Source: a virus. From it: a stretch of DNA of 43,686 nt. Below the pieces are notes generated by a model. The model saw nothing but the letters and a program-made list of their open reading frames with translations, was not told the DNA's origin and did no database searches. Numbering within the stretch: the stretch's first letter is position 1; every line of letters begins with the position of its first letter. This document shows, in pieces, positions 1 to 43,686 of this stretch. The DNA is taken from the IMG/VR virus record IMGVR_UViG_3300049457_000038, positions 1 through 43,686 of that record. One strand, given 5' to 3'. Made by a program: the position numbers and the translations under genes.

Positions 1-37
1 GCGACGCCGGGCCGCGCGGGTAGCCGTTTCGCGCCCC
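1..37. repeat. Left copy of terminal direct repeat
   Basis: These 37 bases match 43650-43686 at 34 of 37 positions. The three differences (positions 5, 15 and 31) all have C or G here against A or T in the right copy. The repeat runs straight into a poly-C tract. The simplest reading is an assembly overlap of a circular or circularly permuted molecule, with sequencing errors near the homopolymer. A true short terminal repeat is the alternative. Confidence 0.75.
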
Positions 38-90
38 CCCCCCCCCCCGATTCTGATCCTGCCGTAGCGGCCCCGCGGTGGCTCGCGTGA
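1..90 (+). CDS. C-terminal part of a small junction-spanning protein
   Basis: This frame continues the gene that starts at 43629 if the window is closed into a circle. Joined at the terminal repeat it gives about 36 residues, with a basic Gly/Arg/Ala N-terminal part, five prolines encoded by the C tract, and a stop TGA at 88-90. The next gene starts with GTG at 87, giving the 4-base GTGA overlap used throughout this genome; that supports the reading frame. Only a C-tract length divisible by three keeps this frame open. Function unknown. The shortness and the homopolymer leave doubt. Confidence 0.5.
   Translation, partial: ATPGRAGSRFAPPPPPDSDPAVAAPRWLA
34..48. repeat. C15 homopolymer at the window edge
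   Basis: Fifteen consecutive C, inside the small junction gene. The true length is uncertain because such tracts break assemblies, and this one is where the window was cut. If real it could slip and switch the small gene on and off. Confidence 0.8.
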
Positions 91-431
91 GCCCCGCAAC
101 AGTCCTCCGCGACCTCGACAGAGTCGTCGCCGCCGCCGAGCCGCAGCAACGCCTCGGGCTCGCGCTGGCACTAAATGCGCGCGTGGCCACCCTGGCCGCG
201 GACATGGCCGCCGAGCCGTCGGCGCCGTCGGCGCACGAGAGCCCGGCGGCGGAAGCGAAGGAGCGCTGGCTGGCCGTCGACGAGGCCCTGGCCGTCCTGG
301 GAAACAAGGTCAATCGCAAGTTTCTCTACCGCGCCACCAGGGGCATGAAGTTCCGAAAGGACCTCTCGCGCAAGAACGTCCTTTGGGAAGAGGCCGGGCT
401 GCGCAGGTGGATCGCATCGAGGCGGAGCTAG
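87..431 (+). CDS. Small HTH-like DNA-binding protein
   Basis: 114 residues from GTG at 87, which overlaps the preceding stop (GTGA); GTG at 78 would add three residues. The N-terminal half is helical and Ala-rich. The C-terminal part, about residues 60-114, has a tryptophan followed by a VDEALAVLG segment, a basic recognition-like stretch (RKDLSRKNVLW) and a final RRWIASRR. This resembles excisionase/MerR-type winged helix folds that bind DNA. It is first or second in the rightward early unit, so a transcriptional or excision role is possible. The family is not firmly recognised. Confidence 0.65.
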   Translation: MSPATVLRDLDRVVAAAEPQQRLGLALALNARVATLAADMAAEPSAPSAHESPAAEAKERWLAVDEALAVLGNKVNRKFLYRATRGMKFRKDLSRKNVLWEEAGLRRWIASRRS

Positions 432-433
432 CG

Positions 434-793
434 ATGAGCGACCAGCCCTGGTCCCGGGCGGCGATCGAAGCCTGCGTGCACGGCCTGGCGGCCAGCGTCC
501 GCAAGTGGCCCACGGAGGCAGTGCTCAAGGCATTCGCCGCGGTGGCGCAGGTGCTCGACGAGCGGAGCGAGCTGGCTGGGGCGCTCAACCAGCAGCTTGC
601 CCTGCGCGCGCAGTCGGGCGCGAGTGCAATGCCCAGCGAGAACCTCGAGGCCCGTGTCGATGTGACGTCGCCGACGAAGGGTTGCCTCTTCGGGACGGCA
701 GTCGGGGCGGTCGGGCTTATCGCGCTACTGGTGGTCGGCTTCGCCGTTCTGGTGGTGGCTGGCTGGCGCTGGATGCTCGGAGGTGTCCGGTGA
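434..793 (+). CDS. Small protein with C-terminal membrane segment
   Basis: 119 residues from ATG at 434, just after the preceding stop. The first 85 or so residues look soluble and helical (IEACVHGLAASVRKW, then VLKAFAAVAQVLDERSEL). Residues about 90-118 form one strong hydrophobic span, GLIALLVVGFAVLVVAGW, probably a tail anchor. The stop overlaps the next GTG. Function unknown; phage early regions often carry such single-pass proteins. Confidence 0.75.
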   Translation: MSDQPWSRAAIEACVHGLAASVRKWPTEAVLKAFAAVAQVLDERSELAGALNQQLALRAQSGASAMPSENLEARVDVTSPTKGCLFGTAVGAVGLIALLVVGFAVLVVAGWRWMLGGVR

Positions 794-1116
794 GCGACGA
801 GCGCCCGTTCGTGATGCGCGAGGTCGGCGGCACCTGCGAGGAGTGCGCGCTGCTCAACGTGCCGGGCCTGCTGTGCCAGTTCCACGCCTCCATCGCCGAT
901 GTGATCGACCAGGTCGTGACAGCTACGGCCGGCAAGGTCGCGTTGCGGGGCGCAGTGGTGGAGCTGCGCGGCGCTTTGGCGGAGCTGCTCGAGGCTTGGG
1001 ACACGGTCCGGTGCAACCTGGGCGACCACACGCACGCGGCCATGGCCGTCATTGCCTACGAGCCGGTGACGATGAGGGTCCGCCTGGCCCTCGAGAAAGC
1101 GCGAGCCCTCCTATGA
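790..1116 (+). CDS. Cys-containing small early protein
   Basis: 108 residues from GTG at 790, in a GTGA overlap with the previous stop. The N-terminus carries CEECALLNVPGLLCQFH, a C-x2-C-x8-C-x2-H spacing that could bind zinc. The rest is helical (VVELRGALAELLEAWDTV). The stop overlaps the following ATG at 1113, implying translational coupling. No family recognised. Confidence 0.7.
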   Translation: MSDERPFVMREVGGTCEECALLNVPGLLCQFHASIADVIDQVVTATAGKVALRGAVVELRGALAELLEAWDTVRCNLGDHTHAAMAVIAYEPVTMRVRLALEKARALL

Positions 1117-1403
1117 TCTTCGACCCGAAGGAAGTAGCCCAGCGCTGGCCGGGGATCCCGCCGCTCATCCTGGACAGCCTCAGCCGGTACTTCAACGAGC
1201 ACCGCCCGACAGGCGGGTTCTTGGCCCACGCGCTGCAAAACGACTTCGCGATGGCAGTCATGGCGGCCGATCCGGACAGCCTTGCGGCCCTGCGGTCGAT
1301 CGCCGGGGCGCTGTCCGAAGCTCCGGGCCGGGCGTGGGGCTCGCCGCTCCATGTCACGCGCTGGCTCGCAACGGGTCACGCGGCGCTGGAGCGGCGCGGG
1401 TGA
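1113..1403 (+). CDS. Conserved small phage protein (HRPTGGFL motif)
   Basis: 96 residues from ATG at 1113. It contains YFNEHRPTGGFLAHALQN followed by DFAMAVMAAD, a pattern common in small phage early proteins of about 90 residues (aromatic, then a H/R-P-GGFL-x-AVL-x-ND core). The biochemical function of that group is unknown to me. It is coupled on both sides by 4-base overlaps. Confidence 0.75.
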   Translation: MIFDPKEVAQRWPGIPPLILDSLSRYFNEHRPTGGFLAHALQNDFAMAVMAADPDSLAALRSIAGALSEAPGRAWGSPLHVTRWLATGHAALERRG

Positions 1404-1612
1404 CGCCCCAGCGGCGGCGGGCGCGGATGTACCACGACATTCGCCGGCGCGTGCGGCAGTACGAGCTCGGCGGCCGCGATGGGACCGCGCCGCGCACCGG
1501 GCCCGAGCCAGCGGCGTGGGTGGTGGAGCGGTACGGCGTTTCGCGCGCGCGGGCCGAAGAGCTGATCACGGCGGCGCTGGCTGTCACACCCGAGGGAGGA
1601 CACCGTGGATGA
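1400..1612 (+). CDS. Small basic protein, unknown
   Basis: 70 residues from GTG at 1400, overlapping the previous stop (GTGA). Basic N-terminus (TPQRRRARMYHDIRRRVRQY), then a segment WVVERYGVSRARAEELITAAL that could be a helix-turn-helix. The start is chosen by overlap; the open frame extends upstream but that part shadows the preceding gene. Confidence 0.65.
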   Translation: MTPQRRRARMYHDIRRRVRQYELGGRDGTAPRTGPEPAAWVVERYGVSRARAEELITAALAVTPEGGHRG

Positions 1613-1769
1613 GAAGAGCGTGTTCGCCCTCCTCTTGGAGGAGCTGGTCAGGGTCGGATTCCTTCCGCCCCATGACGAGATGGCCTCCGCCGCCGCGGTG
1701 GCCAACATCTGTGAGTGCGCGGACTGCCGCACGGCGATCGTCAAGAATGAGGCGGCGGGTCGTGGATAA
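1605..1769 (+). CDS. Small Cys-rich protein
   Basis: 54 residues from GTG at 1605, preceded by a good GGGAGGA ribosome binding site at 1593-1599. Two halves: a helical FALLLEELVRVGFLPPHDEM and a C-terminal CECADC motif. It overlaps its neighbours on both sides by a few codons. Function unknown. Confidence 0.6.
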   Translation: MDEKSVFALLLEELVRVGFLPPHDEMASAAAVANICECADCRTAIVKNEAAGRG

Positions 1770-2040
1770 GCTCAACCCGCAGAAGGCGCCCTTCCGCCTG
1801 GCCTATCGCAAAGAGGGCGAGTTCGTGAATGCCTACTACGCCGAGCCGGGCACGATGGAGGGCGCCATCCTCCTCGGATCGATGCGCGTCTCGATCCTCG
1901 ATAGCACACCCGGCCTCTTCGATGACTTCCAGGCGTGCATGCGGAAGGCGCTCGAGCAGGCGTGCAGAAACGTGGGCTTCGACATGGGGCCCTGGCAGGT
2001 GTTCCACGCCCCCGAGCACGAACGAACGGGCGACGCATGA
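1747..2040 (+). CDS. Hypothetical early protein
   Basis: 97 residues from ATG at 1747; GTG at 1762 is an alternative that would shorten it by five. The sequence reads as a compact globular domain (PFRLAYRKEGEFVNAYYA, then MRVSILDSTPGLFDDFQACM). No family recognised. The stop TGA overlaps an ATG at 2037, but the next gene more likely starts at 2100. Confidence 0.65.
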   Translation: MRRRVVDKLNPQKAPFRLAYRKEGEFVNAYYAEPGTMEGAILLGSMRVSILDSTPGLFDDFQACMRKALEQACRNVGFDMGPWQVFHAPEHERTGDA

Positions 2041-2049
2041 GCAACCAGG

Positions 2050-2081
2050 TTGACGTACGTCATGGGGTAATGACACCATTA
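2050..2081 (+). promoter_or_regulatory. Palindromic operator/promoter region before the RHH gene
   Basis: A perfect 12-base palindrome TGACGTACGTCA lies at 2051-2062 and overlaps a TTGACG -35-like hexamer at 2050-2055. A second inverted repeat, TAATG-ACAC-CATTA, lies at 2068-2081. Both sit just upstream of the ribbon-helix-helix-like gene at 2100 and the integrase. The core GACGTACGTCA recurs at 16577-16587. This suggests an autoregulated promoter; no convincing -10 box was found. Confidence 0.55.
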
Positions 2082-2099
2082 GGGTCAGAGGTGCATGCC

Positions 2100-2342
2100 A
2101 TGACTGAGCAGAAGCGATTGAGGTTCTCGTTGTACATCGATGCCGACCACTTGGACGGCTTGGAGGTCGAGCGCCAGCGTCGGATCCGGGCGGGGGCGCC
2201 GCGGTCCGAGGCCGCTCTGGCCAACCTGATCAACGAGGCCATCGGGAAGTTGCTCCACCCTGACCCCGTGGTGCGCATCAAGCGTGGCATCGAGACGGTG
2301 AAGGTCGCCGGCGAGCTGCGCCGGGCGAAGGGCGGCCGCTGA
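2100..2342 (+). CDS. Ribbon-helix-helix-like transcriptional regulator
   Basis: 80 residues from ATG at 2100, with an AGAGG ribosome binding site at 2087-2091. ATG at 2037 is an alternative that would add 21 residues and put the palindromes inside the gene. The short strand RLRFSLYI, an acidic/basic helix (LDGLEVERQRRIRAG) and a second helix (RSEAALANLINEAIGKLL) fit the Arc/MetJ type of dimeric DNA-binding protein, though helix A is longer than usual. It sits directly before the integrase gene with palindromes upstream, which suggests it controls the integrase or itself. The stop overlaps the integrase start (TGATG). Confidence 0.6.
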   Translation: MTEQKRLRFSLYIDADHLDGLEVERQRRIRAGAPRSEAALANLINEAIGKLLHPDPVVRIKRGIETVKVAGELRRAKGGR

Positions 2343-3499
2343 TGCCGCGGGGCATGCGCGGCCTGGGCGGCACGTTCAAGCGCGGCAGCATCTGGTGGGT
2401 CCAGTACTTCAACCGCGGGGAGAGGTTGCGGGAGTCGAGCAGGTCGGACAATCACGCCGTGGCGATGGCGCTCCTCAAGAAGCGGCAGGGCGAGATCGGC
2501 CTCGGCCGGCTTGTGGGGCCAGACGCCGAGCGACTGACGTTCGAGGACCTCCGCAAGATCCTCATCGCGGACTACAAGGCAAACGGCCGGAAGAGCACGG
2601 ACAGGGCGGAATCCTCGATGGCTCACCTTGCGGAGGTCTTCGGGCGGGACCGCGCGCTCAACATCACGGCGGATCGGCTCGTCAGCTATCTGGCCCACCG
2701 GCAAGACGAGGGCGCCCGGCCGGCAACGATCAAGCTCGAGCTCTCAGCGCTGAAGCGGGCGTTCAATCTTGCCGTGCGCGCGGGCCGCATCCCTGCGCGG
2801 CCGGCGTTCCCGGTGATGCAGGTCCGGAACGCACGCTCCGGATTCTTCGAGGAGTCGGAGTTCCTCGCGGTCTGCGAGCATCTCGATGATGACGTTCGAC
2901 CGCTTGCGAAGTTTCTCTACCTGGTCGGATGGCGCTCGAGCGAAGCGAAGGGCCTAGAGTGGCGCCAGGTCGACCTCAAGGCCGGCGTGCTCCGGATCGA
3001 CGACAGCAAGAGCGGCGACCCGCGGACGCTGCCGTACCGCGGGCTGTGCGAACTGGTCGAACTCATCAACGAGCAGCGAGAGCGAGCCGACGTCGTGCAG
3101 CGGGAGAAGGGCGTCATTGTGACCCACGTCTTCTTCTGGTCGGACGGGACGCGCATCCTGAATTTCCGGAACGCCTGGGACAGAGCCTGCAAGGCCTCCG
3201 GCCTGAAGAAGCGATTGGTTCACGACTTCCGCCGGACAGCCGCGCGGAACCTGAGCCGCCGCGGTGTCCCGGAGTCGGTGATCATGGCGCTCTGCGGATG
3301 GCGGACACGGAGCGTGTTCGACCGCTACCGGATCGTCAACGAAGCGGACCTGGCCGAGGGGCTGGCCAAGCTGGCGGGCCCGGGACCCGTGGTGGTTCCG
3401 GACGAGCGCGGCCGCGTCCTCCGGATGAGAACAGCCACAGAACAGCCACAATCGGCGGGAAACGGGAAGGGAGTCAAGAAGGTTGAAGGCGGTAAGTAG
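2342..3499 (+). CDS. int: Tyrosine-type site-specific integrase
   Basis: 385 residues. Catalyses integration and excision between attP and the host attB. N-terminal arm-binding-like segment about 1-55, core-binding helices about 65-155 (LTFEDLRKIL, then RPATIKLELSALKRAFNLA), and catalytic domain about 165-345. The catalytic set is visible: R198 (GWRSSEAKGLEW), K223, H294 and R297 (HDFRRTAARNL), W320 in the place often held by His, and nucleophile Y329. The gene ends beside the attP, as is usual, and its 3' end encodes two of the arm-type repeats. Start ATG at 2342 overlaps the regulator stop. Confidence 0.95.
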   Translation: MPRGMRGLGGTFKRGSIWWVQYFNRGERLRESSRSDNHAVAMALLKKRQGEIGLGRLVGPDAERLTFEDLRKILIADYKANGRKSTDRAESSMAHLAEVFGRDRALNITADRLVSYLAHRQDEGARPATIKLELSALKRAFNLAVRAGRIPARPAFPVMQVRNARSGFFEESEFLAVCEHLDDDVRPLAKFLYLVGWRSSEAKGLEWRQVDLKAGVLRIDDSKSGDPRTLPYRGLCELVELINEQRERADVVQREKGVIVTHVFFWSDGTRILNFRNAWDRACKASGLKKRLVHDFRRTAARNLSRRGVPESVIMALCGWRTRSVFDRYRIVNEADLAEGLAKLAGPGPVVVPDERGRVLRMRTATEQPQSAGNGKGVKKVEGGK

Positions 3500-3508
3500 T
3501 TGAGGGAT

Positions 3509-3564
3509 TTGGTGCCGGAGGTGGGAGTCGAACCCACACGCCCTTTCGGGCACAGGATTTTAAG
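3509..3564 (-). other. attP core: 3' half of tRNA-Leu(TAA), not a complete tRNA
   Basis: Read on the reverse strand, this is the anticodon loop CTTAAAA (anticodon TAA), the 3' half of the anticodon stem, a long class II variable arm (GCCCGAAAGGGC), a T arm with GTTCGACT, the acceptor 3' strand CTCCGGC and an encoded ACCA end. The 5' half is absent: the five bases before the loop do not pair with the 3' anticodon stem. Recombination would restore an intact tRNA in the host. Confidence 0.9.
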
Positions 3565-3641
3565 CTCGCCCAAGGCCTCCGAAGCCGAGTCCTCTAAAAC
3601 TACCTATCGTCCCCAATAGACGCTGAATCAGTGGCTTGCGG

Positions 3642-3663
3642 CCATGCCTCGAAAGAGGCATGG
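3642..3663. other. Perfect 9-bp hairpin with GAAA loop
   Basis: CCATGCCTC-GAAA-GAGGCATGG inside the attP region, between the core and the right arm sites. There is no T-run after it on either strand, so a simple intrinsic terminator is doubtful. It could be a binding site for an accessory factor or an RNA hairpin. The rest of 3500-3730 holds the att elements and no gene. Confidence 0.6.
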
Positions 3664-3730
3664 AGCCCATAGGGACCGTTCGTCTCGATAGAACAGCCAC
3701 AGTTTAGCCACAGTCGGAAAGGGGGCGTCC

Positions 3731-4129
3731 GTGGGAGCGCGAAGCCGTGCCGCCGTTGACTGCGTCGAGACGCTACCCGACGATCGCCCGCCGGTGAGCG
3801 CGGAGCAGAAGTCCGCCCCTCCGGAGCTCACGCCAGGGGCCCGGCGACGTCGGCGAGCCCGCGGCCGCGCCCTATTCGACGAGGCGCGGCCCGCCCTCAC
3901 CGACGTCGTCAGCGTACGCCGCCAGGTCCCCCCGCCGCCCCGCCTGACGCAGGTCATCGCCGCCGCCTACCAGACCTATAACCAGGCCGTCGACGCCGCG
4001 GTGCGCGAGCTCCTGGCCGAGGTCGTCATCGCCATGGGCATCGACCAGGACTTCCGCATGGAGATCTCGGTGGAGGACGCCACCCAGGTCCTCGAGGCGC
4101 TCCGGTACATCCGCGAGGTGCGCTCATGA
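3731..4129 (+). CDS. Hypothetical protein after attP
   Basis: 132 residues from GTG at 3731, with a purine-rich GGAAAGGGGG ribosome binding site at 3717-3726. The first 60 residues are Pro/Arg-rich and probably disordered. The C-terminal part (TQVIAAAYQTYNQAVDAAVRE, split by no stop, then EDATQVLEALRYIREV) is helical. First gene of the block right of attP. The stop overlaps the next ATG. Function unknown. Confidence 0.65.
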   Translation: MGARSRAAVDCVETLPDDRPPVSAEQKSAPPELTPGARRRRRARGRALFDEARPALTDVVSVRRQVPPPPRLTQVIAAAYQTYNQAVDAAVRELLAEVVIAMGIDQDFRMEISVEDATQVLEALRYIREVRS

Positions 4130-4287
4130 GCGACGACCGCACGCTCGTCCTCTTGGTGCTCTTCGTCGAGACCCTCGTGGTGCTGGGCACGTGCGTGGCC
4201 GCCGCCGCGGCGTGGAGCGTTACGGCGCGTCGTGTCCGGCGGGCCCGGGCCAGGTGGCGGATGCGGAGGGGCCAGTGGCCACGCTGA
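4126..4287 (+). CDS. Single-pass small membrane protein
   Basis: 53 residues from ATG at 4126 (ATGA overlap with the previous stop). A hydrophobic span LVLLVLFVETLVVLGTCVAA near the N-terminus is followed by an Arg-rich tail (RRVRRARARWRMRR), predicting a membrane segment with a cytoplasmic basic tail. Function unknown. Confidence 0.6.
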   Translation: MSDDRTLVLLVLFVETLVVLGTCVAAAAAWSVTARRVRRARARWRMRRGQWPR

Positions 4288-4502
4288 AGGATTCGGCGCG
4301 CGCGGCCGCCGAGGAAATCGCCGCCGACCCGGGCGCGGCCGTGGGCGTGACGACCGTCGTCATCGAGCTCCACATGCGCGAGGCGCTCGAGCAAGCCGTC
4401 GACGTTGCCCAGCTGTGGGCCGTCATGCGCGGAACGATCGAAGGGCGGCAGGCTGCGGAGGACCTCGCGCGCGAGCTGCGCGTGGTCATGGGGGTCGCGT
4501 GA
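4275..4502 (+). CDS. Small helical protein, unknown
   Basis: 75 residues from GTG at 4275 with GGAGGGG at 4265-4271 just upstream. Almost entirely helical by composition (LKDSARAAAEEIA, then EGRQAAEDLARELRVVM). Overlaps both neighbours. No family recognised. Confidence 0.6.
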   Translation: MATLKDSARAAAEEIAADPGAAVGVTTVVIELHMREALEQAVDVAQLWAVMRGTIEGRQAAEDLARELRVVMGVA

Positions 4503-4726
4503 AGCTCCTGAAGAAGGTCCGCTGTCTTTGGCGCGGAGTCCACAGGCCCGCGCGCCACCCGTCGCTCCCGGGCTTCGTCTGCGACTGCGGTCACGTCTCG
4601 ACGGACCTGTCCGGCATGGGGTACGGACTCGATAGCGGCTACGTGCCGAAGCTCCGGCGAATGTACGACCGGGATCGTGGGCTCACCAGGACCTCAGAGT
4701 GGAACCCGACGCGGAGGGGCTGGTGA
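4499..4726 (+). CDS. Small Cys/His protein, possible zinc binder
   Basis: 75 residues from GTG at 4499 (GTGA overlap). Contains CLWRGVHRPARHPSLPGFVC followed by DCGH, giving Cys and His residues that could coordinate zinc. The C-terminus is Arg/Trp-rich. Function unknown. Confidence 0.65.
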   Translation: MKLLKKVRCLWRGVHRPARHPSLPGFVCDCGHVSTDLSGMGYGLDSGYVPKLRRMYDRDRGLTRTSEWNPTRRGW

Positions 4727-4911
4727 CCGCCGAGCACGACGCCGTCCGCGAGATCTCCGCCGGGCTGCTGGTCTACGCGCGCGACGTCGAGGCGTACGCG
4801 GAGAAGTACCACTGCCCCGAGCTGCTCCGGTGGGTCGAACGGCTCAGGGCCGGCGTCGCGGACGTCGTCGCCCACGTGGAGAGGCGCACCACAGACGAGG
4901 AGGGACCCTGA
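4723..4911 (+). CDS. Small acidic/helical protein, unknown
   Basis: 62 residues from GTG at 4723, preceded by CGGAGGGG and overlapping the previous stop. The in-frame GTG at 4699 lacks this ribosome binding site. Sequence is helical (AVREISAGLLVYARDVEAY). Stop and next start overlap by one base (TGATG). Confidence 0.6.
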   Translation: MTAEHDAVREISAGLLVYARDVEAYAEKYHCPELLRWVERLRAGVADVVAHVERRTTDEEGP

Positions 4912-5117
4912 TGACGGACCTGGTTGCCGTGAAGTGCGAGCAGAAGGAGTGCGGCCTCAAGGCCGCGGCGAGCATGAGCTGGCCTGGCCGGGCGCCGCTA
5001 CTCCTCTGCGTGGAGCACGGCAGGGAGATGAGGGCCGCCGCGGGAGCCATGGGATTCACCCTGGTCATCGAGCGGCTGGTCAATGAGCCGCCGGTTGGCG
5101 CCTCGGGCCGCCAGTGA
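4911..5117 (+). CDS. Small Cys-containing protein
   Basis: 68 residues from ATG at 4911 with a GAGGAGGGA ribosome binding site. CEQKECGLKAA near the start and LLLCVEHGREM further on give a C-x4-C ... C-x2-H pattern that may bind zinc. Coupled to the next gene by GTGA. Function unknown. Confidence 0.65.
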   Translation: MTDLVAVKCEQKECGLKAAASMSWPGRAPLLLCVEHGREMRAAAGAMGFTLVIERLVNEPPVGASGRQ

Positions 5118-5338
5118 CTTCCTACGGGCCGGTGAAGCCCGAGCCGCCTCCGGCAGACCAGGCCCGGCGCGACGAACGCGTGTGGCGCCGTTTGAACGAG
5201 TTCAGCGAGGACCTCGATCTGCTCGAGCATCGCTGCTACCGCTTGGAGCGGCATCTGTCCCGCCTGGCGTGGGCGGGCCTTGCGTTCATCCTCGCCTTCG
5301 CCCTGACCGGCCTGTACTTCACGGGAGGTGGGCGGTGA
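5114..5338 (+). CDS. Small protein with coiled coil and membrane anchor
   Basis: 74 residues from GTG at 5114. Proline-rich N-terminus, an amphipathic stretch (RLNEFSEDLDLLEHRCYRLE), then a hydrophobic span LAWAGLAFILAFALTGLYF close to the C-terminus. Coupled to the exonuclease gene by a GTGA overlap. Function unknown. Confidence 0.65.
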   Translation: MTSYGPVKPEPPPADQARRDERVWRRLNEFSEDLDLLEHRCYRLERHLSRLAWAGLAFILAFALTGLYFTGGGR

Positions 5339-6279
5339 CCACCGCCGCGCAAGCCACCCCCCACGAGATGGAGAAGCGTGCGCGGGCGGCCTGGCTCGCC
5401 GAGCGGCGATCCCTTATCACCGCCTCCGACGTGGCCGCCATCCTCGGCGAGGATCCCCGGCGCGGGCCGGCGGCCGTCTGGGCCCAGAAGGTCGGCGAGG
5501 TCGAAGCCGACGAGGCCGCCTGGATGCGGCGCGGCCGGCGGCTCGAGGTAGCGATCGCGGAGGAGTACTCCGAGGAGACCGGCCGGCCGGTGCACGCCCT
5601 CGATCCCTACTCGATCATCAGGCATCCGGATCTGCCCTGGCTGGGCGCTACGCTCGACAGGGAAACGGAGGGCTGCACCGCCAATCCTGCCCTGGCCGCC
5701 GGCCGGGCGCCGCTCGAGCTCAAGGCCGTTGGCGGCGGGGCCGTGCGCGAGTGGAGGGAAGAGCCTCCCCTCCATTACCAGATCCAGGTCCAGATCCAGA
5801 TGGCCTGCACTGGCCGGCAGTGGGGATCACTGACCGCGCTGCTGAGCGGCCTCACGCTCACCTGGAAGGACCTCGCGCGCAACGACCGCTTCCTGGCGGC
5901 CGCGCTTCCGCGGCTCGAGGAGTTCCGCCTGCGCGTGCAACGGCGCGAACCGCCGGAGGCCGATGGGTTGCCCGGCACCACGGCCGCGCTCAAGGCGCTC
6001 TACGCGGACGAGGACGGCGCAACGGTCCCCCTCGACTACGACGCACTGACGCTCACGGACGCATGGGAGGGCGCCGGCAGTCAATGCCGCGGCTTCGAGG
6101 CCGCGCGCGAAGGGTTCGAGAACAAGCTCCGCCTCCGCCTCGGCGACGCCACCTTCGGCGCTCTCCCAGACGGTTCATTCCTATCCCTCAAGACCACGAA
6201 ACGCGCCGGCTACACGGTGGAGGCGACCTCGTATCGCCAGCTCCGCCGGTTCCGGCCACGACTGAAAGTGAGGAAGTGA
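5335..6279 (+). CDS. YqaJ-type phage recombinase exonuclease
   Basis: 314 residues from GTG at 5335. Lambda-exonuclease/YqaJ family enzymes degrade one strand of double-stranded DNA ends to create single strands for annealing. Visible family features: RRSLITASDVAAILGEDP (residues 25-41), LGATLDR with D108, LELK with E128 and K130 (the D...ExK metal site), and HYQIQVQIQM at 147-156. Length fits the family. It sits immediately before a probable annealing protein, as exonucleases do in Red-like pairs. The start is supported by the 4-base overlap and a GGGAGG upstream. Confidence 0.88.
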   Translation: MTTAAQATPHEMEKRARAAWLAERRSLITASDVAAILGEDPRRGPAAVWAQKVGEVEADEAAWMRRGRRLEVAIAEEYSEETGRPVHALDPYSIIRHPDLPWLGATLDRETEGCTANPALAAGRAPLELKAVGGGAVREWREEPPLHYQIQVQIQMACTGRQWGSLTALLSGLTLTWKDLARNDRFLAAALPRLEEFRLRVQRREPPEADGLPGTTAALKALYADEDGATVPLDYDALTLTDAWEGAGSQCRGFEAAREGFENKLRLRLGDATFGALPDGSFLSLKTTKRAGYTVEATSYRQLRRFRPRLKVRK

Positions 6280-7478
6280 TGGCAACGCAGACGGCATCGG
6301 CGAGCGCCGGCGAGACGAAGTCTCCTCAGGCGGCAGGAACGATCGCGCGCCAGGAGTTCGGAGTACAGCAGCTCGAGGTGTCGGCCGAGACTGCCGGCGG
6401 CGCCGCCCTGGCCGCCCAGGCCCGCGCGCTCGTCGAGGCGCGGTTCGTGATGGCGATGCGCCGCCCGCGGGACCTCGACGACGTGCGGGTCAAGGTAATG
6501 CGCGAGGTCGAGCGGCCGGGGTTCGCCGAGATCGCTTGGTACAGGAAGCCTATCGGCGCCGGAGTCGAGGGCCTCTCCGTGCGCTTCTTCGAGGCGGCGG
6601 CGCGCTGCTTCGGAAACCTGATGGTCACACCCACGACCACGTTCGAGGACGATCGTAAGCGCATCGTGCGCGTGGAAGTGATCGACCTCGAGACCAACTA
6701 CTCCCCGTCGTTGGACGTGACCGTGGAGAAGACCGTCGAGCGCAAGGCGCTGAACGATGGCCGGGTCGCGATCAGCGTCCGCAAGAACAGCAAGGGCGAG
6801 ATCACGTATACGGTGCCGGCGACCGAGGACGAGATGCTGGGCAAGAGCAACTCCCTCGTGTCGAAGGCCCGCCGGAACCTGCTGCAGCAGATCATTCCGG
6901 GCGACATCACCGACCAGGCCAAGGCGCGGATCCTCGCAATCCGGCGGGGTGATGCCGCGAAGGATCCGGAGGGCGCCCGCCGGAAGATCGTGGATTCCTT
7001 CGCCGGCCTGAACGTGATGCCGTCCGACCTCAAGCGCTGGCTCGGACACGACGTCGCCCAGGCGAGCCCGGCGGAGATCACCGACCTCCGCGATCTGTAC
7101 TCGGCGATCCAGGCTGGCGAGACGAACTGGGCCGAGGCCTTGGCCGAGAAGATCGGCGGCGCCGTCGACGCGTCCGGGGATGCGCCGCCCAGGTCCTCAG
7201 GGCTTGACGGCGTGGCGGAGAAGCTCGAGGGGACGAAGACCGCGGCGCCGCCGCGAACGGCGGGCTGCACGCACCCCGACGTCCCGCCGAGCAGCCTGCA
7301 ACCCGGCGTCACGATCGCCTGCCCGAAGTGCGGCGAGGAGCTGCGCGGCGAGGAGCCAGCCCGTGAGCCGGGTTCCGACGATGACACGCCGACTCCGCGG
7401 GCCGCGGTCGAGGCGCTCGTAGACAAGGCCAAGACGCAACCGCCGAAGACGGGGCGCCAGGGGCGCCTGCAGGAGTAG
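6279..7478 (+). CDS. Probable recombination partner protein with C-terminal zinc ribbon
   Basis: 399 residues from ATG at 6279 with AGGAAG before it. The core, about residues 40-240, contains DVRVKVMREVERPGFAEIAW, GLSVRFFEAAARCFGNL and EDEMLGKSNSLVSKARRN, a pattern I associate with phage proteins encoded beside exonucleases. Residues about 325-350 carry C-x-H and CPKCGEEL, a zinc-ribbon-like motif. By position it may be the single-strand annealing partner of the exonuclease; this is inference from context, and I cannot name a characterised family with certainty. Long charged linkers follow the core. Confidence 0.6.
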   Translation: MATQTASASAGETKSPQAAGTIARQEFGVQQLEVSAETAGGAALAAQARALVEARFVMAMRRPRDLDDVRVKVMREVERPGFAEIAWYRKPIGAGVEGLSVRFFEAAARCFGNLMVTPTTTFEDDRKRIVRVEVIDLETNYSPSLDVTVEKTVERKALNDGRVAISVRKNSKGEITYTVPATEDEMLGKSNSLVSKARRNLLQQIIPGDITDQAKARILAIRRGDAAKDPEGARRKIVDSFAGLNVMPSDLKRWLGHDVAQASPAEITDLRDLYSAIQAGETNWAEALAEKIGGAVDASGDAPPRSSGLDGVAEKLEGTKTAAPPRTAGCTHPDVPPSSLQPGVTIACPKCGEELRGEEPAREPGSDDDTPTPRAAVEALVDKAKTQPPKTGRQGRLQE

Positions 7479-7481
7479 CCC

Positions 7482-9008
7482 ATGACCGAGCTCAAGGTGG
7501 TCGCCGTTCAGATACGAGACGTGCTGGGCGCCCGCGAGTTCTCCCTGGCGCCCGGGCGCGTCACCGTGCTCTCGGGCCGGAACGGCTCCGGCAAGAGCAC
7601 CGCGCTGCAGGCCGTGCAGGCCGCCCTCGGAGGCGGGAACCTCGCGCGGATCGCCCGGGTGGCCGCCGCCGGCGACGATGAGGAGATCGAGCCCGAAGTC
7701 GTCCTGCTCCTCGAGGGCCAGGGCCACGAGTCGTACCGGGTCGAGCGCAAGGGGGAGAAGATCCGCGTCCGCGCGCGCGTGGGCGACACCGCCGCGTTCG
7801 AGGACTTGGGCAAGCCGCAGAGCTGGCTCCGCTCGCTGTACGACCCCCAGGGCGCGAACCCGGTCACGTTCCTGACCGCGTCCGACAAGGACCGCGCGCT
7901 GCTCCTGCTCGAGGCGCTCCCGCTCGACTACAACCGCGCGGAGCTCCTGCGCGAGATGGCGATGGAGACCGACAGCCTTCTCGCGATGCCGACCGGCCTC
8001 CACCCCCTCGAGGAGATCGGCCTGATCCGGGACTCGGTGTTCAGAACCCGCACCGGCGTGAACCGGGACCTGAAGGGCAAAGCCATGGCCGGCGAGCAGA
8101 CGAGGAGGAACGCACCGGCCGTCGTGCCAGACGACCACGCCGCGGAGATTGCGAAGCTGCGCCAACAGAAGGACGAGCTGGGGCGTCAGCTCGTCGCCGA
8201 ACAAGAACGGGCAGCCGCCGAGGAGGAGCGTGCGATCACGGCGGCGCAGCACGCGCACGAGGTAGCCGAGGCGGGTGTGAACGCCGCGTTCAAGGCGGCG
8301 GCCGCCAAGCTCCGCGCGGCATTCGAACAGGGCGCGGCGGAGATCCGGGCGGCCGCCGAGAGAGAGATCGCCGCGCTCAAAGCGGCGACGGAAGCCTCCA
8401 TCAACGCGCGTCGGCTGCAAGACGAAACGGTGCTCGAGGAGGGCGACCGTGCCGCGGCCGCGGCGATGTCCGCGGCCCGGGAGGCGCGCGAGATCGCGGA
8501 TGAGCAGATCCACGCCCGCCAAGCGGTGCTCGTGGCCCTCTCGGCAACGCTCGCGGACCTCGAGGCCCAAGCCGAGCACGCCGCCCGGGCGCGCGCCCTC
8601 CACGCGCAGGCCCGGCAGTTCGACGACGAGGCCGCGGAGCTCGCCAGAGAGTCCGATCGGCTGACCGCTGCCCTTGAAGCTCTCGACGCCTTTCGCCGGC
8701 GCCTGGCGAAGGACCTCCCGATCGACGGGCTCGAAATTGAAGGCCGGGAGATCCGCGTCCACGGCGTGCCCTACGAGCAGCTCAACACCGCGCAGCGCGT
8801 AGACATCGCCGTGCGTGTCGCGTGCTTGAGGGCCCGGGGCCAGCGCCTTCCGGTGGTCTTCGTCGACGGCGCCGAGGCCCTCGACCACGAGCACTTCGAT
8901 CTCTTGGTCGACCGGCTGCAGGCCGCCGGCGTCCAGGCGTTCGTAGCGCGCGTCACGGACGAGCCGTTGACCGTCACCACGGAGGACGCGCATGCGGCCG
9001 CGGGCTGA
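7482..9008 (+). CDS. SMC/Rad50/RecF-like ATPase with coiled coil
   Basis: 508 residues from ATG at 7482. P-loop GRNGSGKST at residues 32-40, preceded by the strand GRVTVLS typical of RecF/SMC proteins. A long Ala/Glu/Arg-rich coiled coil spans about residues 215-420. Near the C-terminus LNTAQRVDIAVRVA resembles the ABC signature region and LPVVFVDGAEALD is a Walker B-like strand. Such ATPases act at DNA ends, often with a nuclease partner. Here it follows the exonuclease and probable annealing gene, so a DNA-end processing complex is plausible. The coiled coil is short compared with Rad50. Confidence 0.8.
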   Translation: MTELKVVAVQIRDVLGAREFSLAPGRVTVLSGRNGSGKSTALQAVQAALGGGNLARIARVAAAGDDEEIEPEVVLLLEGQGHESYRVERKGEKIRVRARVGDTAAFEDLGKPQSWLRSLYDPQGANPVTFLTASDKDRALLLLEALPLDYNRAELLREMAMETDSLLAMPTGLHPLEEIGLIRDSVFRTRTGVNRDLKGKAMAGEQTRRNAPAVVPDDHAAEIAKLRQQKDELGRQLVAEQERAAAEEERAITAAQHAHEVAEAGVNAAFKAAAAKLRAAFEQGAAEIRAAAEREIAALKAATEASINARRLQDETVLEEGDRAAAAAMSAAREAREIADEQIHARQAVLVALSATLADLEAQAEHAARARALHAQARQFDDEAAELARESDRLTAALEALDAFRRRLAKDLPIDGLEIEGREIRVHGVPYEQLNTAQRVDIAVRVACLRARGQRLPVVFVDGAEALDHEHFDLLVDRLQAAGVQAFVARVTDEPLTVTTEDAHAAAG

Positions 9009-9192
9009 GCCACGTCTCCTTCGGGGGGGGGGGCTTCCATGCGCGCTGTGCGGTCGGCCCGCCGGCGCCGAGGGTCGGTGCGGTGGCTGTAAGCGATGGA
9101 TCTGCGCGCGCTGCGATCGGCAGCCGCTGCTCCGGCGTGGGCACCGGCCGGAGGAACACCGGCGCGTGGCGGCGAGCTTGAGGGCGCAATGA
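8992..9192 (+). CDS. Small zinc-finger protein with a poly-G tract
   Basis: 66 residues from ATG at 8992, overlapping the previous gene by 17 bases. Zinc-finger-like CALCG, CGGCKRW and CARC pairs make a likely treble-clef or double zinc ribbon. The 11-base G run at 9023-9033 lies in codons 11-14 (Arg-Gly-Gly-Gly) ahead of the finger, so slippage would abolish the protein. Function unknown. Confidence 0.65.
   Translation: MRPRAEPRLLRGGGLPCALCGRPAGAEGRCGGCKRWICARCDRQPLLRRGHRPEEHRRVAASLRAQ
9023..9033. repeat. G11 homopolymer inside a small gene
   Basis: Eleven consecutive G within the coding region of the zinc-finger gene at 8992. Tracts of this length are prone to slippage, and also to sequencing error. 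Confidence 0.85.
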
Positions 9193-9767
9193 GCGATCCC
9201 GCCTGGCACGCTGCGCGCCGAATGCCCTCCGCGGAGGTCTTCGCCGACCGACCGCACGGAACGCGACTCCGCTACATCTCTCGCTGCCGCTGTGTTCCCT
9301 GTCGCGCGGCCAACTCGCGCTACGAGACGGCGCGCGCGGCCGCCCGGCGGGCGGGCGACTGGCGCGGGATTGTGCCGGCCGACACGGCCCGGGCCCACCT
9401 CCTGCGGCTCTCTCGCCTCGGCGTGGGCTACAAGTCGGTGGCCGCCGCCGGCGACGTCACCCCCTCGATCCTCTTCGCGATCAGGACCGGGGCACGGAAG
9501 CGGATCCGCGCCAGCACCGAGCGCGCGATCCTGGCCGTCGACGAGCAGGCGATCGCCGACCACGCCCTCGTATCGCCGGCGGCCACCTGGCGGCGCATCC
9601 GGGCGCTGCTCGAGGAGGGCTTTTCGAAGGCTGAGCTCGCCCGCCGGCTTGGCTACAAGACCCCGAAGCTGCAACTGGGCCGCCCTGGACGCAGGCGCAT
9701 CCTTGCGGCCACCGCCGCGAAGATCGAGCGCTTTTATCGGCTGATGGTCGACGAGTCCGCCTCATGA
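9189..9767 (+). CDS. Phage HTH DNA-binding protein
   Basis: 192 residues from ATG at 9189 (ATGA overlap). The N-terminus has RPHGTRLRYISRCRCVPCR followed by a basic Ala/Arg helix and GDWRGIVPAD; this head is common in phage HTH proteins. Two helix-turn-helix-like segments follow: VGYKSVAAAGDVTPSILFAI and FSKAELARRLGYKTPKLQLG. It is probably a sequence-specific DNA-binding protein acting on phage genes; the target is unknown. Confidence 0.7.
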   Translation: MSDPAWHAARRMPSAEVFADRPHGTRLRYISRCRCVPCRAANSRYETARAAARRAGDWRGIVPADTARAHLLRLSRLGVGYKSVAAAGDVTPSILFAIRTGARKRIRASTERAILAVDEQAIADHALVSPAATWRRIRALLEEGFSKAELARRLGYKTPKLQLGRPGRRRILAATAAKIERFYRLMVDESAS

Positions 9768-10258
9768 AGGGCCAGTACGCCGAAGGCACGACCGTTGCCC
9801 CCGAGAAGACCCGGGCGGAGATCGAGACGGTTCTCAACCGGTACGGAGCGACCGGCTTCGCCTACGCGAGCCAGCAGCTCGGCGCCGGCGGCCGCGCGCG
9901 GATCGAGTTCTACGCGAACAACAGGCGTGTCCGGTTCGACATGGTCCTCCCGCGGAAGGATGAGCCCCGCTTCACCGAGAACCCGCGCGGTTACCCATAT
10001 CGGCCCCGGAGCGAAGGCAAGGCGCTCGCCGCCTGGGAGGGCGAGGTGCGCCGGCTGTGGCGGGCGCTGCTCCTGGCCATCAAGGCCAAGCTCGAGGTCG
10101 TCGAAAGTGGCCTCGCGATCTTCGAGGAGGAGTTCCTCGCGAACATCGTGATGCCCGACGACTCCACGGTGGGCGCGCACGCGCGGCCCTGGATTGCCCA
10201 GGCGTACGAGACGGGCCGGGTGATCGGGCTACTACCAGCGGGACCAACGACGAATTGA
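9764..10258 (+). CDS. Conserved phage protein, unknown function
   Basis: 164 residues from ATG at 9764 (ATGA overlap). An alpha/beta N-terminal half (TRAEIETVLNRYGATGFAY, then RIEFYANNRRVRFDMVLP) and a helical C-terminal half containing LWRALLLAIKAKLEVVESG and FEEEFLANIVMPDDSTV. I recognise this as a recurring phage early protein but not its function. It lies just before the ParB-like gene. Confidence 0.7.
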   Translation: MKGQYAEGTTVAPEKTRAEIETVLNRYGATGFAYASQQLGAGGRARIEFYANNRRVRFDMVLPRKDEPRFTENPRGYPYRPRSEGKALAAWEGEVRRLWRALLLAIKAKLEVVESGLAIFEEEFLANIVMPDDSTVGAHARPWIAQAYETGRVIGLLPAGPTTN

Positions 10259-10269
10259 AGGAGGGGAAA

Positions 10270-11976
10270 GTGGAACAGACATCGACAGTCGAGTCGGCCC
10301 CGCTCATTGAACCCGAATTTCGGTCCATCCCGCTCGAGGACCTCTGCGAGTCTCCGCTGAACCCGCGACGGCACTTCGACGCCGGCGAGCTGCGCGAGCT
10401 CGCGGACAGCATCCGGGCCCACGGCGTGATCACGCCCATCCTGGCGAGGCCGCTTGTCGACGATAACGGGACGCCGTTCCTGGAAATCGTCGTCGGCGCC
10501 CGTCGGGCACGCGCGGCGAAGCTCGCCGGCCTGGAGGAGATCCCTGCGCGCGTCCGTGAGCTCACCGACGCCCAGGTCCTCGAGGTCCAGGTCATCGAGA
10601 ACCTGCAGCGCGCGGACATCCACCCCCTCGAGGAGGCGGACGGCTACCGCACCCTCCACCTGAAGCACGGCTACGCCATCGAGGACCTGGCGGCGAAGGT
10701 CGGAAAGAGCCGCGGCTACGTCTACGCGCGGATGCGGTTGTGCGCCCTGGTGGAGCCGGCCCGGAAGGCGTTCCTCGAGGGCAAGCTCACTCCGTCGACG
10801 GCGCTCCTGGTTGCGCGGATCCCGGATGACGGGCTACAGGAGAAGGCCACAGCGGACATCGTCGACGACGAAATGGGAACGCGCGAGGCCTCCGAGCACC
10901 TCCAGCGGGAGTACATGCTCCGGCTCTCGGATGCCCCGTTCAACACCAGCGACCCCGGCCTGGTGCCGGCGGCCGGCGCCTGCAACACGTGCCCGAAGCG
11001 GACGGGCAACCAGCGCGAGCTCTTCGGCGACGTGAAGAGCGCGGATGTCTGCACGGACCCGCCGTGCTTCGCGCGGAAGCGGGACGCCTACTGGGCTATC
11101 GAGAAGCTCGCCGCTGAGGCCCGCGGTCAAAAGGTTCTCTCGGAGAAGGAGGCCAAGGTGGTCCTCTCTCCCTACGGCGGCGGACCGGTGGCGGGCTCTG
11201 GCTACGTCGAGCGCAGAGGCGCGTGCTTCGACGATCCCAAGGCCAGATCGTACGGGACGCTCCTCGGGAAGCGCGCGAAGGACCTGGTGGTGCTGGCGCG
11301 CGATCCGAGGACGGGCGGCGCGTGTGAGCTGATCCCGAAGGCGGCCGCGGAGAAGGCGCTCAAGGAAGCTGGGCATGCGTGGGCCCGGCCCGCGGCGAAG
11401 ACGAAGTCGTCGCCCAGCTCGGGCAAGGACCGGAAAGAGCGGGAGGCCAGGACGCGCCAAAACCAAGAGCTGAGTGATCGAGTAACCGTCGCAGCTCTGG
11501 ACCAGGTGGTTGCTGCAGTGGAACTTCACGACCTGTCGGAAAAGGACTGGCGCATGCTGGCTCCGAGCGTGATCGAGAGCGCCTTCCTCAGCGACATGAC
11601 TGGTCTTTTCGAGACCATCGTGGCACGCCGTGGGCTCAGTGATGGCAACGGCAAGGCGAAGAGGAGTAACGGTGCGGACCTGTTGCTCCATGCGCTGCCC
11701 AAGATGAAGAAGCCGCAAGTGGCGGGGCTGGCCATGGAGCTGGCGATCAGCATGCTCCGACCATCGTCGTATTCGCCACCTGGCAGCACCACCAAGGGCA
11801 TGCCAACCCAGAAAGACGTCTTCGAGCATTTCGGGGTGGACCTGAAGAAGGTGGAAGCCTCCGTCAAGGCGGAGATCGCGGCGGCCCCGAAGGCCATCAC
11901 GAAGGACAAGGCCCCACAGAAGAAGCCGGCGGCGAAGGCCAGCAAGAAGGCCCAGCGTCCGTCCGCCTCGGCGTAG
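10270..11976 (+). CDS. ParB/Srx-fold protein with zinc-finger-like insert
   Basis: 568 residues from GTG at 10270 with GGAGGGGAAA just upstream. The N-terminal ParB/sulfiredoxin-type domain shows NPRRHFD (31-37), the GARRARAAKLAG box (76-87) and ENLQRADIHPLEEA (110-123). An HTH follows at about 135-160 (IEDLAAKVGKSRGYVYARM). Later come CNTCPKR and CTDPPCF, a Cys cluster seen in phage ParB-like proteins. The C-terminus is Lys/Ala-rich. No ParA is encoded, so classical partition is unlikely; DNA binding, transcription control or nuclease activity are the options. Confidence 0.85.
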   Translation: MEQTSTVESAPLIEPEFRSIPLEDLCESPLNPRRHFDAGELRELADSIRAHGVITPILARPLVDDNGTPFLEIVVGARRARAAKLAGLEEIPARVRELTDAQVLEVQVIENLQRADIHPLEEADGYRTLHLKHGYAIEDLAAKVGKSRGYVYARMRLCALVEPARKAFLEGKLTPSTALLVARIPDDGLQEKATADIVDDEMGTREASEHLQREYMLRLSDAPFNTSDPGLVPAAGACNTCPKRTGNQRELFGDVKSADVCTDPPCFARKRDAYWAIEKLAAEARGQKVLSEKEAKVVLSPYGGGPVAGSGYVERRGACFDDPKARSYGTLLGKRAKDLVVLARDPRTGGACELIPKAAAEKALKEAGHAWARPAAKTKSSPSSGKDRKEREARTRQNQELSDRVTVAALDQVVAAVELHDLSEKDWRMLAPSVIESAFLSDMTGLFETIVARRGLSDGNGKAKRSNGADLLLHALPKMKKPQVAGLAMELAISMLRPSSYSPPGSTTKGMPTQKDVFEHFGVDLKKVEASVKAEIAAAPKAITKDKAPQKKPAAKASKKAQRPSASA

Positions 11977-11985
11977 GAGGGAGCC

Positions 11986-12342
11986 ATGGCCCAGCCGGGG
12001 AAATGCCGTTCGTGCGACAAGCGGATCCTCTGGGTGAAGACCGTCAACGGCAAGCCCGCGCCGCTCGACCCGGAGCCGCGCGAGGACGGGAACGTTGTCC
12101 CGGGCTGGGATGGCCACGCCCGGTTCTTGCGCAGCGGTGTGAGGCAATGCCGGGCCTGCGGTTGTACTGAGACCGATGCCTGCCCAGGTCTCGCCGGTGA
12201 GGGCTGCTCGTGGGTGGAGCGCGACCTCTGCAGCTCGTGCGTGGGGAGGGAGCCGCGGCGATACGTCAGTCACTTCGCGACGTGTCCGCACCGGGATCGG
12301 CACAGGAAGCGAGCAGCCGTCGCGGCGGGGGTCTCTCGCTGA
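11986..12342 (+). CDS. Double zinc-motif phage protein
   Basis: 118 residues from ATG at 11986 with GGAGGGAGCC upstream. The first motif, CRSCDKRILWVKTVNGKPA then PLDPEP, is a widespread phage zinc-ribbon head. The second, CRACGCTETDACPG followed by GCSWVERDLCSSC, is another common phage Cys motif. The two appear fused here. Probably structural zinc sites in a nucleic-acid-associated protein. Coupled by TGATG to the replication gene. Confidence 0.75.
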   Translation: MAQPGKCRSCDKRILWVKTVNGKPAPLDPEPREDGNVVPGWDGHARFLRSGVRQCRACGCTETDACPGLAGEGCSWVERDLCSSCVGREPRRYVSHFATCPHRDRHRKRAAVAAGVSR

Positions 12343-13085
12343 TGAAACGCGGCACGCCCGATCACCCAAAGACGCTCCGCCTCATGGAGGAGCTCCAGTG
12401 CTCGAAGGTGGTCGCCGTCGGCGTGCTCGAGCTGCTCTGGCACTTCACGTCGACGTACGCGCCGAGGGGCGACGTCGGCCGGTTCTCGCCCGCCCAGATC
12501 GCGAAGGCCATTGGGTGGGAGGGAGACCCGGAGGCCCTGATCGCCGCGCTCATCTCCTGTCGGTGGCTGGACCGGCGCCGGAGGTGTGGATTACTTGTGC
12601 ATGACTGGCCGGAGCACGCCGACGACGCTGTGCACATGTCGCTCGCGAGGCGTGGAATCAGGTTCGCGACCGGGGCAGTCCCGAGCATGCGTCGCTTTAG
12701 TGAGCAGGAACGAAAGAAGTTAGAGGCCTCGTTCCGTGCGCACGCCGTGCGCACGCCGTGCGCAATGCCGTTGCCTGAGCCTGAGCCTGTTACTACAACC
12801 CCCTTACCCCCTTCGGGCGGGGAGACGCCGGCGAACCCCCCCAACCCCCCTGCTGGCGCAGGGGGGAGTGCCGCGACGAAGGCGCTGGACGCCGAGACCA
12901 GGGCGGAAAGGGCCCGGATCGCCGGCCAGGTGGAACTGGCCCGGCAGTTCGCGATTCACGAGGGCCATACGCCGTGGCGCGAGCACCTTCGGACGTTCAA
13001 ACACTGGTTCGCGGCCGGGCTCTCACTCGCGGAGGTCCAACACCGCATCGAGCTGGGAGAGCACCTGCCGCGCTCGGCCTTGTAG
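12342..13085 (+). CDS. Probable phage replication initiator (winged-helix type)
   Basis: 247 residues from ATG at 12342. The N-terminal domain, about 1-110 (HPKTLRLMEELQCSKVVAVG, LLWHFTSTYAPRGDVG, IAKAIGWEGDPEALIAALIS), resembles the winged-helix head of phage replisome organisers. A Pro/Gly-rich linker at about 145-185 is followed by a helical C-terminal domain (WREHLRTFKHWFAAGLSLAE). Iteron-like repeats lie inside the gene, as in lambda O. No helicase loader or primase is visible nearby. The function is inferred from architecture and position. Confidence 0.6.
   Translation: MKRGTPDHPKTLRLMEELQCSKVVAVGVLELLWHFTSTYAPRGDVGRFSPAQIAKAIGWEGDPEALIAALISCRWLDRRRRCGLLVHDWPEHADDAVHMSLARRGIRFATGAVPSMRRFSEQERKKLEASFRAHAVRTPCAMPLPEPEPVTTTPLPPSGGETPANPPNPPAGAGGSAATKALDAETRAERARIAGQVELARQFAIHEGHTPWREHLRTFKHWFAAGLSLAEVQHRIELGEHLPRSAL
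12735..12768. repeat. Three iteron-like tandem repeats, possible origin
   Basis: CGTGCGCACGC at 12735-12745 and 12746-12756, followed by CGTGCGCAATGC at 12757-12768: tandem units of 11 bases (last copy imperfect) inside the probable initiator gene. Just downstream is a comparatively AT-richer stretch (about 12789-12806), then a perfect 9-bp C/G hairpin at 12845-12866 (CCCCCCTGC-TGGC-GCAGGGGGG). This resembles an origin embedded in an initiator gene. Confidence 0.5.
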
Positions 13086-13100
13086 CGAAGGGAGGCTGTC

Positions 13101-13463
13101 ATGGCGAAAGCAGGCGCGCGAGTCGGACAGTTCGCGCCGCTGGTCGTGCCGTCACAACGGATCGACGTCTACGTGCACGTGGAGAGCTCGAGCGTCGAGG
13201 GGAAGCTGGATCAGCTTCTGAAAGCAGTCAACGCCGTTTTGAAACTGGAGGTCGCAATGTTAGCAGAACTGGACAACCTCACCACCGAGGTGACACGCAA
13301 CGGCGAGGTCGAGGCCTCGGCCGTGTTGCTGATCAAGGGCATCGCGCAGCAACTCATCGACGCGAAGGACGACCCCGTCAAGATCGCCGCGCTGTCCGCC
13401 AGCCTCAAGGCGTCAGCCGACGACCTGGCCGCGGCCGTCGCCGCGAACACGCCGGCGGCCTAG
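13101..13463 (+). CDS. Conserved small helical phage protein
   Basis: 120 residues from ATG at 13101 with GAAGGGAGG upstream. N-terminal strand-rich head, then heptad-like segments (GKLDQLLKAVNAVLKLEVAM, LDNLTTEV) and an Ala-rich C-terminus (LSASLKASADDLAAAVAANT). The C-terminal pattern is common in short phage proteins; function unknown. A strong hairpin follows the gene. Confidence 0.7.
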   Translation: MAKAGARVGQFAPLVVPSQRIDVYVHVESSSVEGKLDQLLKAVNAVLKLEVAMLAELDNLTTEVTRNGEVEASAVLLIKGIAQQLIDAKDDPVKIAALSASLKASADDLAAAVAANTPAA

Positions 13464-13469
13464 TTCCGG

Positions 13470-13505
13470 GCGGCCGCTCCGTCAGGTTGGACACGGAGCG
13501 GCCGC
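13470..13505 (+). terminator. Strong 13-bp hairpin, probable terminator or attenuator
   Basis: GCGGCCGCTCCGT at 13470-13482 pairs perfectly with ACGGAGCGGCCGC at 13493-13505, with a 10-base loop. It is followed by ACTTTC, a weak T-run. It lies between two genes of the same direction, so it may reduce rather than end transcription. Confidence 0.65.
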
Positions 13506-13531
13506 ACTTTCAGCGCGGAAGGGAGGAGGAA

Positions 13532-13876
13532 ATGCAGCGAGGGTTGAAGTTGGACGAGGAGGTGCCGGTCAAGCTGACCGACGAGCAGCTGCTCGCGCGC
13601 GGGGAAACGATGGCCGAGAAGATCGGGTATCGAGCCGGCCTGGTTGCGTCGGCGAGCGCCGACGCGAAGAAGTGGAGGGCGCAGGTCCTGGAGGTCGACG
13701 GCGAGATCGCCCGGCTGGCCCGCGTGATCCTCGGAGCGTACGAGCTGCGCAAACAGAGCGACCTCAAGTTCGGCGACCAAGCCACTATCGACCAGGCCGC
13801 GGCCACGGCTGCCCTGGCCGAGATCGCGCGGCACGCCGAGGGCAACGGGGTGGAAGCGCCGGAGCCCGCGCCGTAG
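13532..13876 (+). CDS. Hypothetical protein with coiled-coil character
   Basis: 114 residues from ATG at 13532 with a very strong GGGAGGAGGAA ribosome binding site. The middle, ADAKKWRAQVLEVDGEIARL, is heptad-like; the C-terminus is Ala/Pro-rich. The first gene after the 13470 hairpin. Function unknown. Confidence 0.65.
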   Translation: MQRGLKLDEEVPVKLTDEQLLARGETMAEKIGYRAGLVASASADAKKWRAQVLEVDGEIARLARVILGAYELRKQSDLKFGDQATIDQAAATAALAEIARHAEGNGVEAPEPAP

Positions 13877-14086
13877 GTGGCGCGGCGGAAGGGCAGCGCG
13901 CGGGAGCAGGAGAAGGACGCCGTGGAGGCGCAGTTCGTGGCCTCCATCCGCCGCTCCCTCGTGGACTCTGAAAAGCGCGGGCTGGTCACCATCCGGCCCG
14001 ACCCGTCCGCGGCGGAGACGACGGCCAGGAACGTGGTCAGGTATCTGTGGGCGGACGGGTTCAACGTCGTCAGGCGGCCGCGGTGA
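13877..14086 (+). CDS. Small basic protein, unknown
   Basis: 69 residues from GTG at 13877, directly after the previous stop. Charged N-terminus (ARRKGSAREQEKDAVEAQ) and a C-terminal TARNVVRYLWADGFNVVRR that could be one alpha/beta unit. No family recognised. Confidence 0.6.
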   Translation: MARRKGSAREQEKDAVEAQFVASIRRSLVDSEKRGLVTIRPDPSAAETTARNVVRYLWADGFNVVRRPR

Positions 14087-14123
14087 TTGAGCCGCCAGTG
14101 TTTTGTGATTGGAGGAATTTGGA

Positions 14124-14378
14124 ATGGAAAAGGCAAGCGTCGGACGGATCGTGCACTTTGTGGGCCAGGGCAGCAAGCGCGGCGAAGTGTGCCGCGCCGC
14201 CATCGTGATCGCGATCAAGGACGACCAGGTCAGCCTGGGCGTGTTCAATCCGCAGATGCTGACGTTCAAGAACAACGTGAAGTTCAACGCCGAGGAAAAG
14301 AAGCCGGGGACGTGGCATTTTCCGGAGCGCGTGGACGAGACGGCGCCAGTGGGCGACCAGCTGGGTGATCAGGCGTGA
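14124..14378 (+). CDS. Conserved small phage protein, beta-rich
   Basis: 84 residues from ATG at 14124, with GGAGG at 14111-14115 eight bases before it. Sequence SVGRIVHFVGQG, AAIVIAIKDDQVSLGVFNP and KKPGTWHFPERV suggests a small beta-barrel fold often seen in phage early regions, with a closing tryptophan/His motif. Function unknown. Confidence 0.75.
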   Translation: MEKASVGRIVHFVGQGSKRGEVCRAAIVIAIKDDQVSLGVFNPQMLTFKNNVKFNAEEKKPGTWHFPERVDETAPVGDQLGDQA

Positions 14379-14761
14379 GCGAGGAGAAGCCCGTCGCCTT
14401 CGAGGGCTGGTGCATCCTCGAGCTTATGGGCCACCGCCGCCTCGGCGGCTACGTCACGGAGGCGGTGATCGCCGGCGCCGGCCTCATCCGCATCGACGTG
14501 CCTGGGTTGCGTCCCGGCGAAACGGCGGCCACGCAGTTCTACTCGCCGAGCGCGCTCTACTGCATCACGCCGACCACCGAGGCGATCGCCAGGGCACTGG
14601 CCGCGAAAGCCCAGCCGGAGCCGGTGCAACGGTGGGAGCTGCCCGCGTCGCCGGCGCGGGATATCCAGACAGTCGCCCCGAATGATCAGTTCGAGGACGA
14701 GGAGGACCAGGACGACGACGGCGAGGACGACGAGGAGGACGAGGAGGACGCCGAACTGTGA
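14375..14761 (+). CDS. Conserved phage protein with acidic tail
   Basis: 128 residues from GTG at 14375 (GTGA overlap). The core FEGWCILELMGHRRLGGYV and ATQFYSPSALYCITPTTE is a recurring phage signature of unknown function. Residues about 107-128 are nearly all Asp/Glu, a tail that could mimic DNA or bind a basic partner. Coupled to the next gene by GTGA. Confidence 0.75.
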   Translation: MSEEKPVAFEGWCILELMGHRRLGGYVTEAVIAGAGLIRIDVPGLRPGETAATQFYSPSALYCITPTTEAIARALAAKAQPEPVQRWELPASPARDIQTVAPNDQFEDEEDQDDDGEDDEEDEEDAEL

Positions 14762-14928
14762 TCACCTCGGCCGACCTGGAAGAGATGGAGCGGTGGGCGC
14801 GGGGTCGCGAGGGAGAACGGCCGCGGCGGGCGACCATGCAGCGAATCCTGGCGCTCGTCGCGGAGGTGCGACGGCTTCGGGCGCTGCTCGAGCTCGCGAA
14901 GCGGCGGCCCACAGGGCGGCTGCCGTGA
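14758..14928 (+). CDS. Small basic helical protein
   Basis: 56 residues from GTG at 14758 (GTGA overlap with the previous stop; its own stop overlaps the next GTG). Sequence is one long basic amphipathic helix by appearance (MQRILALVAEVRRLRALLEL). Function unknown. Confidence 0.55.
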   Translation: MITSADLEEMERWARGREGERPRRATMQRILALVAEVRRLRALLELAKRRPTGRLP

Positions 14929-15110
14929 GCGACGAGACGGCGATCCGCTCCATCTCCCGATCGCGGCTGCGTCTTCAGTGCGAGTGCGCCGAGGCGTGCT
15001 TGCATCATCCACCGAACCAGTGCAGCCGGGCGGGGACGCGCGGCACCAGCCTGCCAAAGGATCAGTTGATCCTGTGCAAACGCTGCCGGGAAGCACGACG
15101 GAGACGTTGA
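14925..15110 (+). CDS. Small zinc-binding-like protein
   Basis: 61 residues from GTG at 14925. Cys/His pattern CECAEACLHHPPNQC followed by LCKRC, consistent with a zinc finger; both ends are Arg-rich. It is located immediately before the resolvase gene and overlaps it by one base (TGATG). Confidence 0.6.
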   Translation: MSDETAIRSISRSRLRLQCECAEACLHHPPNQCSRAGTRGTSLPKDQLILCKRCREARRRR

Positions 15111-15619
15111 TGCCAATGAACCCTCTCACGATCACGGTCCCAGGCGAGCCCTGCGCCCAGGGCCGCCCAAAGGCCGCGCTCATCGCCGGCCGCGTGCGCG
15201 TCTACGACCCGCAGAAGAGCCGCTCCTGGAAGGGCGCCGCCCAGGTCCACTACCAGGAGGCCCTGGCGCGCGCGGGCCTGACCGCCCCAGCCTTCCACGG
15301 CGCGCTCGAGCTGCGCGTGCTCGCCGTGTTCACCTGCCCAAAGTCCCACTACCGGAAGCAGCCGGTCATGCGGCGCCCGAAGGCCGGCCGGCCTGATCCG
15401 GATAACCTCGCGAAGGCCTGTATGGACTCAGGTAATGGACTCCTCTGGGATGACGACGCGCAGATCGCCCGGCTCGTGGTGGAGAAATTCGTTGGGGCCC
15501 AGGGCGAGGGGCCCTTCGTAGAGCTCACGGTGCGCGAGCTGCTCGCCACGCAGCCGGCGGCGCCGGCGCAGGCCTCGCCGCTGGCCCTCTTCAGCGAGCT
15601 GGAGCCCACCCCGCGATGA
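15110..15619 (+). CDS. rusA: RusA-family Holliday junction resolvase
   Basis: 169 residues from ATG at 15110; ATG at 15116 is an alternative. RusA enzymes are homodimeric endonucleases that resolve four-way junctions. Family features: ITVPGEPCAQGRPKA at the start, KPDxDN-type GRPDPDNLAKACMDS with the metal-binding Asp pair, and LLWDDDAQIARL with the third Asp. Length is typical with a short Pro/Ala-rich tail. It can process intermediates from the recombination module or branches before packaging. Confidence 0.92.
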   Translation: MPMNPLTITVPGEPCAQGRPKAALIAGRVRVYDPQKSRSWKGAAQVHYQEALARAGLTAPAFHGALELRVLAVFTCPKSHYRKQPVMRRPKAGRPDPDNLAKACMDSGNGLLWDDDAQIARLVVEKFVGAQGEGPFVELTVRELLATQPAAPAQASPLALFSELEPTPR

Positions 15620-15813
15620 GACGGCTGGCCCCCCGGCAGGTCCGCACGCTCATCCTGGTGATCCTGCTCGCGCTCCTGGTCGGGTGCGCGCTGATCGAGA
15701 AGCTCCTCTGGGGGCCGAACACGGGGATGCGCGGTCCGTGGCCCGACGATCCGCCGCGCTCGCCGCAGCCGTGGGACGCGTCGCCGTCTCCATCGGCGTC
15801 ACCTTCGCCGTGA
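15616..15813 (+). CDS. Small putative lipoprotein
   Basis: 65 residues from ATG at 15616 (ATGA overlap). Arg-rich N-terminus, hydrophobic span LILVILLALLVG, then C24 in a LLVGC lipobox-like site. The mature part is Pro/Ser-rich. The last 76 bases also encode the start of the next gene in another frame. It resembles Rz1-type outer spanins in size and composition, but it is not beside the lysis genes, so that is only a possibility. Confidence 0.55.
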   Translation: MRRLAPRQVRTLILVILLALLVGCALIEKLLWGPNTGMRGPWPDDPPRSPQPWDASPSPSASPSP

Positions 15814-16100
15814 TAGCTGCGATGCTGCTCGCGGGAGCGCTGACGCTGCCCACTCCGGACCTGACCTGCCGCGTGAGAGACAAGACCGGCCATGTCGTTC
15901 GGAGTCGGGCGAGGCGACGGATGTTCCTGAAGATGATCGGCAGCGACGGCAATGGGATCGTCGTCAATCACATCGTGCCGCTACGATGCGGGGGATGTGA
16001 CCTTCCAAGTAACATGGAAGCGATGAGCGTCGCGGACTGGAAGAAGCGGACGGGGCCGGAGCGCACGGATTGCGGCCGGCATCCGGGCGGGAGCTGGTGA
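15738..16100 (+). CDS. Membrane-anchored HNH-like protein
   Basis: 120 residues from GTG at 15738; an in-frame GTG at 15684 is possible. Hydrophobic segment VSIGVTFAVIAAMLLAGAL at about 15-33, then a soluble domain with NHIVPLRCGGCDLPSNMEAM, which matches the DHIxPL-x-GG-x-D-x-x-x-N core of HNH nucleases. The usual Asp before His is Asn here, and the C-terminal His is in CGRH. DNA nicking is possible but the altered first residue raises doubt. Overlaps the lipoprotein gene out of frame. Confidence 0.6.
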   Translation: MARRSAALAAAVGRVAVSIGVTFAVIAAMLLAGALTLPTPDLTCRVRDKTGHVVRSRARRRMFLKMIGSDGNGIVVNHIVPLRCGGCDLPSNMEAMSVADWKKRTGPERTDCGRHPGGSW

Positions 16101-16384
16101 TGGCTCGATCGCCGAGAACCTTGATCCCCTGCCCGATCTGCGGGAGGGGCTACAACTGCGCGATCGGCATGCCGCCGGCGAAGATCATCTTCCGGCATCC
16201 TGACGCCCGCGAGTGCGTGAGGTCCTGCCCGCCGTGTTCCTGCTGTGGAGCCCCGATCGCCGAGGGCGCCGCCTGCAGGGAGTGCATCTCGCGCCACGAC
16301 TGCGACGCGGGAACGCGACACCCCGCCTGCCCGCCGGCGGACAGGCCGCGCCTGGCGCCCCCGGACTCGACGCCCAGGCCGTGA
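16100..16384 (+). CDS. Small multi-zinc-motif protein
   Basis: 94 residues from ATG at 16100 (TGATG overlap). CPICGRGYNC near the start and CPPCSCCGAPIAEGAACREC in the middle give two potential zinc sites, with further Cys/His after. The tail is Pro-rich. Function unknown. Confidence 0.65.
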   Translation: MARSPRTLIPCPICGRGYNCAIGMPPAKIIFRHPDARECVRSCPPCSCCGAPIAEGAACRECISRHDCDAGTRHPACPPADRPRLAPPDSTPRP

Positions 16385-16596
16385 GCGGCGGCAGCCCCCC
16401 GCCGCCGGCGCCCACGCGCGAGGAGCAGCTCGTCCAGCTTCTGCTCCGCCACATCGAGGCCGCTAAGGCGGCGCGCGGCCACGTCACGATCCTCCCCGAG
16501 ATCCAGATCTCAGACGGCGAGCTGCGCAGCTGCGAGATCAAGCACGTCGAACGCTGGCAGCCCGCCGTCACCCGCCGACGTACGTCAGCCCGCTAG
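16381..16596 (+). CDS. Small protein, last gene of early block
   Basis: 71 residues from GTG at 16381 (GTGA overlap). Proline-rich start, then EEQLVQLLLRHIEAAKAARG, a likely helix, and a short strand-rich end. Its last codons contain the GACGTACGTCA palindrome shared with the region before the RHH gene. Function unknown. Confidence 0.6.
   Translation: MSGGSPPPPAPTREEQLVQLLLRHIEAAKAARGHVTILPEIQISDGELRSCEIKHVERWQPAVTRRRTSAR
16577..16587. promoter_or_regulatory. Second copy of GACGTACGTCA palindrome
   Basis: Eleven bases identical to 2052-2062, upstream of the RHH-like regulator. Its place at the edge of the main regulatory region suggests an operator for the same protein. At 11 bases, a chance match in 43.7 kb is unlikely but not excluded. 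Confidence 0.4.
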
Positions 16597-16703
16597 CGCC
16601 ACCCGTAAGTCGCTACCAGCATAGCGGCTTACCGGCGACACCCCTACGCGGCTTGAATACGCTACGACTGTAGCGTATTATGTCTCTAGGAGGCCTCAAG
16701 GCC
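16591..16703 (+). promoter_or_regulatory. Operator cluster and promoter
   Basis: Two inverted repeats share the layout CGCTA-N6-TAGCG: 16611-16626, within the longer arms GTAAGTCGCTA and TAGCGGCTTAC (10 of 11 paired), and 16660-16675, within the perfect arms AATACGCTAC and GTAGCGTATT. Their centres are 49 bases apart. CGCTAGCG also occurs at 16591-16598. A sigma70-like promoter, TTGAAT at 16653-16658 and TATTAT at 16676-16681 with a 17-base spacer, overlaps the second repeat. AGGAGG at 16687-16692 serves the ATG at 16704. Binding would block RNA polymerase. Confidence 0.7.
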
Positions 16704-17147
16704 ATGGTAGATATCCTGGGAAGCTCAGTGATCGCCGCGTACGACGCAACGATGAGTCAGGACGCCCGGCGAGCGGCGATTGGCGTGGTCGTCGACAGCC
16801 GGAAGCTGCTCCTGGACCGAGTCGGGGAGATGACGAGCCAGCGCGCCACGCTAGTGAAGGCGCTGCGCTCGGCGGTGGCCTGGCTCGAGCTGCTCCTGCC
16901 GTTGAGCGACGTGCCCGAGATGGCCGCCCTGCGCCAGACGCTGGCGGAGGCGGAGGCGGGGATGCAGCCCGCCCAGGGATTCGCCATGGTCAGCCACGGC
17001 ATCTGCACGCCGTGCGTCGAGCGTCTCTATCCCCAGCAGGCGGCGAAGGTGCGGGCCTCCAAGGATTCGGTCAAGGACCCGGTCTCGGTCACCGGCGTCC
17101 TTGGTATCCTTCGCATCTGTTGCGGGTGCGGAGTGCAACTCGCGTAG
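16704..17147 (+). CDS. Regulated protein with SHGICxxC and CxGC motifs
   Basis: 147 residues from ATG at 16704, chosen over ATG at 16680 because AGGAGG lies 11 bases upstream and the -10 box would overlap the earlier start. The N-terminal two thirds is helical (SRKLLLDRVGEMTSQRATLV, VAWLELLLPL). The C-terminus has VSHGICTPCVERLYPQ, a motif otherwise common at the end of some PAS or response-regulator proteins, and ICCGCGVQL. Probably zinc-binding. First gene after the operator cluster; role unknown. Confidence 0.7.
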   Translation: MVDILGSSVIAAYDATMSQDARRAAIGVVVDSRKLLLDRVGEMTSQRATLVKALRSAVAWLELLLPLSDVPEMAALRQTLAEAEAGMQPAQGFAMVSHGICTPCVERLYPQQAAKVRASKDSVKDPVSVTGVLGILRICCGCGVQLA

Positions 17148-17155
17148 CGTATTAT
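17144..17155 (+). promoter_or_regulatory. Repeated GTAGCGTATTAT element
   Basis: Identical over 12 bases to 16670-16681, which contains the -10 box of the upstream promoter. Here it lies 4 bases before the ATG at 17160, so transcription from it would give a nearly leaderless message. No good -35 was seen. It may be an operator half-site or a second promoter. Confidence 0.5.
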
Positions 17156-17159
17156 CCCG

Positions 17160-17345
17160 ATGTTGAGCTACCGCCGTGTCGTGCGGACGGTCTACAACTG
17201 CATCTGCGAGCGCTGCGGGCGCCGGTTCGATGCGAAGAAGCCGCCCGAGTCCTGCCCGAGCTGCAAGTCGAAATCATGGAACATCCGGCCGGGCGCGGTC
17301 CCCCTCGGCCGGCCGCCATTGACACGGCGGTCCCGCAAGGCGTAG
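17160..17345 (+). CDS. Zinc-ribbon protein
   Basis: 61 residues from ATG at 17160. YNCICERCGRRFDAKKPPES then CPSCKSKSWN form a clear four-Cys zinc ribbon (C-x2-C...C-x2-C) with a tryptophan after it, a widespread type of small protein. The rest is a short basic tail ending PPLTRRSRKA. It directly follows the repeated GTAGCGTATTAT element. Confidence 0.8.
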   Translation: MLSYRRVVRTVYNCICERCGRRFDAKKPPESCPSCKSKSWNIRPGAVPLGRPPLTRRSRKA

Positions 17346-17456
17346 CTTCTTGAGTACGTGTGCCTCGCCGCGCACAGCCCTGAACGGGCGCGGCTGTAAG
17401 GCTGGGGTTTCGGGACCACCTCGCCCCCCAGGCGGCACCCCTGAGGAGGGGTGCTT
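17346..17456 (+). promoter_or_regulatory. Leader of the endolysin gene with RBS hairpin
   Basis: Non-coding leader. ACAGCC at 17374-17379 pairs with GGCTGT at 17392-17397. GCACCCCT at 17435-17442 and AGGGGTGC at 17447-17454 form a perfect 8-bp hairpin around GAGG. The Shine-Dalgarno sequence GAGGAGGGG at 17443-17451 lies in the loop and 3' strand, so translation of the lytic enzyme may be held back when the hairpin forms. Confidence 0.6.
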
Positions 17457-18110
17457 GTGGCTCGCGAAATCCTCCCGATCCCGCCCCCGACCGTCCGATG
17501 GCGCCCGGCCATCGAGGGCATGGTTCGTGTCTCCGGCCTCCCCTCCTGGAGCTATCGGGGACAGCTCTATGCCGCCGCCGCCTGGTTTGAGGGTCTCGTC
17601 TACCAGGAATCTGTCGGTGAGCCGCGCGCCCGGCGCTACGAGCCGCACCAGGACCGCGCCTCCAGAATGGATGCGCCTGCCGATCCCGACGTCTGTGATC
17701 ACGACGATGGTGAGCTCGAGGACGACGCGAGCTATGGGCTGTGCCAGATCATGGGCTACACGGCCCGCTCCCTGGTCGGCGTCGACAAGGTCACGCTGCA
17801 CGGCGGGAAGCTGGCGGTCACGGACACCGGCGCCTACCCGCCGATGCGCTTCGGCTGGCTCTTCCGTCCGCTTACCAACCTGAGCTTCGGCCTTCGGCTC
17901 CTGCACGAGGAGCTACAGGCCGTCCAGCGCGACGTCGGGCGGACGGTACTCTCACCCGGCGACGAGATCGCCCGCGCGCTTTGCCGGTACAACGGCGGGC
18001 CCACGGGCGACAACCTGGTCGACGGAGATCTGCGTCTGCGCGCCTATGCGGACCGGGTGGCCGCGCGCGCCGCGCTGGTGCGTGCTGATCGTTCATGGAT
18101 GGTTCACTGA
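17457..18110 (+). CDS. Lytic transglycosylase-like endolysin
   Basis: 217 residues from GTG at 17457, six bases after GAGGAGGGG; GTG at 17451 is an alternative. SLT-type enzymes cleave the glycan chains of peptidoglycan. Family features: catalytic E51 in VYQES, SYGLCQIMG (92-100), NLSFGLRLL (141-149) and ALCRYNGG (174-181). No signal peptide is evident, so release would need a holin. First gene of the presumed lysis region. A virion-associated role is less likely given its place. Confidence 0.82.
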   Translation: MAREILPIPPPTVRWRPAIEGMVRVSGLPSWSYRGQLYAAAAWFEGLVYQESVGEPRARRYEPHQDRASRMDAPADPDVCDHDDGELEDDASYGLCQIMGYTARSLVGVDKVTLHGGKLAVTDTGAYPPMRFGWLFRPLTNLSFGLRLLHEELQAVQRDVGRTVLSPGDEIARALCRYNGGPTGDNLVDGDLRLRAYADRVAARAALVRADRSWMVH

Positions 18111-18126
18111 TAAGAGGGAAATTGGA

Positions 18127-18837
18127 ATGGCTGATCTGAGCGTAGTCGCACCGAAGGTGCAGGCGCTGACGGGCATCGAAGACATCGGCAAGGTCGTCCA
18201 GGTCTACACCCAGAACAAGGGCTTCTTCGACATGCTCTTCGGCCTTGTGAAGGGCTGGCTCGCGCACCGAAGCGACCCGGCCACCGTTCCCGCGCCCCCG
18301 CCGGTGACGCTCACGCCGCCTCCAGTGGTGATCCCGCCCCCGGTCAGCGCGCCTGTCGTACCAGGCACCGTCGACGACGTGAAGCGGCTTCAGGCGAGGC
18401 TCGCGTTCGTGGAGAAGGCGCGGCGCAACGCCGTGAGCGGGCAGCGTGGCGAGCTGGAGGACCTGCCGCGGTTCACGGAGATCCTGGCCGGAGCGAACAT
18501 CGATGACGGGTCCTGGCTCCACACGGACTGCACTCCGTTCGCGGATAGCGGGACGGAGATCGCCCCGGACGATCCGCGTTGGCCGACCCTCAACCACTCT
18601 TTCCCCAACGGAAACGTGGTGTTCCCGTACTACCGCTTCAACGGCAAGCTCACCAAGATCACCGAGGGAGATCACGGAAGCGGCGAAGTCGAGCCCGGCT
18701 CTTTCGCCGACGATCAGGGCTGCACGGTGACCTACAAGATCAACGGGAAGGGAAAGTTCGAGTTCGGCTACCTGGCCCGCCGGCACGACGGGACGCTCGT
18801 GGATAGCGGCCTGGTCGGGCCGTTCAACGTGGCCTGA
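18127..18837 (+). CDS. Hypothetical protein of the lysis region
   Basis: 236 residues from ATG at 18127 with AAGAGGGAAA upstream. Helical head (QALTGIEDIGKVVQVYTQNK, FFDMLFGLVKGWLAH), a Pro/Val linker at about 57-80, and a beta-rich C-terminal domain (TYKINGKGKFEFGYLAR). The head could be membrane-associated. No family recognised. TGATG overlap with the next gene. Confidence 0.65.
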   Translation: MADLSVVAPKVQALTGIEDIGKVVQVYTQNKGFFDMLFGLVKGWLAHRSDPATVPAPPPVTLTPPPVVIPPPVSAPVVPGTVDDVKRLQARLAFVEKARRNAVSGQRGELEDLPRFTEILAGANIDDGSWLHTDCTPFADSGTEIAPDDPRWPTLNHSFPNGNVVFPYYRFNGKLTKITEGDHGSGEVEPGSFADDQGCTVTYKINGKGKFEFGYLARRHDGTLVDSGLVGPFNVA

Positions 18838-19259
18838 TGCGATCGAAGGCCGTCTACATCAACACGCTGGACATCGAGGCGTTGCCCGGCGCCGCCGCCA
18901 AGAAGCTGGTCGAGATCCCGATCCCTGCCGCCTCCATGCTCGGCGCCTGGAAGCTCGGGATCGACACCGAGGAGGCGGACACCGAGGGAATCCGGATCGT
19001 CGCCATGCTGCAGGTCGGGCCCGAGGGATGCGCCGACGACCCGCCGGCGGCCGCGATCACCGAGATCCTGGACTCGTTCCTCTTTCGGGCGGGGCGAGCT
19101 CTCCAGGCCCCACCCTTCACCCTGCCAGCGCCGTACGAGTTCGAGCCCGACGAGCGGCTCTACCTGTTTCTGAAGCTCACCAACCGAACGGCCGAACCCG
19201 TGAAGGCCAGGGCCAACGTATACGCGTACTTCGTGTCTCTCGAGGGAGGTGATGCGTGA
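18837..19259 (+). CDS. Hypothetical beta-rich protein
   Basis: 140 residues from ATG at 18837. Alternating strands are suggested (AVYINTLDIEALPG, IRIVAMLQVGPEG, RLYLFLKLTNRTAEPVKARA), consistent with a jelly-roll-like fold. Function unknown. Stop overlaps the next GTG, linking it to the small membrane protein. Confidence 0.6.
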   Translation: MRSKAVYINTLDIEALPGAAAKKLVEIPIPAASMLGAWKLGIDTEEADTEGIRIVAMLQVGPEGCADDPPAAAITEILDSFLFRAGRALQAPPFTLPAPYEFEPDERLYLFLKLTNRTAEPVKARANVYAYFVSLEGGDA

Positions 19260-19393
19260 CGATCGTCTGTTGGCTCTGGGTGGCTGGTTGCATCGGAATC
19301 ATCGTGTCGGCCATCTGGTCGAGGTGCCCGTTGTGGGTACCGTGTCTCTTACTGGGCCTCGCCGGCCTGCTCGGATGCGTACCGCTGCGGTGA
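19256..19393 (+). CDS. 45-residue membrane protein, possible holin partner
   Basis: Starts GTG at 19256 with GGGAGGTGA upstream. Nearly all hydrophobic: VCWLWVAGCIGIIVSAIW, a short polar turn, then PCLLLGLAGLLGC, suggesting two membrane segments or a lipobox-like end. Lies between structural-looking lysis-region proteins and a coiled-coil membrane protein. Could be part of the holin or spanin set; unproven. Confidence 0.55.
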   Translation: MTIVCWLWVAGCIGIIVSAIWSRCPLWVPCLLLGLAGLLGCVPLR

Positions 19394-19797
19394 GCGATGC
19401 CTTCTGGAACTACCTTTTCGCCGCTCTTCCCGGTACCCTGGCCGCCTTGGCTGCGCTCTACGCCACGATCCAGAACGGCCTCAAGATCAAGAACGAGGTC
19501 GTCCCGCAGATCGCAGCGCTCAAGAACGAGGTCGTCCCGCAGATCGCAGCGAACGTGTTCGAGCTGAAGGAGAAGGTCAACGGCCAGACCCACGCCCTCA
19601 TCACCGCGAAGGAGGACATCGCTCGCGCGGTTGGCGAATTGGCCGGCAAGGCGCTCGGGAAGGAGGAGGCCAGGAGCGAGGCAGCTGTGCTCGTCGTGGC
19701 TGTCGCGGACAAGCAAGCGGCCGACCAGGCGCTACGCGCGGAAGGCCTCGCCCAGGGGCATTCGGGCACCAGGCGTGACGACGTGAAGGAGGGCTGA
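19390..19797 (+). CDS. Holin-like membrane/coiled-coil protein
   Basis: 135 residues from GTG at 19390 (GTGA overlap). One N-terminal membrane segment, FAALPGTLAALAALYATI, followed by a long coiled coil with an exact 11-residue duplication (KNEVVPQIAA twice) and an Ala/Glu-rich tail. This layout occurs in phage holin/antiholin and spanin-like proteins. Placed after the endolysin and before the packaging genes, so a lysis role is likely. Confidence 0.6.
   Translation: MSDAFWNYLFAALPGTLAALAALYATIQNGLKIKNEVVPQIAALKNEVVPQIAANVFELKEKVNGQTHALITAKEDIARAVGELAGKALGKEEARSEAAVLVVAVADKQAADQALRAEGLAQGHSGTRRDDVKEG
19487..19551. repeat. 33-base tandem duplication
   Basis: Two 32-base copies start at 19487 and 19520, with a period of 33 and identical over the copy. 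They encode the repeated KNEVVPQIAA in the holin-like protein and keep the frame. The identity suggests a recent duplication that lengthens the coiled coil. Confidence 0.85.
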
Positions 19798-19853
19798 TGC
19801 CCCTCTCTGCACCCCACCCCCGCCCAGCGCCAGGCTGTGCCGCCCGTGCATGA
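19797..19853 (+). CDS. 18-residue leader peptide before terS
   Basis: ATG at 19797, overlapping the previous stop (TGATG) and preceded by a strong AAGGAGGG. It encodes MPLSAPHPRPAPGCAARA and stops in an ATGA overlap with the small terminase start at 19850, which itself has no ribosome binding site. It probably couples translation of the terminase gene to the upstream gene. Confidence 0.45.
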   Translation: MPLSAPHPRPAPGCAARA

Positions 19854-20449
19854 AGGCCCGAACACGGAAGACCAAACGGCGCAAGCCAAGGGGGCGCGCT
19901 CCGAGGGTACCCACGGCTGCCCCCCCACAGGTCGTCTCAAGCAAGGGCGGTGCACCACGGAGGCCCATCGACCTCGGGGAGGTCACACGTCTCAGCCGCT
20001 TGGGCATGTGGAAGGCAGCCTCCATCGCTCGTGTGATGGGCATACCGAAGACCACCTTCACCGATGCTGCCCATGGGGAAGAGGTACGGGAGGCTATCGA
20101 GCACGGCAGGGCGCTGTTCGAGCAGGACGCATTCGAGGCCTACGACAGGGCGCTCAAGGGCGGGAAGGTGGACAAGGCCGTGTTCATCCTCGCCATCTTC
20201 AAGGTGAAACAGGTAGGGTGGACGGACAAGCAGCAGATCATTGGTCAGGGCTCAGGGATCGACACTACAGGGGCACGAGAGCGACTCAAGGAGCTGATCG
20301 GACGGAAGCGGAAGCTCATGGCTGATGGGGGCGAGGTCTCAGACCCGGGGGCGGTATCGAACTCCAAAGAGGGGGGTGGGGGGTCTCCTTCTGAGGCGGC
20401 CGGTTCGCGTACGTCTGGGTCGGAAAAAAGGACTGATGACTCTCCGTAG
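19850..20449 (+). CDS. Probable small terminase subunit
   Basis: 199 residues from ATG at 19850. Basic N-terminus (KARTRKTKRRKPRGR), then an HTH-like region WKAASIARVMGIPKTTFTDA and a helix EAIEHGRALFEQDAFEAYDR typical of phage small terminases, which recognise the packaging site and form a ring. Low-complexity C-terminal tail. It lies upstream of terL but separated by a methyltransferase-like gene. The assignment rests on these features and position. Confidence 0.65.
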   Translation: MKARTRKTKRRKPRGRAPRVPTAAPPQVVSSKGGAPRRPIDLGEVTRLSRLGMWKAASIARVMGIPKTTFTDAAHGEEVREAIEHGRALFEQDAFEAYDRALKGGKVDKAVFILAIFKVKQVGWTDKQQIIGQGSGIDTTGARERLKELIGRKRKLMADGGEVSDPGAVSNSKEGGGGSPSEAAGSRTSGSEKRTDDSP

Positions 20450-21257
20450 AGGTCCGCGTGACGGCTACGACGCCGGGATCAAGCGCCAATATCGGCGCGA
20501 CGTGTGGGCGCAGTTCCGTCGTCACTGCCCGGTACCGATGCGAGACGCCCGAGTCTTCATGCTTCCCTCCAGCGAGGGGGACGAGATCGAGGTCGCGAAG
20601 AGCCACGGGGCTCTCGAGAGAAACATCCATATCTGCGACTCCAACCCGGCTATAGTCGCCGTACTCAAGCGACGTTTCCGGGCCTGCGTCTCCCACGGGA
20701 TCCCGGCGGAACGAGCGCTCGACAAGCCGGGCGCTCGATACCACCTCATCAATCTCGATGTGTGCCAGACCGCGCTCTTTGCAGGTACCGGCGGTGCTGA
20801 AAGGGCGGCCTATGGGGCGCTCTGCACGGGTGGCGTCTTGGCCGTGACCTGGCAGAAGGGGCGAGATCGTGAAATGGCGTACTTGGCAAGGCTTTCGGCG
20901 GCGGCCGGAAGCGAGGTATCGCGCCTTTCCTGGCTGGGCCGGTTTCTTTCCGCGACTCACGCCGTCGGCGGAAAGGGTGACGGCACTCTCCGTCGACTCT
21001 ACCTCGTGAGACACAATCAATACCGTCTCGGCGCCGTGCCCATGGAGTGGGCCGCGTGGGTCTCGCGTGTAGATGGTGCGCTAAGTCCGGCCGACCTGAA
21101 ACTGGAGAACGCCGAACTGGGACTGTCACTGATGTCGCTGGCCGTAGTGAAGGAGTGCATCAAGAGAGAGCGGGCGGGAGATACGTCGTCCCCACTGACT
21201 ATCGCAGATCAGGTCCTGGATGACGGCTCATGGAAGGGCCACCTGTGGGAACGCTGA
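20436..21257 (+). CDS. Methyltransferase-like Rossmann protein
   Basis: 273 residues from ATG at 20436, overlapping the previous gene by 14 bases. VFMLPSSEGDEIEVA (40-54), HICDSNPAIVAVLKRRF with D68, and YHLINLDVCQ with D108 resemble motifs I, II and IV of class I SAM-dependent methyltransferases. No DPPY or Pro-Cys catalytic motif was seen, so the substrate (DNA, RNA or protein) is unclear. It is unusual between the terminase subunits, and its DNA looks slightly less GC-rich than its neighbours. Confidence 0.55.
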   Translation: MTLRRGPRDGYDAGIKRQYRRDVWAQFRRHCPVPMRDARVFMLPSSEGDEIEVAKSHGALERNIHICDSNPAIVAVLKRRFRACVSHGIPAERALDKPGARYHLINLDVCQTALFAGTGGAERAAYGALCTGGVLAVTWQKGRDREMAYLARLSAAAGSEVSRLSWLGRFLSATHAVGGKGDGTLRRLYLVRHNQYRLGAVPMEWAAWVSRVDGALSPADLKLENAELGLSLMSLAVVKECIKRERAGDTSSPLTIADQVLDDGSWKGHLWER

Positions 21258-22771
21258 CCTTCCCCGAGCACGGCGAGCTGCTCCCCTTCCTCGCCACCCT
21301 CCCGCCCGAGGACCTCGACGCGCTGCTCCTCGAGCTGAGCGAGGACGATGCCGCGGCGATCGAGCTCGACGAGCGCTACGCCTGGGCGAACTGGGCCAGG
21401 CCCGAGCAGCTCCCGCCGGCGGGGCACTGGCGCTTCTGGATCTGCGTCGCCGGCCGCGGCGGGGGCAAGACGCGCACCGGGGCCGAGTGGATCAACGACA
21501 AGGCGGAGGAGTACCCGGGCTGCCGCATCGGCCTCATCAGCGCGACGAAGTCCGACGTGCGGGACGTGATGATCGAGGACCCGCACTCCGGGATCCTCGC
21601 CTGCGCGCGCCCCGACTTCCGTCCGAAGTACGAGCCCAGCAAGCGCCGGCTCACCTGGCCCAATGGCACGGTGGCGATCGCCTATAGCGCCGACGAGCCC
21701 GAGCAGTCGCGCGGGGCTAACACCCACTTCGTCTGGGCTGACGAGGTCGGCAAGTGGCGCGATCCCAAGGGCTCGAAGATCACGGCCTGGGAGAACATCA
21801 CCCTCGGCTGCCGGCTAGGCCTGAACCCGCAGATCCTCGTGACCACCACGCCCCGGCGGACCGGCCGCGGCGCGGAGATCGTGAAGGACCTGACGCTCGG
21901 CAAGCGCGTCAACGGCCGGCGTCCCGTCGCGCCTGCCCAGGGCGATCCGGCCGAGTGGTGGCCGCGGCCGAACACCGTCGTCCGCCAGTGGAGCACCGAT
22001 CGGAACGCGCCGAACCTGGCCGCGTCCTTCCTCCAGGACCTCGACGAGAATTACGCGGGCACCACGCTCGAGGCGCAGGAGAAGAAAGGGATCATCCTTG
22101 ACGACGTCGAAGGCGCCATCTTCAAGATCGAGCATATTGAGCCCTACCGCGTCACGGGCGCCCCGGCCCTACAACGCGTCCTCGTTGCGGTTGATCCGAG
22201 CCACGCGGATGAGGGCACTGGAGATGGAGCTGGAATTCTGGCGGGCGGTCTGGGCGTTGACGGTGAAGTCTATGTCTGGGACGACCGGTCCATGCAGGGC
22301 TCGCCTCTCGCTTGGGCGAGGGCGGCCATCGCTCTCCACAACGAGACCAGGGCAGATGGAATTGTGATCGAAGTGACGGCGGTCCAGACCGAGAAGAAGG
22401 GCCATCCCGTGAAGGACACCATCAAGCTCGTCGTCGAGCAGGAGACGAAGGAGAGGCAGGCCCGCGCCGACCAGGAGGCGAAGGAGAAGCAGGTCGACCC
22501 AGTGAAGGTGGAGCCCTCGAGGATCAACTGGATCGAGATCCACGCGAGCGTGGACAAGCTCGGCCGGGCCCAGCCGGTGGCGCTCCTGTACGAGCAGGGG
22601 AAGGTGCACCACGTGGTCGACGCCCGGGCGCCGGACAAGCTGGCCGCGCTCGAGGACGAGCTCGTGTCGTGGGATCCTACGCAGAAGAAGTCGCCCAACC
22701 GGCTCGACGCCCTGGTGCACCTCGTGACCGAGCTGGCGCTCAGGCGCCGTGCGCCGCTGATCGCGAGGTGA
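21230..22771 (+). CDS. terL: Large terminase subunit
   Basis: 513 residues from ATG at 21230; GTG at 21245 is an alternative. The ATP-driven motor that packages DNA and cuts it. ATPase: Walker A GRGGGKT (75-81), Walker B VWADE (168-172), and TTTPRR (205-210) as the coupling motif. RNaseH-fold nuclease: VAVDPS with D322, VIEVTAV with E381, and the last Asp in NRLDAL (D493). A charged insert at about 388-425 (QETKERQARADQEAKEK) is unusual. Followed by the portal gene, as expected. Confidence 0.95.
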   Translation: MEGPPVGTLTFPEHGELLPFLATLPPEDLDALLLELSEDDAAAIELDERYAWANWARPEQLPPAGHWRFWICVAGRGGGKTRTGAEWINDKAEEYPGCRIGLISATKSDVRDVMIEDPHSGILACARPDFRPKYEPSKRRLTWPNGTVAIAYSADEPEQSRGANTHFVWADEVGKWRDPKGSKITAWENITLGCRLGLNPQILVTTTPRRTGRGAEIVKDLTLGKRVNGRRPVAPAQGDPAEWWPRPNTVVRQWSTDRNAPNLAASFLQDLDENYAGTTLEAQEKKGIILDDVEGAIFKIEHIEPYRVTGAPALQRVLVAVDPSHADEGTGDGAGILAGGLGVDGEVYVWDDRSMQGSPLAWARAAIALHNETRADGIVIEVTAVQTEKKGHPVKDTIKLVVEQETKERQARADQEAKEKQVDPVKVEPSRINWIEIHASVDKLGRAQPVALLYEQGKVHHVVDARAPDKLAALEDELVSWDPTQKKSPNRLDALVHLVTELALRRRAPLIAR

Positions 22772-22775
22772 GGAC

Positions 22776-24080
22776 ATGAATCCGCTCCGCCGACTCGTCC
22801 GGGCCGTGGCCGGGATGTTCTCCAGCGGCACGACCGCCGGCCGGACGATGATGTCGAACCTGTGGGGCTCCCGCGTGGGAGACCCGCCGATCCGCGGGAC
22901 CAGGGAGTTCCTGCAGGTCTACGAGACAAGCCCCTGGGTGCGCGCGGTGGCGGGCCGGGTGTCCTCGGCCGTCGGCTCCACCACGTGGACGCTCGACGCC
23001 GGCAGCAAGACCGTGCCCGACAACCATCTCATGCTGCGCACCCTCCGCAAGCCGAACCCGCAGATGAGCGGCCACACGCTCTTCAAGGTCACGCAGCTCT
23101 CCCTCGACCTGGTCGGAGATTCCTTCTGGTACAAGGGCCGCAACGGCCTGCGCGGCGTGGTGGAGCTCTGGCCGATTCCTCCGCACTGGGTCGCGGAGCT
23201 CCCGACCCCGAGCCGTCCGTACTTCCGGGTGCAGTACTTCGCCTGGAACGAGAACATCCCGGAGAGCGAGGTCCTCTGGATCTCGGATCCCTCGCCGGCG
23301 GACCCGTATCGCCGCGGCGCCGGCGTCGTGCGCGCGCAGTCGGACGAGCTCGAGACGCACGAGTACGCGAGCAAGCACGCGAAGCAGCTGTTCTGGAACC
23401 GGGCGATCCCCGACTTCGTGGTGATGGACGAGGACGCCGGCCCGGAGGAGATCACGCGCCACGAGCAGGCGTTCCTCCAGAAGCTCCAGGGATTCTGGCG
23501 CTGGTACAAGCCCTACTTCACGAACCGGAAGCTCGAGTTCTGGCAGCCCCAGCAGATGAACCTGGAGAACCTCACCATGGTGCCGCTGCTCAAGCACCAG
23601 CGCGACACCATCGTCCAGGCGTGGGGCTTCCCGCCCGAGCAGCTCGGGATCGTCGAGACCAGCAACCGGGCCACCGCGGACGCCTCCGACTTCATCCTCG
23701 AGAAGCGGGTGATCAAGCCCCGCCGGGACTTCCTGCGGGACGCCCTGCAGGCGCTGCTGGTGCCCGAGTACGACGAGCGCCTAGTGGTTGGGTACGTCGA
23801 TACGGTACCGGAGGACAAGGAGCACCGGCTCAACGTGGCGAAGGCGGGCCCGCACGCGCTGGAGCTGGACGAGTGGCGCGCGCTCATGGGGCTCAAGCCG
23901 GTCGGCGGCGAGCTGGGCCGGGCTCGGCTCGTGCCCCTCAACTCGTACCTGACCGTGGATCCGCTGGACCCGACCACGCGGCCCCAGGCGGCTGGCAGCG
24001 CGAAGGCGGTGCGTGGGGGCCGCAGCCTCATCCGCCGCACCGCGGACCATCCGATTCACGGAAGCAACGGCGGGGTGTAG
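22776..24080 (+). CDS. Portal protein
   Basis: 434 residues from ATG at 22776 with GTGAGGAC upstream. The HK97-type portal forms the dodecameric channel at the capsid vertex. Typical traits: IRGTREFLQVYETSPWVRAV at the start, LSLDLVGDSFWYKGRNGLRG in the wing, FWNRAIPDFVVMDEDAGPEE, and a C-terminal region of helices and turns that includes PEYDERLVVGYVDTVPEDK. Directly after terL. Confidence 0.92.
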   Translation: MNPLRRLVRAVAGMFSSGTTAGRTMMSNLWGSRVGDPPIRGTREFLQVYETSPWVRAVAGRVSSAVGSTTWTLDAGSKTVPDNHLMLRTLRKPNPQMSGHTLFKVTQLSLDLVGDSFWYKGRNGLRGVVELWPIPPHWVAELPTPSRPYFRVQYFAWNENIPESEVLWISDPSPADPYRRGAGVVRAQSDELETHEYASKHAKQLFWNRAIPDFVVMDEDAGPEEITRHEQAFLQKLQGFWRWYKPYFTNRKLEFWQPQQMNLENLTMVPLLKHQRDTIVQAWGFPPEQLGIVETSNRATADASDFILEKRVIKPRRDFLRDALQALLVPEYDERLVVGYVDTVPEDKEHRLNVAKAGPHALELDEWRALMGLKPVGGELGRARLVPLNSYLTVDPLDPTTRPQAAGSAKAVRGGRSLIRRTADHPIHGSNGGV

Positions 24081-24082
24081 TA

Positions 24083-24811
24083 GTGAACGTCCTCGCCATC
24101 ATCCCCGCACGGGGCGGCTCGAAGGGCGTGCCGGGCAAGAACGTGCGGCTGCTCGCCGGAAAGCCGCTGCTCGCCTGGTCGATCGGGGCCGCGCAGGATT
24201 CCCGTTCAGTGAACCGGATCGTGGTGTCCAGCGACAGCGCCGAGATCCTCGAGGACGGGGCCCGGTTCGGGGCTGAGCGGCTGGCGCGGCCGGCAGAGCT
24301 CGCGACCGACGACGCTCCCACGGACGAGGTCCTCGTTCACGCTCTCCTGGCGCTTGGCGTCGACGGCTACCATCCCGACCTGGTCGTGCTCCTTCAGCCG
24401 ACCGTGCCCGTACGCCGAGCCGGGCTCATCGACGCCTGCATCGATCGTCTGATGGCGACAGGCGCCGATGCGCTATTGACCGCGTACCCGTTGCACTTCG
24501 TCTGGTGGCAGGAACCGCCGTCCTACTGGTACGACAAGAAGGTCGGCGGTAGCGGCCGCCCCGCGGTGCCCTCCTGGCGCACCCAATGCCCCCGCCGCCC
24601 GCCGCGCCAGCACATGGTCGCGCGCGAGCTGATGTGGCACGAGGACGGCTCCGTGTTCGTCTGCACGGCGGAGCAGCTCCGCACCACTGGCCACCGCATA
24701 GGCGGCCGGATGGAGGTGTTCGAGACGGAGCGCACCGTCGACATCGACACCGCGGAGGACTTCGCCGTCGCCGAGGCGCTGCTCCTCGCGCGGCAGGGGT
24801 GCTGCGCGTGA
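24083..24811 (+). CDS. CMP-sugar synthetase (acylneuraminate cytidylyltransferase family)
   Basis: 242 residues from GTG at 24083. NeuA/KdsB-type enzymes join CTP to an acidic sugar such as a nonulosonic acid. Visible: IIPARGGSKGVPGKN (6-20), VVSSDSAEI (47-55), RPAELATDDAPTDE (69-82), LLQPTVPVR (103-111) and VDIDTAEDF (219-227), which supplies the metal-binding Asp residues. The full canonical set is present, so activity is likely; the sugar cannot be told from sequence. It is foreign to the portal-protease order and is followed by an HTH gene. The rest of a nonulosonate pathway is not in the window. Confidence 0.9.
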   Translation: MNVLAIIPARGGSKGVPGKNVRLLAGKPLLAWSIGAAQDSRSVNRIVVSSDSAEILEDGARFGAERLARPAELATDDAPTDEVLVHALLALGVDGYHPDLVVLLQPTVPVRRAGLIDACIDRLMATGADALLTAYPLHFVWWQEPPSYWYDKKVGGSGRPAVPSWRTQCPRRPPRQHMVARELMWHEDGSVFVCTAEQLRTTGHRIGGRMEVFETERTVDIDTAEDFAVAEALLLARQGCCA

Positions 24812-25029
24812 GCGTGATCGCGGCTCGGACCAGGCTGAGCCCCGGCGCGCCTCCACTGACGGTGACCGAGCTGGCGCTGCTGCTCGGGTGCTCACGCTCG
24901 TACGTCTACAAGCTCATCGATGCCGAGTTGCTGCATCCCGGACGCATTGGGTGGAGTTACCGCATCCCTATCGACCAGGCACGCCGGGTTGCCATCGACT
25001 GTCGCCTCCTGCCCATGGAGGCCCGATGA
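24808..25029 (+). CDS. Excisionase/AlpA-like small HTH protein
   Basis: 73 residues from GTG at 24808 (GTGA overlap with the synthetase). PLTVTELALLLGCSRSYVYK then LIDAELLHPGRIGWSYRIP is a MerR/excisionase-type winged helix (HTH_17-like). Located in the head module rather than beside int, so it may regulate the accessory pair. It could still assist excision. Confidence 0.75.
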   Translation: MSVIAARTRLSPGAPPLTVTELALLLGCSRSYVYKLIDAELLHPGRIGWSYRIPIDQARRVAIDCRLLPMEAR

Positions 25030-25136
25030 GAATCACGGCGACAGTAGTCGACTGATTCAGATAGGCTTACGACGAATGATCACACAGCTTAAAGGACCCC
25101 ATTGCCATCGCTCGTCCGTGGTACGCACCATGCTAC
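25030..25136. other. Non-coding gap before the prohead protease
   Basis: About 107 bases, less GC-rich than its surroundings. An imperfect palindrome around GTCGAC (CAGTAGTCGACTG, 25051-25063 approximately) is the only notable element. No clear promoter or terminator seen. The gap borders the accessory pair, so it may be a scar of its insertion. AAAGGA at 25091-25096 lies before an in-frame ATT at 25101. Confidence 0.5.
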
Positions 25137-26159
25137 GTGCGCCTCTTTGTCGGCCTCGATGAGTGGAAGCTCCGCACGCGGGCGGGCGAAGCCCCCACCG
25201 AAGCGATCCTGCGCAAGCAGTACATCCCCGACCTGGTCAAGGACGCCGGCGCCCGGAAGGTCACCTTCGTCATCAGCACCGGCTCGGTCGATCGTGAGCG
25301 CGACACGCTCAGGGCCGACGGCTGGCACCTCGACGCCTACCGCCGCAATCCCGTGGTCCTCTGGGGCCACCAGAGCCGTGATCTGCCGATCGGGACCGCC
25401 GAGTCCATCGGAACCTCCGCCGGCGTCCTGAAGGCTACCGCTCGCTTCGCCGAGCCGGGCAAGGACTACCAGCCGGACGAGTGGCCGTCGCACTTGCCCA
25501 CGCCGGACACCGTTCTCTCCATGATCCGCGGCGGCTTCCTCCGCGCGACGTCCGTCGGTTTCATGCCAGTGCGCGACAAGGCGAAGTGGAACGAGGAGAG
25601 GGGCGGCGTCGACTTCGAGGAGCAGGAGCTGCTCGAGTTCTCGATCGTCCCTGTCCCGGCCAACGCCGAGGCGCTCGTCGAGGCCAAGGCCGCCGGCCTG
25701 GACGTCGCCCCCTTCGTCGAGCAGCTCAAGCGCTGCCTGGACTCGTTCGAGCCCGGCTGCTGGGTGGCGAAGGAGCAGGCCGAGGCCGCGCTCCGGGCGA
25801 TCGCGGCGCCGCGCATCGTGGTGCCCGAGCTCGTGGGCAAGGTCCTCGACTTCGCGATCGTCATCGGCAAGCGCGGCCGCGTCCTCTCCCAGGCCAATGA
25901 GGACCGCCTGCGGGCGGCCCGCGACGCCGGCGCCGAAGGCTGCGCGCTGCTCGAAGAGGTCCTCACCCAGGTCGCGGCGGCGCCCCCGGAACCCTCCGAC
26001 GAGGCGGCCGCCGCGCCCAAGGCAGCGCCGGTCCTGTTCATGGCTCCGAGCGAGCCGACTTACGCAGTCGACCCAAGCGTCGTACGGGCGGCCGTGATGG
26101 CCGCGGTAACAGAGACGGTCGTGTCTCAGATCAACGAGGCGCGCGGCCGGCTCGACTGA
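25137..26159 (+). CDS. HK97-type prohead protease
   Basis: 340 residues from GTG at 25137. The herpesvirus-like serine protease of HK97-type phages cleaves the scaffold and capsid N-terminus during maturation. Motifs: RRNPVVLWGHQSRDLP with catalytic H78, RATSVGFMP with S139, and EFSIVPVPANAEAL, with Ser169. The C-terminal ~150 residues are Ala/Pro-rich and may act as a scaffold. The start is uncertain: no ribosome binding site precedes GTG 25137, while AAAGGA precedes an unusual in-frame ATT at 25101. Confidence 0.88.
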   Translation: MRLFVGLDEWKLRTRAGEAPTEAILRKQYIPDLVKDAGARKVTFVISTGSVDRERDTLRADGWHLDAYRRNPVVLWGHQSRDLPIGTAESIGTSAGVLKATARFAEPGKDYQPDEWPSHLPTPDTVLSMIRGGFLRATSVGFMPVRDKAKWNEERGGVDFEEQELLEFSIVPVPANAEALVEAKAAGLDVAPFVEQLKRCLDSFEPGCWVAKEQAEAALRAIAAPRIVVPELVGKVLDFAIVIGKRGRVLSQANEDRLRAARDAGAEGCALLEEVLTQVAAAPPEPSDEAAAAPKAAPVLFMAPSEPTYAVDPSVVRAAVMAAVTETVVSQINEARGRLD

Positions 26160-26172
26160 GGAGAGAACGCCA

Positions 26173-27552
26173 ATGCAGAACCTCCGCGTCAAGGCGCCGT
26201 TCCCCGGGTGGCCCCGGGTTGGCGGCGGCGCCACGCCTCCGGTTCCGGTTCCCGCCCCGACGCCCCCGCCCGTACCGATGACCCGGGCCGACCTTCAGGC
26301 CCTGATCACCGAAACGGCGAAGGAGGCGATCGGCCCCGCGGTCAAGGCCGCCCTCGAGCCGCTGACCAAGGCCCAGGGTGATGTGATGGAGCGCATCGTG
26401 CGGGCGCTGCCTGGCCACGCGGATGACGCCACGACCTGGGACGACAAGATCCTCGGCAAGTGGCCGATCGGCCGCAAGGTGCGCGCGCTCCACATGGCGG
26501 TCCTCGAGAACCGGACCCAGGATCCCGATGCGGCCATTCACGCGATCAAGAACGCCGAGGGCTGGCCGGCTTCCGTCGCCGAGCCCACGATCAAGTGGCT
26601 GCAGCACGTCAAGACCACGCTCACGGCGGGCACCGCCGCCACCGCCGGCGACATGGTCATGCCCGAGTACGACCCCCAGTGGATCGAGCTGCTCCGGCCC
26701 AACACCGTCATCCGCAACATCGCCAACACGCTGCCGATGCCGAGGGGCGCGACGTCCCGGCGGAAGCAGACGGGCGCAGGCACGGCCTACTACCAGGGGG
26801 AGACGGACCGCATCACGCTCTCGAACCTGACCGTTGCGCGCGTGAACCTGAGCTACAAGAAGCTCACTGCGCTGAGCGTCATCTCCAACGACCTGATCCG
26901 CTTCTCCGCCGGCGAGGCGGACCGCCTGGTGCAGACCGACCTGCTCAAGCAGATCGCGCTCCGCGAAGACCGGGCCTTCCTCGTCGGGAACCCGCCCACG
27001 GACGCTGGCTCGCCCCAGGGGATCCGCTACCAGACCGCAGCCTCGAACATCTACGCCAGTGCGGGCGTGACACTGGCCAACTTCCAGGCCGACCTCACCA
27101 AGGCGATCCGCCTGGTCGAGGAAGCCGACATCGTCGGCGCCGTCGACGAGTTCGTCTGGCTCATGTCGCCGGCGACCTACTGGGTAATCTACGCGCTCGC
27201 CACCACCACCGGCGACTGGATGTTCGCCGACGTCCTGAAGACGGGCCGCCTGTTCGGCTTCCCGATCGTCAAGGCGCGGCAGCTCAAGGAGAGCCGCCTG
27301 GCCGGCTTCGCCGGCGTCGCCGCCGGGTCCTCGGGTCTGATCATGTTCGTGCACGGGCCCAGCCTCGAGATCCACGACTCCATGCAGCGGACCATCCAGA
27401 CCTACATCGGCGGCGCCTACTACGATCCCGCGCTGGCCGCGGTGGCCTCGGGAATCTCGAACGACGAAACGGTCGTGACCTGCATCTCGGAGCACGACTT
27501 CCTGCAGGTCTACGACGTCGGCGCGTCGGTGATCACGGGATACGCGACGTAA
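26173..27552 (+). CDS. Major capsid protein
   Basis: 459 residues from ATG at 26173 with GAGGAGAGAA upstream. HK97-fold shell protein. A Pro-rich N-terminal stretch and a helical region to about residue 150 probably form the cleaved scaffold-like domain. The shell domain begins near TAATAGDMVMPEYDPQWIEL and includes RQTGAGTAYYQGE-like, SVISNDLIRFSAGEADRLVQ, LREDRAFLVGN and a C-terminal SEHDFLQVYDVGASVITGYA. Next to protease and portal, in the usual order. Confidence 0.9.
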   Translation: MQNLRVKAPFPGWPRVGGGATPPVPVPAPTPPPVPMTRADLQALITETAKEAIGPAVKAALEPLTKAQGDVMERIVRALPGHADDATTWDDKILGKWPIGRKVRALHMAVLENRTQDPDAAIHAIKNAEGWPASVAEPTIKWLQHVKTTLTAGTAATAGDMVMPEYDPQWIELLRPNTVIRNIANTLPMPRGATSRRKQTGAGTAYYQGETDRITLSNLTVARVNLSYKKLTALSVISNDLIRFSAGEADRLVQTDLLKQIALREDRAFLVGNPPTDAGSPQGIRYQTAASNIYASAGVTLANFQADLTKAIRLVEEADIVGAVDEFVWLMSPATYWVIYALATTTGDWMFADVLKTGRLFGFPIVKARQLKESRLAGFAGVAAGSSGLIMFVHGPSLEIHDSMQRTIQTYIGGAYYDPALAAVASGISNDETVVTCISEHDFLQVYDVGASVITGYAT

Positions 27553-27583
27553 AGCGGCGCACAGGAAATAAGGAGAAAGCTCA

Positions 27584-28189
27584 ATGACCCCTGCAAGCCT
27601 CGGCGACCTGGGATACCAGGTCACCGCCGTGATGCCGTTCAGCACCTCCACGGCCCGGTATATGGTGCTGCGGCTCGCCACGGCGTCCGACACCGGAACC
27701 CTGCTCACCACCGGCCGCACGGTCGACCTGAGCCGGCTCCAGCACTTCGGCGCCACCGGCGGCAAGCCGCTGGACGCGACGGTTCATCCACGGGCCGGCG
27801 GGCCCACGCGCCTGCACGACATCAGCGTGGTGCTCCCGCTCGAGCTCCAGTTCCACGACTCGGGCCTGAACTTCTTCGCCACCGTCGCCCACAAGACGCG
27901 CGCGGCCGCTTCGGGAGCGGGCTCGACGTGGGTGACCATGAAGACCGACCAGCGGCGCGTGAAAATGGGCACCGACACGGACGCCTACTTCCACACGGGC
28001 TTTGTCTCCAGCGTGAACGCGCAGGCCATCCAGAAGTTCTACAAGGCCAACATCACCTTCTCGTTCCGCAAGGCATCGTCGACGGCGGCGAAGGACACGA
28101 CCACCGCCATCGGCCTGGTCTGCAACTCCCCGATGATCCTCATCCGGGGCGGGCAGATGCCCTCGCAGCACGGCCCGAGGCCCGTCTAG
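27584..28189 (+). CDS. Putative head-associated structural protein
   Basis: 201 residues from ATG at 27584 with AAGGAGAAAG upstream. Strand-rich (GYQVTAVMPFSTSTARYMVL, DISVVLPLELQFHDSGLNFF, AFYKANITFSFRKA-like). By its position after the capsid gene it may be a decoration or minor head protein. The fold was not recognised. Confidence 0.55.
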   Translation: MTPASLGDLGYQVTAVMPFSTSTARYMVLRLATASDTGTLLTTGRTVDLSRLQHFGATGGKPLDATVHPRAGGPTRLHDISVVLPLELQFHDSGLNFFATVAHKTRAAASGAGSTWVTMKTDQRRVKMGTDTDAYFHTGFVSSVNAQAIQKFYKANITFSFRKASSTAAKDTTTAIGLVCNSPMILIRGGQMPSQHGPRPV

Positions 28190-28192
28190 GCC

Positions 28193-29023
28193 GTGGCCGA
28201 GTCGATCTTCATTCCGCAGTCGGGCGCCGTTGGCCTGACTGCGGGGAACACCTCCTCGTGGGACAGCGGTTCGCTCCTGAAGATCGCGCCGCGCCCAGGC
28301 CGCAAGGTCGCCATCCTCGGCTTCGGCCCCACGGTCCGGGAGTGCCCCTGGCGCGACGAGTCGTGGGAGCTCTGGGGCATGAACGGTTTCTGGCGCGCGG
28401 CGCAGCCCGACTTCGGGATCGAGGCGCCGGAAGAGCGGTACACCTGCTGGTTCGACATGCACACCGAGGGCTACACCAAGGCCTACGGGGAGGCCGCGGG
28501 CTTCGGCGACCGGCAGGAGGTCTGGCTCCGTCAGGATCACGCGTTCCCGATCCTCACCCTCGAGAACTATCCGGTCGAGGACGTCGTCCGCAAGCTCGGC
28601 CGCGAGTACTTCACCAGCACCATCGCATACGCGCTCGCCTACGCCCTGGCCGTCGAGAACGTGGGCGAGATCGGTCTGTGGGGCATCGACCTGGTGCACG
28701 GAACGGAGTGGGGCGACCAGCGGCCGTGCGCGGAGTACTGGATCGGCCGCGCCGAGGCCATGGGGATCAAGGTCACCATCCATGAGCAGTCGGCCCTGCT
28801 CAAGCAGCGCTTCCGGTACGGCTACGAGATCGAGAACCCCCTGGCGAAGGACCTGCGCGGCCTCCTCCAAGAGCAGGCAGAGGGGCTCTCCAAGGCCATC
28901 GTGAACCATCAGGCGGAGATCGCGCGCGTCACGGGCCAGATGCACACCGACAACGGCGCCCTCCAGGTCATCAACGCCCTGGCCGCGCGCATCGAGATCT
29001 GGGGCCGCGGAGGACGGGTCTGA
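28193..29023 (+). CDS. Rossmann-type phage protein, possibly DUF115/glycosyltransferase-like
   Basis: 276 residues from GTG at 28193, no clear ribosome binding site. A Rossmann start RKVAILGFGPTVREC (37-51), then WELWGMNGFWR, a Asp-His-containing WFDMH (86-90), EYFTSTIAYALAYALA, and EIGLWGIDLVHG (159-170). This pattern is common in phage head modules. It recalls DUF115 and sialyltransferase-like folds, some of which use CMP-sugars; I cannot confirm that. A CMP-sugar synthetase gene lies about 3.4 kb upstream in the same module, so sugar transfer is a hypothesis. Confidence 0.6.
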   Translation: MAESIFIPQSGAVGLTAGNTSSWDSGSLLKIAPRPGRKVAILGFGPTVRECPWRDESWELWGMNGFWRAAQPDFGIEAPEERYTCWFDMHTEGYTKAYGEAAGFGDRQEVWLRQDHAFPILTLENYPVEDVVRKLGREYFTSTIAYALAYALAVENVGEIGLWGIDLVHGTEWGDQRPCAEYWIGRAEAMGIKVTIHEQSALLKQRFRYGYEIENPLAKDLRGLLQEQAEGLSKAIVNHQAEIARVTGQMHTDNGALQVINALAARIEIWGRGGRV

Positions 29024-29217
29024 TGATGCAGTTCTATTTCGTGAAGAAGCCGCTGTACGGGATCCAGGCTGGCCGGGTGGAGCGGTTCGCGCTCCATAAG
29101 GCGGCGACCTTCCTGCTCGACGGGTCGATCGAGCCCTACGACGAGAAAAGGCACGGCAAGGCGCCGGGCGCGCCGGCGCCGGAGATCAGGGAGGCCGCGG
29201 CAGGGCGGCAGAAGTGA
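29023..29217 (+). CDS. Small structural-module protein
   Basis: 64 residues from ATG at 29023 (TGATG overlap). QFYFVKKPLYGIQAGRVERF reads as a small beta unit; the tail is Pro/Ala/Glu-rich. Function unknown; probably a minor head factor. Confidence 0.55.
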   Translation: MMQFYFVKKPLYGIQAGRVERFALHKAATFLLDGSIEPYDEKRHGKAPGAPAPEIREAAAGRQK

Positions 29218-29220
29218 AAG

Positions 29221-30117
29221 GTGGCGCTCTCCGTGACGACGGCCGCCAGGTCGATCCGGCTCACCAGGGTCGAAAACGTGCAGGAGGACCTCGGCATCTC
29301 CACGGACACGGCCATGCTCAATCGCATGATCGACGAGGCCTCGGCCGCGATCGTCAGCTACTGCCACCGCGGCTTCGCCCGCGAGGCCTACACCGAGACG
29401 CTCCCCGGCTTCGGAAACATCCATCTCATGCTCGCCCGCACGCCGATCGTGGGGACGCCGAGCGCGGTGAGCCTCGACTCGAGCGTCCTGACGGACTGGA
29501 GCGTCGCTGACGCGGCCGCGGGCATGCTCTACCGGCGCGCGGGGTGGAGCTGGACCACGCAGGCCTTCCCCGGGCTGTCGGCCGGCGGGAGCTTCCTGGA
29601 CTTCGGCTCTCCCATTCCTGGCAGCGAGGAGCCTCTCTACTCGGTCGACTACGTGGCCGGGTACCTGCTTCCGGATCAGAACCTGCTGGCCAAGACCACG
29701 ATCTCGGCTGCGTCGGCCGACAACTCGTTCAACGACTCCGCGGGCCTGCTCCCGTCGCTCCTGAAGTCCGGGGACATCGTGACGACCTCGGGCTTCGCCA
29801 CCGCCGCCAACAACGGACGCTTCGTGGCCAGCGGGACGCCCACGATCAACAAGGTGATCGTCACGGGCGGGACGCTCGTGACCGAGGCTGCCGGCGCCAC
29901 CGTTACCGTGATCGTTCAGTCCCTCCCCTTCGACGTCGAGAAGGCGGCGATCGAGTGCGTCAAGACCTGGTACATGGCGCGGAACCAGGACACGCGCATC
30001 GTCGAGAAGCAGGTCGGGCCCATGCGGATTCGCTATTCCGAGTCCGACGCGTCGCTCGCCCTTCTCCCGGCCGCCTGCATCGGGCTGCTGCGTCCCTGGG
30101 TGAGGCTCTCCCATTGA
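29221..30117 (+). CDS. Head-tail connector (adaptor) protein
   Basis: 298 residues from GTG at 29221. N-terminal helical part (LGISTDTAMLNRMIDEASAA then IVSYCHRGF) is typical of gp6/gp15-type head-tail adaptors that sit under the portal. A Ser/Gly/Ala-rich beta segment at about 120-240 looks like an insertion (VTGGTLVTEAAGATVTVIVQ), since adaptors are usually shorter. The helical C-terminus (AAIECVKTWYMARNQDTRIV) is typical. Overlaps the next start. Confidence 0.7.
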   Translation: MALSVTTAARSIRLTRVENVQEDLGISTDTAMLNRMIDEASAAIVSYCHRGFAREAYTETLPGFGNIHLMLARTPIVGTPSAVSLDSSVLTDWSVADAAAGMLYRRAGWSWTTQAFPGLSAGGSFLDFGSPIPGSEEPLYSVDYVAGYLLPDQNLLAKTTISAASADNSFNDSAGLLPSLLKSGDIVTTSGFATAANNGRFVASGTPTINKVIVTGGTLVTEAAGATVTVIVQSLPFDVEKAAIECVKTWYMARNQDTRIVEKQVGPMRIRYSESDASLALLPAACIGLLRPWVRLSH

Positions 30118-30455
30118 CCCTCGACCCTTCGATGCTCTCGCTGATGCGGGACACGATCACAGTCGAACCCTACACGGGCACGAGCTCGCAGCAGGTCGCG
30201 ACCTTCGGCGCCGCGGTCACCTACAACGCCCTGGTCGAGCCCTGGTACGGCGACGCCACGGTCGACCGTGCGGGACGGCAGTTCATGCCGACCGCCCACG
30301 TCATCCTCGAGGGCCGCGTGTCGATCGACGCGCGCAGCCGCGTGACGCTCCCCGCGGCCATGCTCATCGCGGGCACGCGCACTCCGCCCATCCGCGACGT
30401 GCGGCCGGCACCCAAGAACGACCTGAACCTCGATTACGTGGAATTGCTGTTCTGA
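30114..30455 (+). CDS. Head-tail joining protein
   Basis: 113 residues from TTG at 30114 (TTGA overlap, with GTGAGG upstream); ATG at 30132 is an alternative that lacks a ribosome binding site. Strand-rich (RDTITVEPYTGTSSQQVATF, HVILEGRVSIDARSRVTLPA), as in head-tail closure proteins. Assigned mainly by position between adaptor and tail terminator. Confidence 0.6.
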   Translation: MTLDPSMLSLMRDTITVEPYTGTSSQQVATFGAAVTYNALVEPWYGDATVDRAGRQFMPTAHVILEGRVSIDARSRVTLPAAMLIAGTRTPPIRDVRPAPKNDLNLDYVELLF

Positions 30456-30468
30456 AGGGAAGGCCGAG

Positions 30469-30669
30469 ATGGCAGCGAAGGCGACGCCGGCGCCGGACGA
30501 ACGGAAGGTCCAGCCGCCAGTGGAGGTCCGGTTCACGACGCGCGACGCACCGTGGAACGCCGGCGACGTCGTGGCGCTGCCGCCCCAGGTCGCCGAGAAG
30601 CTCGTGCGCAGCGGCGTGGCCGAGCTCGTCGGTGCGGAAAGGCGGACGGCGAGTGTCCGTCGTCACTGA
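30469..30669 (+). CDS. Small protein of the neck region
   Basis: 66 residues from ATG at 30469 with GGAAGG upstream. VRFTTRDAPWNAGDVVALPP followed by EKLVRSGVAELV resembles small phage proteins of unknown function found among neck genes. Confidence 0.6.
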   Translation: MAAKATPAPDERKVQPPVEVRFTTRDAPWNAGDVVALPPQVAEKLVRSGVAELVGAERRTASVRRH

Positions 30670-30680
30670 GGAGGGCCTGA

Positions 30681-31094
30681 GTGCCCGTCGAGGCCGATCT
30701 GGTCGCATATCTCGATCCGCTCGTCACCGAGACATCGGCGGGGGCGACGCCCGACCTCGTCGAGGGCCCGATGCCAGAGCAGCCCGACGACATGGTCGCG
30801 ATCGCGCACTACCTCAGCGAGCCGAGCGACGACTACACCATGGGGCCGAGCCTGACCGCCCCGGGGTCGGAGATCGAGCGCGTCCAGGTGATGGCCCGGT
30901 CGACCTCCAAGGCCACGGCCCTCGCGCGCGCGGCCGCGTACTACGCGCTCCTGGCCAACCTGCAGAACGTGGTCATGTCCGGCCGCACGTACTTCACGAT
31001 CGAGAGCGAGGGTCCACCCTTCGGCCTGGGCCAGGACGTCAGCAACCGGTGGCGCTACGTGGCGAACTACCGGGTCCGAAAGCAGCGAGGGTGA
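30681..31094 (+). CDS. Tail terminator / minor capsid-like protein
   Basis: 137 residues from GTG at 30681 with GAGGAGGGC upstream. DLVAYLDPLVTET at the start and ERVQVMARSTSKATALARAA in the middle, then FTIESEGPPFGLGQDVSN, fit the DUF3168/phage tail-terminator group that caps the tail tube. Located before the tail-tube genes, as expected. Confidence 0.65.
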   Translation: MPVEADLVAYLDPLVTETSAGATPDLVEGPMPEQPDDMVAIAHYLSEPSDDYTMGPSLTAPGSEIERVQVMARSTSKATALARAAAYYALLANLQNVVMSGRTYFTIESEGPPFGLGQDVSNRWRYVANYRVRKQRG

Positions 31095-31098
31095 GAGC

Positions 31099-31347
31099 GT
31101 GAACAAGCGCCTGCTCCTCGCGCAGCTCGCCGCGGCCGAGACGATCATCGAGGCGATGAAGCTCGCCATCGAGGAGCCCAGGGCGACGGTCGAGGATGCC
31201 CGCCCGGGCAAGCGGTGCCCGCACTGCGGCGAGGAAGAGCGCCTCGAGGACACGTCGACGGCGACGGAGCGACGCACGACCTGCCTGACGTGCGGCAAGA
31301 GCTGCACGTTCGGTCTCACCCTCAGCGAGGTGCCCGCTCATGGCTGA
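31099..31347 (+). CDS. Small zinc-ribbon protein
   Basis: 82 residues from GTG at 31099. Helical N-terminus (LAQLAAAETIIEAMKLAIEE), then a four-Cys ribbon CPHCGEEERLEDTST...CLTCGKSC. Zinc ribbons are not expected among tail genes; function unknown. Its stop overlaps the tail-tube gene start. Confidence 0.65.
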   Translation: MNKRLLLAQLAAAETIIEAMKLAIEEPRATVEDARPGKRCPHCGEEERLEDTSTATERRTTCLTCGKSCTFGLTLSEVPAHG

Positions 31348-32095
31348 TCCTGTCCCTCTCAATTCCGCCGTGGTCTGGGCCGGAGGTTACGCGTTCGAGG
31401 GCCAGATCAACAACATCGAGCTCAAGGCCAGCCGGGCCGAGAAGCCCAACAGCCGCATGGGCGACCAGGGCGAGACGTTCCACCCCGGCTTGGTGTCGGC
31501 CGACGCGAAGGTCTTGGGCTTCTACGACGCGGCCACCATCGACGCGCCGCTGTTCCCGCGCCTGGACACGGACTCGGCAGAGTGGCCGCTCACCATCGGC
31601 CCCCCGGCGGCCACCGCGGCCGCCGCCGGCGCCGACGGCAACATCGCCTACACCATCCGGTCGGCGCAGTTCGCCTACAAGGCCCTCGGCGGGGCACACG
31701 GGGACCTGCTCCCCTTCGACCTCACCTCCCGGATGCGCGGCGGCTCGCTCTACCGCCAGACGATCGTGCTGCCCAAGGCGACCTATGCCGCCACCTCCAC
31801 GGGCACCGGCCGCACGCTCGGCCTCCTGGCGGCTACGCAGAAGCTGGTCCTCACCGTTCACGTGTTCGCGATCGTGGGCGGGTCGTGGGTCTTCACGGTG
31901 GAAAGCGACGACAACGCGCCGTTTGCGACTCCGGTCGTACGCATGACCATGGCCGCGATCACGACCGCCCCCTATCGGCTCGTGACCGAGCTCGTCGGGC
32001 CGGTGGCGACGGACACGTTCTGGCGAGTAGTGCTCACGAAGACTGGCGGCACGAGCATCACGGCGGCCGCCCTGCTCAGTATCGAGCCGGCTTGA
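31340..32095 (+). CDS. Tail-tube-like protein A
   Basis: 251 residues from ATG at 31340. VVWAGGYAFEGQINNIELKA and NSRMGDQGETFHPGLVSADA match the start of many siphophage tail-tube proteins. Residues about 75-251 form a long beta-rich extension. It shares the MGDxGETFxPGL block with the next gene, so the two are probably paralogues. It forms, or decorates, the tail tube. Confidence 0.7.
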   Translation: MADPVPLNSAVVWAGGYAFEGQINNIELKASRAEKPNSRMGDQGETFHPGLVSADAKVLGFYDAATIDAPLFPRLDTDSAEWPLTIGPPAATAAAAGADGNIAYTIRSAQFAYKALGGAHGDLLPFDLTSRMRGGSLYRQTIVLPKATYAATSTGTGRTLGLLAATQKLVLTVHVFAIVGGSWVFTVESDDNAPFATPVVRMTMAAITTAPYRLVTELVGPVATDTFWRVVLTKTGGTSITAAALLSIEPA

Positions 32096-32110
32096 GAAGG
32101 AGATAAGCGA

Positions 32111-32557
32111 GTGAGCGATCCAGTTCTATTCCGCAATGGTTTCTTCGCGTTCACGACCGCCACGGGCTCGGCGGTGTACGTCAACGTCGACGCCTGCAAG
32201 AGCTTCGAGCTGCCTCTCTCCAAGGCCGAGCTGGCCAACAGCGTCATGGGCGACAACGGGGAGACGTTCTACCCCGGCCTGCAGTCGATCCCCGTGGCGG
32301 CCGTCTTCCGCCAGGACTTCGGCGCCGCCGGCATCGACCAGAAGATGTGGAACCTCTGGAACAACGGGACGGCCTTCCGCGTCAAGGCCAGGCCGGTGAA
32401 CGGCGCGGCATCCACCACCAACCCGTCCTACATCATCAACCGCGCCTATCTCATGTCGATCACGCCGATCAGCGGGGCGCACGGCGTGCTGCTCGAGATG
32501 TCGATCGCGATCAAGCCGGGCAGCGGGTACACCCTGAGCCGATCGACGTCGACGTAA
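32111..32557 (+). CDS. Tail-tube-like protein B
   Basis: 148 residues from GTG at 32111 with GAAGGAGATA upstream. SFELPLSKAELANSVMGDNG and ETFYPGLQSIPVAAVFRQDF correspond to the block in the preceding protein. Strand-rich throughout, of the usual tail-tube monomer length. One of the pair is probably the main tube subunit. Confidence 0.65.
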   Translation: MSDPVLFRNGFFAFTTATGSAVYVNVDACKSFELPLSKAELANSVMGDNGETFYPGLQSIPVAAVFRQDFGAAGIDQKMWNLWNNGTAFRVKARPVNGAASTTNPSYIINRAYLMSITPISGAHGVLLEMSIAIKPGSGYTLSRSTST

Positions 32558-32558
32558 G

Positions 32559-32987
32559 GTGAAGGTCCGCATCGACGCCTCCGGGGAGCGGGAAGTGATG
32601 GAGCAGCTTCGGCTGCTCGGGCCCGCCGGCATGAACGCGGCGAAGGCGGTGCTGGCGGCCGTCACGGCCGAGCTCGTGCCGCGGGTCAAGGCCATCACGC
32701 CCGTGGACCCGGAGGACGGCGGGCAGCTCCGCGACTCCGTCCGCACCACGCGCCCGACCATCACGAATAGGGGCGTGATCAGCGCCGGCGTCGTGGCCGG
32801 CGGCGCCCCCCTGAAGGGCCAGCACGGCGGGAACATCTACGCCGTCGTGCAACACGAGGACCTCACGCTGCAGCACGAGTCCGGCGGCGCCAAGTTCGTC
32901 GAGCGGCCGTTCATGGCCGCGGCGCCCAGGGTGCCGGGGCTGCTCGCCGCGGCCGTCGAGCGAGAGGTCGCGAAGATCGTCAAGTAG
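32559..32987 (+). CDS. HK97 gp10-like minor protein
   Basis: 142 residues from GTG at 32559. EREVMEQLRLLGPAGMNAAK, LVPRVKAITPVDPEDGGQLR and DSVRTTRPTITNRGVISAGV are typical of the gp10-like family of head-tail/minor tail factors; the closing KFVERPFMAAA is also typical. It lies after the tube genes, which is not its commonest place. Confidence 0.75.
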   Translation: MKVRIDASGEREVMEQLRLLGPAGMNAAKAVLAAVTAELVPRVKAITPVDPEDGGQLRDSVRTTRPTITNRGVISAGVVAGGAPLKGQHGGNIYAVVQHEDLTLQHESGGAKFVERPFMAAAPRVPGLLAAAVEREVAKIVK

Positions 32988-33001
32988 GGAAAGGAGTCGG
33001 G

Positions 33002-33433
33002 ATGGCCAAGGAGTACACGGTCCGCCTGGGCGGGAAGGAGCGGCCGCTGTTCTACGACACGCCCGAGCGCCGCGCCATCGAGCACGCGTTTGCCTTCGAG
33101 GGCAAGCCCGCGCGGATGCTCGAGCTGCTGCAGGAGCACTTCCGTCCGGACGCGCCCGGCTCCTTCGAGGTGCAGGCCACGATCCTCTGGGCCGGCATCA
33201 GGGCCTCGAAGAAGGGGCTGACCGTCGAGACGGTCGGCGAGTGGATCACTAAGGAGCTGAGGGCGGGGCGGCACATCGCCGAGCTGATCGCGCCGGCGCT
33301 CAAGGCGATCGGCGTCTCGGGGTGCCTCGGCTTCACCTTCGACCTCGAGGAGGCCTCCGAGGACGAGCCGGCCCCTGAGGAGCCCGAGGACGAAGGGGGA
33401 AAAGCGAAGCCGGAGGAACCTCCGGCAAGCTGA
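33002..33433 (+). CDS. Tail assembly chaperone (gpG-like)
   Basis: 143 residues from ATG at 33002 with GGAAAGGAG upstream. Helical protein with an acidic Pro/Glu tail, the usual pattern of gpG-type chaperones that coat the tape measure during tail assembly. Near its end, the slippery heptamer at 33397-33403 and a following hairpin allow a -1 frameshift into the next frame. Located just before the tape measure gene. Confidence 0.85.
   Translation: MAKEYTVRLGGKERPLFYDTPERRAIEHAFAFEGKPARMLELLQEHFRPDAPGSFEVQATILWAGIRASKKGLTVETVGEWITKELRAGRHIAELIAPALKAIGVSGCLGFTFDLEEASEDEPAPEEPEDEGGKAKPEEPPAS
33397..33426 (+). promoter_or_regulatory. Programmed -1 frameshift signal
   Basis: The in-frame heptamer G-GGA-AAA (33397-33403) has the X-XXY-YYZ form and is one base from the lambda G/GT site (G-GGA-AAG). 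After a 5-base spacer, GCCGGAG at 33409-33415 pairs perfectly with CTCCGGC at 33420-33426 around a 4-base loop, a stimulatory hairpin. The -1 frame is open from here to 33702. Confidence 0.88.
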
Positions 33434-33702
33434 CCAGGGTCCCCACATGCGACGAGCTGGACGCCCAACTCGACGTGATGGCCGCACGCCTGGGGCTCCA
33501 GCCCTGGGAGCGCCGGCGCATGACGCCGCAGCAGCTGCGCGAGCTGTGGGAGGGCGAGCGTTGGCGGCAGTCTCGCCTCATGGACATGATCGCCGTGGCC
33601 GCAGCCTGGATCTCGAACCGCATCCCCCTGAACCAGGACGCCACGCAGCCGGACGACGTCGCGCGCGCGATGGCCGGGTACGTGCCCTGGGAGGAGGACT
33701 AA
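33403..33702 (+). CDS. -1 frame extension of the tail chaperone (GT-like)
   Basis: Reached by slippage at 33397-33403; it adds 99 residues, giving a 233-residue fusion. An independent ATG at 33478 exists but has no good ribosome binding site. The sequence has MAARLGLQPWERRRMTPQQL then a C-terminal MDMIAVAAAWISNRI, a pattern typical of T-domain chaperone parts. It should bind the tape measure or the tube protein. Confidence 0.82.
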   Translation, partial: SEAGGTSGKLTRVPTCDELDAQLDVMAARLGLQPWERRRMTPQQLRELWEGERWRQSRLMDMIAVAAAWISNRIPLNQDATQPDDVARAMAGYVPWEED

Positions 33703-33914
33703 GCGAATGTCACCCTGCTGGCGCAGGTCGGGCAAAACCACGGCGCGTTGTGGGCGCGCTGCGCGAGCACAAGCCAAACGATCAGCCACAGTCCGCAGGT
33801 AAAGAAGCTCACCAGGAAGTGCAGGATGTGGTTGACGCCCTGGTGCCGAGCGAGGACGTTGCGCTGACAGGTGGGGCAATACCCCTGAGTCTCTTGATTG
33901 GTCACGAACCACAA
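33699..33914 (-). CDS. Reverse-strand membrane protein with split zinc ribbon
   Basis: 71 residues from a TTG start at 33914 (reverse), with AGGAGGG before it. CPTCQRNVLARHQ at the N-terminus and CPTCASRV at the C-terminus flank a hydrophobic segment, ILHFLVSFFTCGLWLIVWLV. Two membrane-close Cys pairs could form one zinc site. The same layout is found in small bacterial proteins of unknown function. It is the only reverse gene inside the morphogenesis block, so it may be expressed from its own promoter in the lysogen. Confidence 0.75.
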   Translation of the reverse strand: MWFVTNQETQGYCPTCQRNVLARHQGVNHILHFLVSFFTCGLWLIVWLVLAQRAHNAPWFCPTCASRVTFA

Positions 33915-33955
33915 TGCGCCCTCCTGTGATCAGAAGCAAAGCCGAGGCCTGAGCA

Positions 33956-36900
33956 GTGGCACAGGGTGAGGTCCGCTATCGGATCGTCGCAGACGCTTCG
34001 GACTTCGAGAAGGGCATCGCTTCGGCTCGGCGGGAGTTCGAGGCCTTCGGTAAGGCTGTAGCTTCCGGAGTCGGGCTCGGTGCCGGCTTCGCAGTTGGAG
34101 AGAAGGCGGCCGAGGCCCTGATTGGCTCGGTGAAGGCCGTCGCCTCGGCCGTCGTCGACTCCATCGCGAGCTTCGCGAAGATGGGCTCGGAGCTCTCGGA
34201 CATGTCTGCGAAAACGGGCCTGTCCACGAAGGCGCTGCAGGAGTTCGGATTCGCCGCGCGCCTCACCGGTACCAGCACCGAGGCGATGGGCAAGGCCGTC
34301 AACCAGATGCAGAAGCACATCATCGCCGGCGACGCGGCCTTTGGTGCACTGGGGCTTTCCGTTGGGAAGCTGAAGAGCATGGATCCGGAGAAGGCGTTTC
34401 AGCAGGTGGGCGACGCCATCAAGAACCTCCGAACCCCGACAGAGCAGGCGGCCGCCGCCATGGCAGTGTTCGGCAAGGCCGGCGCCGACATCCTGCCCGC
34501 GATCAAGCAAGGCCTGGCCGAGTCCGCCGCGGAAGCGGAGAAGCTCGGCCTGGTTCTGTCGGAGCACGCGGTCGCCGCCGCCGACGCGCTCGACGACGAA
34601 GTCACGAAGCTCAACATGGCCTGGCAGGGTCTGAGCAACCAGTTCGCCGCGGCCGCGGTCGAAGGCGGTGGCATCACCAGAGTGGTCGAAGGTCTCAAGG
34701 ACGGCGTTTCTGATCTGACGCATTGGGTGGTCGAGCACAAGGTGGAAATCTCCGCCTTCTTCGAAGCCATCTCTGACGGGGCTACCTTCGCTTTGGCGGG
34801 CGTGCGCGGCCTGGCCAAGCTGCTGGAGACCGCGTTCGAGAAGGCCCTGTCGCTGGCGCGGCTCCTGGCAAAGCTCCCCGGGGGTGGGGCCATCGGCGAT
34901 GCCGTCGCTTTCGTGGACGCCAAGTTGGCCGGCGCACGCGCCGGCAGCGGAGTATCGGTCACGTCCGGCCCGGTCGGAACAAAGGCGCAGGTTGCTGCCT
35001 GGAGGGCCGACGAGAAAAGGAGAGCCACCGCCGGGTTCGATCCGGAGGCCTACAAGAAAAAGGACGAGGCCAGGAAGAAAGACCACGAAGCGCAAAAGAA
35101 GGCCGCCAAGGAAATGGAGCTGGTCTGGCAGACCGACTTCTGGGAAGCGAACCTCAAGAGCTCCGAGCTGTACGGCAAGCTGATGCTGGAGAACATGGAG
35201 AAGGCCCTCAATCCTCCGATGAGCTCCACCATGCAGGAGATGATCGCCGGCACCAACGTCAACGGCCCGATGGGCGGCTACGTCGACAGTAGCTGGCGCG
35301 GTCTCGGTGGCGTCGGTGGCGACGACATGAACCGCGCCGTCTCGCGACAGAAGGATCTCGGCGTCCCAGGCAACGACTACTGGTCGCAGAAGAAGTCGCG
35401 GGACGCAGCGGCCGCCGCCCGCAAGGGCGCGGGGATGGATCGCTTTCTCGGCGGCGCCTCGGACGTCATCGGTGTCGCGCAGAACCTCGGGGTGGGGGGC
35501 GAGACGCTCGGATCCGTTGGCTACAACCTGGCGGGCGCCCAGCGCAACCGCGCGGCCATCAAAGCGGCCGGCGGCTTCGGCAATCTCAGTACGGGTGCGA
35601 AGGTCGCCATGGTCGGCCAGGGCGTCGAGGGGGCCGTCGACATCGCGAAGCACAGCCCCGGCGGCGCGAAGGGCGCGCTCGGTGGCGCCGCGAAGGGAGC
35701 GGCGATGGGCGCCGCGTTCGGCCCGTGGGGCATGGCCATCGGCGCCGTCGCCGGCGCCATCATCGGTTTCTTTTCCGGTCCGAAGTGGGCGGCCGCGGCC
35801 AAGGTCGGCAGCAAGATCTTCGGCTTCACGGTGAGCGACGAGCTGGGCAAGGCCATCCTCGCCAGCTCGAAGAAGTTCGGCGTCTCGCTCAAGGCCGCCT
35901 CGCTGATGAACCTGGACAAGGCGATCGCCGAGGGCGTGAAGTCCGGCAAGGACGCCGGCTCGTTCGCGCCGCAAACGCTCGACCTGATCAAGGGCATCGC
36001 CGACAAGAGCATCCCGGCAGTGGAGGGCGTCAAGGCGCTGGGCGGCGCCTTCGAGCAGATCAAGGACAGCGCGATGAAGGCCGGGACGATCGGCGACAAG
36101 GCCATGGTCTCGATCATCCAGGCCGCGCGCGCGGCGAAGATCAAGGTGCCGGAGATCGCCGCCTACGTGAAAGAGCAGCTCGGCAAGTCCGCCGCCGCCA
36201 TGGGCGGCATCACGGGCACGCTCGACGGCGGAAAGGTGAAGGGCGGGATCAACATCGCCACCCCCGAGAGCGCGGCCGCGCAGGCGCTGATCTTCTCCAG
36301 CACCTTCTGGGCGATCGTGGCGGAGCAGGGCCTCATGGCCGGCGTCGACGCGATGTCCAAGCCCTTCGAGGCCCTGATGGCGAAGCTCGAGTCCGGCGGC
36401 TTCGACGTCGGCGCGCTCCTCGGGCCGATGGCCGCGATGTTCGCGCTGCTGGGCGAGGGCGGGAACGAGGCGGTCCGTGGCGCTCTCGAGGGGGCGGACG
36501 CCTTGAAGACCGCGCTCGAGGGCGTGGCCAACGCCGGCTACCTGACCATCGACGTGTTCAGTGCGTACGAGCACGCGGCAAGCGACGCCTTCGACCAGGC
36601 CGTCGCCGGCGGCCTCGACTCCGCCTCCGCGTATCAGGCCATCGGGCCACTACTCGCGTCCCTCATGGAGGCCTCCAGGAACACCGGCATCGCCCTGGAC
36701 GCCACCACGCAGGGCCTGATCGACAACGCACGCGCGGCCGGCGTCGCATTCCCGGTCGACCCGATCGATCGGATGGTGGAGGGTATTGACAGGATGGCGT
36801 CGGCCGTCGACCGGCTCGTCGTGCAGCTCGGCGGCGTCGTCCCAACGCTCGATGGTATCGGGCGCGCGGCCGGCAACATTCCTCCCATTCCCGTCGACAC

Positions 36901-37411
36901 GTATCACGGAGGATCGGGCTACTTCCCGGGCGGGCCTCCGCCCACATCCACACCCACCCACATCGAAGGCGACACCTACCATTCGGCCGGCGGCTACGGT
37001 CGCGTCCTCGTCTTCCCGAAGCGCGTCGCGAGAGCCACGCAGTTCAACGTCCATCCGAACGAGGGCGTGGCCGTGATTCCCGCGTCGATGATGGACAACC
37101 GATCCAGCGCGGGTGGGTACGGCTACGCCCAGGGCAGGGGCGCGGCGCCGGACTCCGACATCTCCGGGAGCATCGCCTCGATGGCGGACACCATCGCCGG
37201 CGCGGTCTCTCGGGCCGTCGCCTCGCAGGCACCCGTCCAGAACATCACGATCGCGCCGGAGATCAACGCCATGGCCGACACGATGTCCACGCAGGAAGGT
37301 CGCACCCAGGCCATGGAGGACATCCGCGAGCAGATGACCGCGGAGGTCCGACGCGGGATGAGCAGCCTCATCGACGCGCTCGAGCAGCAGGGCTTCAGGA
37401 GGGGGGCGTAA
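33956..37411 (+). CDS. Tape measure protein
   Basis: 1151 residues from GTG at 33956. Sets tail length and helps DNA entry. N-terminal helices with VRYRIVADASDFEKGIASAR, then hydrophobic stretches (about 36-70 and 587-608, FGPWGMAIGAVAGAIIGFFS), a Lys/Glu-rich coiled-coil middle, and Ala/Gly-rich repeats. At about 0.15 nm per residue the tail would be about 170 nm (inference). Follows the frameshifted chaperone. The ribosome binding site is weak. Confidence 0.92.
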   Translation: MAQGEVRYRIVADASDFEKGIASARREFEAFGKAVASGVGLGAGFAVGEKAAEALIGSVKAVASAVVDSIASFAKMGSELSDMSAKTGLSTKALQEFGFAARLTGTSTEAMGKAVNQMQKHIIAGDAAFGALGLSVGKLKSMDPEKAFQQVGDAIKNLRTPTEQAAAAMAVFGKAGADILPAIKQGLAESAAEAEKLGLVLSEHAVAAADALDDEVTKLNMAWQGLSNQFAAAAVEGGGITRVVEGLKDGVSDLTHWVVEHKVEISAFFEAISDGATFALAGVRGLAKLLETAFEKALSLARLLAKLPGGGAIGDAVAFVDAKLAGARAGSGVSVTSGPVGTKAQVAAWRADEKRRATAGFDPEAYKKKDEARKKDHEAQKKAAKEMELVWQTDFWEANLKSSELYGKLMLENMEKALNPPMSSTMQEMIAGTNVNGPMGGYVDSSWRGLGGVGGDDMNRAVSRQKDLGVPGNDYWSQKKSRDAAAAARKGAGMDRFLGGASDVIGVAQNLGVGGETLGSVGYNLAGAQRNRAAIKAAGGFGNLSTGAKVAMVGQGVEGAVDIAKHSPGGAKGALGGAAKGAAMGAAFGPWGMAIGAVAGAIIGFFSGPKWAAAAKVGSKIFGFTVSDELGKAILASSKKFGVSLKAASLMNLDKAIAEGVKSGKDAGSFAPQTLDLIKGIADKSIPAVEGVKALGGAFEQIKDSAMKAGTIGDKAMVSIIQAARAAKIKVPEIAAYVKEQLGKSAAAMGGITGTLDGGKVKGGINIATPESAAAQALIFSSTFWAIVAEQGLMAGVDAMSKPFEALMAKLESGGFDVGALLGPMAAMFALLGEGGNEAVRGALEGADALKTALEGVANAGYLTIDVFSAYEHAASDAFDQAVAGGLDSASAYQAIGPLLASLMEASRNTGIALDATTQGLIDNARAAGVAFPVDPIDRMVEGIDRMASAVDRLVVQLGGVVPTLDGIGRAAGNIPPIPVDTYHGGSGYFPGGPPPTSTPTHIEGDTYHSAGGYGRVLVFPKRVARATQFNVHPNEGVAVIPASMMDNRSSAGGYGYAQGRGAAPDSDISGSIASMADTIAGAVSRAVASQAPVQNITIAPEINAMADTMSTQEGRTQAMEDIREQMTAEVRRGMSSLIDALEQQGFRRGA

Positions 37412-37780
37412 GTGGCGGTATCGGTCTCGTCGTCGGGGACAGTCACCAGCGACGGCACGGAGCAGACCCTAAAGGCGGACACCGCCTCGGGGTGCTACGA
37501 GCTCCACGTCGACATGATCCTCAGCCAGGCCGGGGAGACGGTCGTGCTGCGGCTCAAGGAGAACGTGCTCGCGGCCGGGACCGTTCGCTCGATCGCCATC
37601 ACTACCGTCGCCGGCGTCGTCACCGAGCCCTCGATCAAGGTCCTCGGCCCGTTCGCGTGCGACCAGGGCGTCACGGCCACGCTGCAGCGGACCGCCGGCG
37701 TGGCGCGGGCGTACCCGTGGAAGCTCCTGAGGGTCCCGATCTGGCTCTTCGCGGGGCTGCTCGCCCGCTTCCTCGCCTGA
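37412..37780 (+). CDS. Small tail protein, unknown
   Basis: 122 residues from GTG at 37412, directly after the tape measure stop. Beta-rich (ETVVLRLKENVLAAGTVRSI) with a hydrophobic C-terminal segment RVPIWLFAGLLARFLA that may be membrane- or partner-interacting. Function unknown; probably a tail-tip component. Confidence 0.55.
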   Translation: MAVSVSSSGTVTSDGTEQTLKADTASGCYELHVDMILSQAGETVVLRLKENVLAAGTVRSIAITTVAGVVTEPSIKVLGPFACDQGVTATLQRTAGVARAYPWKLLRVPIWLFAGLLARFLA

Positions 37781-37783
37781 CCC

Positions 37784-39163
37784 ATGCTGCTCCACTACGA
37801 GCCTGCCGTCCCGCACCTGTGGAGCAGCTCCTTCATCGCGGAGACCGAGAAGGGCATCGGCCGGCCCGGGCGCCCGGAGATCTATCCCGGCCTGGAGATC
37901 GCATTCCCCGGCGGGAGCAAGCGGTATGCCCCCGTCGGCATCGCCTCGGCCGCCCACGGCGGCTACGAGCCGCGACTGCTGCCGCCCTTCCCGACGATCG
38001 CCCGCTCCGTCAACGAGCGCACGAACAACCTCTCCGACCTCGAGGTGGAGGTGGAGATCAGCGACGCCGGCGACCGCGCGGCCGACCGCCGCCAGCTGGG
38101 CATCCGCCTGGCCACCTACCGCCAGAGCTATCGCAACAGCGTGGCCACCATCCGCCTGCTCTCGCCCAACGTGAGCGACGCCGACTCTCCGATCGTGTTC
38201 TCCGGCGTCGTGGACACGGCCGAGCAGGTGAGGCCGCTCGTCTGGCGCCTGCGCCTGCGCCTCGCCGATTCGCCCCTGAAGTACGGCTTCCTCCCGCGGG
38301 CGATCATCAGCCAGGCCGATTGGCCCTCGGCCCACTTCGACGCCCTGGGCCAGTACATCCCGATCATCTATGGGACGCACAACAGCACGGGGATCACGGC
38401 CGCGGGCTTCGTGCCCTGTCACTACGTTGACCAGCTGGGCTTCCGGTACCTGGTCGGCCTCGGCCACATGAAGACGATCCGCACCGTTTACTCGGCCGGG
38501 GTCGCGGTCGACACTGCGAACTACGCCGTCACCTATCCGACGGTGAACGGAAAGCTCGTCACGCTGATCGATTTCACCGCCACGCAGGGCACGAACGACG
38601 TCACCGTCGACCTCGACGGTCTCTCGGACAAGGCGGACGGCACCGGCAACCTCATCTCGAACCCGGCGGAGGTCCTGCAGCATCTCCTGGTGAACTTCGT
38701 CTTCGGCGACTGGCGCTCGGGCGAGTACCTGTCCGCCTCGACGGCCCCGATCCACGCGCCCTCCTTCGTGGAGACCGCGAACTTCCTCAGCGCACGCGGG
38801 CACGAGTGCTCCCGCCGGCTCTCGGTCCCGATGCGGGCCCTCGACCTGGTTAACGAGTGGGCGGACAACCACGGGGCGAAGCTCTTCTGGAAGGGCAACG
38901 GCCAGCTCGCCGTCCGCATGAACGATCCCAACATCACCCGGCTGTACACCGATGAGCAGTGGTTCCACGCCGACGAGGACGAGGCGGGCGCCTTCGCGCT
39001 GCGCTCCGACGCCCAGGGCATCACGCGCGAGATCTCCCTGCCGTACCTGTTCGGCGAGACGGAGGGCAAGTTCTACCAGGGGATGATCGCCTCCGACCTC
39101 TCCGTGGCGCAGAAGGTCGCGATCTCCCTCGATCAGCCCTGGAGCGCTTCCCGCGTGGTCTGA
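37784..39163 (+). CDS. Tail-tip / baseplate protein
   Basis: 459 residues from ATG at 37784. Mixed beta structure (EIAFPGGSKRYAPVGIA, RNSVATIRLLSPNVSDADSP, SGVVDTAEQVRPLVWRLRL). This layout with VFSGVV-type segments is seen in siphophage tail-tip proteins encoded after the tape measure. A mid-region ADNHGAKLFWKGNGQLAVR suggests a hub-like subdomain. The exact family was not recognised. Confidence 0.6.
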   Translation: MLLHYEPAVPHLWSSSFIAETEKGIGRPGRPEIYPGLEIAFPGGSKRYAPVGIASAAHGGYEPRLLPPFPTIARSVNERTNNLSDLEVEVEISDAGDRAADRRQLGIRLATYRQSYRNSVATIRLLSPNVSDADSPIVFSGVVDTAEQVRPLVWRLRLRLADSPLKYGFLPRAIISQADWPSAHFDALGQYIPIIYGTHNSTGITAAGFVPCHYVDQLGFRYLVGLGHMKTIRTVYSAGVAVDTANYAVTYPTVNGKLVTLIDFTATQGTNDVTVDLDGLSDKADGTGNLISNPAEVLQHLLVNFVFGDWRSGEYLSASTAPIHAPSFVETANFLSARGHECSRRLSVPMRALDLVNEWADNHGAKLFWKGNGQLAVRMNDPNITRLYTDEQWFHADEDEAGAFALRSDAQGITREISLPYLFGETEGKFYQGMIASDLSVAQKVAISLDQPWSASRVV

Positions 39164-41206
39164 ATGTCGATCATCTACCTGAGTGCGGCGTCGACGAACA
39201 CCGACCCCGGGATGACGCTGGTCGGCGGTGCCACCATCAAGGCCTGCATCGACGACGCGATCGGCGCGCCCGACGACGCTGTCTCGTACGCGCGCGGCCT
39301 GGGCGCGGCTCAGACCTACTGGATCAACCCCGACATCATGCCCGCGTCGGTCTCCATCGCTTCGGTCGTCCTGGTGACGCGCATGCGCGAGGCCGGGGGC
39401 GGCGCCAACGCGAACTTCACTCCGAAGATTCGCATCGCCGGCGTGGCCTACAACGGCGTGGTCTATGGCAACACGGCCGTGACGAGCTGGATCACCCAGA
39501 ACGATACCTGGCTCACGGACCCCAGCACGGGCCTCCCCTGGACGACCGCTGGCGTCAACGCGATCACGTACGGCGGGACCACCGCGCAGGTCGGCGATGT
39601 CATGGACATCTCCCAGCAGTACCTGCAGGTGGACTTCGTTCCCTCGTCGGTGAGGCTCGGCGCCGCGCGCGACAACGGCTCGCGCCTGATGCGCCTGTTC
39701 CGCCGCGCGGTCGGGACGGTGGAGCTGCGGGCCCCCCTGCGCTTCGCCGATGCCGAGCTGCTCGACGACCTGGCCGTCACCCATTTCGCCATGCCCACGA
39801 CCCACGACTACGGCGCCGGCTCCAAGGTCTGGCAGCGGGCGATCCTGCGCAAGCTCTCGGAGGAGGTCGACCTCGGCAGCATGACCGTGAAGATGAGCTG
39901 CCTTGTCCTCCGGGACTTCCTCTGCCTCTTCTGGGACACGATGGTCTCCGAGCAGCCACCGGGCTTTTCGGACGGCGTCGCGCGCGTGGACTGCGGCGCC
40001 GGCCGGCTCTTCACCCGGGCGAGCAAGGCCTGGATCGAGAACGCGGCGACGGCCCTTCAGGGCACGAAGCAGGTGGTGGAGGTCACCACCAACCAGGAGA
40101 AGAACACCACCGACGGCGAGCTATTCGAGGGGGCGTCGACCAACAGCCAGATCCAGGCCAGCTTCGCCAACGCGCTCACGGGCTGGACCAGCGCGGGCAC
40201 GGGCAGCAACGGCAGCGCCATCGCGGCGGACACCACCGACCTCCTGTACGATTCGGCGACGTCCGGCAACTCCATCAAGTTCACGGCGGGGAACCCGATT
40301 CACGTCGCAGACTTGCAGATTACCGGCACCGCCACCGCGGCCATCGCTGCGAACTCCATCGTGGCTCTCAGCATCGACCACAAGGACGACAGCGGGGCCG
40401 CCCTCAGCGTCGCGATTCAGCGCGGCGTCGACGCCAAGTACTTCAAGAACAGCGACGGCACCTGGCAGGTCGCCAAGACCTGGAACACCATCACGGCCTC
40501 GACCACGTCCGCGCGTTGGGCGGCCAACCAGATCGACGTGGGCGCGGGCGCCACGACGCTGACCGTCATCGTCGGAATTCCCACCGCCACCGGCGTCGCC
40601 GGGCAGATCAACCACCTCTATCACGTGCAGCTCGAGGTGTACCGCTACCCAACCAGCCGCATCGTCACGGGCGCGGCCACAGTCGCGCGCGTTGCGGACC
40701 TGCTGACCATCGAGAACTTCCACGGGAAGAAGGTCTTCATCAACGACCGCGGTTACTGCTCCCTGACCTTCACGCCCGAGTGGAACAACACGGACCTGAC
40801 GGGCACTCCCTACCTGTTCATCGCTTATTACGACGCGGGCAACCTGTACCGCCTCTTCTACAATTCGGCCACGGCCGCCTTCGTCTTCCGCGTGCGCGTC
40901 GGGGCCGTCAACGTCTCAGCCTCCTTCGCCCAGGTCGTCACCCGCGGCACGCCGTACGAGCTGGCCTGCCGCTGGGTCGGCGCCGATGGCGAGGAGGACC
41001 TGGCCCCCTACACCATCTCCGTGTTCGTCAACGGCGTGAAGGGGACCGATGCGGTCCTCGCCGGCATCCCGATCAGCTTGCCTTCGGCGCCGCTGCTCTA
41101 CATCGGAAGCGACAACACGGGCGCCAACAGCGCCGACGGCTGGATCCGGCACTTCGTCATCGGGCAGAGCGTCTTCTCCGACGAGGAGCTGGCCGACCTG
41201 CCGTAA
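39164..41206 (+). CDS. Tail fibre/tip protein with sugar-binding-like domains
   Basis: 680 residues from ATG at 39164, directly after the previous stop. The N-terminal half is structural (TYWINPDIMPASVSIASVVL). A domain at about 320-500 (QASFANALTGWTSAGTGSNG, then SIKFTAGNPIHVADLQI) resembles carbohydrate-binding modules. The C-terminal domain (TFTPEWNNTDLTGTPYLFIA, LYIGSDNTGANSADGWI) resembles a LamG/concanavalin-like sandwich. Likely binds a host surface glycan. Confidence 0.65.
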   Translation: MSIIYLSAASTNTDPGMTLVGGATIKACIDDAIGAPDDAVSYARGLGAAQTYWINPDIMPASVSIASVVLVTRMREAGGGANANFTPKIRIAGVAYNGVVYGNTAVTSWITQNDTWLTDPSTGLPWTTAGVNAITYGGTTAQVGDVMDISQQYLQVDFVPSSVRLGAARDNGSRLMRLFRRAVGTVELRAPLRFADAELLDDLAVTHFAMPTTHDYGAGSKVWQRAILRKLSEEVDLGSMTVKMSCLVLRDFLCLFWDTMVSEQPPGFSDGVARVDCGAGRLFTRASKAWIENAATALQGTKQVVEVTTNQEKNTTDGELFEGASTNSQIQASFANALTGWTSAGTGSNGSAIAADTTDLLYDSATSGNSIKFTAGNPIHVADLQITGTATAAIAANSIVALSIDHKDDSGAALSVAIQRGVDAKYFKNSDGTWQVAKTWNTITASTTSARWAANQIDVGAGATTLTVIVGIPTATGVAGQINHLYHVQLEVYRYPTSRIVTGAATVARVADLLTIENFHGKKVFINDRGYCSLTFTPEWNNTDLTGTPYLFIAYYDAGNLYRLFYNSATAAFVFRVRVGAVNVSASFAQVVTRGTPYELACRWVGADGEEDLAPYTISVFVNGVKGTDAVLAGIPISLPSAPLLYIGSDNTGANSADGWIRHFVIGQSVFSDEELADLP

Positions 41207-41221
41207 AGAGGAGGGTCCGCC

Positions 41222-42523
41222 GTGGCCATCGTAGATATTCGCGTGCTCACCGGCGAGCGCTTCAACAACCTTGAAACGGGGACCGTCAGCCTCGCGTCCA
41301 CGGCCGGCAACGGCGTCGTGCTCGGCACGGCGGCCGCCGATCCCCTGTTTCCGCTTGCGAATGCGTACGATGGGCGCCCCTCACGAACTTTCCGGCCAGG
41401 GGCGAAGCCCGCCTATCCGCTGGGGCTCGGCATCGTGGTCGACGGCAACGCCCTCATCAACGGCTCGCTGGAAACATGGTCAGGCGGTGTCTTGTCGAGC
41501 TGGACCCAGTCGGGCGGCGGGACGGTGACGCAAACTGTGGTCGCCGGCGAGTTCGTTCTTGGTAGCGCCGCCAAGTTCGCGGGCGGCGGCGCTCCAACCA
41601 TCGCGCAGGACTATGTCGTTCGAAGCGGCCAGGCGCGCTGTCTTGACATATGGCTCCGCGGCGCCGGCGGTGCCAACAACATGTCTGCCGTCCTGCAGAA
41701 TCTCCAGACTGGGAATACGCTTGCCGCCGGCGGAGCGTCCTGGTCGCCATTCCAGGTCGTGGCCGTAAGCTCGGGCGTCGCCTATAACCATTTCCAGATC
41801 AACTACACGGTCGAACCTTTCAGCGCGGCGCAGGCGCCGCTGGTCACCTTGCGTCTCTCCATCCAGGGCCCCTCGGGCGTCGCAACCGGCTTTGCCGACG
41901 AGCTGGCGGATTATCCCGCCGTCAACTTCGTCAGCGTTCACGGCCACAACCTGGACCTCAACGTAGCGGCAAAGCTCTACTCGTGTGCCGAGCCCACTTT
42001 CGCCGCGCCCACCCTGGAACAAACGGCCGCCATCATCCATCCAGCTTTCTACGGACTCCTACCCGCGCTGATCTACCGCCGATATTGGAATTTCGAAACC
42101 ACGCCCGCGTCCACCGGCATGAGCGCACTTCCCGAGCTGGGTGAAGTCGTCATCGGACAAACCTACGCTCTCACGCAAGCGCCCACCTACGGCGTCGAGC
42201 TGGGCTTCATTCGCGACGACGTCGCCACGGAGACCGGCCTGGGCGAGCAGCACGTGTACGGCCGGGCCAAGCACCCGCGACGAACGGTGGGGCTGAAGTT
42301 CCGCTTCGACTCAGAGACGAAGTATCGGGCGGCCCGGGATGAAATTTACCGGCGCTGCGGCGGCCGCGTGAACCCGCTCGTGATCGTTCCGGACACGACG
42401 CTGCCGGACGTGATCTACGGGCGCATCGACCGGTCGTGGAAGGTGACGCGCTCGCTGGTTGCGTACTACGACAACAACGACCTCACGGTGGCAGAGTCGG
42501 CGTTCCCGATCGCGACGAACTGA
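41222..42523 (+). CDS. Tail fibre/tip protein with CBM-like domain
   Basis: 433 residues from GTG at 41222 with AAAGAGGAGGG upstream. Residues about 75-215 (NALINGSLETWSGGVLSSWT, then QTVVAGEFVLGSAAKF) look like a carbohydrate-binding jelly roll. The rest (LPELGEVVIGQTYALTQAPT, YGVELGFIRDDVATETGLG) is structural. Base use in the middle appears less GC-rich than in the 5' and 3' ends, so the binding domain may have been exchanged. Last rightward gene. Confidence 0.65.
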   Translation: MAIVDIRVLTGERFNNLETGTVSLASTAGNGVVLGTAAADPLFPLANAYDGRPSRTFRPGAKPAYPLGLGIVVDGNALINGSLETWSGGVLSSWTQSGGGTVTQTVVAGEFVLGSAAKFAGGGAPTIAQDYVVRSGQARCLDIWLRGAGGANNMSAVLQNLQTGNTLAAGGASWSPFQVVAVSSGVAYNHFQINYTVEPFSAAQAPLVTLRLSIQGPSGVATGFADELADYPAVNFVSVHGHNLDLNVAAKLYSCAEPTFAAPTLEQTAAIIHPAFYGLLPALIYRRYWNFETTPASTGMSALPELGEVVIGQTYALTQAPTYGVELGFIRDDVATETGLGEQHVYGRAKHPRRTVGLKFRFDSETKYRAARDEIYRRCGGRVNPLVIVPDTTLPDVIYGRIDRSWKVTRSLVAYYDNNDLTVAESAFPIATN

Positions 42524-42533
42524 TGGCGGGAAG

Positions 42534-43043
42534 TCAGGGCTCTCTGCGCGGCACGAGATCCGTCGGCTTCTTCGCCTCCAGCTCCTCGTCGCGCTTCTTC
42601 CCGGCATAGACGAACGTAGCGATGATCGTCCCGATGGCGCCCAGCACCGTGGCGACGGAGGACATTTCCGCTCCGATGTAGGCGAGGACCGCGGCGAATG
42701 CCAGGCTCCCCATGCCGAAGGAATACCCCATGACCTGGCCGCGCCTGGCCAAACGAATGTCGTTGTTGATGACCGCCGTTTCCAGGCCGTGACGATGTCG
42801 CATCTGCTCCTGCGCCATCGAGACTTGCTGCTCAGCCATCACCACGATCCTATTAGCCAAACCCGGCTGAACTCGCTCGTAGTGCTCCAGCGCTCCCGGC
42901 GGTGGAATTGGTCCCTCGAAGGAGGTCGCGTGGATTGCCTGGATCGTGCGCTGAACGGCAGCAACGACCTTGTCGGGGGGCGGAGGAGCTGCGGGCAGCA
43001 TACGATTCCTCAGCTGGCGGCCGCGCTTGCGCCTGCGCCCCAT
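42534..43043 (-). CDS. DUF2335-family membrane protein
   Basis: 169 residues, reverse, start ATG at 43043. The signature FEGPIPPPGALEHYERVQPG then RIVVMAEQQ is typical of DUF2335; a basic N-terminus and two hydrophobic segments follow (YSFGMGSLAFAAVLAYIG and VATVLGAIGTIIATFVYAG). Family function is not known to me. It follows the small gene at 43319 by 3 bases, forming a two-gene reverse operon typical of this family. Expressed against the phage late genes, so probably a lysogen-expressed accessory. Confidence 0.8.
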   Translation of the reverse strand: MGRRRKRGRQLRNRMLPAAPPPPDKVVAAVQRTIQAIHATSFEGPIPPPGALEHYERVQPGLANRIVVMAEQQVSMAQEQMRHRHGLETAVINNDIRLARRGQVMGYSFGMGSLAFAAVLAYIGAEMSSVATVLGAIGTIIATFVYAGKKRDEELEAKKPTDLVPRREP

Positions 43044-43046
43044 GCG

Positions 43047-43319
43047 CTATCTTGCGAGGGGCGCTTCGATCGGAGCAAGGTGTTCTACGTCGAGAGCCTC
43101 GCTCAGTTGCTGAACCAGCGAGGGGTCGCTTGCCAAGAGTTCGATGAGGGCGTTGCGCAGGTCCTCTTCAATCATGAGGTGATCACTGACGAGAGCGTAG
43201 GTGTCCGCTTCCAGGGGCGTGCGGCTCGTGTTGTAGCGATGAAAGCGGCCGGATATGTCAAAAGCCGTCGCCATGCCGGAGAGGAAGCTCGGTCTGGCGA
43301 ACAGAAAGTCAGATGTCAT
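43047..43319 (-). CDS. Small partner of DUF2335 protein
   Basis: 90 residues, reverse, from ATG at 43319. FLFARPSFLSGMATAFDISG, followed by YNTSRTPLEADTYALVSD, is a pattern I recall upstream of DUF2335 genes. The frame is open up to 43418, but that end coincides with the -35 box of the likely promoter, so the start at 43319 is preferred. Soluble; function unknown. Possibly an antitoxin-like or regulatory partner. Confidence 0.7.
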   Translation of the reverse strand: MTSDFLFARPSFLSGMATAFDISGRFHRYNTSRTPLEADTYALVSDHLMIEEDLRNALIELLASDPSLVQQLSEALDVEHLAPIEAPLAR

Positions 43320-43389
43320 GGTGTCGGCCTCTTCTTCGCGGCGCACTGCGTCGGCAACCATGATCGCACGCGCGGATGCATGCAAGCAT

Positions 43390-43418
43390 ATACGACCTGT
43401 ACGGGCCGATAGCGTCAA
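43390..43418 (-). promoter_or_regulatory. Putative promoter of the reverse operon
   Basis: On the reverse strand, TTGACG occupies 43418-43413; after 17-19 bases lies TCGTATAT (43395-43388), a -10-like hexamer. Palindromic sequence ATGCTTGCATGCAT overlaps the area just downstream (about 43372-43389) and may be an operator. It would drive the DUF2335 pair. Confidence 0.5.
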
Positions 43419-43419
43419 G

Positions 43420-43628
43420 GTGTTTACCCGGTTTGGAGGACGTTCGCGCCTATTGGGGACGATGCGGACAGAGGCCCCAACCAGTAGGGGCCTCGCGTCG
43501 TCGGTGTGCCATAAAAAGGATCTATCTTTTTTCGCCTGTGCGAGTAGATTCTCACTCCGTCACTTCCACCGTCTCAGGTTTCTACCTCACCACCAGCGGG
43601 GCCCCTCACCCGGCGAAGGAAGGTTGCA
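43420..43628. other. Non-coding region before the junction gene
   Basis: Divergent region between the reverse operon and the rightward early unit. Besides the 43471-43494 hairpin it has an AT-rich segment around 43511-43533 (AAAAAGGAT, then ATCTTTTTT, an imperfect inverted repeat), unusual in this GC-rich genome. It probably holds the promoter and operators of the early unit, but no promoter could be fixed with confidence. Confidence 0.5.
43471..43494. terminator. Perfect 8-bp hairpin, possible terminator or operator
   Basis: GAGGCCCC (43471-43478), 8-base loop, GGGGCCTC (43487-43494). No T-run immediately follows on either strand, though T6 occurs about 33 bases downstream. It may insulate the two divergent transcription units. 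Confidence 0.4.
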
Positions 43629-43686
43629 ATGACCGGCGCACATCGCGACGCGAAGCCGGGCCGAGCGGGTAGCCGTTTCTCGCCCC
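43629..43686 (+). CDS. N-terminal part of the junction-spanning small protein
   Basis: ATG at 43629, preceded by a strong AAGGAAGG ribosome binding site. Reads MTGAHRDAKPGRAGSRF and runs off the end of the window. Through the terminal repeat it continues in frame at position 1 to the stop at 88-90. Probably the first gene of the rightward early unit. Unknown function; short basic/proline-rich peptide. Confidence 0.55.
   Translation, partial: MTGAHRDAKPGRAGSRFSP
43650..43686. repeat. Right copy of terminal direct repeat
   Basis: Matches 1-37 at 34 of 37 positions. It ends in four C, where the left copy runs into the C15 tract, so the assembly stopped at the homopolymer. Inside it the small gene begun at 43629 stays in frame with the left copy. 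Confidence 0.75.

Follow-up and report, generated by a model that had tools for sequence, protein, structure and literature searches.

Maf flagellin glycosyltransferases (PF01973, MptE-like/Maf_flag10) transfer a nonulosonate from CMP to Ser/Thr residues of a self-assembling protein, directly and in the cytoplasm; their central domain is CstII-like and their C-terminal domain is helical (PMC11339370). Among phages, Che8 and other mycobacteriophages encode glycosyltransferases that glycosylate the capsid or tail-tube protein (Freeman et al. 2023, cited through PMC11256854 and PMC12619734). The portions of these two articles that describe the mycobacteriophage system mention neither a CMP-sugar synthetase nor a GT42-like enzyme. 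No paper on a phage NeuA/GT42-like pair was found in a literature search whose coverage left out most subscription journals.

Here, a virus record (IMGVR_UViG_3300049457_000038) was analyzed over its 43,686 nucleotides, hereafter referred to as the window. We consider it probable that a NeuA-type synthetase and a Rossmann protein encoded in its head module form a phage-encoded glycosylation pair, in which a host-derived sugar would be converted to a CMP-nonulosonate and passed to a head protein. As in the mycobacteriophage system, so far as those portions describe it, a phage-encoded glycosyltransferase would act on a virion protein. The resemblance to Maf would extend to the transfer of a CMP-nonulosonate to a self-assembling protein and to a CstII-like domain combined with a helical C-terminus. 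The genes are arranged in the following order:

21230..22771, plus strand: terminase large subunit (TerL), context; Terminase_6N 72 bits
22776..24080, plus strand: portal protein, context; Phage_portal 112.7 bits
24083..24811, plus strand: putative NeuA-type CMP-nonulosonate (sialic-acid-like) cytidylyltransferase; GTG start, 242 aa; assigned from Pfam, PDB and motifs
24808..25029, plus strand: small helix-turn-helix (HTH_17/excisionase-like) protein, 73 aa; translational overlap with NeuA
25137..26159, plus strand: prohead protease, context; Peptidase_S78 28.4 bits, PHROG head maturation protease
26173..27552, plus strand: HK97-type major capsid protein (MCP), candidate acceptor; Phage_capsid 90 bits
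27584..28189, plus strand: conserved 201-aa head-module protein, candidate acceptor; directly upstream of the Rossmann gene
28193..29023, plus strand: Rossmann protein, putative GT42/Maf-like CMP-nonulosonate transferase, 276 aa; assigned from family profile and predicted structure

The initial annotation had placed a NeuA-type synthetase with an HTH partner between portal and protease and a Rossmann protein gene after the capsid genes; the coordinates and, for the former, the Pfam and PDB matches bear this out.

The product of the 24083–24811 gene scored 68.7 bits with Pfam CTP_transf_3 (cut-off 22.6), and its closest PDB structures are NeuA enzymes (9ftb, 3e-21; 6ifd, 1e-20; 1eyr, 3e-19). 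The motifs ARGGSKGVPGKN, LLQPTVPVR and DIDT are all intact, and alignment with 1eyr revealed the presence of R10/K14/K19-N20, R69, Q105-P106-T107 and D220/D222. We take the corresponding NeuA elements to be the CTP-binding ARxxSKxxPxKN, the Arg before PxxLA, QPT and the metal-binding DxD. The protein thus belongs to the same fold family as the NeuA/PseF cytidylyltransferases and has their active-site motifs and metal-site DxD. It differs from them in that its top NCBIfam match, PseF (TIGR03584), reaches 107 bits, below the curated equivalog cut-off of 205.7, and in that its gene lies inside a phage head operon. A KdsB identity was rejected because KdsB NCBIfam scores were far under their cut-offs and lower than those of NeuA/PseF. 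G+C content by codon position (0.72/0.50/0.89) follows the pattern of adjoining genes. A viral scan with the single NeuA protein gave no matches; relatives were found after a second NeuA was aligned. The HTH reading frame begins within the last 4 nt of the NeuA gene, overlapping its stop, and its product matched the excisionase-family domain TIGR01764 (33.8 bits) in addition to HTH_17 (34.8 bits). An HTH homologue follows NeuA in contig L013, and a similar reading frame was seen by eye after NeuA in L223.

The Rossmann protein consists of a core at about residues 34–214 and a long C-terminal helix (216–271); G+C by codon position in its gene is 0.66/0.46/0.93. Single-sequence searches with it gave no match in Pfam, PHROG, NCBIfam or PDB. 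More than 100 phage homologues were found, and all nine PDB matches at E ≤ 10 of a 29-sequence family profile were GT42 sialyltransferases (best 7e-4). With an 86-sequence profile, built mostly from motif-selected homologues, the first nine of ten matches were again GT42 sialyltransferases (best 4e-4), the tenth being a Cache protein with an E-value of 1.8. The GT42 enzymes matched, CstII, CstI and 9c08, were the sole families above noise, and in leave-one-out analysis of the family profile the GT42 E-value stayed between 2e-4 and 4e-3. A profile from the window's own clade alone yielded only noise against PDB and no GT42 match. In absolute terms, the GT42 link suggested by these profiles is weak.

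Like the GT42 sialyltransferases of Campylobacter (CstII/CstI, PF06002), the Rossmann protein has a Rossmann domain, a GxGPS-like N-terminal loop, an Asn after the second strand and a hydroxyl pair ahead of the helix preceding GID. It differs in an extra EY-xx-QRP motif and the long C-terminal helix, and in the residues equivalent to His188 and Tyr156 of CstII: a His188 counterpart was not identified in the family, the profile alignments stopping before that residue, and Tyr156 lacks a positional counterpart. Within the clade of the window, all members keep H169. The curated CST-I model PF06002 matched none of 17 records at E ≤ 10, the window protein being unmatched, and the control genomes were without a match as well. 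PF01973 likewise failed to match any of the 17 at E ≤ 10 but did match nine control genomes; the Rossmann protein further differs from Maf in consisting of one short domain and in having capsid genes rather than flagellin as neighbours. An annotation of a Microcystis phage homologue as a type 11 methyltransferase was rejected, since no methyltransferase model matched it. Cultured phages with a homologue include Microcystis phage Mvi-Yong1342-1.

Structure comparison gave mixed evidence for a GT42 relationship. An AlphaFold model of the full protein (pLDDT 86) returned CstII at Foldseek ranks 1–4 with probability 1.00 and TM-scores of 0.3–0.4. The isolated core model (pLDDT 96) had no significant PDB match and CstII was absent; the best TM-score among the matches listed was that of thiamine pyrophosphokinase, 0.46. 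The predicted likeness to a sialyltransferase fold proposed in the initial annotation is therefore seen with the whole model and is not reproduced with the trimmed core.

The strongest evidence for the pair is gene neighbourhood. In contigs of this phage group fetched independently, by Rossmann or capsid protein, neuA and the Rossmann gene occurred together in all eight that span the head module (L002, L007, L008, L010, L012, L013, L223 and L225). Among relatives the NeuA gene occupies three sites: after portal, after TerL and after the Rossmann gene. Its divergence does not track that of head genes (r 0.15–0.17); that of the Rossmann protein tracks MCP (r 0.89). The three positions and the uncoupled divergence suggest that NeuA has been re-acquired or exchanged and yet is always present. 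L002, L003 and L007–L013 encode a homologue of the 201-aa protein immediately 5′ of the Rossmann gene.

Wider sampling relied on a Rossmann-family motif, broad family alignments being too variable for pattern scans. The motif matched at least 120 stretches, compared to 2 for a shuffled-residue control pattern, and is therefore real. The shuffled motif was unusable as a neighbourhood control, and portal-selected loci served instead. neuA was present in 12 of 117 motif-selected homologue loci versus 1 of 91 portal-selected controls (Fisher p 0.0075), and the sole positive control contig has a Rossmann homologue beside neuA. Linkage to NeuA is not strict in this family, since about 90% of homologues are without neuA within the contig stretch examined. 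Two loci carry further sugar genes: L058 has the order NeuB-SDR-NeuA-Rossmann-portal-protease-MCP, and L076 the order NeuB-NeuC-radical SAM-NeuA-(195 aa)-Rossmann-portal. In each of the 42 motif-selected loci with a detectable capsid gene, MCP and the Rossmann gene share a strand and MCP lies 5′, at a median distance of about 0.8 kb. A bacterial genome scan with the window's narrow clade gave no confirmed match; of 10 bacterial genome bins in which a Rossmann homologue occurs, 6 also encode a strong NeuB.

In the proposed pathway, the sequence evidence strongly suggests that NeuA would act on CTP and a 2-keto sugar acid of nonulosonic acid type (sialic, legionaminic or pseudaminic), forming a CMP-sugar. 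The host would have to supply the free sugar acid, because NeuB is absent from the record; related phages encode NeuB/NeuC of their own. The earlier statement that sugar synthesis genes are missing holds for this record only, which may be a fragment. We infer that the Rossmann protein, a putative transferase and distant relative of GT42/Maf sialyltransferase domains, would then move the sugar from CMP directly onto a virion head protein in the cytoplasm. The likeliest acceptor would be the capsid protein or the 201-aa protein. An acidic sugar would thereby be displayed on the particle surface and would probably affect stability, adsorption or recognition.

The initial annotation had left the target as either virion or host surface. 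The virion is favoured because, wherever a capsid gene is detectable, the Rossmann gene lies directly 3′ of it. It is unlikely that the pair instead adds sialic-type sugars to lipopolysaccharide, capsule or teichoic glycans of the host, altering phage receptors in superinfection exclusion or serotype conversion. Surface-modifying glycosyltransferases are known from temperate phages, CstII is among the GT42 enzymes that act on lipooligosaccharide, and the window encodes a tyrosine integrase, so this phage may be temperate. However, serotype-conversion genes are normally found close to the attachment site and code for membrane proteins, whereas both members of the pair are part of the late head operon, with neither a membrane gene nor an export gene alongside. 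It is highly improbable that the CMP-sugar serves modification of phage DNA. Phage-encoded glycosyltransferases that act in DNA hypermodification are described (Pyle et al. 2024, cited in PMC12619734), but the pair is sited among head genes, not replication genes, and the parts of the window that were scanned revealed no genes for base hypermodification.

A somewhat better case, though still a doubtful one, can be made for the Rossmann protein functioning in the assembly or completion of heads, or as some other nucleotide-binding enzyme from the thiamine-pyrophosphokinase/MptE fold group, with NeuA as unlinked cargo. Its fixed place in the head module, the outcome of the core-only Foldseek search and the majority of homologues without nearby neuA would all fit. 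Such a reading is at odds with the repeated pairing at three positions despite NeuA exchange, with the joint NeuB/NeuC operons and with a sequence-profile signal that comes from sialyltransferases alone. The initial proposal, in which a CMP-sugar synthetase works together with a sialyltransferase-like protein, is strongly and independently supported by conserved co-occurrence, by NeuB/NeuC/NeuA operons next to the homologue in other phages and by GT42-only profile matches, and is qualified by the mixed fold evidence.

More tentatively than for the glycosylation pair itself, we suggest that the Rossmann protein may belong to a widespread phage family, so far without a name, whose members would be short GT42/Maf-like O-glycosyltransferases, encoded just 3′ of the capsid gene and decorating heads with nonulosonic acids. 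Many members would borrow host CMP-sugar, some would bring only NeuA and some the whole sialic-acid pathway. If true, this would explain a large head-module protein family without Pfam or PHROG annotation and would bring a new donor chemistry into the glycosylation of phage virions. The often unexplained sugar-nucleotide genes in phage genomes would gain a purpose in sialic-acid-type decoration of particles, possibly modelled on flagellin glycosylation, which would bear on the encounters of phage particles with hosts, other cells and immune systems.

The window's head module runs in the order TerL, portal, NeuA, HTH protein, S78 protease, MCP, and the 201-aa, 276-aa Rossmann, 64-aa and 298-aa proteins. 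The features relevant here are:
24083-24811 (+), NeuA, 242 aa
24808-25029 (+), its HTH partner, 73 aa
26173-27552 (+), HK97 major capsid protein (MCP)
27584-28189 (+), 201-aa head-module protein
28193-29023 (+), 276-aa Rossmann protein

NeuA starts 2 nt from the portal stop, the NeuA and HTH genes overlap by 4 nt, and the Rossmann gene starts 3 nt past the preceding gene. Codon-position G+C of the NeuA and Rossmann genes follows the pattern of the adjoining genes. Both are genuine late-operon genes, not chance frames. The initial annotation, which placed NeuA-HTH inside the portal-protease interval and the Rossmann gene after the capsid genes, is confirmed. Elsewhere, a tyrosine integrase is encoded at 2342-3499 (PF00589, 65.9 bits), and the phage is therefore probably temperate. 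The left arm encodes a ParB-like protein (ParB_N and HTH_ParB, 10057-11976) and an SMC/AAA-like ATPase (7482-9008). A 310-aa protein (20325-21257) between a small ORF at 19850 and TerL had no Pfam or PHROG match.

NeuA matched Pfam CTP_transf_3 (68.7 bits), and the closest solved structures in a PDB search were CMP-Neu5Ac synthetases. Its motif positions align with those of Neisseria NeuA (1eyr), including both DIDT aspartates. Among NCBIfam models PseF scored highest, yet below its own cut-off; KdsB was rejected, scoring far under its cut-offs. The sequence settles the enzyme class but not the specific sugar acid. NeuB was not found in the window, which bears out for this enzyme the claimed lack of sugar synthesis genes, nor in five related records that also pair NeuA with the Rossmann gene, of which two span 42 and 55 kb.

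As a single sequence the Rossmann protein matched nothing in any library searched. Homologues from viral contigs form a large, divergent family with near-invariant G43, P52, W61, F87, H90, P127, F140, A151, G164, D166, E172, Y173 (Trp in the window), Q176, R177, P178, A187, G191 and Y209 (window numbering). Profiles of 29 and later 86 members, searched against 177,635 PDB sequences, both matched the GT42 sialyltransferases CstII, LOS sialyltransferase 9c08 and CstI, and only these above noise. E stayed at 2e-4 to 4e-3 when members were left out one by one; a profile of the ten-member window clade alone lost the signal. By manual residue count, the S/T pair 142-143 and N64 occupy the positions of CstII T131-S132 and N31; no counterpart of CstII H188 could be placed. 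On the sialyltransferase-like fold suggested initially, the models gave a mixed answer. With the full AlphaFold model (pLDDT 86), Foldseek ranked four CstII chains 1-4 (probability 1.00) and human ST8SiaIII tenth, all with low TM-scores of 0.3-0.4, while the core alone (pLDDT 96) gave no significant match, its best superposition among the rows listed being thiamine pyrophosphokinase (TM 0.46). Matches in the viral library were phage proteins without a name and two that are MptE-like. From the profile matches and mixed fold results, we call the protein GT42/Maf-like by profile and do not assign it to GT42. A homologue from an isolated phage (L005:7941-8744; PP496355.1, Microcystis phage Mvi-Yong1342-1) is annotated 'type 11 methyltransferase', a label supported by no model and probably a misannotation. 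A second, divergent paralogue lies between portal and NeuA at L223:785-1347; contigs L041, L057, L062 and L219 also carry two copies.

Both genes were present in 8/8 contigs that span the region and were retrieved through the Rossmann or capsid protein (L002, L007, L008, L010, L012, L013, L223, L225), NeuA being cut by the contig end in L008 and also cut in L225. In L002 both recur (NeuA 47%, Rossmann 49-52% identical) despite a portal moved downstream. The moved portals, at L002:7371-8750 and L026:10667-11971, follow the adaptor gene, with NeuA still between terminase and protease. NeuA itself takes one of three positions, following the portal, following TerL (L002, L026) or separating the Rossmann gene from the gene that comes next (L012, L021). 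Across nine contigs, Rossmann and MCP identities correlated (r 0.89), against 0.17 for NeuA with Rossmann and 0.15 with MCP; the 36 pairs are non-independent and the coefficients descriptive only. Window and L021 share 38% identity in Rossmann, 40% in MCP and 64% in NeuA. NeuA identity tracks neither protein, a pattern that mere linkage would not yield, but that would arise if NeuA were gained or exchanged repeatedly under selection. A Gallionellaceae MAG contig (L328, JAQTLU010000022.1) carries a prophage-like head module that includes portal, protease, MCP and a Rossmann homologue; where the window has NeuA, this module has an ORF that looks Mu F-like by eye.

The family's DNA motif GxD-x5-EYxxQRP drew 119 viral loci, 117 containing the family; in these stretches of ~8.5 kb, neuA occurred in 12/117 and neuA, neuB or neuC in 15/117. 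Among 91 confirmed portal loci of equal mean length, drawn by a portal motif, neuA occurred once (Fisher p 0.0075) and the Rossmann gene twice, the neuA contig being one of those two. Several phages join a complete sugar pathway to the Rossmann gene: NeuB-SDR-NeuA-Rossmann-portal-protease-MCP (L058:550-7783) and NeuB-NeuC-radical SAM-NeuA-195 aa-Rossmann-portal (L076:4954-11969), i.e. an entire nonulosonate pathway within the head operon, with NeuB, NeuC and portals verified by Pfam. NeuB and NeuA lie a few kb apart at most in L081, L125, L160, L204, L209 and L219.

In all 42 motif-selected loci with a detectable capsid gene, the HK97 gene lies upstream of the Rossmann gene on the same strand (median distance about 0.8 kb); in 19/19 the portal, too, lies upstream. 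A place so fixed makes the head the most likely target of the product. In the window clade the 27584-28189 gene is the immediate upstream neighbour wherever detected, and this constant neighbourhood would put its product or MCP first among candidate acceptors.

The initial reading, supply and transfer of a CMP-sugar to virion or host surface, is thus supported in part, by the pairing, the pathway operons and the GT42 profile; transfer itself is a proposal, and the fixed position downstream of the capsid gene favours the virion over the host surface as target. Maf enzymes transfer CMP-nonulosonates onto flagellin Ser/Thr in the cytoplasm, have a central domain resembling CstII and accept both Neu5Ac and Kdo as donors (PMC11339370). 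Glycan-bearing capsids and tails of mycobacteriophages (PMC11256854 and PMC12619734, both citing Freeman et al. 2023) offer a precedent. By analogy, the simplest reading would be a Maf-type phage transferase, the Rossmann protein, that places the sugar on a capsid protein. In most phages of the family the host alone would provide the donor, consistent with strong NeuB in 6/10 bacterial bins bearing a family member, though NeuB is common (9/14 control genomes match too) and bins can contain misplaced phage contigs. Other phages would make the donor with their own NeuB/NeuC/NeuA, and the window phage would combine a host sugar with its own NeuA.
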